From: Thermoproteota archaeon
GTDB lineage: Archaea > Korarchaeota > Korarchaeia > Korarchaeales > Korarchaeaceae
Length of the DNA: 40,567 bases
Assembly (NCBI GenBank): GCA_027061785.1
Contig: JAMOVA010000069.1
Coordinates: forward strand, 1 to 40,567
Reading direction: 5' to 3'
This document shows positions 1-40,567 of the stretch, in pieces. How positions within the stretch are numbered: position 1 is the stretch's first letter; the number at the start of each line of letters is the position of its first letter. The position numbers and the translations under genes are program-made. The notes under the pieces are model-generated. The model was not told the origin of the DNA. It made no database searches and saw only the letters and a program-made list of their open reading frames with translations.

Positions 1-738
1 GGGTAGGGCTCCGGAGTGATCGAGATGGGCGTGGGTCACCACCACGGCATCTAGTTCGTCCAGCCTGAATATGGGAAGATCGAATCTCGGGAAGGGATTT
101 CTACCACCCACACTTATTCCACTGTCCAAGAGCACGGTGCTCTCATCCGTGTGAACTAGGATGGCGCTCCTGCCCACCTCCCTAGCCGCCCCCAGGAATG
201 TAACGAACAGGCCCCTATCGGCTCCCACTGGAGGCCTATATATCCTAGCAGAGAGCCTCTTGAGGATCCTCTTCCTCTCGACAGATCCGGAGATCAGTAT
301 GTTGTAGAAGGTCTCCAAGAAGGCCGATTTTATCGTGGGGGCCCTTATTATGATGGGTCTCCACCCTGTCTCCTTCAGGATCTCCAGTATATTCGAACCG
401 CCCTTCCCGACGACGTAGCCTGTTCTCTTCGCAATTATGTATACTTCGTTCGTCTCGTGAACAAATTTTATATCAATTATCTCTGCTTTCTGAGGAACTA
501 GCTTCCTTATGAATTCTATGGTAGAATTCTCATCCTTAAGGGGTTTCGATGCAAGCACTATGATCTTCTTCTTCAAAGTCTTCGCGGCATTGGTGATGGC
601 ATCGGGTATGTCTAAGATCTCCCTAGGGTTCTCCGCGTAGACCACGACGAAAGGCCCTTCTAACTCGACCTTGGTTATCTTGGCGTACCGGGAGAGGTAT
701 TCTTTTACTCTCCTTTTTAGCTGTTCTACGGGCTGCAA
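1..738 (-). CDS. aCPSF1/FttA beta-CASP ribonuclease, transcription termination factor (N-terminal part; cut by window edge)
   Basis: My own reading of the reverse strand gives 246 open codons that run off the left edge. The start is a TTG at 738, just after an in-frame TGA, 11 bases beyond the proteasome beta stop, with a GAGGGTG ribosome site. Residues 1-140 look like the two N-terminal KH domains typical of archaeal CPSF1, including the GKGG loop of KHb (VVGKGGSN). A metallo-beta-lactamase fold follows, with TFLGAAREVGRSA and then THAHLDHSGALP near the edge. That motif, at 16-33, is the HxHxDH zinc site. Known members cleave RNA after U-rich tracts and terminate archaeal transcription. The gene follows psmB, an arrangement familiar in archaea. 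The beta-CASP half lies outside the window. Confidence 0.93.
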   Translation of the reverse strand, partial: MQPVEQLKRRVKEYLSRYAKITKVELEGPFVVVYAENPREILDIPDAITNAAKTLKKKIIVLASKPLKDENSTIEFIRKLVPQKAEIIDIKFVHETNEVYIIAKRTGYVVGKGGSNILEILKETGWRPIIIRAPTIKSAFLETFYNILISGSVERKRILKRLSARIYRPPVGADRGLFVTFLGAAREVGRSAILVHTDESTVLLDSGISVGGRNPFPRFDLPIFRLDELDAVVVTHAHLDHSGALP

Positions 739-748
739 TCAGACACCC

Positions 749-1426
749 TCATCCCGAAAGCTCCTTCCACAATCTAGTGACCTCCTCTCTAGAGAGGAAC
801 CTCACACCATCCTTATCTATGACCACAACATCGATCCCATCGCCTGTAGCTGAGTCCCTAGAGAGAGCAGCTATCATTCCAGAGATGACGAGCCTGAGAG
901 CACTCTCCTTATCCATATCAGGGGAATATCCTTCCTCAATGACTGAAATAGCGACAGGAGATCCAGAACCCGTGGCTAGGTAATCCTCCTCGGTCAGCGT
1001 CCCGAAGAAGTCTACATTGAATAGGTGTGGTCCTTCCCTATCCACACCCCCCACTATCAAGTGAGCCATGAGGAAATAAGGTCTGTAGTTCCTCAGCATC
1101 ACAGACAGGAGCTTTGCCATGCCCCTCAAGTTCAAGGGCCTCTCCATATCAAGCTGGTAAAGCTCAGCCATGGCTCTCACATGATTAACTAGGTACTGCC
1201 CGTCAGCGACCAGCCCTGAAATGGTAGCAACCGCATAGTCGGTCAGCTGGATGGTCTTCACGGCGCTCTTGCTGGCGACAAAGGTACCACTAGTTGCCCT
1301 CTTATCTGAGGCGATTACCACCCCGTCCCTGAACTTGACGCCAACGGTCGTAGTTCCCTTCAGCAGCTTCTCTAGCTGCTCAGGGACATCAGCACGTGCC
1401 CCTCCGGTCCTAACATCATGGAGCAT
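749..1426 (-). CDS. psmB: Proteasome beta subunit
   Basis: Catalytic beta subunit of the 20S proteasome, an N-terminal nucleophile hydrolase of the cytoplasm. The processing site is LLKG|TTTVGVKF, so the mature protein starts at the catalytic threonine (residue 25 from my start). The downstream DGVVIASDKRAT holds the conserved Asp and Lys, and GSGSPVA and SRDSATGDGIDVVVI are family blocks. A TTG at 1477 would give a 41-residue propeptide, but it sits close to a TATA-like element at 1481-1490. The ATG at 1426 has AGGTGG five bases upstream and gives a 24-residue propeptide, still longer than the 6-11 residues of well-studied archaeal subunits. The aCPSF1 gene follows and is probably co-transcribed. 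Confidence 0.95.
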   Translation of the reverse strand: MLHDVRTGGARADVPEQLEKLLKGTTTVGVKFRDGVVIASDKRATSGTFVASKSAVKTIQLTDYAVATISGLVADGQYLVNHVRAMAELYQLDMERPLNLRGMAKLLSVMLRNYRPYFLMAHLIVGGVDREGPHLFNVDFFGTLTEEDYLATGSGSPVAISVIEEGYSPDMDKESALRLVISGMIAALSRDSATGDGIDVVVIDKDGVRFLSREEVTRLWKELSG

Positions 1427-1480
1427 AGAACCACCTTTAGGTGAGGCTAAGTAGCTATCCCCTTTCACTAGGGGCAATCG

Positions 1481-1490
1481 AATTAAAAGG
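1481..1490. promoter_or_regulatory. Possible shared TATA element between psmB and the UPF0179 gene
   Basis: AATTAAAAGG lies in the 94-bp gap between the divergent genes. Read either way it is TATA-like. On the minus strand it predicts transcription from about 1460, downstream of the TTG at 1477, which supports the 1426 start of psmB. On the plus strand it predicts a start about ten bases before the ATG at 1521. Inferred from spacing only. Confidence 0.4.
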
Positions 1491-1520
1491 ATTCCGCTGA
1501 ATCAGCACCGGTGCACTTAA

Positions 1521-1964
1521 ATGACTGATGGGGAAAGAGTGGGGCTGGTACCGTCCTCTCTAGCTAAAAGGGGGTTCAAATTCACCTTTGAAGGAGTATC
1601 AGAACCTTGTAAGACCTGCAAGCTGAGGTCGGCATGCGTTGATGGGTTGGAGATGGGCAGGGTATACGAGGTAGTGGAGGTTAACAGGAAGAAAAGGTTC
1701 CCCTGCCCGCTGCACGGTGAGGTCGTGCTGACCACCCTGAGGAAGGCCCATATCCTCGTAGCCCTACCCTCCGGTCTCATAGAGGGCGCTACAATGCAGT
1801 ACAAGGGGATGGAGTGCGAAGATATCTCATGCAAGAATTACCCATACTGCAAGCCAGAGGGGGTCGTGCCAGGAGACAAGATAAAGATAGTGAGGGAAGT
1901 GGGCCCTCTATCCGGCTGTTCCAAGGTGGTCGGCTTCAAAATATACGAGGTAGAGGTCAGGTGA
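1521..1964 (+). CDS. UPF0179 family cysteine-rich protein
   Basis: A 147-residue protein matching the archaeal UPF0179 family, whose function is not established. It has eight cysteines at 30, 33, 39, 62, 99, 104, 110 and 133, arranged as CKTCKLRSAC, FPCPLHGEV, ECEDISCKNYPYC and GPLSGC. This spacing suggests two metal sites (zinc or iron-sulfur), which is inference. The block CKNYPYCKPEGVVPGDKIKIV is what I recognise as the family signature. The gene diverges from psmB and has almost no leader, so it may be translated from a leaderless or very short-leader transcript. Confidence 0.8.
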   Translation: MTDGERVGLVPSSLAKRGFKFTFEGVSEPCKTCKLRSACVDGLEMGRVYEVVEVNRKKRFPCPLHGEVVLTTLRKAHILVALPSGLIEGATMQYKGMECEDISCKNYPYCKPEGVVPGDKIKIVREVGPLSGCSKVVGFKIYEVEVR

Positions 1965-1989
1965 CCTCTCAACCTCTGACCGGGAACTC

Positions 1990-2712
1990 TCAAGTCTGAG
2001 ATTCTTCAGCCTCTGATTCCTTCTTGGGAATTTCGAACTCCTCTATGAAGCGGACCTTCTTGACGCTCTTGACATGTCTCATTATCAGAGAGAGGGACCT
2101 TATCTTCCTGGAATAGGCATCTCTCAGCACGTACGCCTTGGAAGGAAGCTCGACGGTCACCACGCCCTCCTCCACCTCCTCGACTTTTATGTCCTCCAAG
2201 GGCACGTCGAAGGAGTCGGCCACTATGGCCCTCACCTTCTCCAAGTCGTTCTCTATCTTCCTGACCACTTTCCCGGATACCACGAGCTCCCTCCCTGCCA
2301 AGGGATGGTTGAAGTCTATGGTCACCCTCCCACCGGTGATGGACTGAATGACCCCTCTCTGCCCGTCCACGTAGACGGTCGCCCCGACTTGAGGCTGGAT
2401 ACCCTCTCTCTCCAGCCTCTTCACCGAGAACACCCTGACCTTCCCCCTATCGTAGGGACCATACGCCTCTTCGGGACTCAGTTTGACCTCGAAGCTCTCT
2501 CCTTCGTTGAGATCCTTCAGCGCCTCCATCACCTTGGGGAAGAGGTCCGCCTCCCCTGGAATCACCAGCACTGGCAGGTACACGGACCTCTCGTCGTAGA
2601 TTCCAGCCTCCTTGGCTATCTCCTCAACAGTGGTCTGGTATATCTTACCTTCCTTCGCGTCCTTTACCGTGAGATCCACTAGGAGGAACGCTTTACCGCT
2701 CAAACTCAACAC
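1990..2712 (-). CDS. FKBP-type peptidyl-prolyl cis-trans isomerase, long archaeal form
   Basis: Isomerises proline peptide bonds and acts as a folding helper. The N-terminal 150 residues contain an FKBP domain split by an insert-in-flap domain, with the hallmark FNHPLAGRELVVSGKV near residue 135; LSPEEAYGPYDRGKVRVF is the other conserved block. About 80 more residues follow, rich in charged and beta-strand sequence (residues 155-225), as in the 26-30 kDa archaeal FKBPs. The tail is acidic (KKESEAEESQT). Several starts are possible (TTG 2715, GTG 2712, TTG 2709). There is no ribosome site, and a TATA box 25 bp upstream suggests a leaderless message beginning at one of these codons; I chose the GTG. 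Confidence 0.88.
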   Translation of the reverse strand: MLSLSGKAFLLVDLTVKDAKEGKIYQTTVEEIAKEAGIYDERSVYLPVLVIPGEADLFPKVMEALKDLNEGESFEVKLSPEEAYGPYDRGKVRVFSVKRLEREGIQPQVGATVYVDGQRGVIQSITGGRVTIDFNHPLAGRELVVSGKVVRKIENDLEKVRAIVADSFDVPLEDIKVEEVEEGVVTVELPSKAYVLRDAYSRKIRSLSLIMRHVKSVKKVRFIEEFEIPKKESEAEESQT

Positions 2713-2732
2713 CAAGGAGAGAAAAGGGTGAG

Positions 2733-2744
2733 AGTATAATAAAT
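2733..2744 (-). promoter_or_regulatory. TATA box for the FKBP gene
   Basis: On the minus strand this reads TTTATTATACTC, in the gap between the rtcB stop (2749) and the FKBP start. Its centre is about 26 bases from the proposed GTG start, matching a leaderless transcript. Confidence 0.55.
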
Positions 2745-2748
2745 TGAC

Positions 2749-4200
2749 CTAACCTTTGACGACGCCTATGGGCCTGAGTCTAGCGACGAGCTTGGCTATG
2801 CCGGCGCGATGGGTGACGTTCACGACCTCATCCACATCCTTGTACGCGCCCGGTGCCTCCTCCGCAGCCACTGCGAAGGAAGCGGGCTTTACTATTATGC
2901 CCCTCTGAGCGAGCATCTGAACTATCTGGGTGCCCCTATATATCCTCTTGGCCCTAGCCCTGCTCATCACCCTGCCAGCGCCGTGCGCGGTGGTCCCGAA
3001 GGACTCGCTCATCGCCTGATGGGTGCCCACCATGAGATAGGAGGCCGTTCCCTGAGATCCGGGAATGAGCACCGGCTGACCGACGTCCCTGTAATCGCTT
3101 GGCACTGCTGGATGGCCGGGCGGGAAGGACCTGGTGGCCCCCTTCCTGTGGACATAGACCTTCACCCTCTTCCCGTCTATATCATGCTCCTCCAGCTTCG
3201 CTATGTTGTGAGCGACGTCATAGACTAGCCACATGCCCATATCCTCAGCGCTCCTCCCGAACACCCTCTCGAAGGATTCCCTGACCCAGTGGGTTATCAT
3301 CTGCCTGTTAGCCCAAGCATAATTCGCCGCTCCCCTCATGGCCTTGAAGTACCTCTGAGCGAGCTCCGTGTTGGCATAAGCGCATATCAACTGCTTATCC
3401 GGGAGCCTGAAGTCTAAATTCCTGATGTTGGAGAGCATGAGTCTAAGGTAATCGTCTGCCACTTGATGCCCGAATCCCCTGCTTCCAGTGTGGACCATGG
3501 CCGTGACCTGCCCCTCGTGGGTTATGCCCATGACCTTCGCCACCTCTGGATCGTATATCCTGTCGACCACTTGGACCTCCAAGAAGTGGTTGCCGCTCCC
3601 CAATGTTCCCAGCTGAGGGGCACCCCTCTCCTTCGCCCTCCTGCTTATCACGGAGGGATCAGCTCCCTCCATCATTCCCCCTTCCTCAGCGTGCTCCAAG
3701 TCCTTCTCCCATCCATAACCGTGTTCCACGGCCCATCGGGCTCCCATCAGAATGACCTCGTCGAGCTGCTGGGGAGTCAACCTCAGTTTACCTCTACTAC
3801 CCAGACCCGAGGGGACGTTGGAGAACAGTGTGTCGACCAGCTGCCTCAGCTTGGGCCTGACCTCGTTCTCGCTCAGATCGGTCCTTATCAGCCTGACTCC
3901 ACAGTTGATGTCGAAACCGACCCCTCCGGGACTAATCACTCCCTCGTAAGCGTCGAAGGCGGCTACTCCCCCTATAGGGAACCCATAGCCCTCATGTATG
4001 TCCGGCATGGCTATCGAATACTTGTAAATGCCGGGGAGGGTTGCTACATTAGCCAGCTGCTCCACAGCCCCCCTCTCTATTTGCTTCATCAGCTTCTCAC
4101 TGGCGAAGACCAGCCCAGGAACCCTCATTCCGGGTTTAAACCCCTTGGGAAGCTCCCATCTGACCTCGTCGATTTTCCTGAAGAGAGACTCCACACCCAA
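2749..4200 (-). CDS. rtcB: tRNA-splicing RNA ligase RtcB
   Basis: Joins 2',3'-cyclic phosphate and 5'-OH RNA ends with GTP and manganese; in archaea it seals tRNA exons after intron removal. The full 483 residues are present with no intein. Metal and catalytic residues are visible: D97 and C100 (GFDINCGVR), H205 (GSGNHFLE), H237 (HTGSRG), H331 (DVAHN), and the guanylylated H406 in [12 protein letters not shown]. The start is TTG at 4200, four bases after GGTGAGG; a GTG two codons later is possible. The activating partner archease is at 24398-24808 and the splicing endonuclease at 16533-17609, so all three splicing functions are in this window. The gene is divergent from ksgA. Confidence 0.97.
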
Positions 4201-4230
4201 GCTTCCTCACCCGTTAGCTAACCTATGCAA

Positions 4231-4241
4231 CCATATATAAG
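4231..4241. promoter_or_regulatory. TATA box shared by rtcB (minus) and ksgA (plus)
   Basis: CCATATATAAG sits in the 77-bp divergent gap and is a good archaeal TATA box on both strands. For rtcB it places transcription near 4211, about 11 bases before the TTG start. For ksgA it places it near 4260, just before the GGTGATCT ribosome site at 4267-4274. Confidence 0.6.
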
Positions 4242-4277
4242 CTTGTTAACCCTATTCTCAAAGGACGGTGATCTCTC

Positions 4278-5030
4278 CTGAGGCTTAAAAAGAGCCTGGG
4301 CCAGCACATAATGATATCGAGAAAGTGGCTCAGTGTCATGGCGGATCTACTCACAATAAGATCCACTGATTCCGTGATCGAGCTGGGGGCTGGGACGGGA
4401 AATCTGAGCGAGGGGATCCTGAAGAGAGGTCCTAAGAGGCTTACACTGGTGGAGAAGGATCCCAGCATGATATGGCATCTCAAATCTAGGTTCTCATCCG
4501 ATCCCCGGGTGGAAATAGTGGAGAAGGACATCAGGGAGGTTCTACCCATTAGAGGCTACGAGAAGGTGGCTGCCAACCCACCTTACTATTTGTCCTCAAT
4601 AATTCTAATCGGCCTCGCGAGGAGCGACTTCGAGAGGGCAGTAATGACCTTTCAGAGGGAGTTCGCCGAGAGGATGGTCGCCTCCCCCGGGACCCCAGAA
4701 TATGGAAGCCTGACGGTGATATCGTCTCTCCTCTTCAACGTGAAGATCGTGGCTATAGTAGGGAAGAGGGCCTTCAAACCTCCACCTAAGGTCGAATCGG
4801 CCATAGTGGTGATAGAACCCAAGGATGTGAGACCCGAGGTGAGGGAGGCTATCCTCGAGTACTCAAAGACGATATTCTCTAGGAGGAAGAGAACCCTTAG
4901 GAACGTTCTGAGGCCCCTGGTGGGTGAAAAGGTGGAATCAGCTCCCTATGTGGATAAGAGACCGTATCACCTCTCTCCAGAGGAGGTGCTGGAGGTGATA
5001 CTTTGGCTGAGGGATCTAAGATCAGAGTGA
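4278..5030 (+). CDS. ksgA: 16S rRNA dimethyladenosine transferase KsgA/Dim1
   Basis: Dimethylates two adjacent adenosines in the last helix of 16S rRNA using S-adenosylmethionine. The SAM site is VIELGAGTGNLSEG, the catalytic motif is NPPYYLS, and the C-terminal half holds FKPPPKVESAIVVI. The first ATG is at 4311, but in-frame sequence upstream encodes RLKKSLGQHI, the conserved family N-terminus (LGQHF/NFL). The open frame begins after a TGA at 4269-4271 and contains no ATG, GTG or TTG; a CTG at 4278, four bases after GGTGATCT, gives exactly the expected (M)RLKKSLGQH. I therefore propose a CTG start; the ATG at 4311 is the fallback. The 3' end overlaps the next methyltransferase gene by 28 bases. 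Confidence 0.93.
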   Translation: MRLKKSLGQHIMISRKWLSVMADLLTIRSTDSVIELGAGTGNLSEGILKRGPKRLTLVEKDPSMIWHLKSRFSSDPRVEIVEKDIREVLPIRGYEKVAANPPYYLSSIILIGLARSDFERAVMTFQREFAERMVASPGTPEYGSLTVISSLLFNVKIVAIVGKRAFKPPPKVESAIVVIEPKDVRPEVREAILEYSKTIFSRRKRTLRNVLRPLVGEKVESAPYVDKRPYHLSPEEVLEVILWLRDLRSE

Positions 5031-5629
5031 GGGGTCTCGAGATCGAGACTCACAGGGATGTCTACATGCCTGCCGAGGACTCACTGCTCATGCTCGACTC
5101 CGTAGATCTGTGGGGAGATCTTAGAGGACTCAAATGCTTGGATGTGGGAACGGGCACTGGTATAGTAGCCATATTCATGGCTAGGAAGGGATGTGAGACC
5201 TTTGCAACCGATCTAACCTCCGAGTCGGTGGAATTAACCCGTAGAAACGCAGAACTAAATGGTGTAGACCTCCATGTCACTCAGGGTGACCTAATGAGTC
5301 ATTTCAGGAGTTCTTCCTTTGATGTCATAACATTCAACCCGCCTTATCTCCCGGAACGCCCGAGCGATGTCAAACTCTCCATATCCTGGGCCGGAGGCTC
5401 AATGGGCAGGGAACTCATCGATCGATTCCTCTCCGACCTTCCTCGAGTTATTAAAGAAGGTGGAAGGGCAGCTATATTGCACGCAGACTATAACGAGCCG
5501 CGCCTGACTCTAGAGTGGGGAAGGAAGAGGGGGTTCAATTCCCGCATATTAGGCAGGAGGAAGTTAGCATTTCATGAGCTGATTGTTATTGAGCTCAGGC
5601 TTAGAAGCCGGAGAGCTGAGCATCCCTGA
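5003..5629 (+). CDS. HemK2/Mtq2-like protein glutamine methyltransferase
   Basis: A small class I SAM methyltransferase of the PrmC/HemK2 type. Visible motifs are PAEDSLLMLD at residues 23-32 (family N-terminal signature), the SAM motif CLDVGTGTGIVA (45-56), and NPPYLP at 112-117, which binds the glutamine side chain. Family members methylate the GGQ glutamine of class 1 release factors. The likely substrate is aRF1, encoded at 7872-9113 with an intact GGQ; this link is inference. The TTG start at 5003 is fixed by GGAGGTGAT four bases upstream, inside ksgA, so the two genes are translationally coupled. The C-terminus overlaps the convergent zinc-protein gene by 29 bases. Confidence 0.85.
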   Translation: MAEGSKIRVRGLEIETHRDVYMPAEDSLLMLDSVDLWGDLRGLKCLDVGTGTGIVAIFMARKGCETFATDLTSESVELTRRNAELNGVDLHVTQGDLMSHFRSSSFDVITFNPPYLPERPSDVKLSISWAGGSMGRELIDRFLSDLPRVIKEGGRAAILHADYNEPRLTLEWGRKRGFNSRILGRRKLAFHELIVIELRLRSRRAEHP

Positions 5630-5795
5630 CTTGCTTCACCATCTTATAATGCTTCCTGCATAAGGGAATTTTCTTCCCAGTATCCTCCTTCAGCTTCAGC
5701 TTCAACTCTTGAATGAAGGGAAGGAAGGACCTATCCACCTCCTTCGAAGCTGGCTCATTACAACCCTCCACCGCGCACACCTTTTCATCCTTCAA
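5601..5795 (-). CDS. Small zinc-ribbon-like protein, unknown function
   Basis: A 64-residue, strongly basic protein. C7, C12, C46 and H49 (VCAVEGCNEPA and PLCRKHY) form a plausible single zinc site, and the segment between (SFLPFIQELKLKLKEDTGKK) is helical. I do not recognise a named family, though short CxxxxC/CxxH proteins of this type are common in archaea. The TTG start at 5795 is supported by GGGAGGTG about eight bases upstream. The gene begins 21 bases after tRNA-Arg(CCG) on the same strand, so it may be transcribed as a tRNA-mRNA unit from the tRNA promoter. Confidence 0.65.
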   Translation of the reverse strand: MKDEKVCAVEGCNEPASKEVDRSFLPFIQELKLKLKEDTGKKIPLCRKHYKMVKQVRDAQLSGF

Positions 5796-5816
5796 ACCGA
5801 AGCACCTCCCTCGTAG

Positions 5817-5891
5817 CGGGCCCGGGGGGACTCGAACCCCCGACCTCCGGCTCCGGAGGCCGGCGCTCTATCCATGCTGAGCTACGGGCCC
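5817..5891 (-). tRNA. tRNA-Arg(CCG)
   Basis: Full cloverleaf on the minus strand. The acceptor GGGCCCG pairs with CGGGCCC with discriminator G. The anticodon stem CCGGC/GCCGG encloses loop CTCCGGA with anticodon CCG, and the T arm is GGGGG-TTCGAGT-CCCCC. No intron. CCA is not encoded (the next bases are CTA). It reads the CGG codon. Confidence 0.95.
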
Positions 5892-5912
5892 GGAGAGTAA
5901 TACCCCGAGTCC

Positions 5913-5923
5913 GATATAAAATC
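5913..5923 (-). promoter_or_regulatory. TATA box for tRNA-Arg(CCG)
   Basis: On the minus strand this reads GATTTTATATC, centred about 27 bases upstream of the tRNA 5' end. It may also drive the small zinc-protein gene downstream. Confidence 0.55.
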
Positions 5924-5941
5924 GCTGTAGGAGCGGAGAGG

Positions 5942-6106
5942 TCAACCCTTCTTCTTGAACTCGGTATAGCCGCACTTACCGCAGGTGTACCTGTCCTTGT
6001 GCTCGGCCATGAAAGAGCCGCATCTCGGGCACATCCTCTTCTTCCTGACCAGCTTGTCCCCTTCAATGGAGTAATACTTCCACACTTGGACGGGTTTGTG
6101 CTTCAT
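5942..6106 (-). CDS. rps27ae: Ribosomal protein S27ae (eS31)
   Basis: A 54-residue protein read directly from the reverse strand. It begins [16 protein letters not shown] and ends TEFKKKG. A four-cysteine zinc ribbon is clear: MCPRCG near residue 26 and YTCGKCGY near residue 41. In archaea this small-subunit protein stands alone, whereas in eukaryotes it is fused to ubiquitin. The ATG overlaps the stop of S24e as ATGA (6103-6106), so the two are translationally coupled, in the classic archaeal order S24e-S27ae. Confidence 0.95.
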
Positions 6107-6399
6107 GAGGATACTCCCTCCCCCTCTCCCTCGTTCCTCTTTATTATGTGGTCCGGCTCTATAAGCAGAGCAAAAGCCCTGCTGTTGTAGGCCATTGCCA
6201 CGACCTCAGCCTCCTCCTTTCCGTATTCGGTGATAATCCTCCTGATAAAGAGGTTTCCAACGGGCTTCCCGAGCTCTTTGGCCAGAGCCTCCCTTATCTC
6301 CTTCCTAGATGGAGTGCCGCCCTCAAACCGCACCCTAGCGATGACCTCTTCCCTCTGCAGCAGTGGATTTTCCCTGCGCCTGACGATCTCCAACTCCAT
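6103..6399 (-). CDS. rps24e: Ribosomal protein S24e (eS24)
   Basis: A 98-residue small ribosomal subunit protein. Recognisable blocks are [22 protein letters not shown] and the central [24 protein letters not shown] (residues 48-71). The ATG has GGGAGGCG just upstream. It has its own TATA box at 6430-6439, so S24e-S27ae can be made separately from the Rpo7-Spt4 unit that precedes it on the same strand. Confidence 0.95.
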
Positions 6400-6429
6400 T
6401 TTCGCCTCCCGTCTTGCGTTTACCCCTCC

Positions 6430-6439
6430 AATATATAAC
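6430..6439 (-). promoter_or_regulatory. TATA box for S24e-S27ae
   Basis: GTTATATATT on the minus strand lies between the Spt4 stop (6447) and S24e, about 35 bases from the ATG. That leaves a short leader carrying the ribosome site. Confidence 0.55.
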
Positions 6440-6446
6440 CTCTACC

Positions 6447-6635
6447 TCACCACACCCTCAGGGCGTACATACCTACCTTCTCGTGACCGAGCATCTTAGC
6501 GAGTTGGGAGCGCAAAGGGTCCGTGATGGCAACTATACCCTCCCAGTTGTAGGTTAGGTCATCCGATCCGCATACAGGGCATTTGTTCTCGGTGGTGAGA
6601 GCCTTACAATTCCTGCAGGCCTTCCATTTAGCCAT
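6447..6635 (-). CDS. spt4: Transcription elongation factor Spt4 (RpoE'')
   Basis: A 62-residue zinc protein. Cysteines at 7, 10, 19 and 22 (KACRNCKAL, NKCPVCGS) form the zinc finger, followed by the NWEGIVAITDP block that contacts Spt5. The Spt4-Spt5 dimer clamps RNA polymerase for processive elongation. GTAGGTGATCTT precedes the ATG and overlaps the end of the Rpo7 gene, which lies only eight bases upstream. The Rpo7-Spt4 pairing is conserved across archaea. Confidence 0.95.
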   Translation of the reverse strand: MAKWKACRNCKALTTENKCPVCGSDDLTYNWEGIVAITDPLRSQLAKMLGHEKVGMYALRVW

Positions 6636-6643
6636 AAGATCAC

Positions 6644-7216
6644 CTACTCACGGGTCTCCTTTTCTTTCTCCTTCTCCTCTATCTTGCCGAGCTTCGGCTG
6701 TCTCATCGTTAAAGAGACCCTGACTATCGGCTCCCCCCTGAGGAGGGCTGCGGGACTCGGCTTACTCACCGTGGTTATCCTGGCCCTGACCCTGTCGCCT
6801 TTCCTGAAGGTGATCTTCGCCTTCTTGCTCTGCAGCACTCCCGCCCTATGTATGAAAACGTCATCTCCCAGCTGGGAGATGTGAACGAACCCGCTTATCG
6901 GACCTATAGAGACGAACATCCCGTAATCTACGATGTTCTCCACCTCTCCCTCGACTATCTCGTCCTTGAGTGGGAGGTAGGTCAGGACCTTGAACTTCGC
7001 CCTGACGTATATGTTCGGGCTACCTATGATGGACTTACCGTGGCTGAGTTCCGTGACCTCAAGCACGTCCAGAACCAAGCCCACATCCCTGAGGTAGCGT
7101 CCTATGTACTTCGAGCCGAACTGCTCCCTCAGTATGGATTTAATATCCCCAGTTATATCAGCAGGCCTGATGAAACCGACATCGCTCATCTCCGTTATAT
7201 AAAACAATTCTTCCAT
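6644..7216 (-). CDS. rpoE: RNA polymerase subunit Rpo7 (RpoE')
   Basis: Stalk subunit of archaeal RNA polymerase, partner of Rpo4. The N-terminal RNP-like domain (FIRPADITGDIKSILREQFGSKYIGRYLRDVGLVLDV) is followed by an S1 RNA-binding domain (EGEVENIVDYGMFVSIGPISGFVHISQLGDD). The C-terminus has the family sequence RVSLTMRQPKLGKIE and a charged KEKEKETRE tail. A longer frame starts at a GTG at 7246, but homologues begin just before FYITEMSD, so I prefer the ATG at 7216. It follows the PIN gene and precedes Spt4, as in many archaea. Confidence 0.95.
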   Translation of the reverse strand: MEELFYITEMSDVGFIRPADITGDIKSILREQFGSKYIGRYLRDVGLVLDVLEVTELSHGKSIIGSPNIYVRAKFKVLTYLPLKDEIVEGEVENIVDYGMFVSIGPISGFVHISQLGDDVFIHRAGVLQSKKAKITFRKGDRVRARITTVSKPSPAALLRGEPIVRVSLTMRQPKLGKIEEKEKEKETRE

Positions 7217-7254
7217 TCCCCCGCTGGCCCTGAGAGGTCTTACCACTCCAGAGA

Positions 7255-7659
7255 TCAGCTTTCCTTACTTAACCTTAACGGATCATCGAGCACCAGTTTC
7301 TTCCCCGCCCTGAGGTATATCACGGGAACGCCCTCCTTCAACAGCCTCTCCTTCAACTCCAGATCGAAGGTGGCCACAACAGCTCCCAGCTCCTTAGCCA
7401 GTGCCATTACATCGTCATCGGCCTCTCCGCAGTATCTCCCATCCACCGAGATACCATGCTTCTCTATTACCTGCAGGGCAACGCTCGCGGCGACCCTCCT
7501 CTTCCCCTTGAGGAAACTTTCCAGTTCCTTGACCACGGATTTGGTGGTGACCAGTCTCGCATTGGGATAGAACTTCCTCAGATCACCCAGACTCAGGAAT
7601 CTGAGCTCCGTCAAGGCCATTAGGAAGGAGGTGTCTAGGACGATGTACCTCGAATTCAA
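7255..7659 (-). CDS. PIN-domain ribonuclease, Fcf1/Utp24-like (UPF0129 type)
   Basis: A single PIN domain of about 134 residues. The acidic active-site positions are visible: D in YIVLDTSFLMAL, E in VVKELESFL, the EADDDVMALAKEL segment and D in VVATFDLELKERL. Position next to Rpo7-Spt4 matches the archaeal PIN protein related to eukaryotic Fcf1/Utp24, which cuts pre-rRNA; the exact substrate is inferred. The open frame runs on upstream through two tRNA genes, so its long version is false. TTG at 7659 follows a GGTGATC ribosome site (7663-7669); GTG at 7668 is the alternative. The gene begins about 15 bases after tRNA-Ile. Confidence 0.85.
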   Translation of the reverse strand: MNSRYIVLDTSFLMALTELRFLSLGDLRKFYPNARLVTTKSVVKELESFLKGKRRVAASVALQVIEKHGISVDGRYCGEADDDVMALAKELGAVVATFDLELKERLLKEGVPVIYLRAGKKLVLDDPLRLSKES

Positions 7660-7673
7660 ATCGATCACCCGAG

Positions 7674-7748
7674 TGGGCCCGGGGGGACTTGAACCCCCGA
7701 CCTCCCGGTTATCAGCCGGGCGCTCTGACCAGTCTGAGCCACGGGCCC
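7674..7748 (-). tRNA. tRNA-Ile(GAT)
   Basis: The acceptor GGGCCCG/CGGGCCC has discriminator A. The anticodon stem CCCGG/CCGGG closes loop CTGATAA with anticodon GAT, and the T arm is GGGGG-TTCAAGT-CCCCC. No intron and no encoded CCA. Only two bases separate it from tRNA-Ala upstream. Confidence 0.95.
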
Positions 7749-7750
7749 AG

Positions 7751-7824
7751 TGGACCGGGGGGGACTTGAACCCCCGACCTCCGCCTTGCGAAGGCGGCGC
7801 GCTACCAACCTGCGCCACCGGCCC
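7751..7824 (-). tRNA. tRNA-Ala(CGC)
   Basis: The acceptor GGGCCGG pairs with CCGGTCC, giving the G3:U70 wobble that marks alanine tRNAs, and discriminator A. The anticodon stem CCGCC/GGCGG encloses TTCGCAA with anticodon CGC. No intron and no encoded CCA. It is the first gene after a TATA box at 7845-7860. Confidence 0.95.
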
Positions 7825-7844
7825 AATGACCAACTACCCACTCC

Positions 7845-7860
7845 CCTAAATAAAATTTTA
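7845..7860 (-). promoter_or_regulatory. TATA box for the tRNA-Ala/tRNA-Ile/PIN/Rpo7/Spt4 unit
   Basis: AT-rich stretch (on the minus strand TAAAATTTTATTTAGG) centred about 28 bases upstream of the tRNA-Ala 5' end. I see no separate TATA box before the PIN gene. Confidence 0.55.
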
Positions 7861-7871
7861 CAGTCTGAGGA

Positions 7872-9113
7872 TCAGTATTCCCTCAATTCATATCGGAGAA
7901 CAGCCGCCACGCCGCCTAGAGCTTTGAGCTGCATACCCCATTCAGTACCCGAAGAGATCACGTAGATCTCAGCTCCGCTCTGCTTCCCCATCTCCCCCAA
8001 GTGCTCTATTATGTCCACTTCCTCCACCTCGTACACCGTTCCCCCGCAATTCGGGCACTGCCAACCAGATAGAGAGGCCTCCCTGTCCTTCCTGATAATC
8101 CTCTGCTCCTCGTAGCCGCACTGCGGGCACCTGATCTTCACCTTCTTCACGGGTATGTCCTCCAGCACTAGGACCTTCTCGGCAGCCCCGGCTTCCAGCG
8201 CCCTCTCAACCTCACTTATCCCGTAAGCTACTTTACCTGGCTCTTTGGCCAAGAGTCGGAAGACCTCCTCCACCAAGGCCTTTTCCTTGTAGAGGGAGGA
8301 CTCCTTCAGCAGATCTTCAGCCTTCATCACTAATTCCCTGACTCCCTGCTCCTCGGTGTAGGATAGGGGTATGTTCGCGATTATCTTCTTCTGCAATCTG
8401 TAGTCCAAGAAGTTACCCTCCTCGAACTTTTCTCTAGCATCCCCCGGCCCTCCAATTATTATCCCCTCTAGCTCATCCTCCAACGGCAGGAGAGCCTCGT
8501 TCGCCCTCTTCCCCAGCCTCTTGAAGAAGTCGTGAACCCTCTCCTCCCTTATCCTCTCAAACCTCCTCTGGGACTGTCCTCCAGCACTGTGCTTGGGAGG
8601 TATGTCCGAGGTGACCCAGTCCACTATCTTGTAGTTGGGACCCCTGAGCACGGCTATGACGCCACCGCCCCTGTCCATAACTATGAGGCCATAGGCCTTC
8701 TTTTCCTTAGCCATCTCCTCTAGGGGTTCCACGTAGAACTCGTGATCGCATATGTACTGGAAGGATCTGACAGGTTCCGGTGGCTCTATCACGTAGATCT
8801 CGATCTTCTCGGTCCCTCTATCCTTACCCTGAGGTATCGCCCCACAGAAGACGACCAGTCCGTGCTCAGGTACCTTCCGGTAAAGCTTGAGCCTCTGTAT
8901 TATGCTCTCTATGGCGCTCTGGACATTTTTCCTAGTTAGCTTGTCCTTGATATTGCTCGCTTGATCGTACTCGTCCCTCAGGTACTTTATAACGTCATAA
9001 ACGTTTCTCCCGGGTGGTATATAGAGGGAAATAAGCTCAGTACCTCTTCCTCTCTTACCCTTCAGCTCTTTTATCAGCTTCTTGAACTCATAGCGCTCGT
9101 AGGTTAGGGACAA
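7872..9113 (-). CDS. prf1: Peptide chain release factor aRF1
   Basis: Reads all three stop codons and triggers peptide release. The full 413 residues are present. The N domain carries the stop-codon motif as N54-I-K-D57 in ASNIKDKLTRKNV, where NIKS is usual in many family members. The GGQ peptidyl-transferase motif is at residues 178-180 (AGGQSQRRFERIREE). The C domain has two CxxC knuckles (CPQCGYEEQ, CPNCGG), a zinc minidomain found in archaeal aRF1. The start is a TTG at 9113 with GGGTGA upstream. The likely GGQ methyltransferase is at 5003-5629. Divergent from the GlmU-like gene. Confidence 0.96.
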   Translation of the reverse strand: MSLTYERYEFKKLIKELKGKRGRGTELISLYIPPGRNVYDVIKYLRDEYDQASNIKDKLTRKNVQSAIESIIQRLKLYRKVPEHGLVVFCGAIPQGKDRGTEKIEIYVIEPPEPVRSFQYICDHEFYVEPLEEMAKEKKAYGLIVMDRGGGVIAVLRGPNYKIVDWVTSDIPPKHSAGGQSQRRFERIREERVHDFFKRLGKRANEALLPLEDELEGIIIGGPGDAREKFEEGNFLDYRLQKKIIANIPLSYTEEQGVRELVMKAEDLLKESSLYKEKALVEEVFRLLAKEPGKVAYGISEVERALEAGAAEKVLVLEDIPVKKVKIRCPQCGYEEQRIIRKDREASLSGWQCPNCGGTVYEVEEVDIIEHLGEMGKQSGAEIYVISSGTEWGMQLKALGGVAAVLRYELREY

Positions 9114-9150
9114 AGTTTTTCACCCTTACGAGAGGTGGAATGGCATCCGA

Positions 9151-9160
9151 CTTAAAAAAC
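9151..9160. promoter_or_regulatory. TATA-like element between aRF1 and the GlmU-like gene
   Basis: CTTAAAAAAC. Read on the minus strand it predicts transcription near 9130, before the aRF1 ribosome site. Read on the plus strand it predicts a start near 9178, at the chosen ATG at 9176. It lies downstream of the ATG at 9140, an argument against that longer start. Confidence 0.4.
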
Positions 9161-9175
9161 TCCATCAGGTGTAGC

Positions 9176-10405
9176 ATGGTGCCTATGATTCAGGTGGTAC
9201 TGTTCGAGGACTCGCGGGTCGGTGACATCTCCCCCCTGACCGACCTCACACTGATGCAGGAGATCGTAGTTGGTGGGGTTAAGCAGTTCGAGAGGATGGA
9301 TAGGTGGCTGGGTACTCGAACGAGATGGCTCGTGAGGGATGGCTACGAGGAGAAGGTCCCTAAGGATAGAAAACCCGATTTCGGAGATCCTGCTCTACTG
9401 CTGAATTCTCGTCTGATATCGCCCGAGGTCATGTCCAAGGTCAGGGGTCTGGAACCCGGTGAGGCGTTGGTGAGTAAGGGGCAGGTGGTCGCCGCCAGGG
9501 TCAACTCACTCGATTACGATGACAGTCGCATGATCTTCAGAGGGGACGCGGGGACGTTCAAGGTGAGGCCGTGCGATGCTCACCTGCTCACCTCGCCTTG
9601 GGACGTCTCCCCGACGTCGATAATCACTCACCTGTCCAAGGACCTGATGGAGTTCTTCAAACCACCCACTAGCAGGGAGTTCGGGGAAATCAGGGTGCTG
9701 GGGAACTATCCCGTTAACCTGCCTGAGGAACTAGACCTTCTGGGACCTGTAACGATAGATGCTAGGGAGGGACCTGTAGTCATTGGTGAGGGTGTGCAGA
9801 TTGAGCCGTACGCTTATCTCAAGGGGCCCCTCTACGTAGGCCCGCACACGGTCATAGTCACCGGCTCTAGGGTTGCTGGGAGCTACATAGGGGTGCATGG
9901 GAGGATAGGTGGGGAGGTGACCACTAGCATAGTTTCGGACTATTCGAACAAGTACCACCTGGGATTCTTGGGGCACAGCTACGTCGGCAGGTGGGTGAAC
10001 ATAGGGGCTGGATCCATAACCTCCAACTTGAAGAACACGTACGGCGAGATCAAGGTGGGAGGGGTTCCGACAGGCCTCAATAAAGTGGGCGCATTCATAG
10101 GAGATCATGCCAAGCTCTCCATAGGGACATTGACGTACGCGGGAGTCAGGGTCGGTCCCGCATCTCACCTGCACGGTCTAGTACATGAGGATGTACCTCC
10201 GTTCACCATCTACGCTAGGAGCCTCGGATGGGGTCTCTACGAGCTGGATCCCGAGTCGGCCATCAGGACCTACAGGAGAATGGCCCCACGCAGAGGCGTG
10301 GACCCTGACCCGGTCGAGGAACAGCTCCTCAGGAAGCTCTTCTACGAAACCGAACACCTCAGGAGGAGCAAGGGAGTGAAGAAGGGAAGACTGGTAGTGA
10401 GGTAG
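9176..10405 (+). CDS. GlmU-like nucleotidyltransferase/acetyltransferase with left-handed beta-helix
   Basis: About 409 residues in two parts. The N-terminal half (IQVVLFEDSRVGDISPLTDL, LLLNSRLISP, KVRGLEPGEALVSKGQVVAARV) resembles the alternative GlmU family known mainly from Bacteroidetes rather than the classic GlmU, and it lacks the usual LxxGxGTR start. The C-terminal half (about residues 185-350) is a left-handed beta-helix of hexapeptide repeats (GPVTIDAREGPVVIGEGVQIEPYAYLKGP, VNIGAGSITSNLKN), as in acetyltransferases. The likely role is making UDP-GlcNAc or a related nucleotide sugar; a phosphohexomutase at 33868-35211 could supply substrate. ATG 9176 has AGGTG four bases upstream and fits the TATA position; ATG 9140 and 9185 are alternatives. 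Confidence 0.75.
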   Translation: MVPMIQVVLFEDSRVGDISPLTDLTLMQEIVVGGVKQFERMDRWLGTRTRWLVRDGYEEKVPKDRKPDFGDPALLLNSRLISPEVMSKVRGLEPGEALVSKGQVVAARVNSLDYDDSRMIFRGDAGTFKVRPCDAHLLTSPWDVSPTSIITHLSKDLMEFFKPPTSREFGEIRVLGNYPVNLPEELDLLGPVTIDAREGPVVIGEGVQIEPYAYLKGPLYVGPHTVIVTGSRVAGSYIGVHGRIGGEVTTSIVSDYSNKYHLGFLGHSYVGRWVNIGAGSITSNLKNTYGEIKVGGVPTGLNKVGAFIGDHAKLSIGTLTYAGVRVGPASHLHGLVHEDVPPFTIYARSLGWGLYELDPESAIRTYRRMAPRRGVDPDPVEEQLLRKLFYETEHLRRSKGVKKGRLVVR

Positions 10406-10477
10406 AGCCGGGTGGGGGATTCGAACCCCCGTCTACGGGTCTGCAGCCCGCTGCCTGAACCGCTCGGCCAACCCGGC
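10406..10477 (-). tRNA. tRNA-Cys(GCA)
   Basis: The acceptor GCCGGGT/ACCCGGC has discriminator U, the cysteine identity base. Anticodon loop CTGCAGA gives anticodon GCA. The T arm is GGGGG-TTCGAAT-CCCCC, and the D stem is short. No intron and no encoded CCA. Its 3' end touches the stop codon of the convergent GlmU-like gene. Confidence 0.94.
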
Positions 10478-10501
10478 CCACCATTGTATGGGGAGACCAC
10501 C

Positions 10502-10513
10502 GTAATAAGTTTT
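10502..10513 (-). promoter_or_regulatory. TATA box for tRNA-Cys
   Basis: AAAACTTATTAC on the minus strand, about 28-30 bases upstream of the tRNA-Cys 5' end. Confidence 0.5.
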
Positions 10514-10525
10514 GTTCCGAGTCAA

Positions 10526-10536
10526 AGTTATAAATG
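10526..10536 (+). promoter_or_regulatory. TATA box for tRNA-Arg(CCT)-tRNA-Gly
   Basis: AGTTATAAATG, about 29 bases upstream of the tRNA-Arg(CCT) 5' end. Only six bases part the two plus-strand tRNAs, so one transcript is likely. Confidence 0.55.
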
Positions 10537-10559
10537 GGTTGACCTACAACTACTGAGTG

Positions 10560-10637
10560 GGGCCCGTAGCTCAGCAAGGATAGAGCGGCGGCCTCCTAAG
10601 CCGCAGGTCGGGGGTTCGAGTCCCCCCGGGCCCGCCA
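10560..10637 (+). tRNA. tRNA-Arg(CCT)
   Basis: The acceptor GGGCCCG/CGGGCCC has discriminator G, followed by an encoded CCA (10635-10637). The anticodon stem GCGGC/GCCGC encloses CTCCTAA with anticodon CCT, reading AGG, a very frequent codon here. T arm GGGGG-TTCGAGT-CCCCC. No intron. The acceptor is identical to that of tRNA-Arg(CCG) at 5817-5891. Confidence 0.95.
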
Positions 10638-10640
10638 TGT

Positions 10641-10717
10641 GCGGCCGTAGTCTAGCCTGGATAGGATGCCGGCCCCCCAAGCCGGCGACCCGGGTTCAAA
10701 TCCCGGCGGCCGCACCA
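10641..10717 (+). tRNA. tRNA-Gly(CCC) with C at position 33
   Basis: The acceptor GCGGCCG/CGGCCGC has discriminator A and encoded CCA (10715-10717). The anticodon stem CCGGC/GCCGG (10669-10673 and 10681-10685) closes a seven-base loop CCCCCAA. That puts CCC at 34-36 and C rather than the near-universal U at position 33. The T arm is CCGGG-TTCAAAT-CCCGG, the variable loop is four bases (CGAC), and the D stem is intact (GTCT/GGAT with wobble pairs). Assigned as Gly from the anticodon, acceptor sequence and A73. Confidence 0.88.
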
Positions 10718-10862
10718 TTCTTGGACTGCTTATGGAACGATGTGCGGGATTCCAGCTTGGAACGCTTAGCCAAGTGGATCAATTGGGTTTAGAATCTTAG
10801 AATCGATAGTATCTCAGCAGACTAGCTGCCGGAGTATGCGTTCCTGATGAACGGGGCTTGAC
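10718..10862. other. Stretch between tRNA-Gly and tRNA-Leu with no recognised gene
   Basis: 145 bases between the 3' ends of two convergent tRNA genes. It contains a small inverted repeat (TTCCA-GC-TTGGAA near 10752) and CTTGG/CCAAG, but no convincing tRNA, C/D-box or protein gene. A TGATGA near 10850 resembles box C, but no matching D box follows. Confidence 0.5.
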
Positions 10863-10952
10863 TGGTGCGGGGGGTGGGATTCGAACCCACGCGGGCCTGA
10901 TGCCCACCAGCTCCTAAGGCTGGCGCCTTGGACCTATCTCGGCCACCCCCGC
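10863..10952 (-). tRNA. tRNA-Leu(TAG)
   Basis: Class II tRNA with a long variable arm (TGGGCATCAGGCCCG region). The acceptor GCGGGGG/CCCCCGC has discriminator A and then encoded CCA (10865-10863). The anticodon stem CCAGC/GCTGG closes CTTAGGA with anticodon TAG. T arm GTGGG-TTCGAAT-CCCAC. No intron. Confidence 0.94.
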
Positions 10953-10975
10953 CCGCTCTCTATCTGAGTGTCAAG

Positions 10976-10989
10976 GGTATTTAACTATA
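10976..10989 (-). promoter_or_regulatory. TATA box for tRNA-Leu
   Basis: AT-rich TATAGTTAAATACC on the minus strand, about 29 bases upstream of the tRNA 5' end. Confidence 0.5.
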
Positions 10990-11003
10990 TTCCCGCCCGA
11001 GAA

Positions 11004-11990
11004 TCAACTAAGTATACTCCTCATAAGTCTGGGTATCTCTTGCGGATCTCTCAATTCATGGAACTTGCCGTTACCCAGTCTAGCCAGGTCTCTGCAGAAT
11101 CTGGCTCCTCTGCTGGAAGATCTCCTCCCTACGTAAACTACATGCAATCCCCTGATATGGGACACCACCTTTCTCGGATCCTCTCCCACGTTGTACTCCC
11201 CGTCGGTCAGCAGTATGAACCTCGGATTCACCAGACCCTTGGACTCCTCCAGAGCCTTGATTAAGCCGTCAGCTATATTGGTGTAGCCTAGGGGCACCAA
11301 GTCCAGAATATCCTCCACGACCTCGATAGATTCCTTCCTCTCATTCACATGCTTGATCGGGAAGGCCTCGCTGTTGAATCCAATAACGGAATACCTGCCT
11401 CCCCTGATCTTGTGAGATATCAGTGCGGCCATTGTGGCGGCGCTCAGTATCTTCCTGCCGGACATGGAACCACTGGAGTCTATTATGACGACGGCAGAGT
11501 ACTCCCTTCTCCTCTTATCTAAACCCACGATGTCGCTGTAATCCAACTCATCGACCTTCTTTCCCCTCTCGATCAGCTCCTCTATGGTCCTCTCGACATC
11601 GAAATCCATCCCCACCTCGTAAGATGCCTCCGATCTCCTGTCCTCCTCCAAGTTACCCCTCATCCCCTTCACAACCAAGTTCACCACGGCCTTGGCTACC
11701 AGCCGCCTGAACATCCTCCTAGCCCTCTCATTGAGCCTCCATCTGACCTGCCTGTACAGCCTGATGGCGGCCTCAGGATCTCTTTCTAGGGAAGAGATCA
11801 TCTTGGGGGTGAAGTTGCCCTTGGATATGGCCTTAGCCACCACTATCTGGCTGTAATTGGATATCCTCAGCAATCCTTGGAGATCTCCCTCCATTAGGTA
11901 ATACTCCGCAGCTTTCCTCAGCACCTCGTAATCGCTTGCCAGAGGTTCTCTAAGGTTTGGTATGTTCCTTACTTGGGGATAATCCGTCAT
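11004..11990 (-). CDS. von Willebrand factor A domain protein paired with MoxR ATPase
   Basis: A 328-residue protein. Residues 1-160 are helical and charged, without a family I can name. Residues 165-328 form a vWA domain with a complete MIDAS metal site: D171-S173-S175 in IIDSSGSMSG, T237 in GYTNIADG and D263 in LLTDGEYN. Such proteins work with MoxR AAA+ ATPases as metal-dependent remodelling or metal-insertion helpers (Mg-chelatase, CoxD/CoxE and RavA/ViaA are analogues). The MoxR gene lies eight bases upstream on the same strand. The client protein cannot be told from this window. Confidence 0.85.
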   Translation of the reverse strand: MTDYPQVRNIPNLREPLASDYEVLRKAAEYYLMEGDLQGLLRISNYSQIVVAKAISKGNFTPKMISSLERDPEAAIRLYRQVRWRLNERARRMFRRLVAKAVVNLVVKGMRGNLEEDRRSEASYEVGMDFDVERTIEELIERGKKVDELDYSDIVGLDKRRREYSAVVIIDSSGSMSGRKILSAATMAALISHKIRGGRYSVIGFNSEAFPIKHVNERKESIEVVEDILDLVPLGYTNIADGLIKALEESKGLVNPRFILLTDGEYNVGEDPRKVVSHIRGLHVVYVGRRSSSRGARFCRDLARLGNGKFHELRDPQEIPRLMRSILS

Positions 11991-11998
11991 CGGAGCCT

Positions 11999-12889
11999 TT
12001 AACGGCTCCTCAATTCGAGAAAACCCTCTCCCCCTCCAAGTACGGATCTAACGATGTCCCTTATCAGGGACTCCTTGCTGGCAGCCGTATCCCTGAGCTC
12101 TATCCTCTGAGGTAGGACCATGAGGGCGGCATTGTACCAACGCTCCCCATCGCCCCTCAGCATCAGCGCTATCTTCGCCAAGTCTATGGACGATCTTATT
12201 GATCCGCCCCTCAGGATGCTCGGGTGCTCTCTGGTGCTCCTCACTATATCCACGCTGATCTCGGCGGTCTCATCATCGATGTCGGGCACGTGCCTCCTGA
12301 CTATCTCTACCTCCTCCTCCCTCCTAGGATATCCCAGCTTGACGAGAACGAACCTGTCCTTCAAGGCCTCAGATAACCTGAGCACGCCGACATCCTCCTC
12401 CGGATTCTGCGTGGCTATTATGAGGAACCCCTCCTTCGCTTTCAGGGTTCCCAAGTGGGGTATGTGGATGAGACCTTCATCCATGACGGGGAGAAGCGCG
12501 TTCTGAGCGGATTCTGGGAGTCTGTTCAACTCGTTTATGAAGAGGACAGAGCCGCTGGTCGCAGCCCTAGTGAGGGGTCCGGGAACGAAGGCCTCCTCGA
12601 CGTAACCCTTCTTCAAAACCATAGGAGGATCCCAGTAACCGATTAGCTTCGTCTCGTTCAGTCTCTCATCACCGTCCACCCTCACGAAGTCCCTCGAGAG
12701 GTATTCGGCTATCGATCTGGCGAGGAGCGTTTTACCGACACCCACCGGTCCCTCCAAAAGTATGTGTCTGCCGCTTTTGACCGCGACTAGCATCTTGAGT
12801 AGCTCCTCTCGTCTCCCCACTATGCCGTATCGCTGACCTATCTCCTCTACCTCATCCAGCAGTCCCTTTACCAGCATCTCTCCTATCAT
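11999..12889 (-). CDS. MoxR-family AAA+ ATPase
   Basis: About 296 residues. Walker A is GPVGVGKT (residues 47-54), Walker B is VLFINELNR (115-123), and sensor 1 is IIATQNPEE. SEALKDRFVLVKLGYP is the MoxR arginine-finger region. MoxR ATPases remodel proteins together with vWA partners. The frame opens at TTG 12955, but a TATA box at 12908-12918 places transcription at about the ATG at 12889, suggesting a leaderless message; a second ATG with GGAG upstream is four codons inside. It forms a two-gene operon with the vWA gene. Confidence 0.9.
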   Translation of the reverse strand: MIGEMLVKGLLDEVEEIGQRYGIVGRREELLKMLVAVKSGRHILLEGPVGVGKTLLARSIAEYLSRDFVRVDGDERLNETKLIGYWDPPMVLKKGYVEEAFVPGPLTRAATSGSVLFINELNRLPESAQNALLPVMDEGLIHIPHLGTLKAKEGFLIIATQNPEEDVGVLRLSEALKDRFVLVKLGYPRREEEVEIVRRHVPDIDDETAEISVDIVRSTREHPSILRGGSIRSSIDLAKIALMLRGDGERWYNAALMVLPQRIELRDTAASKESLIRDIVRSVLGGGEGFLELRSR

Positions 12890-12907
12890 GCATATCTGTC
12901 CAACGTC

Positions 12908-12918
12908 GAATATTAAGT
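12908..12918 (-). promoter_or_regulatory. TATA box for the MoxR-vWA operon
   Basis: ACTTAATATTC on the minus strand, about 24 bases from the ATG at 12889. Confidence 0.5.
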
Positions 12919-12988
12919 TGAGCCGGGGCGCCGCCCCTCTCAGTAACAAAATCAACTATACTCTGACGCAACCTAATATAATAACTGC

Positions 12989-13564
12989 TTACTTTAACCA
13001 ACTATCAATAAATTTGCTTACTATGGAGAATACCTCGCTGGCATTTAACCTCGTGGTGTCTATCACGAGATGGAAGGGAGTGAGGTCTTTGCCGAGCTCG
13101 AAGCCATAAAGCTTCTTATAGATGCGGTAAGTCTCCTCCTCCTTCAATTTTATCCTCTTTATCGCCTCATCAAAGCTTATCCTGTCTCTTCTAGCTACTC
13201 TAAGGGCCCTGACTTCCAGGTCCGCTTTCAGGAAGATCTTGATACAGTCCTCGGAGTCCAAGAGGTAGGCCATGGTCCAGGAGTCTAGTACGTAGCCCCC
13301 TTCGGAGGCTAAGGACATGAGCCTCCTGTCTACTTCCCTGTCCAGCTCCGGATTGGACATCCTCTCGGCCATCGCCCTGCTGGCTTCCTCCCTCTCCCAC
13401 CAGCCCGGATCCCTCAGGCTCTCCTTACCCCCTATTATCTCCTTCAGTATATCTCCGCCAGATACCCTCTTCAATCCGTACCTCTCAACCAGCCTCCTAG
13501 CTAGTGTGCTCTTGCCGCTCCCGGTGAGACCTGATAGGCACACATTGAACTTCTTCCTTCCCAA
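12989..13564 (-). CDS. cmk: Cytidylate kinase-like P-loop kinase
   Basis: A 191-residue nucleoside monophosphate kinase fold. The P-loop is SGLTGSGKST (11-20), followed by RVSGGDILKEII, which fits the NMP site of archaeal CMP kinases. The lid region RVARRDRISFDEAIKRIKLKEEETYRIYKKLYG matches the archaeal cytidylate kinase pattern of RRxxIS...R...E..RYxxxYG. It probably phosphorylates CMP/dCMP; another small nucleotide is possible. The TTG start at 13564 follows GGTGATC, which overlaps the end of the Kae1 gene, so translation is probably coupled to Kae1. Confidence 0.8.
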   Translation of the reverse strand: MGRKKFNVCLSGLTGSGKSTLARRLVERYGLKRVSGGDILKEIIGGKESLRDPGWWEREEASRAMAERMSNPELDREVDRRLMSLASEGGYVLDSWTMAYLLDSEDCIKIFLKADLEVRALRVARRDRISFDEAIKRIKLKEEETYRIYKKLYGFELGKDLTPFHLVIDTTRLNASEVFSIVSKFIDSWLK

Positions 13565-13574
13565 TCGATCACCC

Positions 13575-14552
13575 TCAGATGTCGGTCAGTGGCCACTCTA
13601 TCTCATCTATCCTCCACTGTGGTTTTATGGAGGACTCCTCAATGGGTTCGGGCCCCCTTATCCTATAAGAGAGTATCGCGGTCCAGGCTATCATGGCCCC
13701 GTTGTCCCTCACCAGCTCCACAGGGGGGACCTTTAGCCTGGCACCCCTTTCGCGGCACATGACCTCCGCTTTCTCCTTCAATCTCGGGGAGGCAGCGACC
13801 CCTCCGACCAATAGGAGCTCATCTTTACCGCTTAGGGCCAGGGCCCTCTCAGCCACCTCTATCGTCATGGAGAAGGCCACTTCCATGAAGCTCCAGACGA
13901 CATCCTCGACTCTCTCTCCCGACTTTATCCTCCTCAATGCCTCGGTGAGGAGGCCGCTGAACGACAGGTCCATCCCCTTCACGGTGTAGGGGAGCTCCAC
14001 CCACTTACCCACCATCCTATCCAGTTTCGGCCCGGCCGGAAAGGGCAGCCCTATTTCCCTGCCCAGCTTGTCCTGAGCATTACCCAAGCCCACATCTAGG
14101 GTCTCTCCTAGGACCACATACCTCCTACCGTTGTGGGTGATCACCTGAGTATTGCCACCGGAGACGTAGAGCACGACGGGATCGTAACTCTTGGTGACCT
14201 TCCTGCCTATCTCCACGTGGGCCAAGGGGTGGTTGACACCCACTAAGGGCTTCCGATATTTCAGCGCCAGCGATCTGGCGACGAAGGCCCCTATTAACAG
14301 AGCTTGCCCTATTCCGGGTCCCCGGGAATAACCGATGACGGAGATGTCAGAGAGGGTCAGGCCAGCCCGATCCAAGGCATCCCTTATCACCTTCACCGCG
14401 GTGCTGAAATGATGTTCAGCTAACTCATGGGGCCTCATGCCTCCCTCCGGCGACTTGTAGGAGTCCCACACGTTGGCGAGTATCTCACCCTCCGAGGTTA
14501 CGATCCCCACCCCGAAGGTGTGGGCCGTCGACTCTATACCTAGGGAGATCAT
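13575..14552 (-). CDS. kae1: Kae1, catalytic subunit of tRNA t6A37 synthesis (KEOPS)
   Basis: Transfers the threonylcarbamoyl group from TC-AMP to A37 of ANN-reading tRNAs. An ASKHA fold with GIESTAHTFGVGIV at the N-terminus, metal-binding H108 and H112 in NHPLAHVE, ATP loops LYVSGGNTQV and LVGGVAAS, and C-terminal RDNGAMIAW. Length 325 matches free-standing archaeal Kae1; no Bud32 kinase is fused. Its ATG overlaps the stop of the TsaC gene by four bases, so the two t6A enzymes are coupled in one operon. Confidence 0.97.
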   Translation of the reverse strand: MISLGIESTAHTFGVGIVTSEGEILANVWDSYKSPEGGMRPHELAEHHFSTAVKVIRDALDRAGLTLSDISVIGYSRGPGIGQALLIGAFVARSLALKYRKPLVGVNHPLAHVEIGRKVTKSYDPVVLYVSGGNTQVITHNGRRYVVLGETLDVGLGNAQDKLGREIGLPFPAGPKLDRMVGKWVELPYTVKGMDLSFSGLLTEALRRIKSGERVEDVVWSFMEVAFSMTIEVAERALALSGKDELLLVGGVAASPRLKEKAEVMCRERGARLKVPPVELVRDNGAMIAWTAILSYRIRGPEPIEESSIKPQWRIDEIEWPLTDI

Positions 14553-15169
14553 CTCACCCTCTCGTAAACCCTCAATATTTCCTCGAATGGCACATCCCCC
14601 TCCCTTACTAGCACGGGTCTCTCTCCCGTGAGGTCAACCACAGTAGAGGGTCTGCTGGGCGGAAGAACGCCGTAGTCTAGGAGTAGATCCACCTCAATCT
14701 CCTCAGCCACCTCCCTCGGATCCCTCTTAGGGGGTGAGCCCGACCTGTTCGCGCTGGTGGCCGTTACGGCCCTACCGAAGGATCGAATGAGGCGACGAGT
14801 CAGATCCAGATCCGGGATCCTCACACCTATGGCCCTCGGATTCACGGAATCCGGAACCCTCTCGGTCTTGGGCACTATGAAAGTCACCTTGCCTGGTAGG
14901 AAGTGCCTAACCAACTCCCTGCTCACCTCGTTCAACACGGCGTACCTCTCCAACATGTCAAAGTCGCTGACCGCTATGGTCAAGGGCTTGTCCCTCTCCC
15001 TACCCTTGATCTCGTACACCCTCAACACCGCCTTCTCGTTCTCCGCATCTGCGCCCAGCCCATACACTGTGTCCGTGGGGTAGACCACTAGCCCTCCGGA
15101 CCTCCACACACCCACCACTTCACTGACGCAGGCGTCATCGCACCCTCTCCTAACGTCCAGCCACCTCAC
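14549..15169 (-). CDS. Threonylcarbamoyl-AMP synthase (TsaC/Sua5 YrdC domain)
   Basis: Makes threonylcarbamoyl-AMP from threonine, bicarbonate and ATP, the intermediate that Kae1 uses. A YrdC domain of 206 residues with the KRRxR-like substrate motif as GGLVVYPTDTVYGLGADAEN and IKGRERDKPL, plus TATSANRSGSPP. It lacks the extra C-terminal Sua5 domain, so it is TsaC-sized. The GTG start at 15169 has no ribosome site but lies 26 bases from a TATA box, so it is probably leaderless. Confidence 0.94.
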   Translation of the reverse strand: MRWLDVRRGCDDACVSEVVGVWRSGGLVVYPTDTVYGLGADAENEKAVLRVYEIKGRERDKPLTIAVSDFDMLERYAVLNEVSRELVRHFLPGKVTFIVPKTERVPDSVNPRAIGVRIPDLDLTRRLIRSFGRAVTATSANRSGSPPKRDPREVAEEIEVDLLLDYGVLPPSRPSTVVDLTGERPVLVREGDVPFEEILRVYERVR

Positions 15170-15189
15170 AAGGCGAATGGGATGAAACG

Positions 15190-15199
15190 ATTTAATAAT
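15190..15199. promoter_or_regulatory. TATA box between TsaC/Kae1 and methionine aminopeptidase
   Basis: ATTTAATAAT lies in the 58-bp divergent gap. It is 26 bases from the TsaC GTG on the minus strand and about 33 from the aminopeptidase ATG on the plus strand. It is nearly symmetric and could serve both. Confidence 0.5.
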
Positions 15200-15227
15200 C
15201 CTCCCGTGAGAGTCCCAGCGATAGTAT

Positions 15228-16139
15228 ATGGATGACGAGCAGCTTGAATCTTACTTGAAACTGGGTGAAGAGCACTCTTACATCCTAGAGCAGATGAGAA
15301 GAAAGATCGAACCCGGTGCAAGCGTTCTGGATCTCGTTGAGGAATCCGAGAGGCTGGTCAGGGAGAGAGGGTACTCACTAGCATTCCCCACCAACCTCTC
15401 CATAAACGAGGTCGCAGCTCACTACACCCCCTTCCCCGGGGACGAACTGAGGATCCCGGAAACCGGTTTGATAAAGCTGGACATGGGCTCCCACTTGGAA
15501 GGGTGGATAGTAGATGCGGCTAGATCCGTCGCTCTCGAGGAGAAATACGAGGAGATGGTTCAAGTTGCCAGGGAGGCCCTCGATAAGGCGATAGAGAGGA
15601 TGATTCCGGGGAACAAGATAAGGAAGGTCAGCGAGGCGATATACGATACGATAGTGTCAGCTGGATACAAGCCCATACGCAACCTCACAGGCCACAAGGT
15701 GGAGAACTACATACTCCACGCTGGCGTGGAGGTTCCGAACGTTCCAACGGGAAGGAGCATGGGCTACAAAATTAAAGAGGGAGACATCTTCGCGATAGAG
15801 CCCTTCGTAACTCTCCCAGAGGCCAAGGGGTACGTGGTCCCCTTGGGAGAGCCCCTAATATTCTCCCTGAAGAAAAAGGGCAGGACGCGCGATGAGATGG
15901 AGAGGAGAATCCTCAAGATAGTGGAGAAGAACTACAAGAGGCTTCCCTTCTGTGAAAGGTGGTTGGTCAGGGAGATAGGCCACAGAGTTAATCATGCCCT
16001 GTCTAGACTGGCTGGCAAGGGAGTACTCATATCCTATCCTCCTTTAGTTGAGGTCTCGGGGATGATGGTAGCCCAATACGAGGACACGGTTCTCGTGACT
16101 GCAGATGGCCCCCTCAGGCTTACGGGGGAGAGGGGTTGA
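15228..16139 (+). CDS. map: Methionine aminopeptidase, type 2
   Basis: Removes the initiator methionine from new proteins. A 303-residue pita-bread fold. The five metal ligands are D85 and D96 (LDMGSHLEGWIVDAARS), H156 (LTGHKV), E191 (AIEPF) and E285 (QYEDTV); H65 (VAAHYTP) is the substrate-side histidine. The type 2 insertion is present after the GEPLIF segment. The ATG follows the TATA box by a very short leader. The last codons overlap the Hjc start as TTGA. Confidence 0.96.
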   Translation: MDDEQLESYLKLGEEHSYILEQMRRKIEPGASVLDLVEESERLVRERGYSLAFPTNLSINEVAAHYTPFPGDELRIPETGLIKLDMGSHLEGWIVDAARSVALEEKYEEMVQVAREALDKAIERMIPGNKIRKVSEAIYDTIVSAGYKPIRNLTGHKVENYILHAGVEVPNVPTGRSMGYKIKEGDIFAIEPFVTLPEAKGYVVPLGEPLIFSLKKKGRTRDEMERRILKIVEKNYKRLPFCERWLVREIGHRVNHALSRLAGKGVLISYPPLVEVSGMMVAQYEDTVLVTADGPLRLTGERG

Positions 16140-16543
16140 GGAGAAAGGCCAAGGGAACTAGGGCAGAGAGGGACCTCTTGGACAAGTTATGGAGGCAAGG
16201 GATAGCGGCGGTGAGAATAGCGGGAAGTGGATCCACCAGCCATCCATCCAGCGATGTGATCGCTGGCTACAAGGGGAAAATAGCCGTCATAGAAGTTAAG
16301 ACCACATCCAAGGAGACCGTTTACATCCCCTCAGAGGAGGTGGCCTCAATGAGGAGGCTGGCAGAGCTGCTCGGGGGGGAGTGCTGGTTCGCGGTGAAGT
16401 TCTCATCGGATAGGGGTAAATTCTACCTATTGAAGATGGATGATGTCAGGGAATTGAGATCTGGGTCTATTGCCATAGATATAGAGACAGCGAGGTCCAA
16501 GGGGCTGTCCGTAGAGGACTTTGCCCAAGTGATCAGGGCTTGA
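16136..16543 (+). CDS. hjc: Holliday junction resolvase Hjc
   Basis: Cuts four-way DNA junctions. A 135-residue PD-(D/E)XK nuclease with E11 (GTRAERDLL), D40 (HPSSDVIAGY), and E53-V-K55 (IEVKTT), the complete active site. The basic RRKAKG N-terminus and TSHPSSD loop match archaeal Hjc. The TTG start overlaps the aminopeptidase stop (TTGA), with GGGAGAGG before it. The 3' end overlaps the convergent endonuclease gene by 11 bases. Confidence 0.93.
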   Translation: MRRKAKGTRAERDLLDKLWRQGIAAVRIAGSGSTSHPSSDVIAGYKGKIAVIEVKTTSKETVYIPSEEVASMRRLAELLGGECWFAVKFSSDRGKFYLLKMDDVRELRSGSIAIDIETARSKGLSVEDFAQVIRA

Positions 16544-17609
16544 ACCAGGACATCTTGTAGCTGACCACGTGTTCTCCGGAAACTAGCGATACGATGAGAT
16601 CCTTTCTCACCGAGGTCGCAACCCTCCCAGACCTTATCAGATCGACGGGACGCACCTTATCTCCCACCGATCCAGCTACACACAGGTAAGGTGCGTGTTC
16701 GAGACCAGGACCTCTCTCGTATATCAGGAAGTCGGCTCCATACTTGGATCCAGCCTTGGGAACATATCCAAGATCCCTCCAGTACCTGAACACTCTCTCC
16801 CTGATCCTCGAACCTTCTCTCACCTCCGAAAAGATTCTCCTCAACTCGTCTAGGTCCAAGATCTTCCCGTCGTAGGTTTCGACCCTCAGTTTGCCCTTAG
16901 AGGAGAGGTATATCGCCTCTATCAGAGGTAGCTGCAGGGGCTCTTCGTACTGCTTGAACGGTTCGGGCTTATCCACACCGAGAGGATGACCCCAAAATCC
17001 CTTAGCGTAGAGATCTCCGGCTCTCTCGTCGAACACTATTACCCTATCTCCCACTAGGGTACCTACCAGCTCCGGCAACTCTTCGACATCGTATCCGGTC
17101 CTCTTATCGGGCAGGAAGTTCTGGGCCCTGTAGTAGGTGACATTCATCTCGTCATCCACGACAGCCAATATCAGACCTTTCCTCAGCTTGGCCACCTTCT
17201 CAACGGTGTCCAGGATGTACTTATGGGGTATGGGCTGGTCCTCGGAGAGAGGGAGGATCAGATCCTTGGCAGCAACCTCTCCCACTCTAGCCCCCTTCGG
17301 ATAGAGCCTGAGGAAGTCGGTTGACCTCTCGTACACAACGAGTCTTTCCCTTCTTCTGAGATCACTGTACACCACGTACTTCAAGAAGGCCCTAGGTTCG
17401 CTCACGAATAGTCTCATAAGATCCCTCAGCCCGACTTCACCGCGCTCGCCGAGTACCCTCAACCTTCCCCTCCAAACCAGGAATGCGGCCTCAAGAGGGT
17501 GAAGCTCGAGCTCACTACCGACGATTTCACCGTATCCCTGCTTATAGAGTCTGTCGACCTGCTCTGACACGTAGACCATCCCTTCCCTGAGCCTTCCCTC
17601 TACAGGCAT
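16533..17609 (-). CDS. endA: tRNA-splicing endonuclease, two-domain fused form
   Basis: Cuts introns from precursor tRNAs at bulge-helix-bulge sites. The 358 residues carry two endonuclease-type units. The N-terminal one (about 1-170) keeps the fold pattern (LHPLEAAFLVWRG, FLKYVVYSDLRRRERLVVY) but lacks the catalytic triad. The C-terminal one (about 180-358) has Y290 (GSKYGADFLIYE), H305 (EHAPYLC) and K336 (SVRKDLIVS). This is the fused homodimer (alpha-2) layout rather than a 180-residue alpha or separate alpha/beta subunits. ATG at 17609 follows a GGGATGCGGGA stretch. RtcB and archease are elsewhere in the window. Confidence 0.9.
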   Translation of the reverse strand: MPVEGRLREGMVYVSEQVDRLYKQGYGEIVGSELELHPLEAAFLVWRGRLRVLGERGEVGLRDLMRLFVSEPRAFLKYVVYSDLRRRERLVVYERSTDFLRLYPKGARVGEVAAKDLILPLSEDQPIPHKYILDTVEKVAKLRKGLILAVVDDEMNVTYYRAQNFLPDKRTGYDVEELPELVGTLVGDRVIVFDERAGDLYAKGFWGHPLGVDKPEPFKQYEEPLQLPLIEAIYLSSKGKLRVETYDGKILDLDELRRIFSEVREGSRIRERVFRYWRDLGYVPKAGSKYGADFLIYERGPGLEHAPYLCVAGSVGDKVRPVDLIRSGRVATSVRKDLIVSLVSGEHVVSYKMSWFKP

Positions 17610-17624
17610 TCCCGCATCCCTCAG

Positions 17625-18560
17625 TCAGGAAACCAATCTATTCTCCAATCCCTCGAATAAGGAGTTCAGCACATTCTTAGCCAAGTCGATTCCGATCTCG
17701 GGATCATCTCCCTTCCTAACGTGCTCCACGAAGTACGCGAGTTCTCCCTGCAGGGGCTCCCTCCTCCTTATCCTCGGCTGCTCGATTCTGTCTGAGGACT
17801 CTATCCTCACCGTTTGATCTGGATAGTTCACGATGAGACTGCCCTCGTCACCCATTATCAGGGCCTCTCTGATCCCTGATGGCGTGAGCCAATTCGTTTC
17901 AATGGTGGAAACTATTCCATCCGGGAATCTAGCAAGGAATATCGCGAGGTCCTCCCCTCCCTCACCGTCCAGCAGCTTGGCGGTGTAGGAGGACACGCTG
18001 GAGGGTGCCTCTCCCACTATGTGGTGCTGCACGTACATCTCGTGTATGGCCAAGTCCAAGGAGACACCTATTTTCCAACCAATGCTCTTCTTTGGGAGCC
18101 TTCCCACTCTCCTAGACCATATGGACAGCAATTTGCCTATCTTCTCATCATCTAGGAGCGATTTGGCCATGGACACGGCCGGGTTGAAGAGCTCTATGAA
18201 TCCAGGCATAAAGACACCATCGGCTCTCTTAACAAGGGATTCTAGATTCGAGAGCTCTTCCCTGCTGATAACTACCGGTTTCTCGACGAGTACGGATGCA
18301 CCTGCCTCCAAAGCCTCCTTCGTGGCTCGAAAGAGGTACTGCGGAGTGACAGCTATGCTCACGGCATCCAAAGATTCCTTCCTGATCATCTCTTCTATCG
18401 ACGTGTAATGGTTCACGTGGTAAATTTCAGCCAACTTCTTGGCGTTTTCCTCAACGATATCCATGACGGCAACGAGTTGAGCCTCACCTATGGTCCTGTA
18501 CACCCTAGCGTGAGCAGATCCGAACCACCCACATCCCACTACACCGACTCTGACAGGCAA
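17625..18560 (-). CDS. Gfo/Idh/MocA-family NAD(P)-dependent oxidoreductase
   Basis: A 311-residue dehydrogenase of the glucose-fructose oxidoreductase/inositol dehydrogenase family. The Rossmann motif is GVVGCGWFGSAHARVY (6-21), and VLVEKPVVIS carries the conserved EKP lysine near residue 97. The C-terminal alpha/beta domain includes DLAIHEMYVQHHIVG, where D/H residues usually contact substrate. The substrate cannot be named; many members act on sugars or sugar nucleotides. It precedes the endonuclease gene by 15 bases, perhaps as an operon. The TTG start at 18560 is about 20 bases from a TATA box, so the message is probably leaderless. Confidence 0.85.
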   Translation of the reverse strand: MPVRVGVVGCGWFGSAHARVYRTIGEAQLVAVMDIVEENAKKLAEIYHVNHYTSIEEMIRKESLDAVSIAVTPQYLFRATKEALEAGASVLVEKPVVISREELSNLESLVKRADGVFMPGFIELFNPAVSMAKSLLDDEKIGKLLSIWSRRVGRLPKKSIGWKIGVSLDLAIHEMYVQHHIVGEAPSSVSSYTAKLLDGEGGEDLAIFLARFPDGIVSTIETNWLTPSGIREALIMGDEGSLIVNYPDQTVRIESSDRIEQPRIRRREPLQGELAYFVEHVRKGDDPEIGIDLAKNVLNSLFEGLENRLVS

Positions 18561-18574
18561 ATCCGATCCCGATA

Positions 18575-18600
18575 GGTATATTTCTTAGCCCATAAAAAGG
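18575..18600. promoter_or_regulatory. Divergent TATA elements for the Gfo/Idh gene and the UbiA-type gene
   Basis: AGAAATATACC on the minus strand (18575-18585) faces the Gfo/Idh start. CATAAAAAGG at 18591-18600, or the same 18577 element read forward, faces the lipid synthase ATG at 18616. Exact use is uncertain. Confidence 0.4.
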
Positions 18601-18615
18601 GACCGGTGTGGGTCC

Positions 18616-19473
18616 ATGGGGGGCGGCAACATCAGGGGTTATTTGAGGCTCTTCCGTCCCAAGAATGCCTTAATGTCCATCTTGGGAGTTCTTGTCGGCT
18701 GGGTGAACGCATCAGCTCCCCCTGAACTCATTCCGAATCTGATCTTGGCTTGCGCTGTGCCGCCCCTCATCCTGATGGCCGGTAATGCGGTGAACGATTA
18801 CTTCGACGCTCCCATAGACAGGGTGAATAAGCCAGACAGACCCATACCATCCGGGGAGGTCTCTCCTAGTGAAGCGATGAGTTCCTATATCGTCTTGTCC
18901 CTCATAGGGGTTGCCTTGAGCATCCCCTTAGGTGTGGAGGAGTTCATCATCGCCTCCCTCTTCGCCCTCTCTTGGTACCTCTACGCCCGATGGATCAAAG
19001 CGATGGGTTTGGTGGGTAACATCCTAGTCAGCTTGGGGGTCGCATTTACCCTCATATTCGGAGCCTTGGCGGCCGATGGACTCAATGGAAAGGTGATCCT
19101 ATTCTCCATGATAGCCTTCACATCCAACTTAGCTAGAGAGGTAGTGAAAACCGTGGAAGACCTGAAAGGCGATTCAATCTACGGCTTGAGGACAGTAGCG
19201 GTGGTGATGGGCCCTAGGGGAGCAGGCGCTTACGCCTCTCTGATGATCGTTGTGACATCGGTCCTGACGCTGATACCTCCCCTAGCCGGCCTGACGGGGC
19301 CAGCGTACTTTCTCCTCTCAGTGGTCCTCTCCCTTCCCCTACTGCTCTACTCCGCTAGGGAATCGCTCAAAATAGATGAGATTAAGGCTAAGAGACTGAG
19401 CAGCATGCTGAAACTCTCCATGTTCCTCGGAATAATGGGGATGCTACTGGATCCCTTCATTCAAGGAACCTGA
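18616..19473 (+). CDS. Digeranylgeranylglyceryl phosphate synthase (UbiA family)
   Basis: Adds the second geranylgeranyl chain in archaeal ether-lipid synthesis, in the membrane. The two aspartate-rich UbiA motifs are NDYFDAPIDRVNKPDRPIPSG (about 60-80) and EVVKTVEDLKGD (about 175-190); the latter form is typical of DGGGP synthase. Seven to nine hydrophobic segments span the 285 residues. The ATG is at 18616; the ribosome site is weak. The 3' end overlaps the convergent CBS gene by 17 bases. Confidence 0.9.
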   Translation: MGGGNIRGYLRLFRPKNALMSILGVLVGWVNASAPPELIPNLILACAVPPLILMAGNAVNDYFDAPIDRVNKPDRPIPSGEVSPSEAMSSYIVLSLIGVALSIPLGVEEFIIASLFALSWYLYARWIKAMGLVGNILVSLGVAFTLIFGALAADGLNGKVILFSMIAFTSNLAREVVKTVEDLKGDSIYGLRTVAVVMGPRGAGAYASLMIVVTSVLTLIPPLAGLTGPAYFLLSVVLSLPLLLYSARESLKIDEIKAKRLSSMLKLSMFLGIMGMLLDPFIQGT

Positions 19474-20245
19474 GGAGGCTCCTCCTCTCTAGGACGCCGA
19501 TCACCTTATCGTCTTCGTCGACCACGGGAAGAGCTGGTAACCCGGATTCTAGGAAGAGGTCCCTAGCTTCATTCACGGATACGAACCCTCTGAGCCTCCT
19601 TGGTGCCTCCACCATCACGTCCTCCACTAGGATCTTCCTGACCACATTGTCCATACGTATGGGATCCACGTTCTCTCTGACACCTAGGAAAGCCCTTGCC
19701 AGATTCCTCTCCGTAACTATGCCTATGAGCTTGCCTCCTTCCACCACGGGCAGTATTCTGGCGCCTCTCTCAAGCATCACGTTCCTCGCGTGGACTATCC
19801 TCTCATTTGGCATTATCTTCGGGTGATCCTCCTTCACCAAGGCCTTGATATCTCCCTGATAGTCGAGAGATCTAACCAGATCCGTCTCGGTGACTATCCC
19901 CACTAATTTACCGCCCTCAACCACAGGTAGCGACCCAATTCCCTTCTCGAGCATGATGGAGACTACTTCCTTTACGGATGTTGAGGGTCCGATGGTAATT
20001 GGAGGCTCGGTCATCAGGGCGCTGACGTATATCCTCCTGGCCGGTATCCTCTCGAACCTAGATGAGCCTAAGCCCTCCATTATGTCCCTTATGCTGAGAA
20101 CGCCGACGACCCTATCTCCTGAGGTGACGACCAAGTGGTTCACGTCGTTCCTCTCCATGAGGTCCAATGCGACCTCCACAGTTTCTCCCTTATCGATCGT
20201 GATTACAGAAGTCCTCATGAGGCTAGAAACATCATTCCGAGGCAT
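19457..20245 (-). CDS. Four-CBS-domain protein A
   Basis: About 262 residues made wholly of four CBS motifs, starting near residues 8, 75, 140 and 205. Each shows the usual pattern, such as MTEPPITIGPSTSVKEVVSIMLEKGIGSLPVVEGGKLVGIVTETDLV. CBS pairs bind adenosine nucleotides or SAM and report energy state. No effector domain is attached, so it probably regulates a partner. I chose ATG 20245, which follows GGGGTG; GTG 20254 is possible. It overlaps the upstream CBS gene by 14 bases and is the last of a four-gene run (RqcH, CBS x2, CBS x4, CBS x4). Confidence 0.88.
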   Translation of the reverse strand: MPRNDVSSLMRTSVITIDKGETVEVALDLMERNDVNHLVVTSGDRVVGVLSIRDIMEGLGSSRFERIPARRIYVSALMTEPPITIGPSTSVKEVVSIMLEKGIGSLPVVEGGKLVGIVTETDLVRSLDYQGDIKALVKEDHPKIMPNERIVHARNVMLERGARILPVVEGGKLIGIVTERNLARAFLGVRENVDPIRMDNVVRKILVEDVMVEAPRRLRGFVSVNEARDLFLESGLPALPVVDEDDKVIGVLERRSLLRFLE

Positions 20246-21053
20246 TCGCCACACCCCTCACCAAGGCCTTCTTGTCGATCACACCCACCAGCTCGTCCCC
20301 ATCGAAGACGGGGATCGCGCTCACTCCCCACTCGATCATGTACCTAGCAGCCTTGGCCGCATCTTCTTCAGGATTGAGCCTTATCTCTATCTCCTTCATT
20401 ATGTGCCTGGCGGTCTTCACCCGGACGTCCACGCTGATCCTTCCTGTCCTCGATGGGATGAGAACGTACTTCTTAGCGAGGTTGGGTTCCCACAGGGCTA
20501 TGTCTCCCTCGGTTATCATGCCTAAGTAGCTGCCCTCCGATCCAACTATCAGGACCCTGTTACCGTCGGCTATCAGCTTGGCCACTTTCTTGAGGTTGGT
20601 GTTCGGGGCTATCACCTGATAGTTCTCGTCCATCAGATCCCTTATCTTGTAGGAGCCCCTCATATTCTCAGCGAAAAATCTGGAAACGTCGGTCTCCGTC
20701 AATATGCCCACCAAGGACGAGTCCTTCACCACCGGGAGACCCCCTATACCCCTCTCGCTCATCACCTTGGAGGCGGTCCTGACGAGTTCGTCAGGCCCTA
20801 TCGTTACTGGATTTCTCGTCATGAACCTATCGACTAGGGAGTTCTCCGGATTCCTCCATCTCCAAGGAGCACCCCTCCTAGCTAGGGCCTTGGCAATATC
20901 AGTCGCGGTAATTATACCGACTACTTTATTTCCCTCAACAACCACCAATCGCCTTATTTTCCTCTCCAACATGAGGTTCCGGGCCCTACCGAGGGTATCT
21001 CGGGGGGTCACGGTAACGACTCTATCGGTCATATAGTCCTTTACCTTAGCCAT
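20232..21053 (-). CDS. Four-CBS-domain protein B
   Basis: About 273 residues with four CBS motifs. The first three are clear (VKDYMTDRVVTVTPRDTLGRARNLMLERKIRRLVVVEGNKVVGIITATDIAKAL and two more). A linker rich in charged residues (about 185-205) precedes the fourth (AAKAARYMIEWGVSAIPVFDGDELVGVIDKKALV). The third is the most divergent (NTNLKKVAKLIADGNRVLIVGSEG). ATG 21053 or the TTG just before it is the start; an AGGGGGT lies 10 bases upstream. Paralogous to the neighbours on both sides, which points to tandem duplication. Confidence 0.88.
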   Translation of the reverse strand: MAKVKDYMTDRVVTVTPRDTLGRARNLMLERKIRRLVVVEGNKVVGIITATDIAKALARRGAPWRWRNPENSLVDRFMTRNPVTIGPDELVRTASKVMSERGIGGLPVVKDSSLVGILTETDVSRFFAENMRGSYKIRDLMDENYQVIAPNTNLKKVAKLIADGNRVLIVGSEGSYLGMITEGDIALWEPNLAKKYVLIPSRTGRISVDVRVKTARHIMKEIEIRLNPEEDAAKAARYMIEWGVSAIPVFDGDELVGVIDKKALVRGVANASE

Positions 21054-21073
21054 CAAAATCGGGTACCCCCTTT

Positions 21074-21562
21074 CTATACTAGGCTCCAACCCTTCTTAGA
21101 CTTAGCTAGTCTCAACCTCTCGGACAGGATGAACCATATGTGCGGAGCCACCTTCAGGATATCACGGGAGGAGACTATCCCTACCACCTTCTTATCGGAG
21201 TTCACCACTATCAGCCTTCTGACGTTGTGCTCCACCATGATCCTAGCAGCCTCGTCGATATCTATATTGTCCCTGACTATGACAGGCTCCTTGGTCATGA
21301 CCTCCTCTACCTTAACCTCCTCAGGTCTCCTTCCGTCCTTCTTAGCTATGTACCGGGAGATCAGGTCCCTCTCCGTGACTATCCCCCTCAGGACCCCCCT
21401 CTCCATCACAACCACGGAGCCTATGTTGTGCTCACTCATGAGCTGCGCTACCTTGAAGACCGTATCCTGAGGGGTCACGGTGATCAGGTTCCTGTTCATT
21501 ATCTCGGATACCTTCAGCCTGAACTTAGGTTCATCACCTTTCTCTGGTAGCAGAGACCACAT
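21074..21562 (-). CDS. Two-CBS-domain protein
   Basis: About 162 residues with one Bateman pair: VSEIMNRNLITVTPQDTVFKVAQLMSEHNIGSVVVMERGVLRGIVTERDLISR and VEEVMTKEPVIVRDNIDIDEAARIMVEHNVRRLIVVNSDKKVVGIVSSRDI. The basic tail (RLRLAKSKKGW) could bind nucleic acid or a partner, which is speculation. ATG 21562 has GGAGTGAT upstream, inside the end of the RqcH gene, so translation is coupled to it. GTG 21571 is the alternative. Confidence 0.9.
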   Translation of the reverse strand: MWSLLPEKGDEPKFRLKVSEIMNRNLITVTPQDTVFKVAQLMSEHNIGSVVVMERGVLRGIVTERDLISRYIAKKDGRRPEEVKVEEVMTKEPVIVRDNIDIDEAARIMVEHNVRRLIVVNSDKKVVGIVSSRDILKVAPHIWFILSERLRLAKSKKGWSLV

Positions 21563-21567
21563 AACTA

Positions 21568-23469
21568 TCACTCCACTATCGTAACTTTTCCAGGGGGCAA
21601 CGCCCTCACTATATCATCCACACTCACTTCCACAGGCTCCGCCGGGGGTTCTGAGTCTCCACGTATTTTAATGTTTTCTTGCAGCCAGCTCTCCAGCATA
21701 TTCTTTAACACTTTTGCGGCCTCTTCCTTACCGGTAGATCCAGGTCTAAGGCATACAGAGTAGAGGAAGGGAGCTCCCGGAGGTGCCGCAGTCAATTTGA
21801 TCCCGTCGGGAGTCTCTTGAAAACCCACGCAGACCTCGAGCCTCACCCTCAAGTAATTCCTCTTACCAGTTATGTAAAAGCTCCCCTTAGGGAGATACAG
21901 TCCGGAAGGCGCGTGTTTCGAGACCTGACTCCCCTTGACGTAATAAACGTCCACTGAGGTCAGACCCTCTCTCCACGCTCTAGAAAACACCCCAGCTGCG
22001 GTGGCCGCTTGATTCACTGATGCCTCATCCGCCTCTCCCCCATCCAGCTTGAGCACCACCACTGAGCCCCCCGGCATGTCAATGTGGAAGAACAGGTCGT
22101 TCTCGTCCAAGTACTTGGACACTATCTCGGCGTTGGTTTGGGCATCCCTCCCCCCTATCACCAAGAAGCCCCCCGATGTATAGAACCACCTGAATCTCTC
22201 GTACCATCGGAGCTTCCGTCTCTTAGTCGGGGCCTTTTTGGAAGCCCTCTCCTCGGCCTCACTCCTGAGCCTGACCAACTTCCCCTTCAGGGACGAAATG
22301 GCCGCATCGATCCTCTCATACTTCTCTCGATATTTCTTCGCCCTGCTATAGTAGTCGGAGGCGTTTTCAGTGGCTGATTTGAGCATGTCTAGCTGAATCT
22401 CCCGATCGTCCAGATTCAACACGACCTTGCCGGACTTCCTGTCGACTGAGACTATGAGGGGAGATGAGGCCCCCCTCCTGGCCTTCCTCAGCGCCTCATC
22501 CACCTCGGCTAGGTGAAGATATATGAGATCACCCACAGACCTGTACTCCTCCGCCTTTTCCGCATACTCCTTCTTCAGCTCTTCCTGCCTTTTGATCTCA
22601 ACCTCCAACGACCTTATCCTCGGGTCTTCCTCGTATTCAGGCCCCTCAGCGGTATAATAGAGCTGGATCGCCCTAGACAGGCTGGGCACGGATCTCCTCT
22701 CTATCTGGAGGTGCTGTAGCGGGAAGGCCGAGAAGCTTACCACTTCATCGCCCTGAACGTAAATCATGGGTTCGGTCTCCCTATTGAGGAACGAATGGAT
22801 CAGATCAGCCAGCTCATCGATAGGAGCCTCGGTCTCGGGTAGCGGCGACTTCAGATCCAAGCCCGTCAGGTGAGAGATCTCGTCCGTGTAGGGGGGGCCC
22901 ACCCCGAAGGACCCTATCAGCACCTTCCACAGGGGCAGTTTCTCCTTTACACCCTCCCTGAGGAGCGCTAGTATGGCATCCCTATCTCTAGGATCCAGCT
23001 CAATCCCCGGACCAGCTGGTGGTCGGTAGATCTCGCCGGGCCTGATGGATCTACCCTTGAACTCGGCTCTCTTGAGGGGTAAAAGGATCTTACCTTCCTG
23101 AGCGAGTATGAGGTTCCCTCCCCCGAACAGTTCCACCACAAGCTGCATATCACCGAAAGATAAGCGAAAGATTCTCTCGACCCCTATCTGAGATATCTCA
23201 GTGAATCTTCTACCCTCTAAGTGCTTTCTGAGGGCCATGATGAACGAGGGTGGGCTCTGAGGCTTTGGCCACTTGAGGTCCGTCAGAAAGACGAAGCCGC
23301 TCAGGTCGATCACGAGCTCCCTGCTCCCATCAACTTCCGGGTAGAAGACGAGGGAGAAGACGCCATCATCCAGCATATACACTTTCTTAAGTATCTTACC
23401 CTCCAGAGAGAGCAGCTCTCTAACCAAATGCCTGAGATCCAGCCCAGTAACCTTTCTCTTCCGTCCCAT
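21568..23469 (-). CDS. rqcH: RqcH/Rqc2/NEMF homologue (NFACT protein)
   Basis: Ribosome-associated quality control factor: in other lineages it binds the obstructed large subunit with its peptidyl-tRNA and directs C-terminal tailing. The 633 residues show NFACT-N (LDLRHLVRELLSLEGKILKKVY, MALRKHLEGRRF, DMQLVVELFGGGNLIL), a long coiled coil (about 280-430), and the NFACT-R domain (KLRWYERFRWFYTSGGFLVIGGRDAQTNAEIVSKYL, then DLFFHIDMPGGSVVVLK). The N-terminal residues expected to contact the tRNA (D, R near 11-14) are present as LDLRHL. ATG at 23469, with almost no leader. Divergent from the EMC6-like membrane protein and followed by CBS genes. Confidence 0.94.
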   Translation of the reverse strand: MGRKRKVTGLDLRHLVRELLSLEGKILKKVYMLDDGVFSLVFYPEVDGSRELVIDLSGFVFLTDLKWPKPQSPPSFIMALRKHLEGRRFTEISQIGVERIFRLSFGDMQLVVELFGGGNLILAQEGKILLPLKRAEFKGRSIRPGEIYRPPAGPGIELDPRDRDAILALLREGVKEKLPLWKVLIGSFGVGPPYTDEISHLTGLDLKSPLPETEAPIDELADLIHSFLNRETEPMIYVQGDEVVSFSAFPLQHLQIERRSVPSLSRAIQLYYTAEGPEYEEDPRIRSLEVEIKRQEELKKEYAEKAEEYRSVGDLIYLHLAEVDEALRKARRGASSPLIVSVDRKSGKVVLNLDDREIQLDMLKSATENASDYYSRAKKYREKYERIDAAISSLKGKLVRLRSEAEERASKKAPTKRRKLRWYERFRWFYTSGGFLVIGGRDAQTNAEIVSKYLDENDLFFHIDMPGGSVVVLKLDGGEADEASVNQAATAAGVFSRAWREGLTSVDVYYVKGSQVSKHAPSGLYLPKGSFYITGKRNYLRVRLEVCVGFQETPDGIKLTAAPPGAPFLYSVCLRPGSTGKEEAAKVLKNMLESWLQENIKIRGDSEPPAEPVEVSVDDIVRALPPGKVTIVE

Positions 23470-23493
23470 ACAGCCTTCCTCGGGTCAGCTCCC

Positions 23494-23503
23494 TTTATAT
23501 ATT
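23494..23503. promoter_or_regulatory. TATA box shared by rqcH and the EMC6-like gene
   Basis: TTTATATATT in the 51-bp divergent gap. It lies about 29 bases from the rqcH ATG on one side and 22-25 from ATG 23521/23524 on the other, so both messages would be nearly leaderless. Confidence 0.55.
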
Positions 23504-23520
23504 CAATTGGCTACTGGGGC

Positions 23521-24393
23521 ATGATGAAACCAAAGCACAAAGTCTACTACTTCAGGATAGCTCTATCGTCCCTAGTCGGGCTAGTGAGCGGTATCGTTGG
23601 ACTCACTCCGATGGAGGGACTGAGCCTCTTCTTGCTTGCTTACTTCCTCGTTACACCTCTTTCCCTCAAACTCTGGGGGGACGAACTGAAAGATATGGGA
23701 CTGATGAAGCTATACAGGGAGGCCTTAGGATCATCTTTCCTAGCTCTCCTCTTAGTCTGGACCTTAGTCATTAATCTAATGGGTCCAGGAGTCCCAATTT
23801 ATGTGGTAAAGACATCTCAGAGTGGTATATATCCCATACAGACGATAGATGGTCGAATCGTTGGTCCCGACGAGAGACCCCTAGCCGGATACAATGCCGT
23901 CAATCTGAAACTCGCGGGCCACAACATAGAGGACATATACGTAGGCTCCTACGCTAAAATGAGAGACGTAACGAAAGTCACGCTGGGCCACACGGTGGTG
24001 ACTCTATCCAGTGGAGAGCTACGCATCTCCGGCGTGTACAACCTGTCGATCGAGTCGGATTATAAGAGGATGAGCAAGCTGCTGGGGAACGTAACCATGT
24101 TCGTGAACGGGACCCTGATCATAAACGGGACTATGAAGCTCAATCCCGGCGAGACCAAGGAGCTTACCTACAACTCCACCGTGATGGAAGTGTCCCACAC
24201 CGCTCCCGGCGTCCTCGACATAGAGATTAACTCGACGAGGGATAAGATCACCGAATACCCCGTTTCAGTCTTCATAAGCTCAATAGAGGAGAAGGAAGGC
24301 TATATTTTCGTATTTGACTCGGTTAAACCATTCTGGAAGACTAGGACAGCTAGGGTAGATGACAGCTACGTCGTCGTCCTGCCCCCGGGGTGA
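23521..24393 (+). CDS. EMC6-like membrane protein with large outer domain
   Basis: A 290-residue protein. The longer frame starting at 23221 runs antisense to rqcH; the TATA box and gap support ATG 23521 (or 23524). Residues 1-90 hold three hydrophobic helices (about 11-29, 31-50, 69-87). The segment FRIALSSLVGLVSGIVGLTP, followed by FLLAYFL and LLLVWTLVINLMG, lines up with the three-helix core of EMC6, including the S-x-x-x-G-x-x-x-G-I-x-G-L-T pattern. EMC6 is a subunit of the insertase complex that places membrane proteins. Residues 90-290 are a polar, beta-rich domain with several N-glycosylation sequons (NLS, NVT, NGT, NST), so probably outside the cell. It is followed closely by archease. 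Confidence 0.65.
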   Translation: MMKPKHKVYYFRIALSSLVGLVSGIVGLTPMEGLSLFLLAYFLVTPLSLKLWGDELKDMGLMKLYREALGSSFLALLLVWTLVINLMGPGVPIYVVKTSQSGIYPIQTIDGRIVGPDERPLAGYNAVNLKLAGHNIEDIYVGSYAKMRDVTKVTLGHTVVTLSSGELRISGVYNLSIESDYKRMSKLLGNVTMFVNGTLIINGTMKLNPGETKELTYNSTVMEVSHTAPGVLDIEINSTRDKITEYPVSVFISSIEEKEGYIFVFDSVKPFWKTRTARVDDSYVVVLPPG

Positions 24394-24397
24394 TATC

Positions 24398-24808
24398 GTG
24401 GGCAGGAAGCTAGTTGACGTCGAAGCTGATGTGGGGTTCGAGGTGTGGGCTAGCGACTTGAACTCCCTCTTCGAGGAGGCGGCCCTCGCCATGTACGAGG
24501 TAATGGTGGATGTCGATAGCGTGAATCCAGTCGTGGAGAAGAAGCTGGAATTGGAATCCGAGGACCTATCCCTGCTCCTCCACTCATGGCTGTCAGAGCT
24601 CCTGTTCATCACGGATGTGGAGGGGCTGGTATTCTCGAAGTTCGAGGTCAATATTCAGGGTACCAAGCTCAGGGGCAAGGCGTGGGGCGAGCCCGTGGAT
24701 CCCGAGAGACACAAGCCCAAGACCGAGGTGAAAGCGGTCACCTACTACAAGCTCAAAGTGGAGAAAGAGGGAGACCTCTGGAGGGCCGTGGTTATTCTAG
24801 ACATTTGA
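24398..24808 (+). CDS. Archease, RtcB activator
   Basis: Helps RtcB ligase become guanylylated and allows multiple turnovers. About 136 residues from GTG 24398, which is three bases after a GGGGTGAT site at the end of the upstream gene. Family blocks are DVGFEVWASDLNSLFEEAALAMYEVM, HSWLSELLFITDVEGLVFSKFEV, GKAWGEPVDPERHKPKTEVKAVTYYKLKVEKEGD and the final VVILDI, whose aspartate is part of the metal site. The usual HTADVG start reads VEADVG here: the metal-binding Asp is kept, but the preceding His-Thr is changed. RtcB is at 2749-4200, not adjacent. Confidence 0.94.
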   Translation: MGRKLVDVEADVGFEVWASDLNSLFEEAALAMYEVMVDVDSVNPVVEKKLELESEDLSLLLHSWLSELLFITDVEGLVFSKFEVNIQGTKLRGKAWGEPVDPERHKPKTEVKAVTYYKLKVEKEGDLWRAVVILDI

Positions 24809-24844
24809 TGTGTGAGTACGTTATCGAACACGCCTCTGAAGTTC

Positions 24845-24865
24845 GCTCTCCCCAATGGGGAGAGC
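24845..24865 (+). terminator. Perfect hairpin after archease
   Basis: GCTCTCCCC - AAT - GGGGAGAGC, a nine-base-pair stem with a three-base loop. It lies between the archease stop and the L3 TATA box (24882-24892), so it belongs to the 3' end of the archease transcript rather than the L3 leader. No long T run follows. A terminator or 3'-end stabiliser is inferred. Confidence 0.4.
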
Positions 24866-24881
24866 CCTCCTGACATACCAA

Positions 24882-24892
24882 ACTTTAATAAA
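24882..24892 (+). promoter_or_regulatory. TATA box for the L3-L4-L23-L2 operon
   Basis: ACTTTAATAAA, about 50 bases upstream of the L3 ATG. It leaves a leader of roughly 20-25 bases that carries GGGGTGC. Confidence 0.55.
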
Positions 24893-24935
24893 CCCCAAGC
24901 TTGTCTTGTGTTGGAAAGTTAACGGGGTGCTAGTA

Positions 24936-25943
24936 ATGCCCAGAAGACACGGTTCGCTACAGTTCGCTCCTCGGAAGAGGGCTAGAACTCAGAAGGCAGT
25001 CTTCAGATCCTACCCTGAACTGCCCCTTGAGGAGCCGACCCTAGTGGCATTCCCAGGCTATAAGGTGGGTATGATTCACGTCCTGATGAAGGAGGACAGG
25101 CCCGGTAAGCTCAACATAGGTCAGCCCGTAACCTTGGCCTCCACAGTGGTGGAGACTCCTCCTATAGAGGTGGTCGGATTCAGGCCCTACGTGGGAACCT
25201 ACTACGGGCTGAAGGCGGTGACCACGGCCCTCAAAATAGAGCAGAATGACCTGATCTCTAGGACCCTCACCGTCGGCGATGGGATTGACAACTGGGACGA
25301 GGCCCTCGCCAAGGTGGAGGCTAACAAGGACAGGATAGAGGAAGTCAGGATTCTGGCTTATACCAGACCTGATCTGGCCGGGATACACAAGAAGAAACCG
25401 GAATTCCTCGAGATACCGATTAAGGGCGGGTCCATGGATAAGAGGCTCGAGTACGCCCAGTCCTTAGTGGGCTCTCAGGTCAAGGTGAACCAGGTCTTCA
25501 AGGTGGGTCAGCTGGTCGATGTCACCGCGGTCACCAAGGGGCACGGGTGGCAGGGCGTCGTCAGGAGGTTCGGAGTCGAGCTGCTCAGACACAAGGCCGG
25601 CAAGGGCAGGTGGAGGGTCGGTAGCTTGGGATCTAGGCATCCGCCCTACGTGACTTGGAGGGTCCCGAGGGCTGGCCAGACCGGCTACCACAAGAGGACG
25701 GAGTACAACAAGAGGATACTGATGATGGCCGACCTGTCCGAGGAGGAAGCCCTGAACATAACGCCCAAGGGCGGATTCAAGAACTACGGGGTTTTAAAGA
25801 GTCAGTACGTGGTCCTCTCCGGATCGATACCGGGTCCGGCGAAGAGGTTCGTGTTCATGAGGCACCCGATAAGGCCCAAGTACGAGGAACTCCCAGTGCC
25901 AGAGATAAGCTATGTGAGCTCCGTGGGCTGGTTGGAGAGGTGA
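24936..25943 (+). CDS. rpl3: Ribosomal protein L3 (uL3)
   Basis: A 335-residue large-subunit protein. It begins MPRRHGSLQFAPRKRA, the conserved archaeal/eukaryotic N-terminus, and contains VTKGHGWQGVVRRFGVELLRHKAGKGRWRVGSLG and GQTGYHKRTEYNKRI, the loop region that reaches the peptidyl transferase centre. The upstream frame to 24855 crosses the promoter, so ATG 24936 (GGGGTGC five bases upstream) is used. First gene of the L3-L4-L23-L2 set. Confidence 0.97.
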   Translation: MPRRHGSLQFAPRKRARTQKAVFRSYPELPLEEPTLVAFPGYKVGMIHVLMKEDRPGKLNIGQPVTLASTVVETPPIEVVGFRPYVGTYYGLKAVTTALKIEQNDLISRTLTVGDGIDNWDEALAKVEANKDRIEEVRILAYTRPDLAGIHKKKPEFLEIPIKGGSMDKRLEYAQSLVGSQVKVNQVFKVGQLVDVTAVTKGHGWQGVVRRFGVELLRHKAGKGRWRVGSLGSRHPPYVTWRVPRAGQTGYHKRTEYNKRILMMADLSEEEALNITPKGGFKNYGVLKSQYVVLSGSIPGPAKRFVFMRHPIRPKYEELPVPEISYVSSVGWLER

Positions 25944-25947
25944 TTAC

Positions 25948-26736
25948 ATGGTCTCGGTCCCGGTGTTCAATCTGAACGGTGAGAGGATAGGGGAGGTGGA
26001 GCTCCCCTCTGTCTTCGACATGGAGGTCAGGCCAGACACCATAAGACGGACCTACCTATCCCAGCTGACCGCTAGGATACAGCCTCAGGGCAGGGATCCC
26101 TTGGCCGGGCTCAGGACGTCGGCTGAGTCTTGGGGAGCAGGTCACGGAGTGGCTAGGGTACCTAGGGTGAAGGGTAGGGGTTATCCGGCGGCCAGCAGGG
26201 CGGCTAGAGCGGTCATGACCGTGGGCGGCGCGAAGACCACGGCACCCAGATCTTGGAAGGTCATCTGGGAGAGGGTGAACAAGAAGGAGAGGAGGCTGGC
26301 CATCCTATCGGCCATAGCGGCGACCGGGAGGATAGACTTGGTCAAGGCCCGGCACAGGGTGGACTTGGACCATGTCCCCTTGATAGTGACGGACGATCTG
26401 GAGGGTATATCCAAGACGTCTGAGCTCTACTCCCTGTTGCTGAAGCTAGGCCTGAAGGACGAGTTGGACAGGACCAAGAGGAGGTTCAAGAAGATAAGGG
26501 CCGGACGAGGGAAGATGAGGGGAAGAGTCAGACAGAGAGCGAGGGGCCCGCTCATAATATACCTCAACGAGGGCTCTCCGATAGCTAGAGCTGCCAGAAA
26601 CATACCTGGAGTTGATGTGGTCGCTCTCAGGAACCTGAGCGTGATCCACTTGGCCCCCGGAGGTGTTCCGGGGAGGCTGACCGTATGGACGGAGGGGGCC
26701 CTCCGTTCCTTAGAGGAGGTGATGGGTATTGCCTAA
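25948..26736 (+). CDS. rpl4: Ribosomal protein L4 (uL4)
   Basis: A 262-residue protein of the archaeal L4/eukaryotic L4e type. Blocks include the exit-tunnel loop [38 protein letters not shown] (about 58-95), [21 protein letters not shown] and the C-terminal [21 protein letters not shown]. Four bases after L3; its last codons overlap L23 by eight bases. Confidence 0.97.
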
Positions 26737-27010
26737 GATAAGCGACTTCGATCCCTACAAGATACTGAAGGCTCCCATCTCCACTGAGAAAGTTGTTAGG
26801 ATGATCAACGAGGAGAATAAACTGGCTTTCTTCGTGGACAGGAGGGCTAACAAGAAGGAGATAAAGAGGGCCGTTGAGGAGGCCCTAGATGTCAAGGTAG
26901 AGAAGGTATGGACCATAATCACCATAGACGGCAGGAAGAAGGCGTACGTGAAGCTCAGTCCAGAGTATAGGGCCTCGGATGTTGCTGCCAAGCTGGGCAT
27001 AATAGGGTGA
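26729..27010 (+). CDS. rpl23: Ribosomal protein L23 (uL23)
   Basis: A 93-residue protein at the exit tunnel, docking site for the signal recognition particle. [51 protein letters not shown] is the family core. It starts at TTG 26729 with GGAGGTGAT upstream inside the L4 gene, showing translational coupling. Confidence 0.97.
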
Positions 27011-27014
27011 TGGT

Positions 27015-27749
27015 ATGGGTAAGCGAATACTGGTTCAGAGGAGGGGAAGGGGAGGTATCCAGTTCAGATCTAGGGATCACCTCAAGATAGCTCCCGTGAA
27101 ATATCCCCCTCAGATAGGGTTGAGTGACCTCGTGAGGGGGGTCATAAAGGAGATACTACACGAGCCAGGGAGGCATACCCCGATCTCCTTGGTGGAGCTC
27201 GAAGATGGCACCAAGTTCTACTACGTACCTCCGGAGGGTGTGTACGAGGGTCAGGAGATACAGATAGGTCCTGGAGCCGAGATAAAGACGGGAAACGTCC
27301 TTCCCTTGGCCGATATACCCGACGGGACCTTGGTCTCCAACGTGGAGATAAGGCCGGGAGATGGAGGAAAGCTAGCTAGGAGAAGCGGGACCTACGCCCT
27401 GGTGTTCTCTCATGAGGGAGACAGGGTCCTCCTGAGGCTTCCCTCTAGGAAGGAGAAGTTTGTGGACGCCAGATGCAGGGCCACCATAGGCATAGTGGCT
27501 GGCGGTGGCAGGATAGAGAAACCGTTCATGAAGGCCGGTCTCAAGTACTACCACGAGAGGACCCACCCGAAGAGGTGGCCAGTAGTCAGGGGCGTGGCCA
27601 TGAACCCGGTCAGCCACCCGCACGGTGGCGGATCCCACAAGAGGCCTGGCAAGCCGACGACCGTGGCCAGGACGGCTCCACCAGGGCAGAAGGTCGGACA
27701 CATAGCTGCTAGGAAGACCGGCAGGGCTAAGAGGAGAGCTGGCCTCTGA
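27015..27749 (+). CDS. rpl2: Ribosomal protein L2 (uL2)
   Basis: A 244-residue protein needed for subunit joining and the peptidyl transferase centre. The conserved segment is [37 protein letters not shown] (about 195-231), including the histidine-rich loop. N-terminus [20 protein letters not shown] is archaeal in type. ATG 27015 follows GGTGATGGT, four bases after L23. Confidence 0.97.
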
Positions 27750-27756
27750 GCCCAAC

Positions 27757-27766
27757 CTTTATTTAT
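27757..27766 (+). promoter_or_regulatory. TATA box for S19
   Basis: CTTTATTTAT between L2 and S19, 24-33 bases upstream of the ATG at 27790. It suggests S19 can be transcribed alone; a GGGTGA site is also present. Confidence 0.5.
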
Positions 27767-27789
27767 GGCTTAGGTTATGGGTGACATGT

Positions 27790-28188
27790 ATGTCCTCCAA
27801 GGAATTCAGGTACAGGGGTTACACGCTAGAGCAGCTCCAGAGCATGACCCTAGACGAGCTGGCAGAGGTGATGCCAGCTAGAATCAGAAGGACACTGAAG
27901 AGAGGCCTTTCTCCGGAGAACAAGAAGCTCTTGGAGAAGATCAGGAAGTACAGGAGCAAGGGCATAGACAAGGTGATAAGGACCCACAGGAGGGACATGC
28001 CCGTCCTCCCCGAGATGGTGGGGGCGAAGATAGCCGTCCACAATGGGAAGGAGTTCGTTGAGATAACCGTAGTCCCCGAGATGATAGGGCACTACCTAGG
28101 AGAGTTCGCGATGACCAACAGGATAGTGAGGCACGGTAAGCCGGGCAAGGGAGCCACCAGATCCAGCAAGTTCGTGCCGCTCAAGTGA
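27790..28188 (+). CDS. rps19: Ribosomal protein S19 (uS19)
   Basis: A 132-residue protein of the archaeal/eukaryotic S15-type N-terminus ([37 protein letters not shown]) followed by the universal core [50 protein letters not shown] 27790 preferred over GTG 27781, with GGGTGA upstream. In most archaea L22, S3 and L29 follow S19; here tRNA-Ser does. Confidence 0.97.
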
Positions 28189-28210
28189 TTCACCTTTTTA
28201 TTCCCCCTCG

Positions 28211-28220
28211 CATTTATACC
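28211..28220 (+). promoter_or_regulatory. TATA box for tRNA-Ser
   Basis: CATTTATACC, centred about 29 bases upstream of the tRNA-Ser 5' end. Confidence 0.5.
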
Positions 28221-28244
28221 CCGGAATCCCCGAGCACCGCTCGA

Positions 28245-28331
28245 GCCGGGGTGGCCGAGCCAGGACCAAGGTGCCCGCCTTGAGAGCGGGTGGCCCTCCG
28301 GGCCGCGAGGGTTCGAATCCCTCCCCCGGCG
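28245..28331 (+). tRNA. tRNA-Ser(TGA)
   Basis: Class II tRNA. The acceptor GCCGGGG/CCCCGGC has discriminator G, typical of serine. The anticodon stem CCCGC/GCGGG closes CTTGAGA with anticodon TGA. The long variable arm is TGGCCCTCCGGGCCGC. T arm GAGGG-TTCGAAT-CCCTC. No encoded CCA. Its last base abuts the stop codon of the convergent LarA-like gene. Confidence 0.94.
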
Positions 28332-29573
28332 CTACACCTTGGGGAGTAGCTCCGGAGCGTTCCTCATGATGGCTACTTTGGGTTTATCTCCCAGAGATTT
28401 CAATTCCGAATCTATCGCCTCCTGCAGATCTCCGTACCAGGAGAAGCCGAGGGATCGGGCTTCCTCCTCGGAGATGCCATCGGAGACTATGACTACCCTT
28501 ATCCTAGATCTCACCTTGGACCAGACCATGGAGTTAGCGGCGCCTACGGGATCTTCGACCTCTCCCCTCCTGACCTTGGCATCTATCTCCTCAGGGCTCA
28601 ATCCGGCCAGCTCCAAGACCTCCGGATGGGTCACGGCCACGCCCTCAGGGCAGGGTGTAGCGAGTATGAGGACGCCCCCGTCCCTGAGGATCATCTCAGC
28701 CGGGTATAACGATTTGTGGGCCTGCCAGAACTCTATGTCGGCTGGATAGCTGCTAGCGATCACCAAATCGAGGTTACTGGGGGCCTCCACCTCATACACG
28801 CGCTTAGCCTCATCGACCGCCTCGGAGAAGACCTCCTTGACACCACCCGCACCCACCCAAGTGGGCCTCCCCCTACCATCGACGACTACTTCCACCAGTC
28901 CCCTCAACCCGGCCCTCTCCGCAACCAAGTCCATGAGATCCCTTACGGGGTTCACCTTCATTCCCAAGAAACTCCTCCTCAACCTGGCGCTGAGCAAGTG
29001 CATGTCCCCCACCGTCCTCTCACCGGACACCCCTGGCAGGACTATCTTCGAGCCTCCCGAGAAGCCGGAGACATGGTGAGGGGTGACCATTCCCACGCCT
29101 ATCGAGATATCCACTTTCGTGAGGACGTTGTTCACCTCGATGGGAGACCCGTCAGGCATGGATCCGACTCTAACCTGCTTTTCCGGGTCCCTGTAGTCGG
29201 GCTGAACGACCTCGACCCTCTCCAGTGCCTCCCCATACTTCCTCTCCAACTCCTCTTGGGTCATGGGTCTGTGCGTTCCCAGGGCAGCCAGCAGCAGTAC
29301 ATCATCGTCGCTCACACCAGCGGAATTGAGGTAATCTAGGAGGTGGGGGAGTATGTCTGCGGTGGGAGTCGGTCTGGTCACGTCATCGGCGATTATAGCC
29401 ACCCTCCTACCCGGGCGAACGATCCCATCTAACCCTCTCAAGGCTCGTTGCAGTGCCCCTCGGACATCCTCGAGGGGGGTAACATTGTTGGGGCCTATTT
29501 CAACAACTTGAGCCTCATCGGGGAGGTGGAAGCTCAGGTAGCGCTCCCCGTACCTGAGGGAATAAGGGACCAT
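28332..29573 (-). CDS. LarA-like nickel-pincer racemase/epimerase
   Basis: A 413-residue member of the lactate racemase (LarA) superfamily, which uses the nickel-pincer nucleotide cofactor to epimerise alpha-hydroxy acids. The signature DDVTRPTP is at 63-70. GTHRPMT holds H101; TPHHVSGFSGGSKIVLPG holds H166/H167 and K176, the lysine that carries the cofactor; H192 (DMHLLSAR) is the nickel-ligand position. Spacing of these four sites matches LarA. Cofactor genes larB/C/E are not in this window. It follows the PdxA-like gene by two bases, so it is the last gene of the sugar-acid operon. Known relatives act on lactate, malate, hydroxyglutarate or gluconate; here a four-carbon sugar acid is inferred from neighbours. 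Confidence 0.85.
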   Translation of the reverse strand: MVPYSLRYGERYLSFHLPDEAQVVEIGPNNVTPLEDVRGALQRALRGLDGIVRPGRRVAIIADDVTRPTPTADILPHLLDYLNSAGVSDDDVLLLAALGTHRPMTQEELERKYGEALERVEVVQPDYRDPEKQVRVGSMPDGSPIEVNNVLTKVDISIGVGMVTPHHVSGFSGGSKIVLPGVSGERTVGDMHLLSARLRRSFLGMKVNPVRDLMDLVAERAGLRGLVEVVVDGRGRPTWVGAGGVKEVFSEAVDEAKRVYEVEAPSNLDLVIASSYPADIEFWQAHKSLYPAEMILRDGGVLILATPCPEGVAVTHPEVLELAGLSPEEIDAKVRRGEVEDPVGAANSMVWSKVRSRIRVVIVSDGISEEEARSLGFSWYGDLQEAIDSELKSLGDKPKVAIMRNAPELLPKV

Positions 29574-29575
29574 TC

Positions 29576-30529
29576 CTACTCAGCCAACCTAAATGCCAGC
29601 TCTAAAGCCTTAAGCATGCTGCCCTCATCGGCCACGCACCTGCCGACTATGTCATAGGCCGTCCCGTGATCCACGGAGGTCCTCACATAGGGCAGCCCTA
29701 GCGTCACATTGACCGCCCTGTTGAAGCCAATTAGCTTGGCCGGTATATGACCCTGATCGTGGTACATGGCCACGACAGCGTTGAACTCCCCCCTTAGCGC
29801 CCTGAGGAAGACGGTGTCGGGTGGTAGAGGGCCTTCCACCCTGATTCCCTCGCTTTTGAGCTCCTCCACGGCCGGACCTATGATCTCAATCTCCTCCCTC
29901 CCCATCACACCGCCATCCCCAGCGTGGGGGTTCAGCCCCGCTACTGCGATGTTCACTCCTTCGCCCAACCTCCTCAGGAAGGAGGCCGTCAGTCGAACGG
30001 TCAAGGAGATCTCCTCCTTACTTATGGAGGTTGGGACATCCTTCAATGGGATGTGAGTGGTGACGTGGCTTACCCTCAACTCGTCCAGGTACAGGAGCAT
30101 CTTGGTCCTCACACCACCGGCCAGCTCCGCGAGTAACTCGGTGTGACCGGTGAACTTGATTCCAGCCATGTTGACGGCCAGCTTGTTCACTGGCCCGGTC
30201 ACCAAGGCGCCGGCCTTACCCTCCATCACCAATTTCGAGGCCCTCACCACATATCTATAGGAGTGGGTGCCACCTTCAGCGGTGGCCCTCCCCTTCGGAA
30301 CATCCTCGCCACCCATATCTATGACGGGAACGCTATCTATCAGATGTGTCGGCTCATCGACGGACGAGAACCTCAACTTCAAACCACAGAGCTCCGATAC
30401 CTCCTCGAGACACCTCTTGCATCCCACCACCGTGATGGGCCTCCCGCTACCGATGCGAGCTAGGGACTTCACAACAACCTCAGGCCCTATTCCAGCGGGA
30501 TCACCCATCGTTATCAAGATCGGCCTCAC
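29576..30529 (-). CDS. PdxA-family dehydrogenase (PdxA2-like, 4-phospho-sugar-acid dehydrogenase)
   Basis: A 317-residue NAD-dependent, metal-using dehydrogenase/decarboxylase of the PdxA family. Motifs are MGDPAGIGPEV at the N-terminus, TGPVNK, metal ligands H129 (TGHTE), H202 (GLNPHAGDGG) and H257 (MYHDQGHIP), and the C-terminal TSVDHGTAYDI. PdxA itself makes pyridoxine precursor. PdxA2 relatives act on 4-phospho-D-threonate or -erythronate and sit next to DUF1537 kinases, exactly as here, so I favour the PdxA2 role. The GTG start at 30529 has GGAGGTGG four bases upstream; it overlaps the kinase gene by 29 bases. Confidence 0.87.
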   Translation of the reverse strand: MRPILITMGDPAGIGPEVVVKSLARIGSGRPITVVGCKRCLEEVSELCGLKLRFSSVDEPTHLIDSVPVIDMGGEDVPKGRATAEGGTHSYRYVVRASKLVMEGKAGALVTGPVNKLAVNMAGIKFTGHTELLAELAGGVRTKMLLYLDELRVSHVTTHIPLKDVPTSISKEEISLTVRLTASFLRRLGEGVNIAVAGLNPHAGDGGVMGREEIEIIGPAVEELKSEGIRVEGPLPPDTVFLRALRGEFNAVVAMYHDQGHIPAKLIGFNRAVNVTLGLPYVRTSVDHGTAYDIVGRCVADEGSMLKALELAFRLAE

Positions 30530-31595
30530 ATAACCACCTCCTCACCCTGACTAGGGTCGTCTCAGTGCCGAACCCTCCCGCCTTGGTCACGATGGGCAGA
30601 CCATCTAGCGATCCACCTACTACCCATCCGGCAGCCAGTCCCTGCTCCGGTGGCTCCCCTATCCTCACGCCATCCGCTCCCGTTCCCTCCATCAGTTTCC
30701 TGAAGGTCTCCCCACCCACTACCACGAGTCCCCCGATCTTGTCGAACAATTGACGGATTTTCTCTAGCGTACCAGGCCCTAACTCAGCTAGGCGGAATCT
30801 AATTGCAACATCACCACCTTTCCTCAGTATGATGGATGCTTTCTCCATATCGGAATCGTCGATCCCTAGAACCGGTATTTCCGTGGAGAGTACTTCGAGC
30901 TGCTTGATCGTGACCTCGTTCTCCGAGCCGGATACGAATAGGATGGGACCTTTCGCTCTGGGAACCTCTCCCCCCTCCACCCCTATCCATTGGGCCAGTT
31001 CCATCGCCAGCCCTGCGCTACCCCCCATCACTCGATAGCTGGAGATCTCCCAGAAGAAGCGGGACAGCGCCTCCCTATCAGGAACTTCCCTGGCGATCAG
31101 GACGTCGGAATTGCTTTCTCCCCAATACCCCACCATCAGATCAGGGGATGTGGCCTTCAATATCTCCTCTATCAGGGAGGAGGCGACGGGTAGCTCCCTC
31201 ACATACTCCGTCTCCTCTAGAGGAACGCCCCTGACGTACAGTCGACCGTTTAGCACGATCCTCCCCTGCTCGGGGAAAGCCGGTGTGAAGGGTACGGGGG
31301 TCCCCAGTATCGAGACGATTGAGTGCATCTCGGCGCCGACGTTCCCCCTCATGGTGGAATCCACCTTCTTGTAGAGGTATCTCGGACTCGTCAAGCCTGG
31401 AGCGGTCTCTAAGACCTCTCTGACTCTCCTTTCAGCCTCCATAGGGGTGACGAGCCTGGTGTCAGTACTCAGGGATACGCACTTCCACCCATATCCAGCG
31501 GATTCGTGGTTCAGGGCGACGAAGGAACCGCGCCCGAACTGAGAAGCCGTGTCCAAGGCGCCGGTCAGGTCGTCGGCTAGGATCAGTACATCCAT
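30501..31595 (-). CDS. Four-carbon acid sugar kinase (DUF1537, DtnK/OtnK type)
   Basis: A 364-residue ATP-dependent kinase. The N-terminal domain starts LILADDLTGALDTASQF and has YKKVDSTMRGNVGAE. The C-terminal domain has LFVSGSENEVTIKQLE, VVGGETFRKLM and the nucleotide-site KAGGFGTETTL. Characterised relatives phosphorylate D-threonate, D/L-erythronate or 3-oxo-tetronate at the 4-hydroxyl. First gene of the operon with the PdxA-like and LarA-like genes. The ATG at 31595 has no ribosome site, and a TATA-like GTTTTAG lies 25-30 bases upstream, so it is probably leaderless. Confidence 0.88.
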   Translation of the reverse strand: MDVLILADDLTGALDTASQFGRGSFVALNHESAGYGWKCVSLSTDTRLVTPMEAERRVREVLETAPGLTSPRYLYKKVDSTMRGNVGAEMHSIVSILGTPVPFTPAFPEQGRIVLNGRLYVRGVPLEETEYVRELPVASSLIEEILKATSPDLMVGYWGESNSDVLIAREVPDREALSRFFWEISSYRVMGGSAGLAMELAQWIGVEGGEVPRAKGPILFVSGSENEVTIKQLEVLSTEIPVLGIDDSDMEKASIILRKGGDVAIRFRLAELGPGTLEKIRQLFDKIGGLVVVGGETFRKLMEGTGADGVRIGEPPEQGLAAGWVVGGSLDGLPIVTKAGGFGTETTLVRVRRWLCEADLDNDG

Positions 31596-31638
31596 CAGGG
31601 GCTAATAGGGGAGGATCCCCTAAAACAGTTGTCTAGGA

Positions 31639-31956
31639 TCAGGTGGTCAGCATGACTATGCTTATCTTAACGTCCTCGGGGATGGTGACCCCCATTATGC
31701 TCCTTATGTACCTCTCGTCAGGGTTAGGGATGTCTATTATGCGCTTGTGGATCCTCAGCTCGTACTTGTCGTACCTGTTCGTCCCTTCACCCGAGGGATT
31801 CCTGAGAGCGGTAACCCTGAGCCTCTTGGTCGGCAGGGGTATCGGGCCCTTGACCCTGACTCCCATCTTCTCGGCCATCTCCTTGAACATCCTGCTCACT
31901 TGGTCCAAGCTCTTGGGATTGGTGCTGACCATCTCTATCCTCAGTACCTCGGGCAT
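31639..31956 (-). CDS. rps10: Ribosomal protein S10 (uS10)
   Basis: A 105-residue small-subunit protein. GPIPLPTKRLRVTALRNPSGEGTNRYDKYELRIHKRIIDI (about 37-76) is the universal core. It follows EF-1A by 54 bases, the standard archaeal pairing, but has its own TATA box (31988-32000). ATG 31956 has GGTGGT upstream. Confidence 0.97.
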   Translation of the reverse strand: MPEVLRIEMVSTNPKSLDQVSRMFKEMAEKMGVRVKGPIPLPTKRLRVTALRNPSGEGTNRYDKYELRIHKRIIDIPNPDERYIRSIMGVTIPEDVKISIVMLTT

Positions 31957-31987
31957 TTTTTACCACCACTCACCGGGGCATCTCACT

Positions 31988-32000
31988 GCTAAATAAAAAT
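31988..32000 (-). promoter_or_regulatory. TATA box for S10
   Basis: ATTTTTATTTAGC on the minus strand between the EF-1A stop and S10, about 35-40 bases from the ATG. Confidence 0.5.
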
Positions 32001-32010
32001 GATGGAGGGT

Positions 32011-33279
32011 TTACTTCTTCTTCCTCTCCATCGGAACTACGTCCAGCACTATGCCAGCGGCGACGGTCATGCCCATGTCCCTGACCGCGAACCTGCCGAG
32101 CGGCGGGAAGTCGCTGTACTTCTCTATCACGAAGGGCTTCAGCGGCTGGAACTTCACTATGGCGGCCTCTCCCCTCCTTATGAAGCTCGGGTTCTCCTCA
32201 ATGACCTGACCGCTCCTCGGGTCTATCTTCTTCTCTATGGACACCATCTTGCAGGCCATGTGTCCGGTGTGAGCGTGTATAACGGGCGTGTAACCCGGAG
32301 CTATCGCGGTCGGGTGCTGCAGCACCACTATCTGGGCGGTGAACTCCTTGGCGACGGTGGGCGGGTTGTCAGGATGACCTATAACGTCTCCCCTCTTGAT
32401 CTCCTTCTTGTCGATGCCCTTGATGTTTATTCCTATGTTGTCGCCGGGCTCGGCCTTGTCGAGCTTCTCGTGGTGCATCTCTATGCTCTTGACCTCCGCG
32501 GTCTTGCCGAGGGGCTCTATGATGATGTTGTCGCCGGGCTTGATCACCCCAGTCTCCACCCTACCGACCACGACGGTACCGACTCCGGTTATGGAGAACA
32601 CGTCCTGTATGGGTATCCTGAGGGGCTTGTCCACCGGCTTGGGCGGCGCGGAGAACGTGTCAAGCACCTCATAGAGCGTCGGACCGTTGTACCAAGGCAT
32701 GTTTTCGCTCTTCCTGACCACGTTGTCTCCCTTCAGACCGCTCACGGGGATGAACGGTATCTTGTCGGGGTCGTAGCCGACCTTCCTGAGGAGCTCAGCC
32801 ACCTGGGCCTTGACCTCCTCGAACCTCTCCTTGCTGTAGTTGACGGTCGGATCGTCCATCTTGGATATGGCAACGGCGAGCTGATTGACTCCCAGCGTCT
32901 TGATCAGGAAGACGTGCTCTATGGTCTGTGCCTGGACGCCCTCTCCCGACTTGGCGGAGACAACCAGTACAGCCGCGTCGGCCTGACTGGCTCCGGTGAT
33001 CATGTTCTTGACGAAGTCCCTGTGTCCAGGGGCGTCTATAATGGTTATCATCTTATGGGGCGTCTCGATCTTGGTATGGAAGAGGTCGATGGTCATACCC
33101 CTCTCTCGCTCCTCCTTGAGCCTGTCCACGAGCCAAGCGAACTGGGCGTCAGCTGCCTGCTCCTCAGGAGGAAGCTCCTCCACTAGCTGGAGATCGAAGA
33201 ACATCCTCCCTATCAGCGTCGACTTTCCGTGGTCGACGTGTCCCACGAAGATCAGGTTCACGTGCTCCTTCTCGGCCAT
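32011..33279 (-). CDS. tuf: Translation elongation factor EF-1A
   Basis: Delivers aminoacyl-tRNA to the ribosome with GTP. All 422 residues are present. G1 is GHVDHGKS (13-20), the effector region contains [10 protein letters not shown], and G3 is DAPGH (82-86). G4 reads S139-K-M-D142 in VAISKMDD, where NKMD is usual. Domains 2 and 3 are intact ([37 protein letters not shown]). ATG 33279 has GGGTGATAAG directly upstream. A TATA box at 33330-33338 gives a leader of about 30 bases. Confidence 0.97.
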
Positions 33280-33329
33280 CTTATCACCCTATCACCTACG
33301 GGTATCTCTACCGGTCCATGACTGTGCGC

Positions 33330-33338
33330 ATTTTTAAA
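33330..33338. promoter_or_regulatory. TATA element between EF-1A and the small membrane protein
   Basis: ATTTTTAAA; on the minus strand it reads TTTAAAAAT for EF-1A, and on the plus strand it predicts transcription near 33362 for the gene at 33372. Possibly shared. Confidence 0.5.
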
Positions 33339-33371
33339 CCTAAACGTAACCCTCGAATCTGAGGGCCGAAC

Positions 33372-33863
33372 ATGAAACCGATCGAATCCACTCTTAATGG
33401 TTACAGGGAATTCACCGCTTGGATGGCGGTTATCCCGGCTCTCACGGTCTTCCTAGCGACCTTCATATCCTTAAGGATCACTCTGGTGAGTAGGGAACTG
33501 GGCGCCATGCTGAGTGTTCTGTTCATGGTGATAGCCCTCTTCCTCTTCATAATGTCTGACAGGTACGTGAGGAGGATAGTATTCTCTGAAAGCTTGAATG
33601 AGAGTGAGTTAGGAGCTCTGTATAGGAAGGCCGCTTACTACTCTGGCTTGATGATACCCTTGGTGGGCTTCATATCGTCTGTGCTCGTGGGATACCCAGA
33701 TGCACCCTTCACGGCACTCTCTTTCATGATAATAGCCCTCAGCGGCTTGGGATCTGCTTGGAAGAGGTTTTACGACAAGATGACAGGAAAGCTGGTCATC
33801 CCTAAAGAAAGGCCAGACAAGTCCGCCAAGGATAAGAAGGGGAAGAAAAGGGAGAAGGACTGA
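33372..33863 (+). CDS. Small membrane protein with lysine-rich tail, unknown function
   Basis: A 163-residue protein I do not recognise. About four hydrophobic segments are visible (around 16-36, 44-63, 92-107 and 112-126). A very basic, soluble C-terminal tail follows (KERPDKSAKDKKGKKREKD, about 144-163). By the positive-inside rule the tail should be cytoplasmic, where it could touch ribosomes or nucleic acid; that is speculation. It is divergent from EF-1A and may share its promoter. The five-base gap to the convergent phosphomutase leaves no room for more. Confidence 0.65.
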   Translation: MKPIESTLNGYREFTAWMAVIPALTVFLATFISLRITLVSRELGAMLSVLFMVIALFLFIMSDRYVRRIVFSESLNESELGALYRKAAYYSGLMIPLVGFISSVLVGYPDAPFTALSFMIIALSGLGSAWKRFYDKMTGKLVIPKERPDKSAKDKKGKKREKD

Positions 33864-33867
33864 TCGT

Positions 33868-35211
33868 TCACGTAGCTACAACCTTCTCTACTTCTCTCAA
33901 GAACTCCTCAGCTTTGGAGCGGTCGTCCGATTCCACGAGGATCCTTATCTTGGGTTCTGTCTTGGAGGGACGTATCAGCCCCCAGACCTCCAGGTCGGAG
34001 AGTCGGACTCCATCGGTCAGATCGATCTCCATGCCTCTCCTCTCACCGAGGGATATGAGATCTCTCTTCAGGGAGTCCCAATCCCTCTTTCTCGGGAAGT
34101 TAGCCCTTATCGTGTGATACTTGGGGAGCTCGGAAACCAGCTCGCTTATACTCTTCCCCCTGGAGGCCATTATCTCTAGGACAAGTGCCGCAGCAAGAGG
34201 ACCGTCCCTCCCCATGTGAAAATCAGGCAGTATGACCCCTCCGCAGCTCCCCTCGCCGCCCACCGTAGCACCGATCTCCCTCATCTTATGAGCCACGTAA
34301 GCCTCGCCCACGGGGGTCCTGTATATCTTAGCCCCCCTCTTCCTCGCAATATCATCGAACATCTTGGAGGACGCCACATTCACCACGAGGGAACCTCCGC
34401 CTCTCTTCTCCAAGATGTAGTCGACGACCAGCGCGAGGGTGATGTCCTCGGATAGTACCTCCCCCTTCTCCGTCACGAGGGTAAGCCTGTCGGCGTCGGT
34501 GTCGTGGGCGAAACCTACGTCCGCCCCGGTCGCTACGACGACCTTGGACAGGTCTTGGAGAGTGTCGGGCCTAGGTTCCATCTCCCTGACGAATATCCCG
34601 GGCGAGGAGTTCAGCGTGTTGACCCTGCATCCCAATGATTGGAGGAGGTAGGGCGTGACGTAAGCACCGGCACCTCCGTTGACATCCAGCACCACCTTGA
34701 AGCCCGCCTCAGAGATCACCTCGATGTTGACGAAGTTCAGCAGGTCCTCCAAGTAGTCCCCAGTGACATCGACGACCTCCTCCATGCCTATATCGTTCCA
34801 AGGAACTGACCTGAATTCCTCCTTCTCGAACCTCTCCCTGAGCCTCTCCATGTCATCCGGGTGGAGGAGCAGCCCTCCCCTCCCTATCAGCTTCAAGGCG
34901 TTCCACTCAGGGGGGTTGTGGCTGGCTGATATGATGATGCCGCCATCCGCATCGTACCTCTCGACGGCCCACTCTATCGTGGGGGTCGGGGCTATGCCTA
35001 TGTTGAGCACGTTAACCCCCGCCGAGAGCAGGCCCGACACGACCGCCTTGTCCAGTATGTATCCGCTGGGTCTTGTGTCCCGCCCAACGACCACCAAACT
35101 TCCCTTTCCCAGTTCCCTACCGAAGATGTTGGCTATCTTCTCGACTACAACCGAGTCGATGCCGTCTCCGAATATCCCCCTTATGCCGAGGGGTGTGAAT
35201 ATCAGGGTCAT
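33868..35211 (-). CDS. Phosphohexomutase (phosphomannomutase/phosphoglucosamine mutase family)
   Basis: A 447-residue alpha-D-phosphohexomutase that interconverts 1- and 6-phosphosugars through a phosphoserine. The active serine is S97 in SASHNPP, and the Mg loop is D237-T-D239-A-D241-R. The sugar-binding loop is GGEGSCGG and the phosphate loop is RPSKTEPKIRI. Exact sugar (mannose, glucose or glucosamine) cannot be read off. A GlcNAc/mannose supply role would fit the GlmU-like protein at 9176. The GTG/ATG region overlaps the upstream membrane-protein gene by four bases, so it is the last gene of a run beginning at phosphoglycerate kinase. Confidence 0.92.
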   Translation of the reverse strand: MTLIFTPLGIRGIFGDGIDSVVVEKIANIFGRELGKGSLVVVGRDTRPSGYILDKAVVSGLLSAGVNVLNIGIAPTPTIEWAVERYDADGGIIISASHNPPEWNALKLIGRGGLLLHPDDMERLRERFEKEEFRSVPWNDIGMEEVVDVTGDYLEDLLNFVNIEVISEAGFKVVLDVNGGAGAYVTPYLLQSLGCRVNTLNSSPGIFVREMEPRPDTLQDLSKVVVATGADVGFAHDTDADRLTLVTEKGEVLSEDITLALVVDYILEKRGGGSLVVNVASSKMFDDIARKRGAKIYRTPVGEAYVAHKMREIGATVGGEGSCGGVILPDFHMGRDGPLAAALVLEIMASRGKSISELVSELPKYHTIRANFPRKRDWDSLKRDLISLGERRGMEIDLTDGVRLSDLEVWGLIRPSKTEPKIRILVESDDRSKAEEFLREVEKVVAT

Positions 35212-37217
35212 TCGATCACCTCCCCGATTCCCTCTCCTTCATCCCCTTTCTCCTCAATTCCCCCCTGTGAAAAGGACAGGTAAGCCTTGATGGAGGGCAG
35301 GATCACGGCCAGGAGGATGATCACGCCGACGATGCTGGCTAACGGCTCGAGGGGGCTCGACCTCATGATCACCACCAAGCTCGTACCCATGATGTTGAGG
35401 ACCCCTCCTATGGCGAATCCCGCCACGAAGGGAACTGCGGTCTCCCAGAAGAACTCTTGGCCCCCATATCTCCTCGTCAGGTATCTGAGCAGGCTGGATA
35501 TCATGTAGAGGATGGCGTACTGGGGTATCAAGAGGCCGAACAGCACTCCAACGGCGCTTATGCCCAGCCAAGGTATGCCTCCTCTCAGCAGGAAGACGAT
35601 CGCCCCTATTGCGAGACCCTCCAAGAAGTATTCCAGCTTCCACCCAGCTAAATCGCCCATCACTGAGAGGAGACCCACATTCGGATAGATGGGAGAGGCC
35701 ATGTCTAGGGGTTTCTTCGCCGCTCCCCATGCGTGGAACGACACCAGCAGCAAGACGCCCCCCACCACCGCCCCAAATAGCAGTCCCATGAGCTGGGCTT
35801 TGAACATCTCTCTAGCCCTCATCCCTATGGACTTAGCATATTTGAAGCTCTCCGCCGAGGCAGTGGGTTGAGCCGACACCGCGTCGGTCATCATAGCTGA
35901 GGCCGCGCCTGAGAAGAACGCATCTGAGGAGGCGCGCTGGAACATGCCTGAAGCGAAGAACGCGTTGTCCACGATACCCCTGATGCCCAAATCCACAGGA
36001 ATTATCCAGTTGCCCATTCCTATCGTCCAGACGTAGCCGTGCCAGTACATGAGGTGCAGGATAACGAGCACCAAGGCTATGAGCGGGCTGACCCCCAGAA
36101 CCATTATCATGAGGGTGCTGGCGCCGAAGGTGAGCAGCCACCCGATCACGAGCCACTTCCTCGTTAGAGGCTCGTCCTCCCAGGCCCTCCAGCTGTCCCT
36201 GATGTACCTATACCCGAGTATGAGGGGAATGAGTCCCACAGCTAGGTAGAGACCCGTTGATATGTGATACCACGGAAGAGGGCCATTCACTGCCGCATTT
36301 GAGGAGTAAAAAGCAAAATCGTGACCTGGTTCGTACGGCAGGAGACCCATTCTCACAAGAACGGGAGGAACCAAGAGGAAGGCCACGATGGCCGTGGCCC
36401 ACATAGAAACTTGAATTTCCAGGGGTATGAGGAACGCCCATGCCAGCAGATCCGGGGTTATCTGGGTCCCAGGATCCATGCCAAAGGCTCCTCCTGGGAA
36501 GAACTGCTGGAGCCAAGGTGTTAGATCGATCCTCAACTCGGCAGCGGGGAAGTCCTCCCATATCGCTTGGAGGAGGTGCCCCTTCTGGAAGAGGCTGATG
36601 CTGAATCCAGCCAATAAGCCGAGCCACAGCCATCTGAGACCCTCTCCTCTCTCCTTTACCAGTTGAGAGAACTTGGCGCTGACCGTGGCCACTGGAAAGA
36701 TCAGCTTCTCCTTCTCCAAGTAAAATCTCCTGAAGGGTATGATGTTGAGGTAAGAGAATAGGGATAGGATTACAGCGAAGAGGACGGCATAGGTCAGGGG
36801 AAGTATCCAAGCAGACCAGTTGATCTTCCCGCCCAAGAGCAGAGCCCTTAGGGCCTCCTGATCCTTGGGAACTAGAAACTCGGGTAGTATTCCCCTCAGG
36901 GGGAAATCCTTCGCGAGCCCAGCTCTGGCCCAAGAGGGTAAGATGTACTGCCAACCAACGAACAGAACGGTGATGACCTCTATGGACCCGAATATGACGC
37001 CCATTTCCCCGATAGACAGGGGATTGCCTCTTATTGTGGAGAGGGCGTAGGCCACGGTGAGTACCACCAGAGCGGCCTCACCGGTCCAGCTGTAGCCGGC
37101 TGCGCTTCTCATGACCGTCTGAGCGAAGAGCATGAACAGGCCGAAGGCTAGGGAGAGAGTTATGGACCTGAAGGTGAACGCACCTCCGGTTGGACTACTT
37201 TCCTCCATTTCCTCCAA
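35208..37217 (-). CDS. Large polytopic membrane protein, OPT-transporter-like
   Basis: About 670 residues with roughly 14-16 hydrophobic helices. The general pattern (long N-terminal membrane half, soluble-looking inserts such as LTPWLQQFFPGGAFGMDPGTQITPDL, and a C-terminal half with GASTLMIMVLG and HGYVWTIGMGNW) resembles OPT-superfamily peptide or metal-chelate transporters and the uncharacterised OPT-like families of archaea. Substrate unknown. The frame opens at GTG 37235, but TTG 37217 has GGAGGGGATC at good spacing; ATG 37208 is also possible. The acidic tail (EEKGDEGEGIGEVIE) overlaps the phosphomutase start. It lies 21 bases after the GAPDH-like gene. Confidence 0.6.
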   Translation of the reverse strand: MEEMEESSPTGGAFTFRSITLSLAFGLFMLFAQTVMRSAAGYSWTGEAALVVLTVAYALSTIRGNPLSIGEMGVIFGSIEVITVLFVGWQYILPSWARAGLAKDFPLRGILPEFLVPKDQEALRALLLGGKINWSAWILPLTYAVLFAVILSLFSYLNIIPFRRFYLEKEKLIFPVATVSAKFSQLVKERGEGLRWLWLGLLAGFSISLFQKGHLLQAIWEDFPAAELRIDLTPWLQQFFPGGAFGMDPGTQITPDLLAWAFLIPLEIQVSMWATAIVAFLLVPPVLVRMGLLPYEPGHDFAFYSSNAAVNGPLPWYHISTGLYLAVGLIPLILGYRYIRDSWRAWEDEPLTRKWLVIGWLLTFGASTLMIMVLGVSPLIALVLVILHLMYWHGYVWTIGMGNWIIPVDLGIRGIVDNAFFASGMFQRASSDAFFSGAASAMMTDAVSAQPTASAESFKYAKSIGMRAREMFKAQLMGLLFGAVVGGVLLLVSFHAWGAAKKPLDMASPIYPNVGLLSVMGDLAGWKLEYFLEGLAIGAIVFLLRGGIPWLGISAVGVLFGLLIPQYAILYMISSLLRYLTRRYGGQEFFWETAVPFVAGFAIGGVLNIMGTSLVVIMRSSPLEPLASIVGVIILLAVILPSIKAYLSFSQGGIEEKGDEGEGIGEVIE

Positions 37218-37238
37218 GAGATCCCCTCCTCTCACACT

Positions 37239-37994
37239 CTAGATGATAAGCCCGCCTTTAATACTTAGGTACTCGTCAGTCATCGACCGGGAGAACTCCC
37301 TCTTGACACCTTCCGACTCCCTGAGAGCATCGATCACCTCCGGTAAGGGGAGCAGGTATCCCAACAGGGAGATCATCTCGACCTCCTTCTCCACCACCTT
37401 CACGGAGTTGAGGAGGACATTCACGGAGAAGATGGAGTGAGGGAAGGACACCGGGAGGAAGGCGCACAGATCCTGCAAGTATAAATCTCGGCCGGAGATG
37501 CCCACCACCCTGGAGGACCTGAGGAGAGATTCTCTGGCCTCTCCCAAGCTAAGATCGTCCCTCAGCTTTACAGTTAAACGGAATGCCCTGAAGTACGGGC
37601 AACAAAAAAGTTCGTCGTGTATCTCCTCCATGGAGATGTCCTGAAGGGGGAGACCTAAAGATAGCCTTTCCAGCAGTACCTCGTAGGGCTTTACAACCAT
37701 GCCCGAGCTGCCGTAGGAGATCCTCACGGAGTACTCATTCGCGCTATACTCTAGGAAGGCATCGGTCCCCTCTATGAAGTCGTCCAAGAAACCGGACACC
37801 TTTATCCCCATCTCCTTAAAGAGTTCCAAGCTGGACTCACTGCAGTAAATATCAATTCTCTTAGAAATCGGTCGGGAGAAGGGAGTTAGATCGTGGTTAT
37901 AGGCACCGATCACCTTGATGTCCGGTTGCCTCTCTAGACAGTCAGCAATGGGAATGGTGTAGGGATCATGACCTACTATCCCTACCCTCATCAT
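37239..37994 (-). CDS. Shrunken GAPDH-like protein, probably inactive
   Basis: 251 residues, against about 340 for archaeal GAPDH. Residues 1-80 (VGIVGHDPYTIPIADCLERQPDIKVIGAYN, KRIDIYCSESSLELFKEMGIKVSGFLDDFIEGTDAFLEYS) track the GAPDH NAD domain, but the GYGTIG loop reads GHDPYT. The SCNTTGL active-site motif aligns with SYGSSGM (93-99), which puts Tyr94 in place of the catalytic cysteine. Residues 135-170 (FRAFRLTVKLRDDLSLGEARESLLRSSRVVGI) match the GAPDH strand HVHTVMVELKKP...LENTPRVLL, and LPLPEVIDALRES matches the C-terminal VPENIDAIRA. Its ATGATG start overlaps the phosphoglycerate kinase stop. Function unknown; a regulatory or scaffold role is possible. Confidence 0.65.
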   Translation of the reverse strand: MMRVGIVGHDPYTIPIADCLERQPDIKVIGAYNHDLTPFSRPISKRIDIYCSESSLELFKEMGIKVSGFLDDFIEGTDAFLEYSANEYSVRISYGSSGMVVKPYEVLLERLSLGLPLQDISMEEIHDELFCCPYFRAFRLTVKLRDDLSLGEARESLLRSSRVVGISGRDLYLQDLCAFLPVSFPHSIFSVNVLLNSVKVVEKEVEMISLLGYLLPLPEVIDALRESEGVKREFSRSMTDEYLSIKGGLII

Positions 37995-39199
37995 CTCCTA
38001 CTACTCTCCCTGAGGGCATCTACGGCTGGCAAGGGGAGGCCTGCCAGCCCGTAGAGCACGGCCCCACCAGCCGTGTAAACCCTGCTACCCTTTATCCCAG
38101 CCATATTAGCTGCGGTGCTGAGATGCCCGCCGCAGAGCACTGACTCCTTGGCGTACCTCTCCATGGCCTTGACTATCTCCAGAGTACCTCTCCGGGATTC
38201 CGGCCTCTCGAAGATGCCCATCGGCCCGTTAGCCACGGCTAAATCAGCTCCCTTCAATCTCTCCTTGTAGATCTCTATTGTACCCGAGCCTATGTCTATT
38301 ATTTTGCCGTCCTCAGGCACAGCATAGACTGGCACGTTTTCTAGGCTGCCATCCTTCATCTTCACGACGAAATCCACGGGGTAAAAGACCCTGCCTTCCC
38401 CTAGCCTCAATATCTCCCTGGCAGCGGGCAGGAGGAGGTCCAAGTCCCTTATCTTCTTTAGATCTCCATTGAGCTTGTGGCCCGCTGCATGGGCGATTAT
38501 GGTACCGAGGAGCCCTCCAGTTAGGACTTCTGCAGCCTTCCCGTTCCTTATGGCGTGAACCATGACCTTCAGCTTATCGCTGACCTTTGCGCCCCCCAGT
38601 ATGAAGATCCTCCTCCCCTTAATCGCGTCGATTTCCGCCATCTCGGCTATCATCTTCTGCATGTTCCTTCCAGCTGCGGCTGGCATCAAATAGGGAAACG
38701 CGACCAGAGACGGCTGGCTTCTGTGTGCCGCCTGGAAGGCGTCGTTGACGTATATATCGAAGAGAGGCGCGAGCCTTTGAACGAAGTGCGTCTTGATGAG
38801 ATCCCGAGGATCCCCTTCTATGTTCTCCTCCGCCATGAACCTCAGGTTCTCCAGTAGGAGGACCTCACCCTGGCCTAGCTTCTTTATCTGCTCCCTTATC
38901 TCCTTGGATATGACACCATCCACATATCTGACCTCTAAACCGACCTCTTTACTGAGCTCTTGCGCGTGAGGTTCCGTGCTTATGAAGTCACTGCTTCCGG
39001 GTCTCCCCTGATGAGTACCGATGACCACGGAGGATCCCCTCTCTATGAGCTCCTTAAGGGTCTTCGCGGCCTGCTTGATCTTCTCGTTATTCATTATCTC
39101 TCCATTCTCCCCGATGGGAACGTTCATATCAGCCCTTAGAAAGACTTTCTTACCATCTAGAGAGAGATCATCGAGCGTCAAGACCTTTCTCGTCCTCAA
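37991..39199 (-). CDS. pgk: Phosphoglycerate kinase
   Basis: Interconverts 1,3-bisphosphoglycerate and 3-phosphoglycerate with ADP/ATP. About 402 residues. N-domain FLRADMNVPIGENGEI and GTHQGRPG bind phosphoglycerate, LLENLRF and AFQAAHRSQPSLVAFP follow, and the C-domain shows FILGGAKVSDKL, LTGGLLGTII, ANGPMGIFE and CGGHLSTAAN (usual GGGH/DS...A). The frame opens at GTG 39208; TTG 39199 has GAGGTG six bases upstream, so I prefer it. Downstream comes a GAPDH-like gene, echoing the common archaeal pgk-gap neighbourhood. Confidence 0.95.
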   Translation of the reverse strand: MRTRKVLTLDDLSLDGKKVFLRADMNVPIGENGEIMNNEKIKQAAKTLKELIERGSSVVIGTHQGRPGSSDFISTEPHAQELSKEVGLEVRYVDGVISKEIREQIKKLGQGEVLLLENLRFMAEENIEGDPRDLIKTHFVQRLAPLFDIYVNDAFQAAHRSQPSLVAFPYLMPAAAGRNMQKMIAEMAEIDAIKGRRIFILGGAKVSDKLKVMVHAIRNGKAAEVLTGGLLGTIIAHAAGHKLNGDLKKIRDLDLLLPAAREILRLGEGRVFYPVDFVVKMKDGSLENVPVYAVPEDGKIIDIGSGTIEIYKERLKGADLAVANGPMGIFERPESRRGTLEIVKAMERYAKESVLCGGHLSTAANMAGIKGSRVYTAGGAVLYGLAGLPLPAVDALRESSRR

Positions 39200-39244
39200 G
39201 GGTGCCACCTCTGATTCTACCGATCGCGGAACCCGGCTAGAGAA

Positions 39245-39260
39245 AAATTAAAAATTATAA
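39245..39260 (-). promoter_or_regulatory. TATA-rich promoter for the pgk operon
   Basis: AT-only block (minus strand ATTATAATTTTTAATT) about 45-60 bases upstream of the pgk start, in a 107-base gap that otherwise holds the end of the phosphorylase gene. More than one TATA register is possible. Confidence 0.5.
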
Positions 39261-39306
39261 TAGTTTGAAATGCACGCGCGTCATATTTAGTTAAATATAT
39301 TAACAA

Positions 39307-40122
39307 TCACTCAGTGAGGAACTCGTCCAATGCTTCACGGCATGGACAGGACCTCTTAACCGGTATCTTCCCCACTGACCTCTTGAGAACCTCAGAGAGG
39401 TCCTTTATCCTCTTGGAGAACGTCTCTAGGACCTCTTCGTGCGTGAGCTTGACCCTGCCGCCGACACCAGCCGCATAGTTAGTCACCACGGAGATGCTGG
39501 CGTAACACATGGCCAACTCCCTAGCGAGCGCGGCCTCGGGACACCCAGTCATTCCGACTATGTCACCCCCTAGTATCCTCATAGCCCTTATCTCTGCTGG
39601 TGTTTCAAACCGATTCCCCTCCGTACACACATAAACGCCTCTGTCCGTGATCTCCAAACCCAGCTCCTGAGCCGCCTCCTTTAAGGCGCCTCTTATCTCC
39701 GGGCAGTAGGTATGGGGGGTCATCGATACGTGAATCACACCACCCACCTCCCTGCCCCCCACTTTGAGAATTGTTTTTCCATCGTAGAATGTCCCCTCCC
39801 TACATTTAGTTAAATCTATGAAGTCGTCAGGGATGACGAAGGTCCCAGGAGACAGCTCCGGGTCGATCGCCCCGACGGCGTTCGTGGCTATGACCCTCTC
39901 AACCCCTAACAGGTTCAGAGCGTAGAGGTTGGCCCTATAATTGACTTTGAAGGGAGGGATCTCGTGCTTCTCACCGTGTCTTGGTATGAAAGCTATCTCC
40001 TCTCCCCCAAACTCCCCTAGGAAGACCGTTGCATCACCGAAGGGAGTGCTCAGTACCCTCCTTACCGGATTCTCCAACAACCTGTAAATACCACTGCCTC
40101 CTATTATCCCCACTCTCACCAT
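39307..40122 (-). CDS. MTAP/PNP-family purine nucleoside phosphorylase
   Basis: 271 residues from ATG 40122; the longer frame runs antisense past the promoter. Motifs are GIIGGSGIY, PRHGEKHEIPP, TNAVGAIDPELSPGTFVIPDDFID, CTEGNRFETPAEIR and GMTGCPEAALARELAMCY. A C-terminal CPC pair (KRSCPCREAL) recalls the stabilising CxC of archaeal MTA phosphorylase II. At the base-recognition site it has T-N215-Y-A217 where adenine-specific MTAPs have T-D-Y-D. That suggests 6-oxopurine substrates (methylthioinosine, inosine, guanosine), as in archaeal MTIP-type enzymes; this is inference. Confidence 0.88.
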   Translation of the reverse strand: MVRVGIIGGSGIYRLLENPVRRVLSTPFGDATVFLGEFGGEEIAFIPRHGEKHEIPPFKVNYRANLYALNLLGVERVIATNAVGAIDPELSPGTFVIPDDFIDLTKCREGTFYDGKTILKVGGREVGGVIHVSMTPHTYCPEIRGALKEAAQELGLEITDRGVYVCTEGNRFETPAEIRAMRILGGDIVGMTGCPEAALARELAMCYASISVVTNYAAGVGGRVKLTHEEVLETFSKRIKDLSEVLKRSVGKIPVKRSCPCREALDEFLTE

Positions 40123-40165
40123 ATTGGGCCCTCTCCTCTCTTCTTTGTTTTCTAGGGATGTGGTA

Positions 40166-40175
40166 ATTTTTATAA
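40166..40175. promoter_or_regulatory. TATA box between the phosphorylase and thermosome genes
   Basis: ATTTTTATAA. On the minus strand (TTATAAAAAT) it gives a leader of about 23 bases for the phosphorylase. On the plus strand it gives a leader of about 50 bases for the thermosome gene. It is the only clear TATA candidate in the 124-bp gap. Confidence 0.5.
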
Positions 40176-40246
40176 CTCGTGGTTGTTCATGACTCATGCC
40201 TGTATTTGGCAAGTGTAAAGTCGCATAGCACAGGAGGTGATTGTTG

Positions 40247-40567
40247 ATGGCCCTAGCGACCATAGGAGGAAGACCCGTCCTGATACTGAAGGAGGGAACC
40301 ACCAGGACCCGGGGTGAGGAGGCCAGGAGGATAAACATAATGGCTGCCCGTGCGATAGCGGATGCCGTGAAGACCACCTTGGGGCCCAAGGGAATGGATA
40401 AGATGATAGTCGACTCCTTGGGGGATATCACCATAAGCAACGACGGAGCCACCATCCTGCAGGAGATGGAGGTAGCCCACCCAGCTGCGAAGCTCATGGT
40501 CAATCTGGCCAAGGCTCAGGATAAGGAGGTAGGCGACGGCACCACAACCAGCGTTGTGCTAGCTGGA
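40247..40567 (+). CDS. Thermosome (group II chaperonin) subunit, N-terminal part; cut by window edge
   Basis: 107 codons read directly to the right edge. ATG 40247 follows GGAGGTGA by six bases. Group II chaperonin signatures are present: an N-terminus of [34 protein letters not shown], the ATP-site [21 protein letters not shown], and the catalytic-site [12 protein letters not shown] at the edge. It folds proteins in the cytoplasm as a double ring; several paralogues are usual in archaea, so the subunit type cannot be given. Confidence 0.96.

Follow-up and report, generated by a model that had tools for sequence, protein, structure and literature searches.

A Korarchaeota EMC6 ectodomain as a putative outward-facing extension of an ancient membrane-protein insertase

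Behind a short membrane segment resembling EMC6, a gene in a 40,567-nucleotide stretch of korarchaeal DNA (the window, meaning the whole stretch analysed) encodes a long polar extension, which raises the question of whether the product is a subunit of an archaeal membrane-protein insertase, and what its additional part might do. In the eukaryotic EMC, lumenal domains surround EMC3-EMC6; archaeal insertases are, to our knowledge, known almost only from sequence. The occurrence of EMC6 in archaea has already been described, and its pairing with EMC3 there has been predicted (PMC8675477; PMC7616256). A literature search, with most subscription journals outside its reach, returned no paper describing an ectodomain on EMC6, a korarchaeal EMC, or EMC6-rqcH synteny. 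Our analysis indicates that the gene probably encodes a korarchaeal EMC6, the partner subunit of EMC3, with an N-glycosylated beta-domain of ~200 residues on the outer face of the membrane.

The gene, its EMC6 core and EMC3

The gene starts with ATG at 23521 and encodes 290 residues, and its frame, coordinates and motifs (SSLVGLVSGIVGLT, FLLA and LVWTLVINLM in the translation) proved to be as first annotated. The protein is larger than the ~85–120 residues usual for EMC6 family members without an extra domain, a range that is typical, not defining. Its two parts and the neighbouring features are listed in Table 1.

Table 1. Features of the EMC6 locus (positions in the window)
Feature	Position	Strand	Basis or remark
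CBS-domain genes (three, consecutive)	19457..21571		beside rqcH; kept in the korarchaeal family
rqcH / NEMF (NFACT), head-to-head neighbour	21568..23469	-	PF05833 1.3e-48, PF05670 7e-31
EMC6-rqcH pair	21568..24393		further pair loci: L051, L052, L054, L055, L057, L059, L088, L089, L094, L098, L103
Divergent intergenic region	23470..23520		51 bp between the EMC6 and rqcH start codons; one TATA-like element
TATA-like TTTATATATT	23494..23503		~27 bp before EMC6 start; closest relatives carry this motif, or a similar one, at the corresponding position
EMC6 coding sequence	23521..24390	+	290 residues
EMC6-like membrane core, residues 1-88	23521..23784	+	three transmembrane helices (Pfam, PDB profile matches, Foldseek)
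C-terminal ectodomain, residues 89-290	23785..24390	+	six N-x-S/T sequons; all-beta apart from one helix; probably extracellular
Stop codon TGA	24391..24393	+	sequence
archease	24398..24808	+	PF01951 1.1e-46; GTG start inferred; begins 4 bp after EMC6 stop

Pfam EMC6 (PF07019; curated gathering cut-off 23.3 bits) matched residues 8-83 with 32.9 bits in the whole protein and with 36.2 bits when the first 90 residues were searched alone. A genome-wide search with the family revealed a single copy (35.4 bits), and 26 of the 27 korarchaeal homologues individually matched Pfam EMC6 at E<1e-3. When the phylum-wide alignment was used as a profile against all PDB chains, OPTI (1e-9), yeast EMC6 (2.2e-6) and human EMC6 (1e-3) were retrieved. 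An AlphaFold2 model built with 27 homologues (mean pLDDT 90.4, pTM 0.71) places three helices (residues 4-26, 30-56 and 69-87) before an all-beta domain containing one helix. The top Foldseek matches of the model included OPTI and human and yeast EMC6 (prob 1.00, TM 0.62–0.73 over target, rmsd 2.0–2.7 Å), with TM 0.70–0.73 between the helices and human or yeast EMC6. Profile search and predicted structure thus both support the EMC6 relation that the initial annotation had proposed for the first 90 residues; in the structure comparison the helices overlay EMC6, and the outer half is modelled as a confident beta-rich domain.

Among close relatives, dN/dS was 0.04–0.11 for the helices and 0.09–0.17 for the ectodomain, and in most pairs the dN of the ectodomain was about two to three times that of the helices. 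Both parts are therefore maintained under purifying selection, the outer part mostly evolving faster. The 27 orthologues, together with the low dN/dS, ruled out a frame error or a chance open reading frame.

EMC3, whose co-occurrence had been put forward as a check, is present in 27 of the 29 genomes of the phylum. In the genome of the window, EMC3 (PF01956; G000:C2:49198-49650) lies directly after secY in a ribosomal-protein cluster and is of the usual size (167 aa; L080:9187-9690, -). We take EMC3 to be the archaeal Oxa1-type insertase, DUF106/Ylp1-like. Since EMC3 is ordinary, the core insertase would be the ordinary archaeal one, and the novelty would lie on the side of EMC6, with which EMC3 presumably pairs in Korarchaeota.

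Fold and location of the ectodomain

The ectodomain was modelled with high confidence on its own (AlphaFold; pLDDT 93.1, pTM 0.88) as a beta-rich domain, and it carries the conserved motifs GIYPI, GYNAV and RTxRVDDxYVVVL. In the window protein it measures 202 aa and contains no cysteine. Searches of Pfam and NCBIfam yielded no significant match to it; the sole weak match, PF23823 (E 0.07–0.14), falls far under its cut-off, and a fusion with a known domain was rejected. A profile search against PDB sequences gave nothing credible, the matches at E 0.5–1.3 being noise. Foldseek retrieved nothing at E<=0.001 from the PDB (best listed TM over query ~0.2) or from a viral fold library (best listed TM over query 0.28), and a viral origin was discarded for want of a match in that library. 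YidC P1, PsbP and lipocalin-like folds were likewise rejected, with TM-scores too low and rmsd >10 Å, and the beta-sandwich of YidC P1, EMC7 and EMC10 did not emerge as a shared fold. Judged against the PDB and the viral library, the model fits a fold that is either new or has diverged strongly.

The N-x-S/T sites noted in the outer half exceed chance. The ectodomain of the window protein holds six sequons, where shuffling predicts 1.6, and its helical part holds none; across the ectodomains of 16 representatives, 103 sequons were observed against 28 ± 4.8 expected (about fourfold; 0 of 1000 shuffles as high), and they are nearly absent from the helical parts. In the 27 proteins, the N-termini contain 77 K+R versus 19 D+E, and the second loop contains 108 K+R versus 77 D+E. 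The genome of the window also encodes an STT3/AglB oligosaccharyltransferase. EMC6 has its N-terminus inside and its C-terminus on the lumenal or outer side, and the C-terminal sequons, the basic N-terminus and second loop, and the presence of STT3/AglB fit this topology. The korarchaeal EMC6 is thus predicted from sequence to be N-in/C-out and its ectodomain to be N-glycosylated, in keeping with the extracytoplasmic, glycosylated appearance attributed to it earlier.

Distribution and the pair with rqcH

EMC6 was matched in 27 of the 29 genomes of the phylum, in every case in an open frame of 280–409 aa (counted stop to stop). Of the other two, one (G007) shows part of an ectodomain where a contig ends, and the other (G027, 94% complete) gave neither an EMC6 nor an ectodomain match. 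G027 has EMC3 and a merely weak NFACT match, and its missing EMC6 may reflect loss, an assembly gap or extreme divergence. In each of the 24 genomes of its own family, the ectodomain profile gave a single match, invariably behind EMC6, and it had no match in the 121 archaeal genomes searched outside the phylum. Within family f1 the ectodomains are clearly homologous; the sequence link is weak for f2 (E 2.6e-3) and f3 (E 1.5e-4), and was not detected between the main family and f4 or f5, the most distant genera, although these have the same architecture; hhalign gave P 3.5e-4 for the last 34 columns in the phylum-wide homology comparison. The f4 and f5 ectodomains, with no detectable relation to the main family, speak against taking a tight molecular job as established.

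Beyond the phylum, the Pfam model gave few, short EMC6 matches, and a broader profile (A6) found matches in 195 of 394 archaeal genomes; among the matches listed, EMC6 stands alone, without the ectodomain. Eight inspected non-korarchaeal proteins extend 0–14 residues beyond the domain, longer frames being due to an upstream open frame or to N-terminal tails. One such long frame (489 aa, G079) was dismissed as a candidate, as it includes an upstream open frame and the protein stops 3 residues past the domain. An EMC6 elaboration of a different kind was seen at L105:75-629 (+), where the cytoplasmic loop joining helices 2 and 3 carries an insertion of ~65 charged residues. The findings beyond the phylum agree with the report of one EMC6-like protein in each of nine archaea queried (PMC8675477), and the Pfam and A6 matches and the inspected frames bear out the smallness that had been ascribed to other archaeal EMC6-like proteins. 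The initial description of the outer domain as fused holds for the two-part layout, which is real, but the wording may mislead: the ectodomain was seen nowhere else, and may just as well have arisen in place as a C-terminal extension.

The gene lies divergently from rqcH and directly before archease, as originally annotated. In family f1 this layout is conserved, the order being UbiA, three CBS genes, rqcH (divergent), EMC6, archease, and ribosomal L3, L4, L23, L2 and S19 (L4 to S19 named from sequence). Archease is likely co-transcribed with EMC6. The TATA-like element is possibly a promoter shared by EMC6 and rqcH, which would explain the closeness of the two genes; its distance would suit leaderless transcription both ways. 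In distant korarchaeal genera, rqcH is still head-to-head with EMC6 wherever contigs cover it. A divergent pair was also present in 48 of 84 non-korarchaeal genomes, the 48 coming from 14 families, with 39–439 bp between the matched stretches; the count covers genomes in which both genes could be placed, draws on the best-scoring matches listed, and does not represent a random sample. The two genes are ~1.4 kb apart in family f14, and the pair is absent from families f10, f26 and f46. Persistence of the pair across many families suggests a functional link, and makes it a candidate for tying ribosome-associated quality control to the membrane insertase.

Possible function and comparison with known systems

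Collectively, these observations suggest that the ectodomain of Korarchaeota EMC6 is an outward-facing extension of an ancient membrane-protein insertase. The three-helix core would join EMC3 in an archaeal Oxa1-type insertase, and the ectodomain would overhang the EMC3-EMC6 groove at its outer mouth, the place taken in eukaryotes by the lumenal EMC1/7/10 crown. There it might receive, shield or hand on client tails and loops that have just been translocated, or provide a docking site for an outer partner; by analogy, a job at the groove mouth appears the most likely one. The capture of clients or partners suggested in the initial annotation is likewise a putative role.

Alternatively, the core may be EMC6 and the ectodomain unrelated to insertion, a passive spacer or anchor such as an S-layer tether, or a heat protection by glycosylation. 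The faster divergence of the ectodomain, its high sequon density and its undetected homology in f4 and f5 fit such a role, but the ordered, confident fold, the conserved motifs and the purifying selection suggest a specific surface, and we regard a passive part as rather unlikely. It is highly improbable that the protein gave up insertion and now works on its own as a receptor or envelope protein, keeping the EMC6 helices merely as an anchor. The new domain is indeed large, and the gene is distant from secY and EMC3; however, archaeal EMC6-like genes are reported to lie generally away from the secY/yidC cluster (PMC8675477), the protein is the sole EMC6 of its genome, EMC3 is kept in 27 of the 29 genomes of the phylum, and the helices are more constrained than the ectodomain.

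The head-to-head pair, in Korarchaeota and in the other archaeal families, favors a third reading, in which EMC6 and RqcH jointly clear ribosome-stalled membrane-insertion intermediates in a pathway that includes the ectodomain. A compact shared promoter may nevertheless persist without a joint pathway, three families do without the pair, and the ectodomain is predicted outside the cell while RqcH is inside; we consider this reading unlikely. We hold as doubtful, too, the boldest combination, namely that the ectodomain is a new fold, built into the insertase and acting on its outer side as a chaperone or docking platform, an independent archaeal counterpart of the EMC lumenal crown, and that the EMC6-rqcH pair seen across archaea is the mark of a ribosome quality-control pathway linked to the membrane.

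If the ectodomain acts at the groove mouth of the EMC3-EMC6 insertase, a whole archaeal phylum would have solved the problem of the outer side through an extension of EMC6 itself, offering a compact natural two-subunit system in which to study the function of insertase outer domains. The pairing with rqcH makes a link between insertion and ribosome quality control testable in genetically tractable archaea bearing the pair.

Among known systems, the periplasmic P1 domain of bacterial YidC and lumenal EMC1, EMC7 and EMC10 resemble the ectodomain in being beta-rich and, given its predicted topology, in facing outward from an Oxa1-type insertase, a comparison of working only. A structural match to P1 (3bs6) is absent (TM-score 0.20, prob 0.10), and EMC1, EMC7 and EMC10 are absent from the 50 best PDB fold matches listed; with no fold match, the likeness is of position, not homology. 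OPTI/RAB5IF (C20orf24, the TMCO1 partner; 7tut_9), the top PDB profile match to the korarchaeal helices, has extra N-terminal residues and no C-terminal ectodomain. Other archaeal EMC6-like proteins (M. jannaschii MJ0606 and Lokiarch_50810; PMC8675477) belong to the same family, have a presumed EMC3 partner and are often encoded head-to-head with rqcH, but they measure ~85–185 aa, and the inspected ones end no more than 14 residues past helix 3. Known EMC6 (PF07019; 6ww7_F, 6wb9_6) has ~110 residues and stops after helix 3, without an outer domain of its own, whereas the three-helix core (TM-score 0.72–0.73), the GIxGLT motif after helix 1, the single copy and an EMC3-type partner in the genome are shared with the korarchaeal protein.

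Follow-up and report, generated by a model that had tools for sequence, protein, structure and literature searches.

The closest described systems

Bacterial catabolism of D-threonate and D-erythronate to dihydroxyacetone phosphate reportedly relies, following Zhang et al. 2016, on the kinase DtnK or DenK acting with the dehydrogenase PdxA2. The locus described here likewise places a DUF1537 kinase beside a PdxA2-like dehydrogenase, but differs from the bacterial pair in that it adds a putative nickel epimerase, spans archaea as well as bacteria, and has a short kinase (364 aa) scoring under the NCBIfam cut-off for D-threonate kinase. For the added enzyme, the nearest parallels are the D-gluconate 2-epimerases GntE1 and GntE2 (LarAH19/20), which carry out epimerisation of a polyhydroxy acid at C2 in sugar-acid catabolism, depend on the nickel-pincer cofactor (NPN), and share with it an alanine at the W358 position and a valine at the F176 position. 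They are nonetheless remote in sequence (a match to 4nar at 2e-11, in the N-terminal part), act on hexonates, and carry E and H where the LarA homologue of the operon has H and N, their signature being E,V,A,H (PMC11770544). The main texts of the LarA papers mention no link between GntE-type epimerases and DUF1537 or PdxA2. The malate and lactate racemases Mar2, LarA1, and I. pallida LarA share the fold, the catalytic histidines, and the NPN-binding residues, but belong to another clade, with a different pocket signature and genomic context.

An earlier note on this DNA stated that no LarA homologue had been described on threonate or erythronate. That holds in main texts, where we found no earlier link between LarA and erythronate or tetronates, between COG3395 and COG1995, or between Korarchaeota and lactate racemase. 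On the other hand, several LarAs epimerise 4-deoxy-threonate/4-deoxy-erythronate as side reactions (PMC11770544), and the chemistry therefore appears nearer to what is known than the note supposed; what appears new is a dedicated clade with a pathway role.

A three-gene operon in a Korarchaeum-like archaeon

Within the window—the whole 40,567-nucleotide stretch of DNA that was analysed—three minus-strand genes had been described as overlapping or touching and as encoding a kinase, a PdxA-like protein, and a LarA homologue, an arrangement that open reading frames and Pfam searches confirmed. The kinase gene (30501..31595) overlaps pdxA (29576..30529; 317 aa, GTG start) by 29 nt, and 2 nt separate the pdxA stop from the start of a full-length larA (28332..29573; 413 aa), the same spacing as first noted. 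Ribosomal protein S10 (31639..31956, minus strand, recognised by eye from the sequence) lies 43 nt upstream of the kinase, followed on the same strand by EF-1A (32011..33279, recognised by synteny and by Pfam on the orthologue in L077); both are conserved neighbours that are not part of the pathway. The order EF1A-S10-kinase-pdxA-larA, converging on S19-L2, is kept in seven further genomes from the genus, and dN/dS values of 0.065-0.10 between close relatives show larA to be under purifying selection.

The kinase scores above the Pfam cut-offs for SBD_N (1.8e-30) and NBD_C (1.3e-10) and has the motifs ADDLTGA, GGE, and TKAGGFG, with residues conserved across 32 kinases; judged by its sequence, it is a DUF1537 four-carbon acid sugar kinase. 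Its best NCBIfam model is D-threonate kinase (NF047819), at 148.8 bits against a cut-off of 450, and it was not assigned as a DtnK equivalog. The dehydrogenase (Pfam PdxA, 2.1e-100) has the motifs GHTE, NPHAG, and YHDQGH, and its nearest solved structures are 6e85 (D-threonate 4-phosphate dehydrogenase, 8e-82) and 2hi1 (PdxA2), with PdxA1 behind at about 1e-64. Equivalog status for D-threonate 4-phosphate dehydrogenase (NF002891) was likewise not assigned, at 301 of 583 bits. No PdxJ above cut-off was found in any of the 29 genomes searched in the phylum, which argues that this PdxA does not serve the PdxJ route to vitamin B6. Taken together, the greater closeness to PdxA2 than to PdxA1, the motifs, the DUF1537 neighbour, and the PdxJ result identify the gene product as a predicted PdxA2-like 4-phospho-tetronate dehydrogenase, in agreement with what the earlier note had proposed for the protein beside the kinase.

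Fold, catalytic residues, and pocket of the LarA homologue

The third protein matches Lar_N (8e-51) and LarA_C (1.4e-08) in Pfam, and its AlphaFold2 model (pLDDT 95.9) resembles 9eid, a LarA with a bound D-2-hydroxyacid, at a Foldseek TM of 0.92; by its domains and predicted fold it is a LarA-superfamily racemase/epimerase. In an alignment to L. plantarum LarA1 (6c1w), residues encoded by codons 67 to 192 (28998..29375, minus strand) correspond as R67=R75, H101=H108, H166=H174, K176=K184, and H192=H200, with Q284=Q295 and K287=K298 as further matches, so that equivalents of the catalytic H108/H174 and of the NPN-binding R75, K184, and H200 are all kept. The earlier claim that H101, H166/H167, K176, and H192 are retained stands as far as their presence and alignment go, except that H167 is not catalytic: it takes the place of LarA1 F175, a substrate-specificity position.

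The specificity residues as a set (28533..29075, minus strand) are H167, V168, W283, A346, and N347, equivalent to F175, F176, Y294, W358, and T359 in LarA1, and the meaning of these positions was taken from PMC11770544 and PMC11851776. Across the clade defined below, the pocket signature is H-I/V-W-A/S-L/N; at the T359-equivalent position most members, the bacterial ones among them, have Leu, and Asn is confined to the Korarchaeum-like group, which suggests that substrates may differ within the clade.

The protein scores under every curated NCBIfam cut-off. Assignment as a lactate racemase (LarA sensu stricto) was rejected on H,V,A,N at positions 175, 176, 358, and 359 versus F,F,W,E/Q and on 227 bits against a cut-off of 460 for NF033504, and assignment as a malate racemase (LarAH5/6) on A,N rather than H/Q and K at 358 and 359 and on scores of 278/500 and 262/462 bits for NF052593/NF052595. 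A D-gluconate 2-epimerase was set aside on H,V,A,N versus E,V,A,H, the weak match to 4nar, 82/500 bits for NF052594, and no close kinship to groups 18-20. The same genome also encodes a second LarA (G000:C34), in which these positions read Y,F,H,K, the malate signature.

A LarA clade that recurs with the kinase and PdxA

In a survey of 81 LarA proteins, the homologue groups into a supported 36-member clade that excludes the lactate and malate racemases with solved structures. Kinase-PdxA-LarA clusters accompany 24 of the 36 clade members and, outside the clade, not one of 45 non-reference LarAs (Fisher p 5e-12, relatedness ignored), and none of 500 shuffles of the tree labels was as clustered as the observed tree. 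Two loci, one with its kinase on another contig (L085) and one with a kinase about 10 kb away and without PdxA (L092), were left out of the cluster count. The hosts are Korarchaeum-like archaea, Baldrarchaeota, Chloroflexota, Thermomicrobiota, Hydrogenedentota, and Bacillota, and at least four gene orders occur across these six phyla; the trio was thus found again, differently ordered, in at least five phyla other than that of the window. In Gracilibacter and two Moorella species, the same genes belong to more extended same-strand runs that include TRAP transporters. An apparent absence of the kinase near LarA in these genera was rejected, the gene lying farther along the same strand. Seven clade members are not linked to a kinase, and of 20 genomes checked, five have no DUF1537 kinase at all.

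A proposed tetronate route and its alternatives

D-threonate and D-erythronate are C2 epimers with a common C3, the carbon oxidised by PdxA-family enzymes. We propose, with moderate confidence, that the three genes form a C4 sugar-acid catabolic operon in which LarA is an NPN-dependent D-threonate/D-erythronate C2 epimerase feeding the kinase and PdxA2. NPN-loaded LarA would take a hydride from C2 of either acid, keep the 2-oxo intermediate, and return the hydride to the other face, interconverting the epimers; the kinase would then phosphorylate O4 of the favoured epimer, PdxA2 would oxidise C3, and the resulting beta-keto acid would lose CO2 to give dihydroxyacetone phosphate. Epimerisation at C2 would probably let two related acids share one route. 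We infer the activity of LarA, its use of a free D-series C4 acid, and the direction in which the pathway runs; threonate and erythronate are the pair suggested by context, stereochemistry, and pocket residues.

This reading draws on the clade-specific clustering, in several gene orders and six phyla, and on the transporter-bearing runs of Gracilibacter and Moorella; on a PdxA nearest PdxA2, the PdxJ result, and D-tetronate stereochemistry; on the kept catalytic and NPN-binding residues, the predicted fold, larE and a partial larB in the same genome, and LarC in 16 of 20 genomes carrying the clade; and on a pocket whose V and A recall gluconate epimerases, unlike F-F-W (lactate) or H/Q-K (malate). 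Counting against it are the variable T359 position, the members and genomes without the kinase, and some relatives' missing cofactor genes, and Desguin 2020 (PMC7583248) cautions that the activity of a LarAH cannot always be read from its genomic context.

Neighbouring genes hint at other acids: IlvD/EDD and enolase-family sugar-acid dehydratases stand beside clade members (L093, L086), PanB/PanE-like genes adjoin LarA at L087, and URO-D-like and 2-oxoacid dehydrogenase genes lie near it in Moorella. LarA might accordingly serve this pathway through NPN-dependent C2 epimerisation or racemisation of a different acid, be it an L-tetronate, a C5/C6 aldonate, a branched C4 acid, or a 4-phospho ester, as the variability at position 359 would also allow. 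We consider this unlikely, though the strongest of the alternatives, since the Korarchaeum-like operon has only three pathway genes and a shared substrate should suit both kinase and PdxA2; PdxA-family enzymes, moreover, take substrates that have the D configuration at C3.

LarA could also be an ordinary racemase of lactate, malate, or a short-chain hydroxyacid that sits in the operon by chance, which would fit its fold and its best NCBIfam model, malate racemase LarAH6 (278 bits). This is nevertheless improbable: that score is far under the cut-off of 500, neither the lactate nor the malate signature is present, the clade is separate, the malate signature already sits on G000:C34, and linkage to kinase and PdxA recurs over phyla in varied orders.

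Another alternative is that the cofactor is not made, in which case LarA would not be an NPN enzyme in this organism. Searches of its own genome with PF00731 and PF01969 returned no match, and the assembly has no larC. When the larB-larC region of G001 was mapped to every genome of the genus, however, contig C112, which also carries larE, proved to break off within larB after its first 152 codons (84% identity over 148 aa). The apparent absence of larB and larC is best read as an assembly gap, larB-larC being intact in the closest relatives, G001 and G015. With all NPN-binding residues kept, this alternative seems very improbable, even though G010, G011, and G005 have no recognisable larB, larC, or larE. 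In those three genomes, larA is intact and under purifying selection all the same.

Hardly credible, finally, is a role of kinase and PdxA in vitamin B6 salvage or repair through 4-hydroxythreonine phosphorylation, with LarA a bystander: a DUF1537 kinase can phosphorylate 4-hydroxy-L-threonine, according to work cited in PMC10971088, but PdxJ was not found above cut-off in the 29 genomes searched, PdxA is nearest PdxA2, and LarA belongs to the conserved unit.

The earlier note, which read LarA as an epimerase in a kinase-PdxA2 route, had named two findings that would speak against it: absence of all Lar cofactor genes, or placement within a characterised lactate or malate racemase clade with no recurrent link to DUF1537 kinases. 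We looked for both and encountered neither—larE is present and larB is cut by a contig end, and the protein lies outside the reference racemases in a recurrently linked clade—which supports the interpretation, the substrate being the part we infer.

Implications

For about half of the LarA superfamily, no substrate has been predicted (PMC11770544), and a clade that recurs alongside one pair of catabolic enzymes across many phyla offers an unusually specific and testable assignment. Testing need not depend on uncultured archaea, as the clade has cultured members in Moorella mulderi and Moorella stamsii. More tentatively, and with considerable doubt, we suggest a dedicated LarA subfamily of tetronate C2 epimerases working with DUF1537 kinase and PdxA2 in archaea and bacteria, which some Korarchaeum-like lineages use without cofactor synthesis of their own, by scavenging NPN or a precursor or by an unrecognised route; relatives that have no larB, larC, or larE pose this separate question of cofactor supply. 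If the proposed epimerase is real, it would add a step to C4 sugar-acid catabolism and give nickel-pincer chemistry a part in how a deep archaeal lineage obtains its carbon.

Operon structure and conservation in the genus

Three minus-strand genes in the window—a DUF1537 kinase (30501-31595), pdxA (29576-30529, with a GTG start) and larA (28332-29573)—were recovered as open reading frames with Pfam matches above cut-off, in agreement with the positions given in the earlier note. Kinase and pdxA overlap by 29 nt, and 2 nt separate the pdxA stop from the larA start; upstream of the kinase on the same strand, at 43 nt, lies ribosomal protein S10, preceded by EF-1A. Neither kinase nor LarA had an NCBIfam equivalog match, the top model for LarA being malate racemase LarAH6, at 278 bits where the cut-off is 500. 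PdxA passed the broad model TIGR00557, and its nearest solved structures were D-threonate 4-phosphate dehydrogenase (6e85) and PdxA2 (2hi1), with PdxA1s coming after. The source assembly (archaeal, 1.76 Mb, 132 contigs), of which the window is contig C69, is 98.5% complete.

Ten further genomes of the genus, provisionally called Korarchaeum-like here, carry LarA orthologues at 67-95% identity, some as contig-end fragments, and every sufficiently long contig keeps the order kinase-pdxA-larA, flanked by EF1A-S10 and convergent S19-L2. This location (27015-33279 in the window), directly 3' of one set of translation genes and convergent with another across the genus, is an unusual site for a catabolic operon. 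Values of dN/dS for larA of about 0.07-0.11 in the genus indicate purifying selection; one orthologue (G008, L063:5263-6500) is frameshifted around codon 340, through either sequencing error or decay.

A LarA clade linked to the kinase and PdxA

We scanned GTDB genome contigs with a LarA alignment and two conserved peptides, keeping the best 80 loci (so that counts are no census), and sought kinase and PdxA neighbours by profile searches of the LarA flanks. Both were found near 24 of the 81 non-reference LarAs in our tree (LG+C20, 1000 ultrafast bootstraps), and all 24 fell in a single clade of 36 (support 95/84), with none among the 45 non-reference rows outside it (Fisher p 5e-12, relatedness ignored; 0/500 label shuffles as clustered as observed). 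The clade excludes Mar2, I. pallida LarA, the lactate racemases and the second LarA of the window's genome, whose long branches are placed only uncertainly relative to one another. The tree references were four racemases of solved structure, other characterised LarAHs being compared only through published residue signatures and NCBIfam scores. The recurrent link to the kinase and PdxA, and a position outside the lactate and malate reference racemases, hold for the group: 24/36 members are linked, across several phyla. Among the 12 members lacking a flanking pair, two lie on cut contigs (L068, L106), three have the pair farther along the same strand (L083, L088, L091) and seven are unlinked (L084, L085, L089, L092, L099, L110, L112).

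Archaeal clusters occur in Korarchaeum-like genomes, a second family of the same phylum (G027) and Baldrarchaeota (L095); bacterial ones occur in many Chloroflexota, Sphaerobacteraceae (Thermomicrobiota), Hydrogenedentota and Bacillota. Gene order varies—kinase-pdxA-larA in Korarchaeum-like genomes and L087, larA-kinase-pdxA in Chloroflexota and G027, pdxA-larA-kinase in L093, L100 and L105, and larA-pdxA with a divergent kinase in L095—and this retention of content despite shuffled order favours functional linkage over inherited position. Longer same-strand runs that include TRAP transporter genes hold the operon genes at their two ends in Gracilibacter (L171) and in two species of Moorella. 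The run of about 15 genes in M. mulderi (L172:2430-18683) and M. stamsii (L173:2254-18417) encodes, besides kinase, PdxA and LarA, three URO-D-like proteins, a TRAP transporter, an iron alcohol dehydrogenase, E1/E2 of a 2-oxoacid dehydrogenase and two SDRs. A PrpR-type sigma-54 activator lies upstream in L087 and L171, and in L087 (8254-10198) PanB- and PanE-like genes directly follow kinase-pdxA-larA, then a TRAP transporter. L110 also has a PanB-like gene near LarA.

A sister group with an R-V-A-H pocket (L120, L121, L122, L127, L128, L131, L135, L149; hosts delta-proteobacteria, Syntrophaceae) adjoins a PfkB kinase and zinc alcohol dehydrogenase. Its NPN lysine (K184) is replaced by Asn and Q295 by Leu, and its cofactor use may differ, given these replacements. 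Two other homologues (L136, L145), with Leu or Ile for the second catalytic histidine, perhaps resemble recently described single-histidine enzymes.

Active site

Alignment to L. plantarum LarA1 upheld the claim that the window LarA keeps its key residues, with all catalytic and NPN-binding positions retained. At the substrate-choice positions F175, F176, W358 and T359 it has H167, V168, A346 and N347, and W283 at Y294. Across the clade, H occupies the first position in 35/36 (0/45 rows outside), with I or V at the second, W at Y294 and A/S/G at W358 in 36/36; the T359 position holds L in 27, N in 8 (all Korarchaeum-like) and V in 1. Set against published signatures—lactate F,F,W,E/Q; malate H/Q-K at the last two positions; 2-hydroxyglutarate Y,F,H/Q,T; gluconate E,V,A,H (PMC11770544)—this pocket is neither lactate- nor malate-like; its nearest counterparts in kind, though not by descent, are those of gluconate epimerases. 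In the genome's second LarA (contig C34; L002:698-1939), which adjoins a membrane permease-like gene, the pattern is Y,F,H,K, that of malate racemases. An AlphaFold2 model of the window LarA (pLDDT 95.9) has the D-2-hydroxybutyrate-bound I. pallida LarA as a structural match (TM 0.92).

Cofactor supply

Family searches of the window's genome found larE (213 bits) and neither larB nor larC in the assembly. Mapping the larB-larC region of G001, a close relative with both genes intact, onto genus genomes located larE on contig C112 of the window's genome, together with genes for electron-transfer flavoprotein and a larB fragment of 152 codons from its 5' end (L076, C112:1-456; 84% identity over 148 aa). 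Because larB breaks off at the contig edge, we attribute the apparent absence of larB and larC to an assembly gap. Of the cofactor genes named in the earlier note, larE and partial larB were found in the assembly, larC was not. LarC occurs in 16/20 genomes carrying the clade. Family searches of G010, G011 (99% complete in two contigs) and G005 (63% complete) returned no larB, larC or above-cut-off larE, yet their LarA genes (L065, L067; L068 in G005) are intact, encode every catalytic residue and show a dN/dS near 0.09, a combination that suggests NPN scavenging, cross-feeding or an unrecognised synthesis route.

Predicted function

D-threonate and D-erythronate differ solely at C2, PdxA-family enzymes act at the D-configured C3 common to both, and C2 ceases to be a stereocentre upon decarboxylation. 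The simplest reading, predicted from gene context, stereochemistry and pocket residues, is that LarA would act as a C2 epimerase, paired with a kinase favouring one tetronate epimer. DUF1537 kinases for both acids are established, according to work cited in PMC10971088, and PdxA2 serves organic-acid catabolism, not B6 synthesis (PMC9997740); no PdxJ scored above cut-off across 29 genomes of the phylum. Other LarAs epimerise 4-deoxy-threonate and 4-deoxy-erythronate (PMC11770544), which makes tetronate C2 epimerisation chemically feasible and also lessens its novelty. Supplementary tables of the LarA papers may hold an earlier mention of this context; what appear to be new are a dedicated LarA clade, its predicted pathway and its spread.
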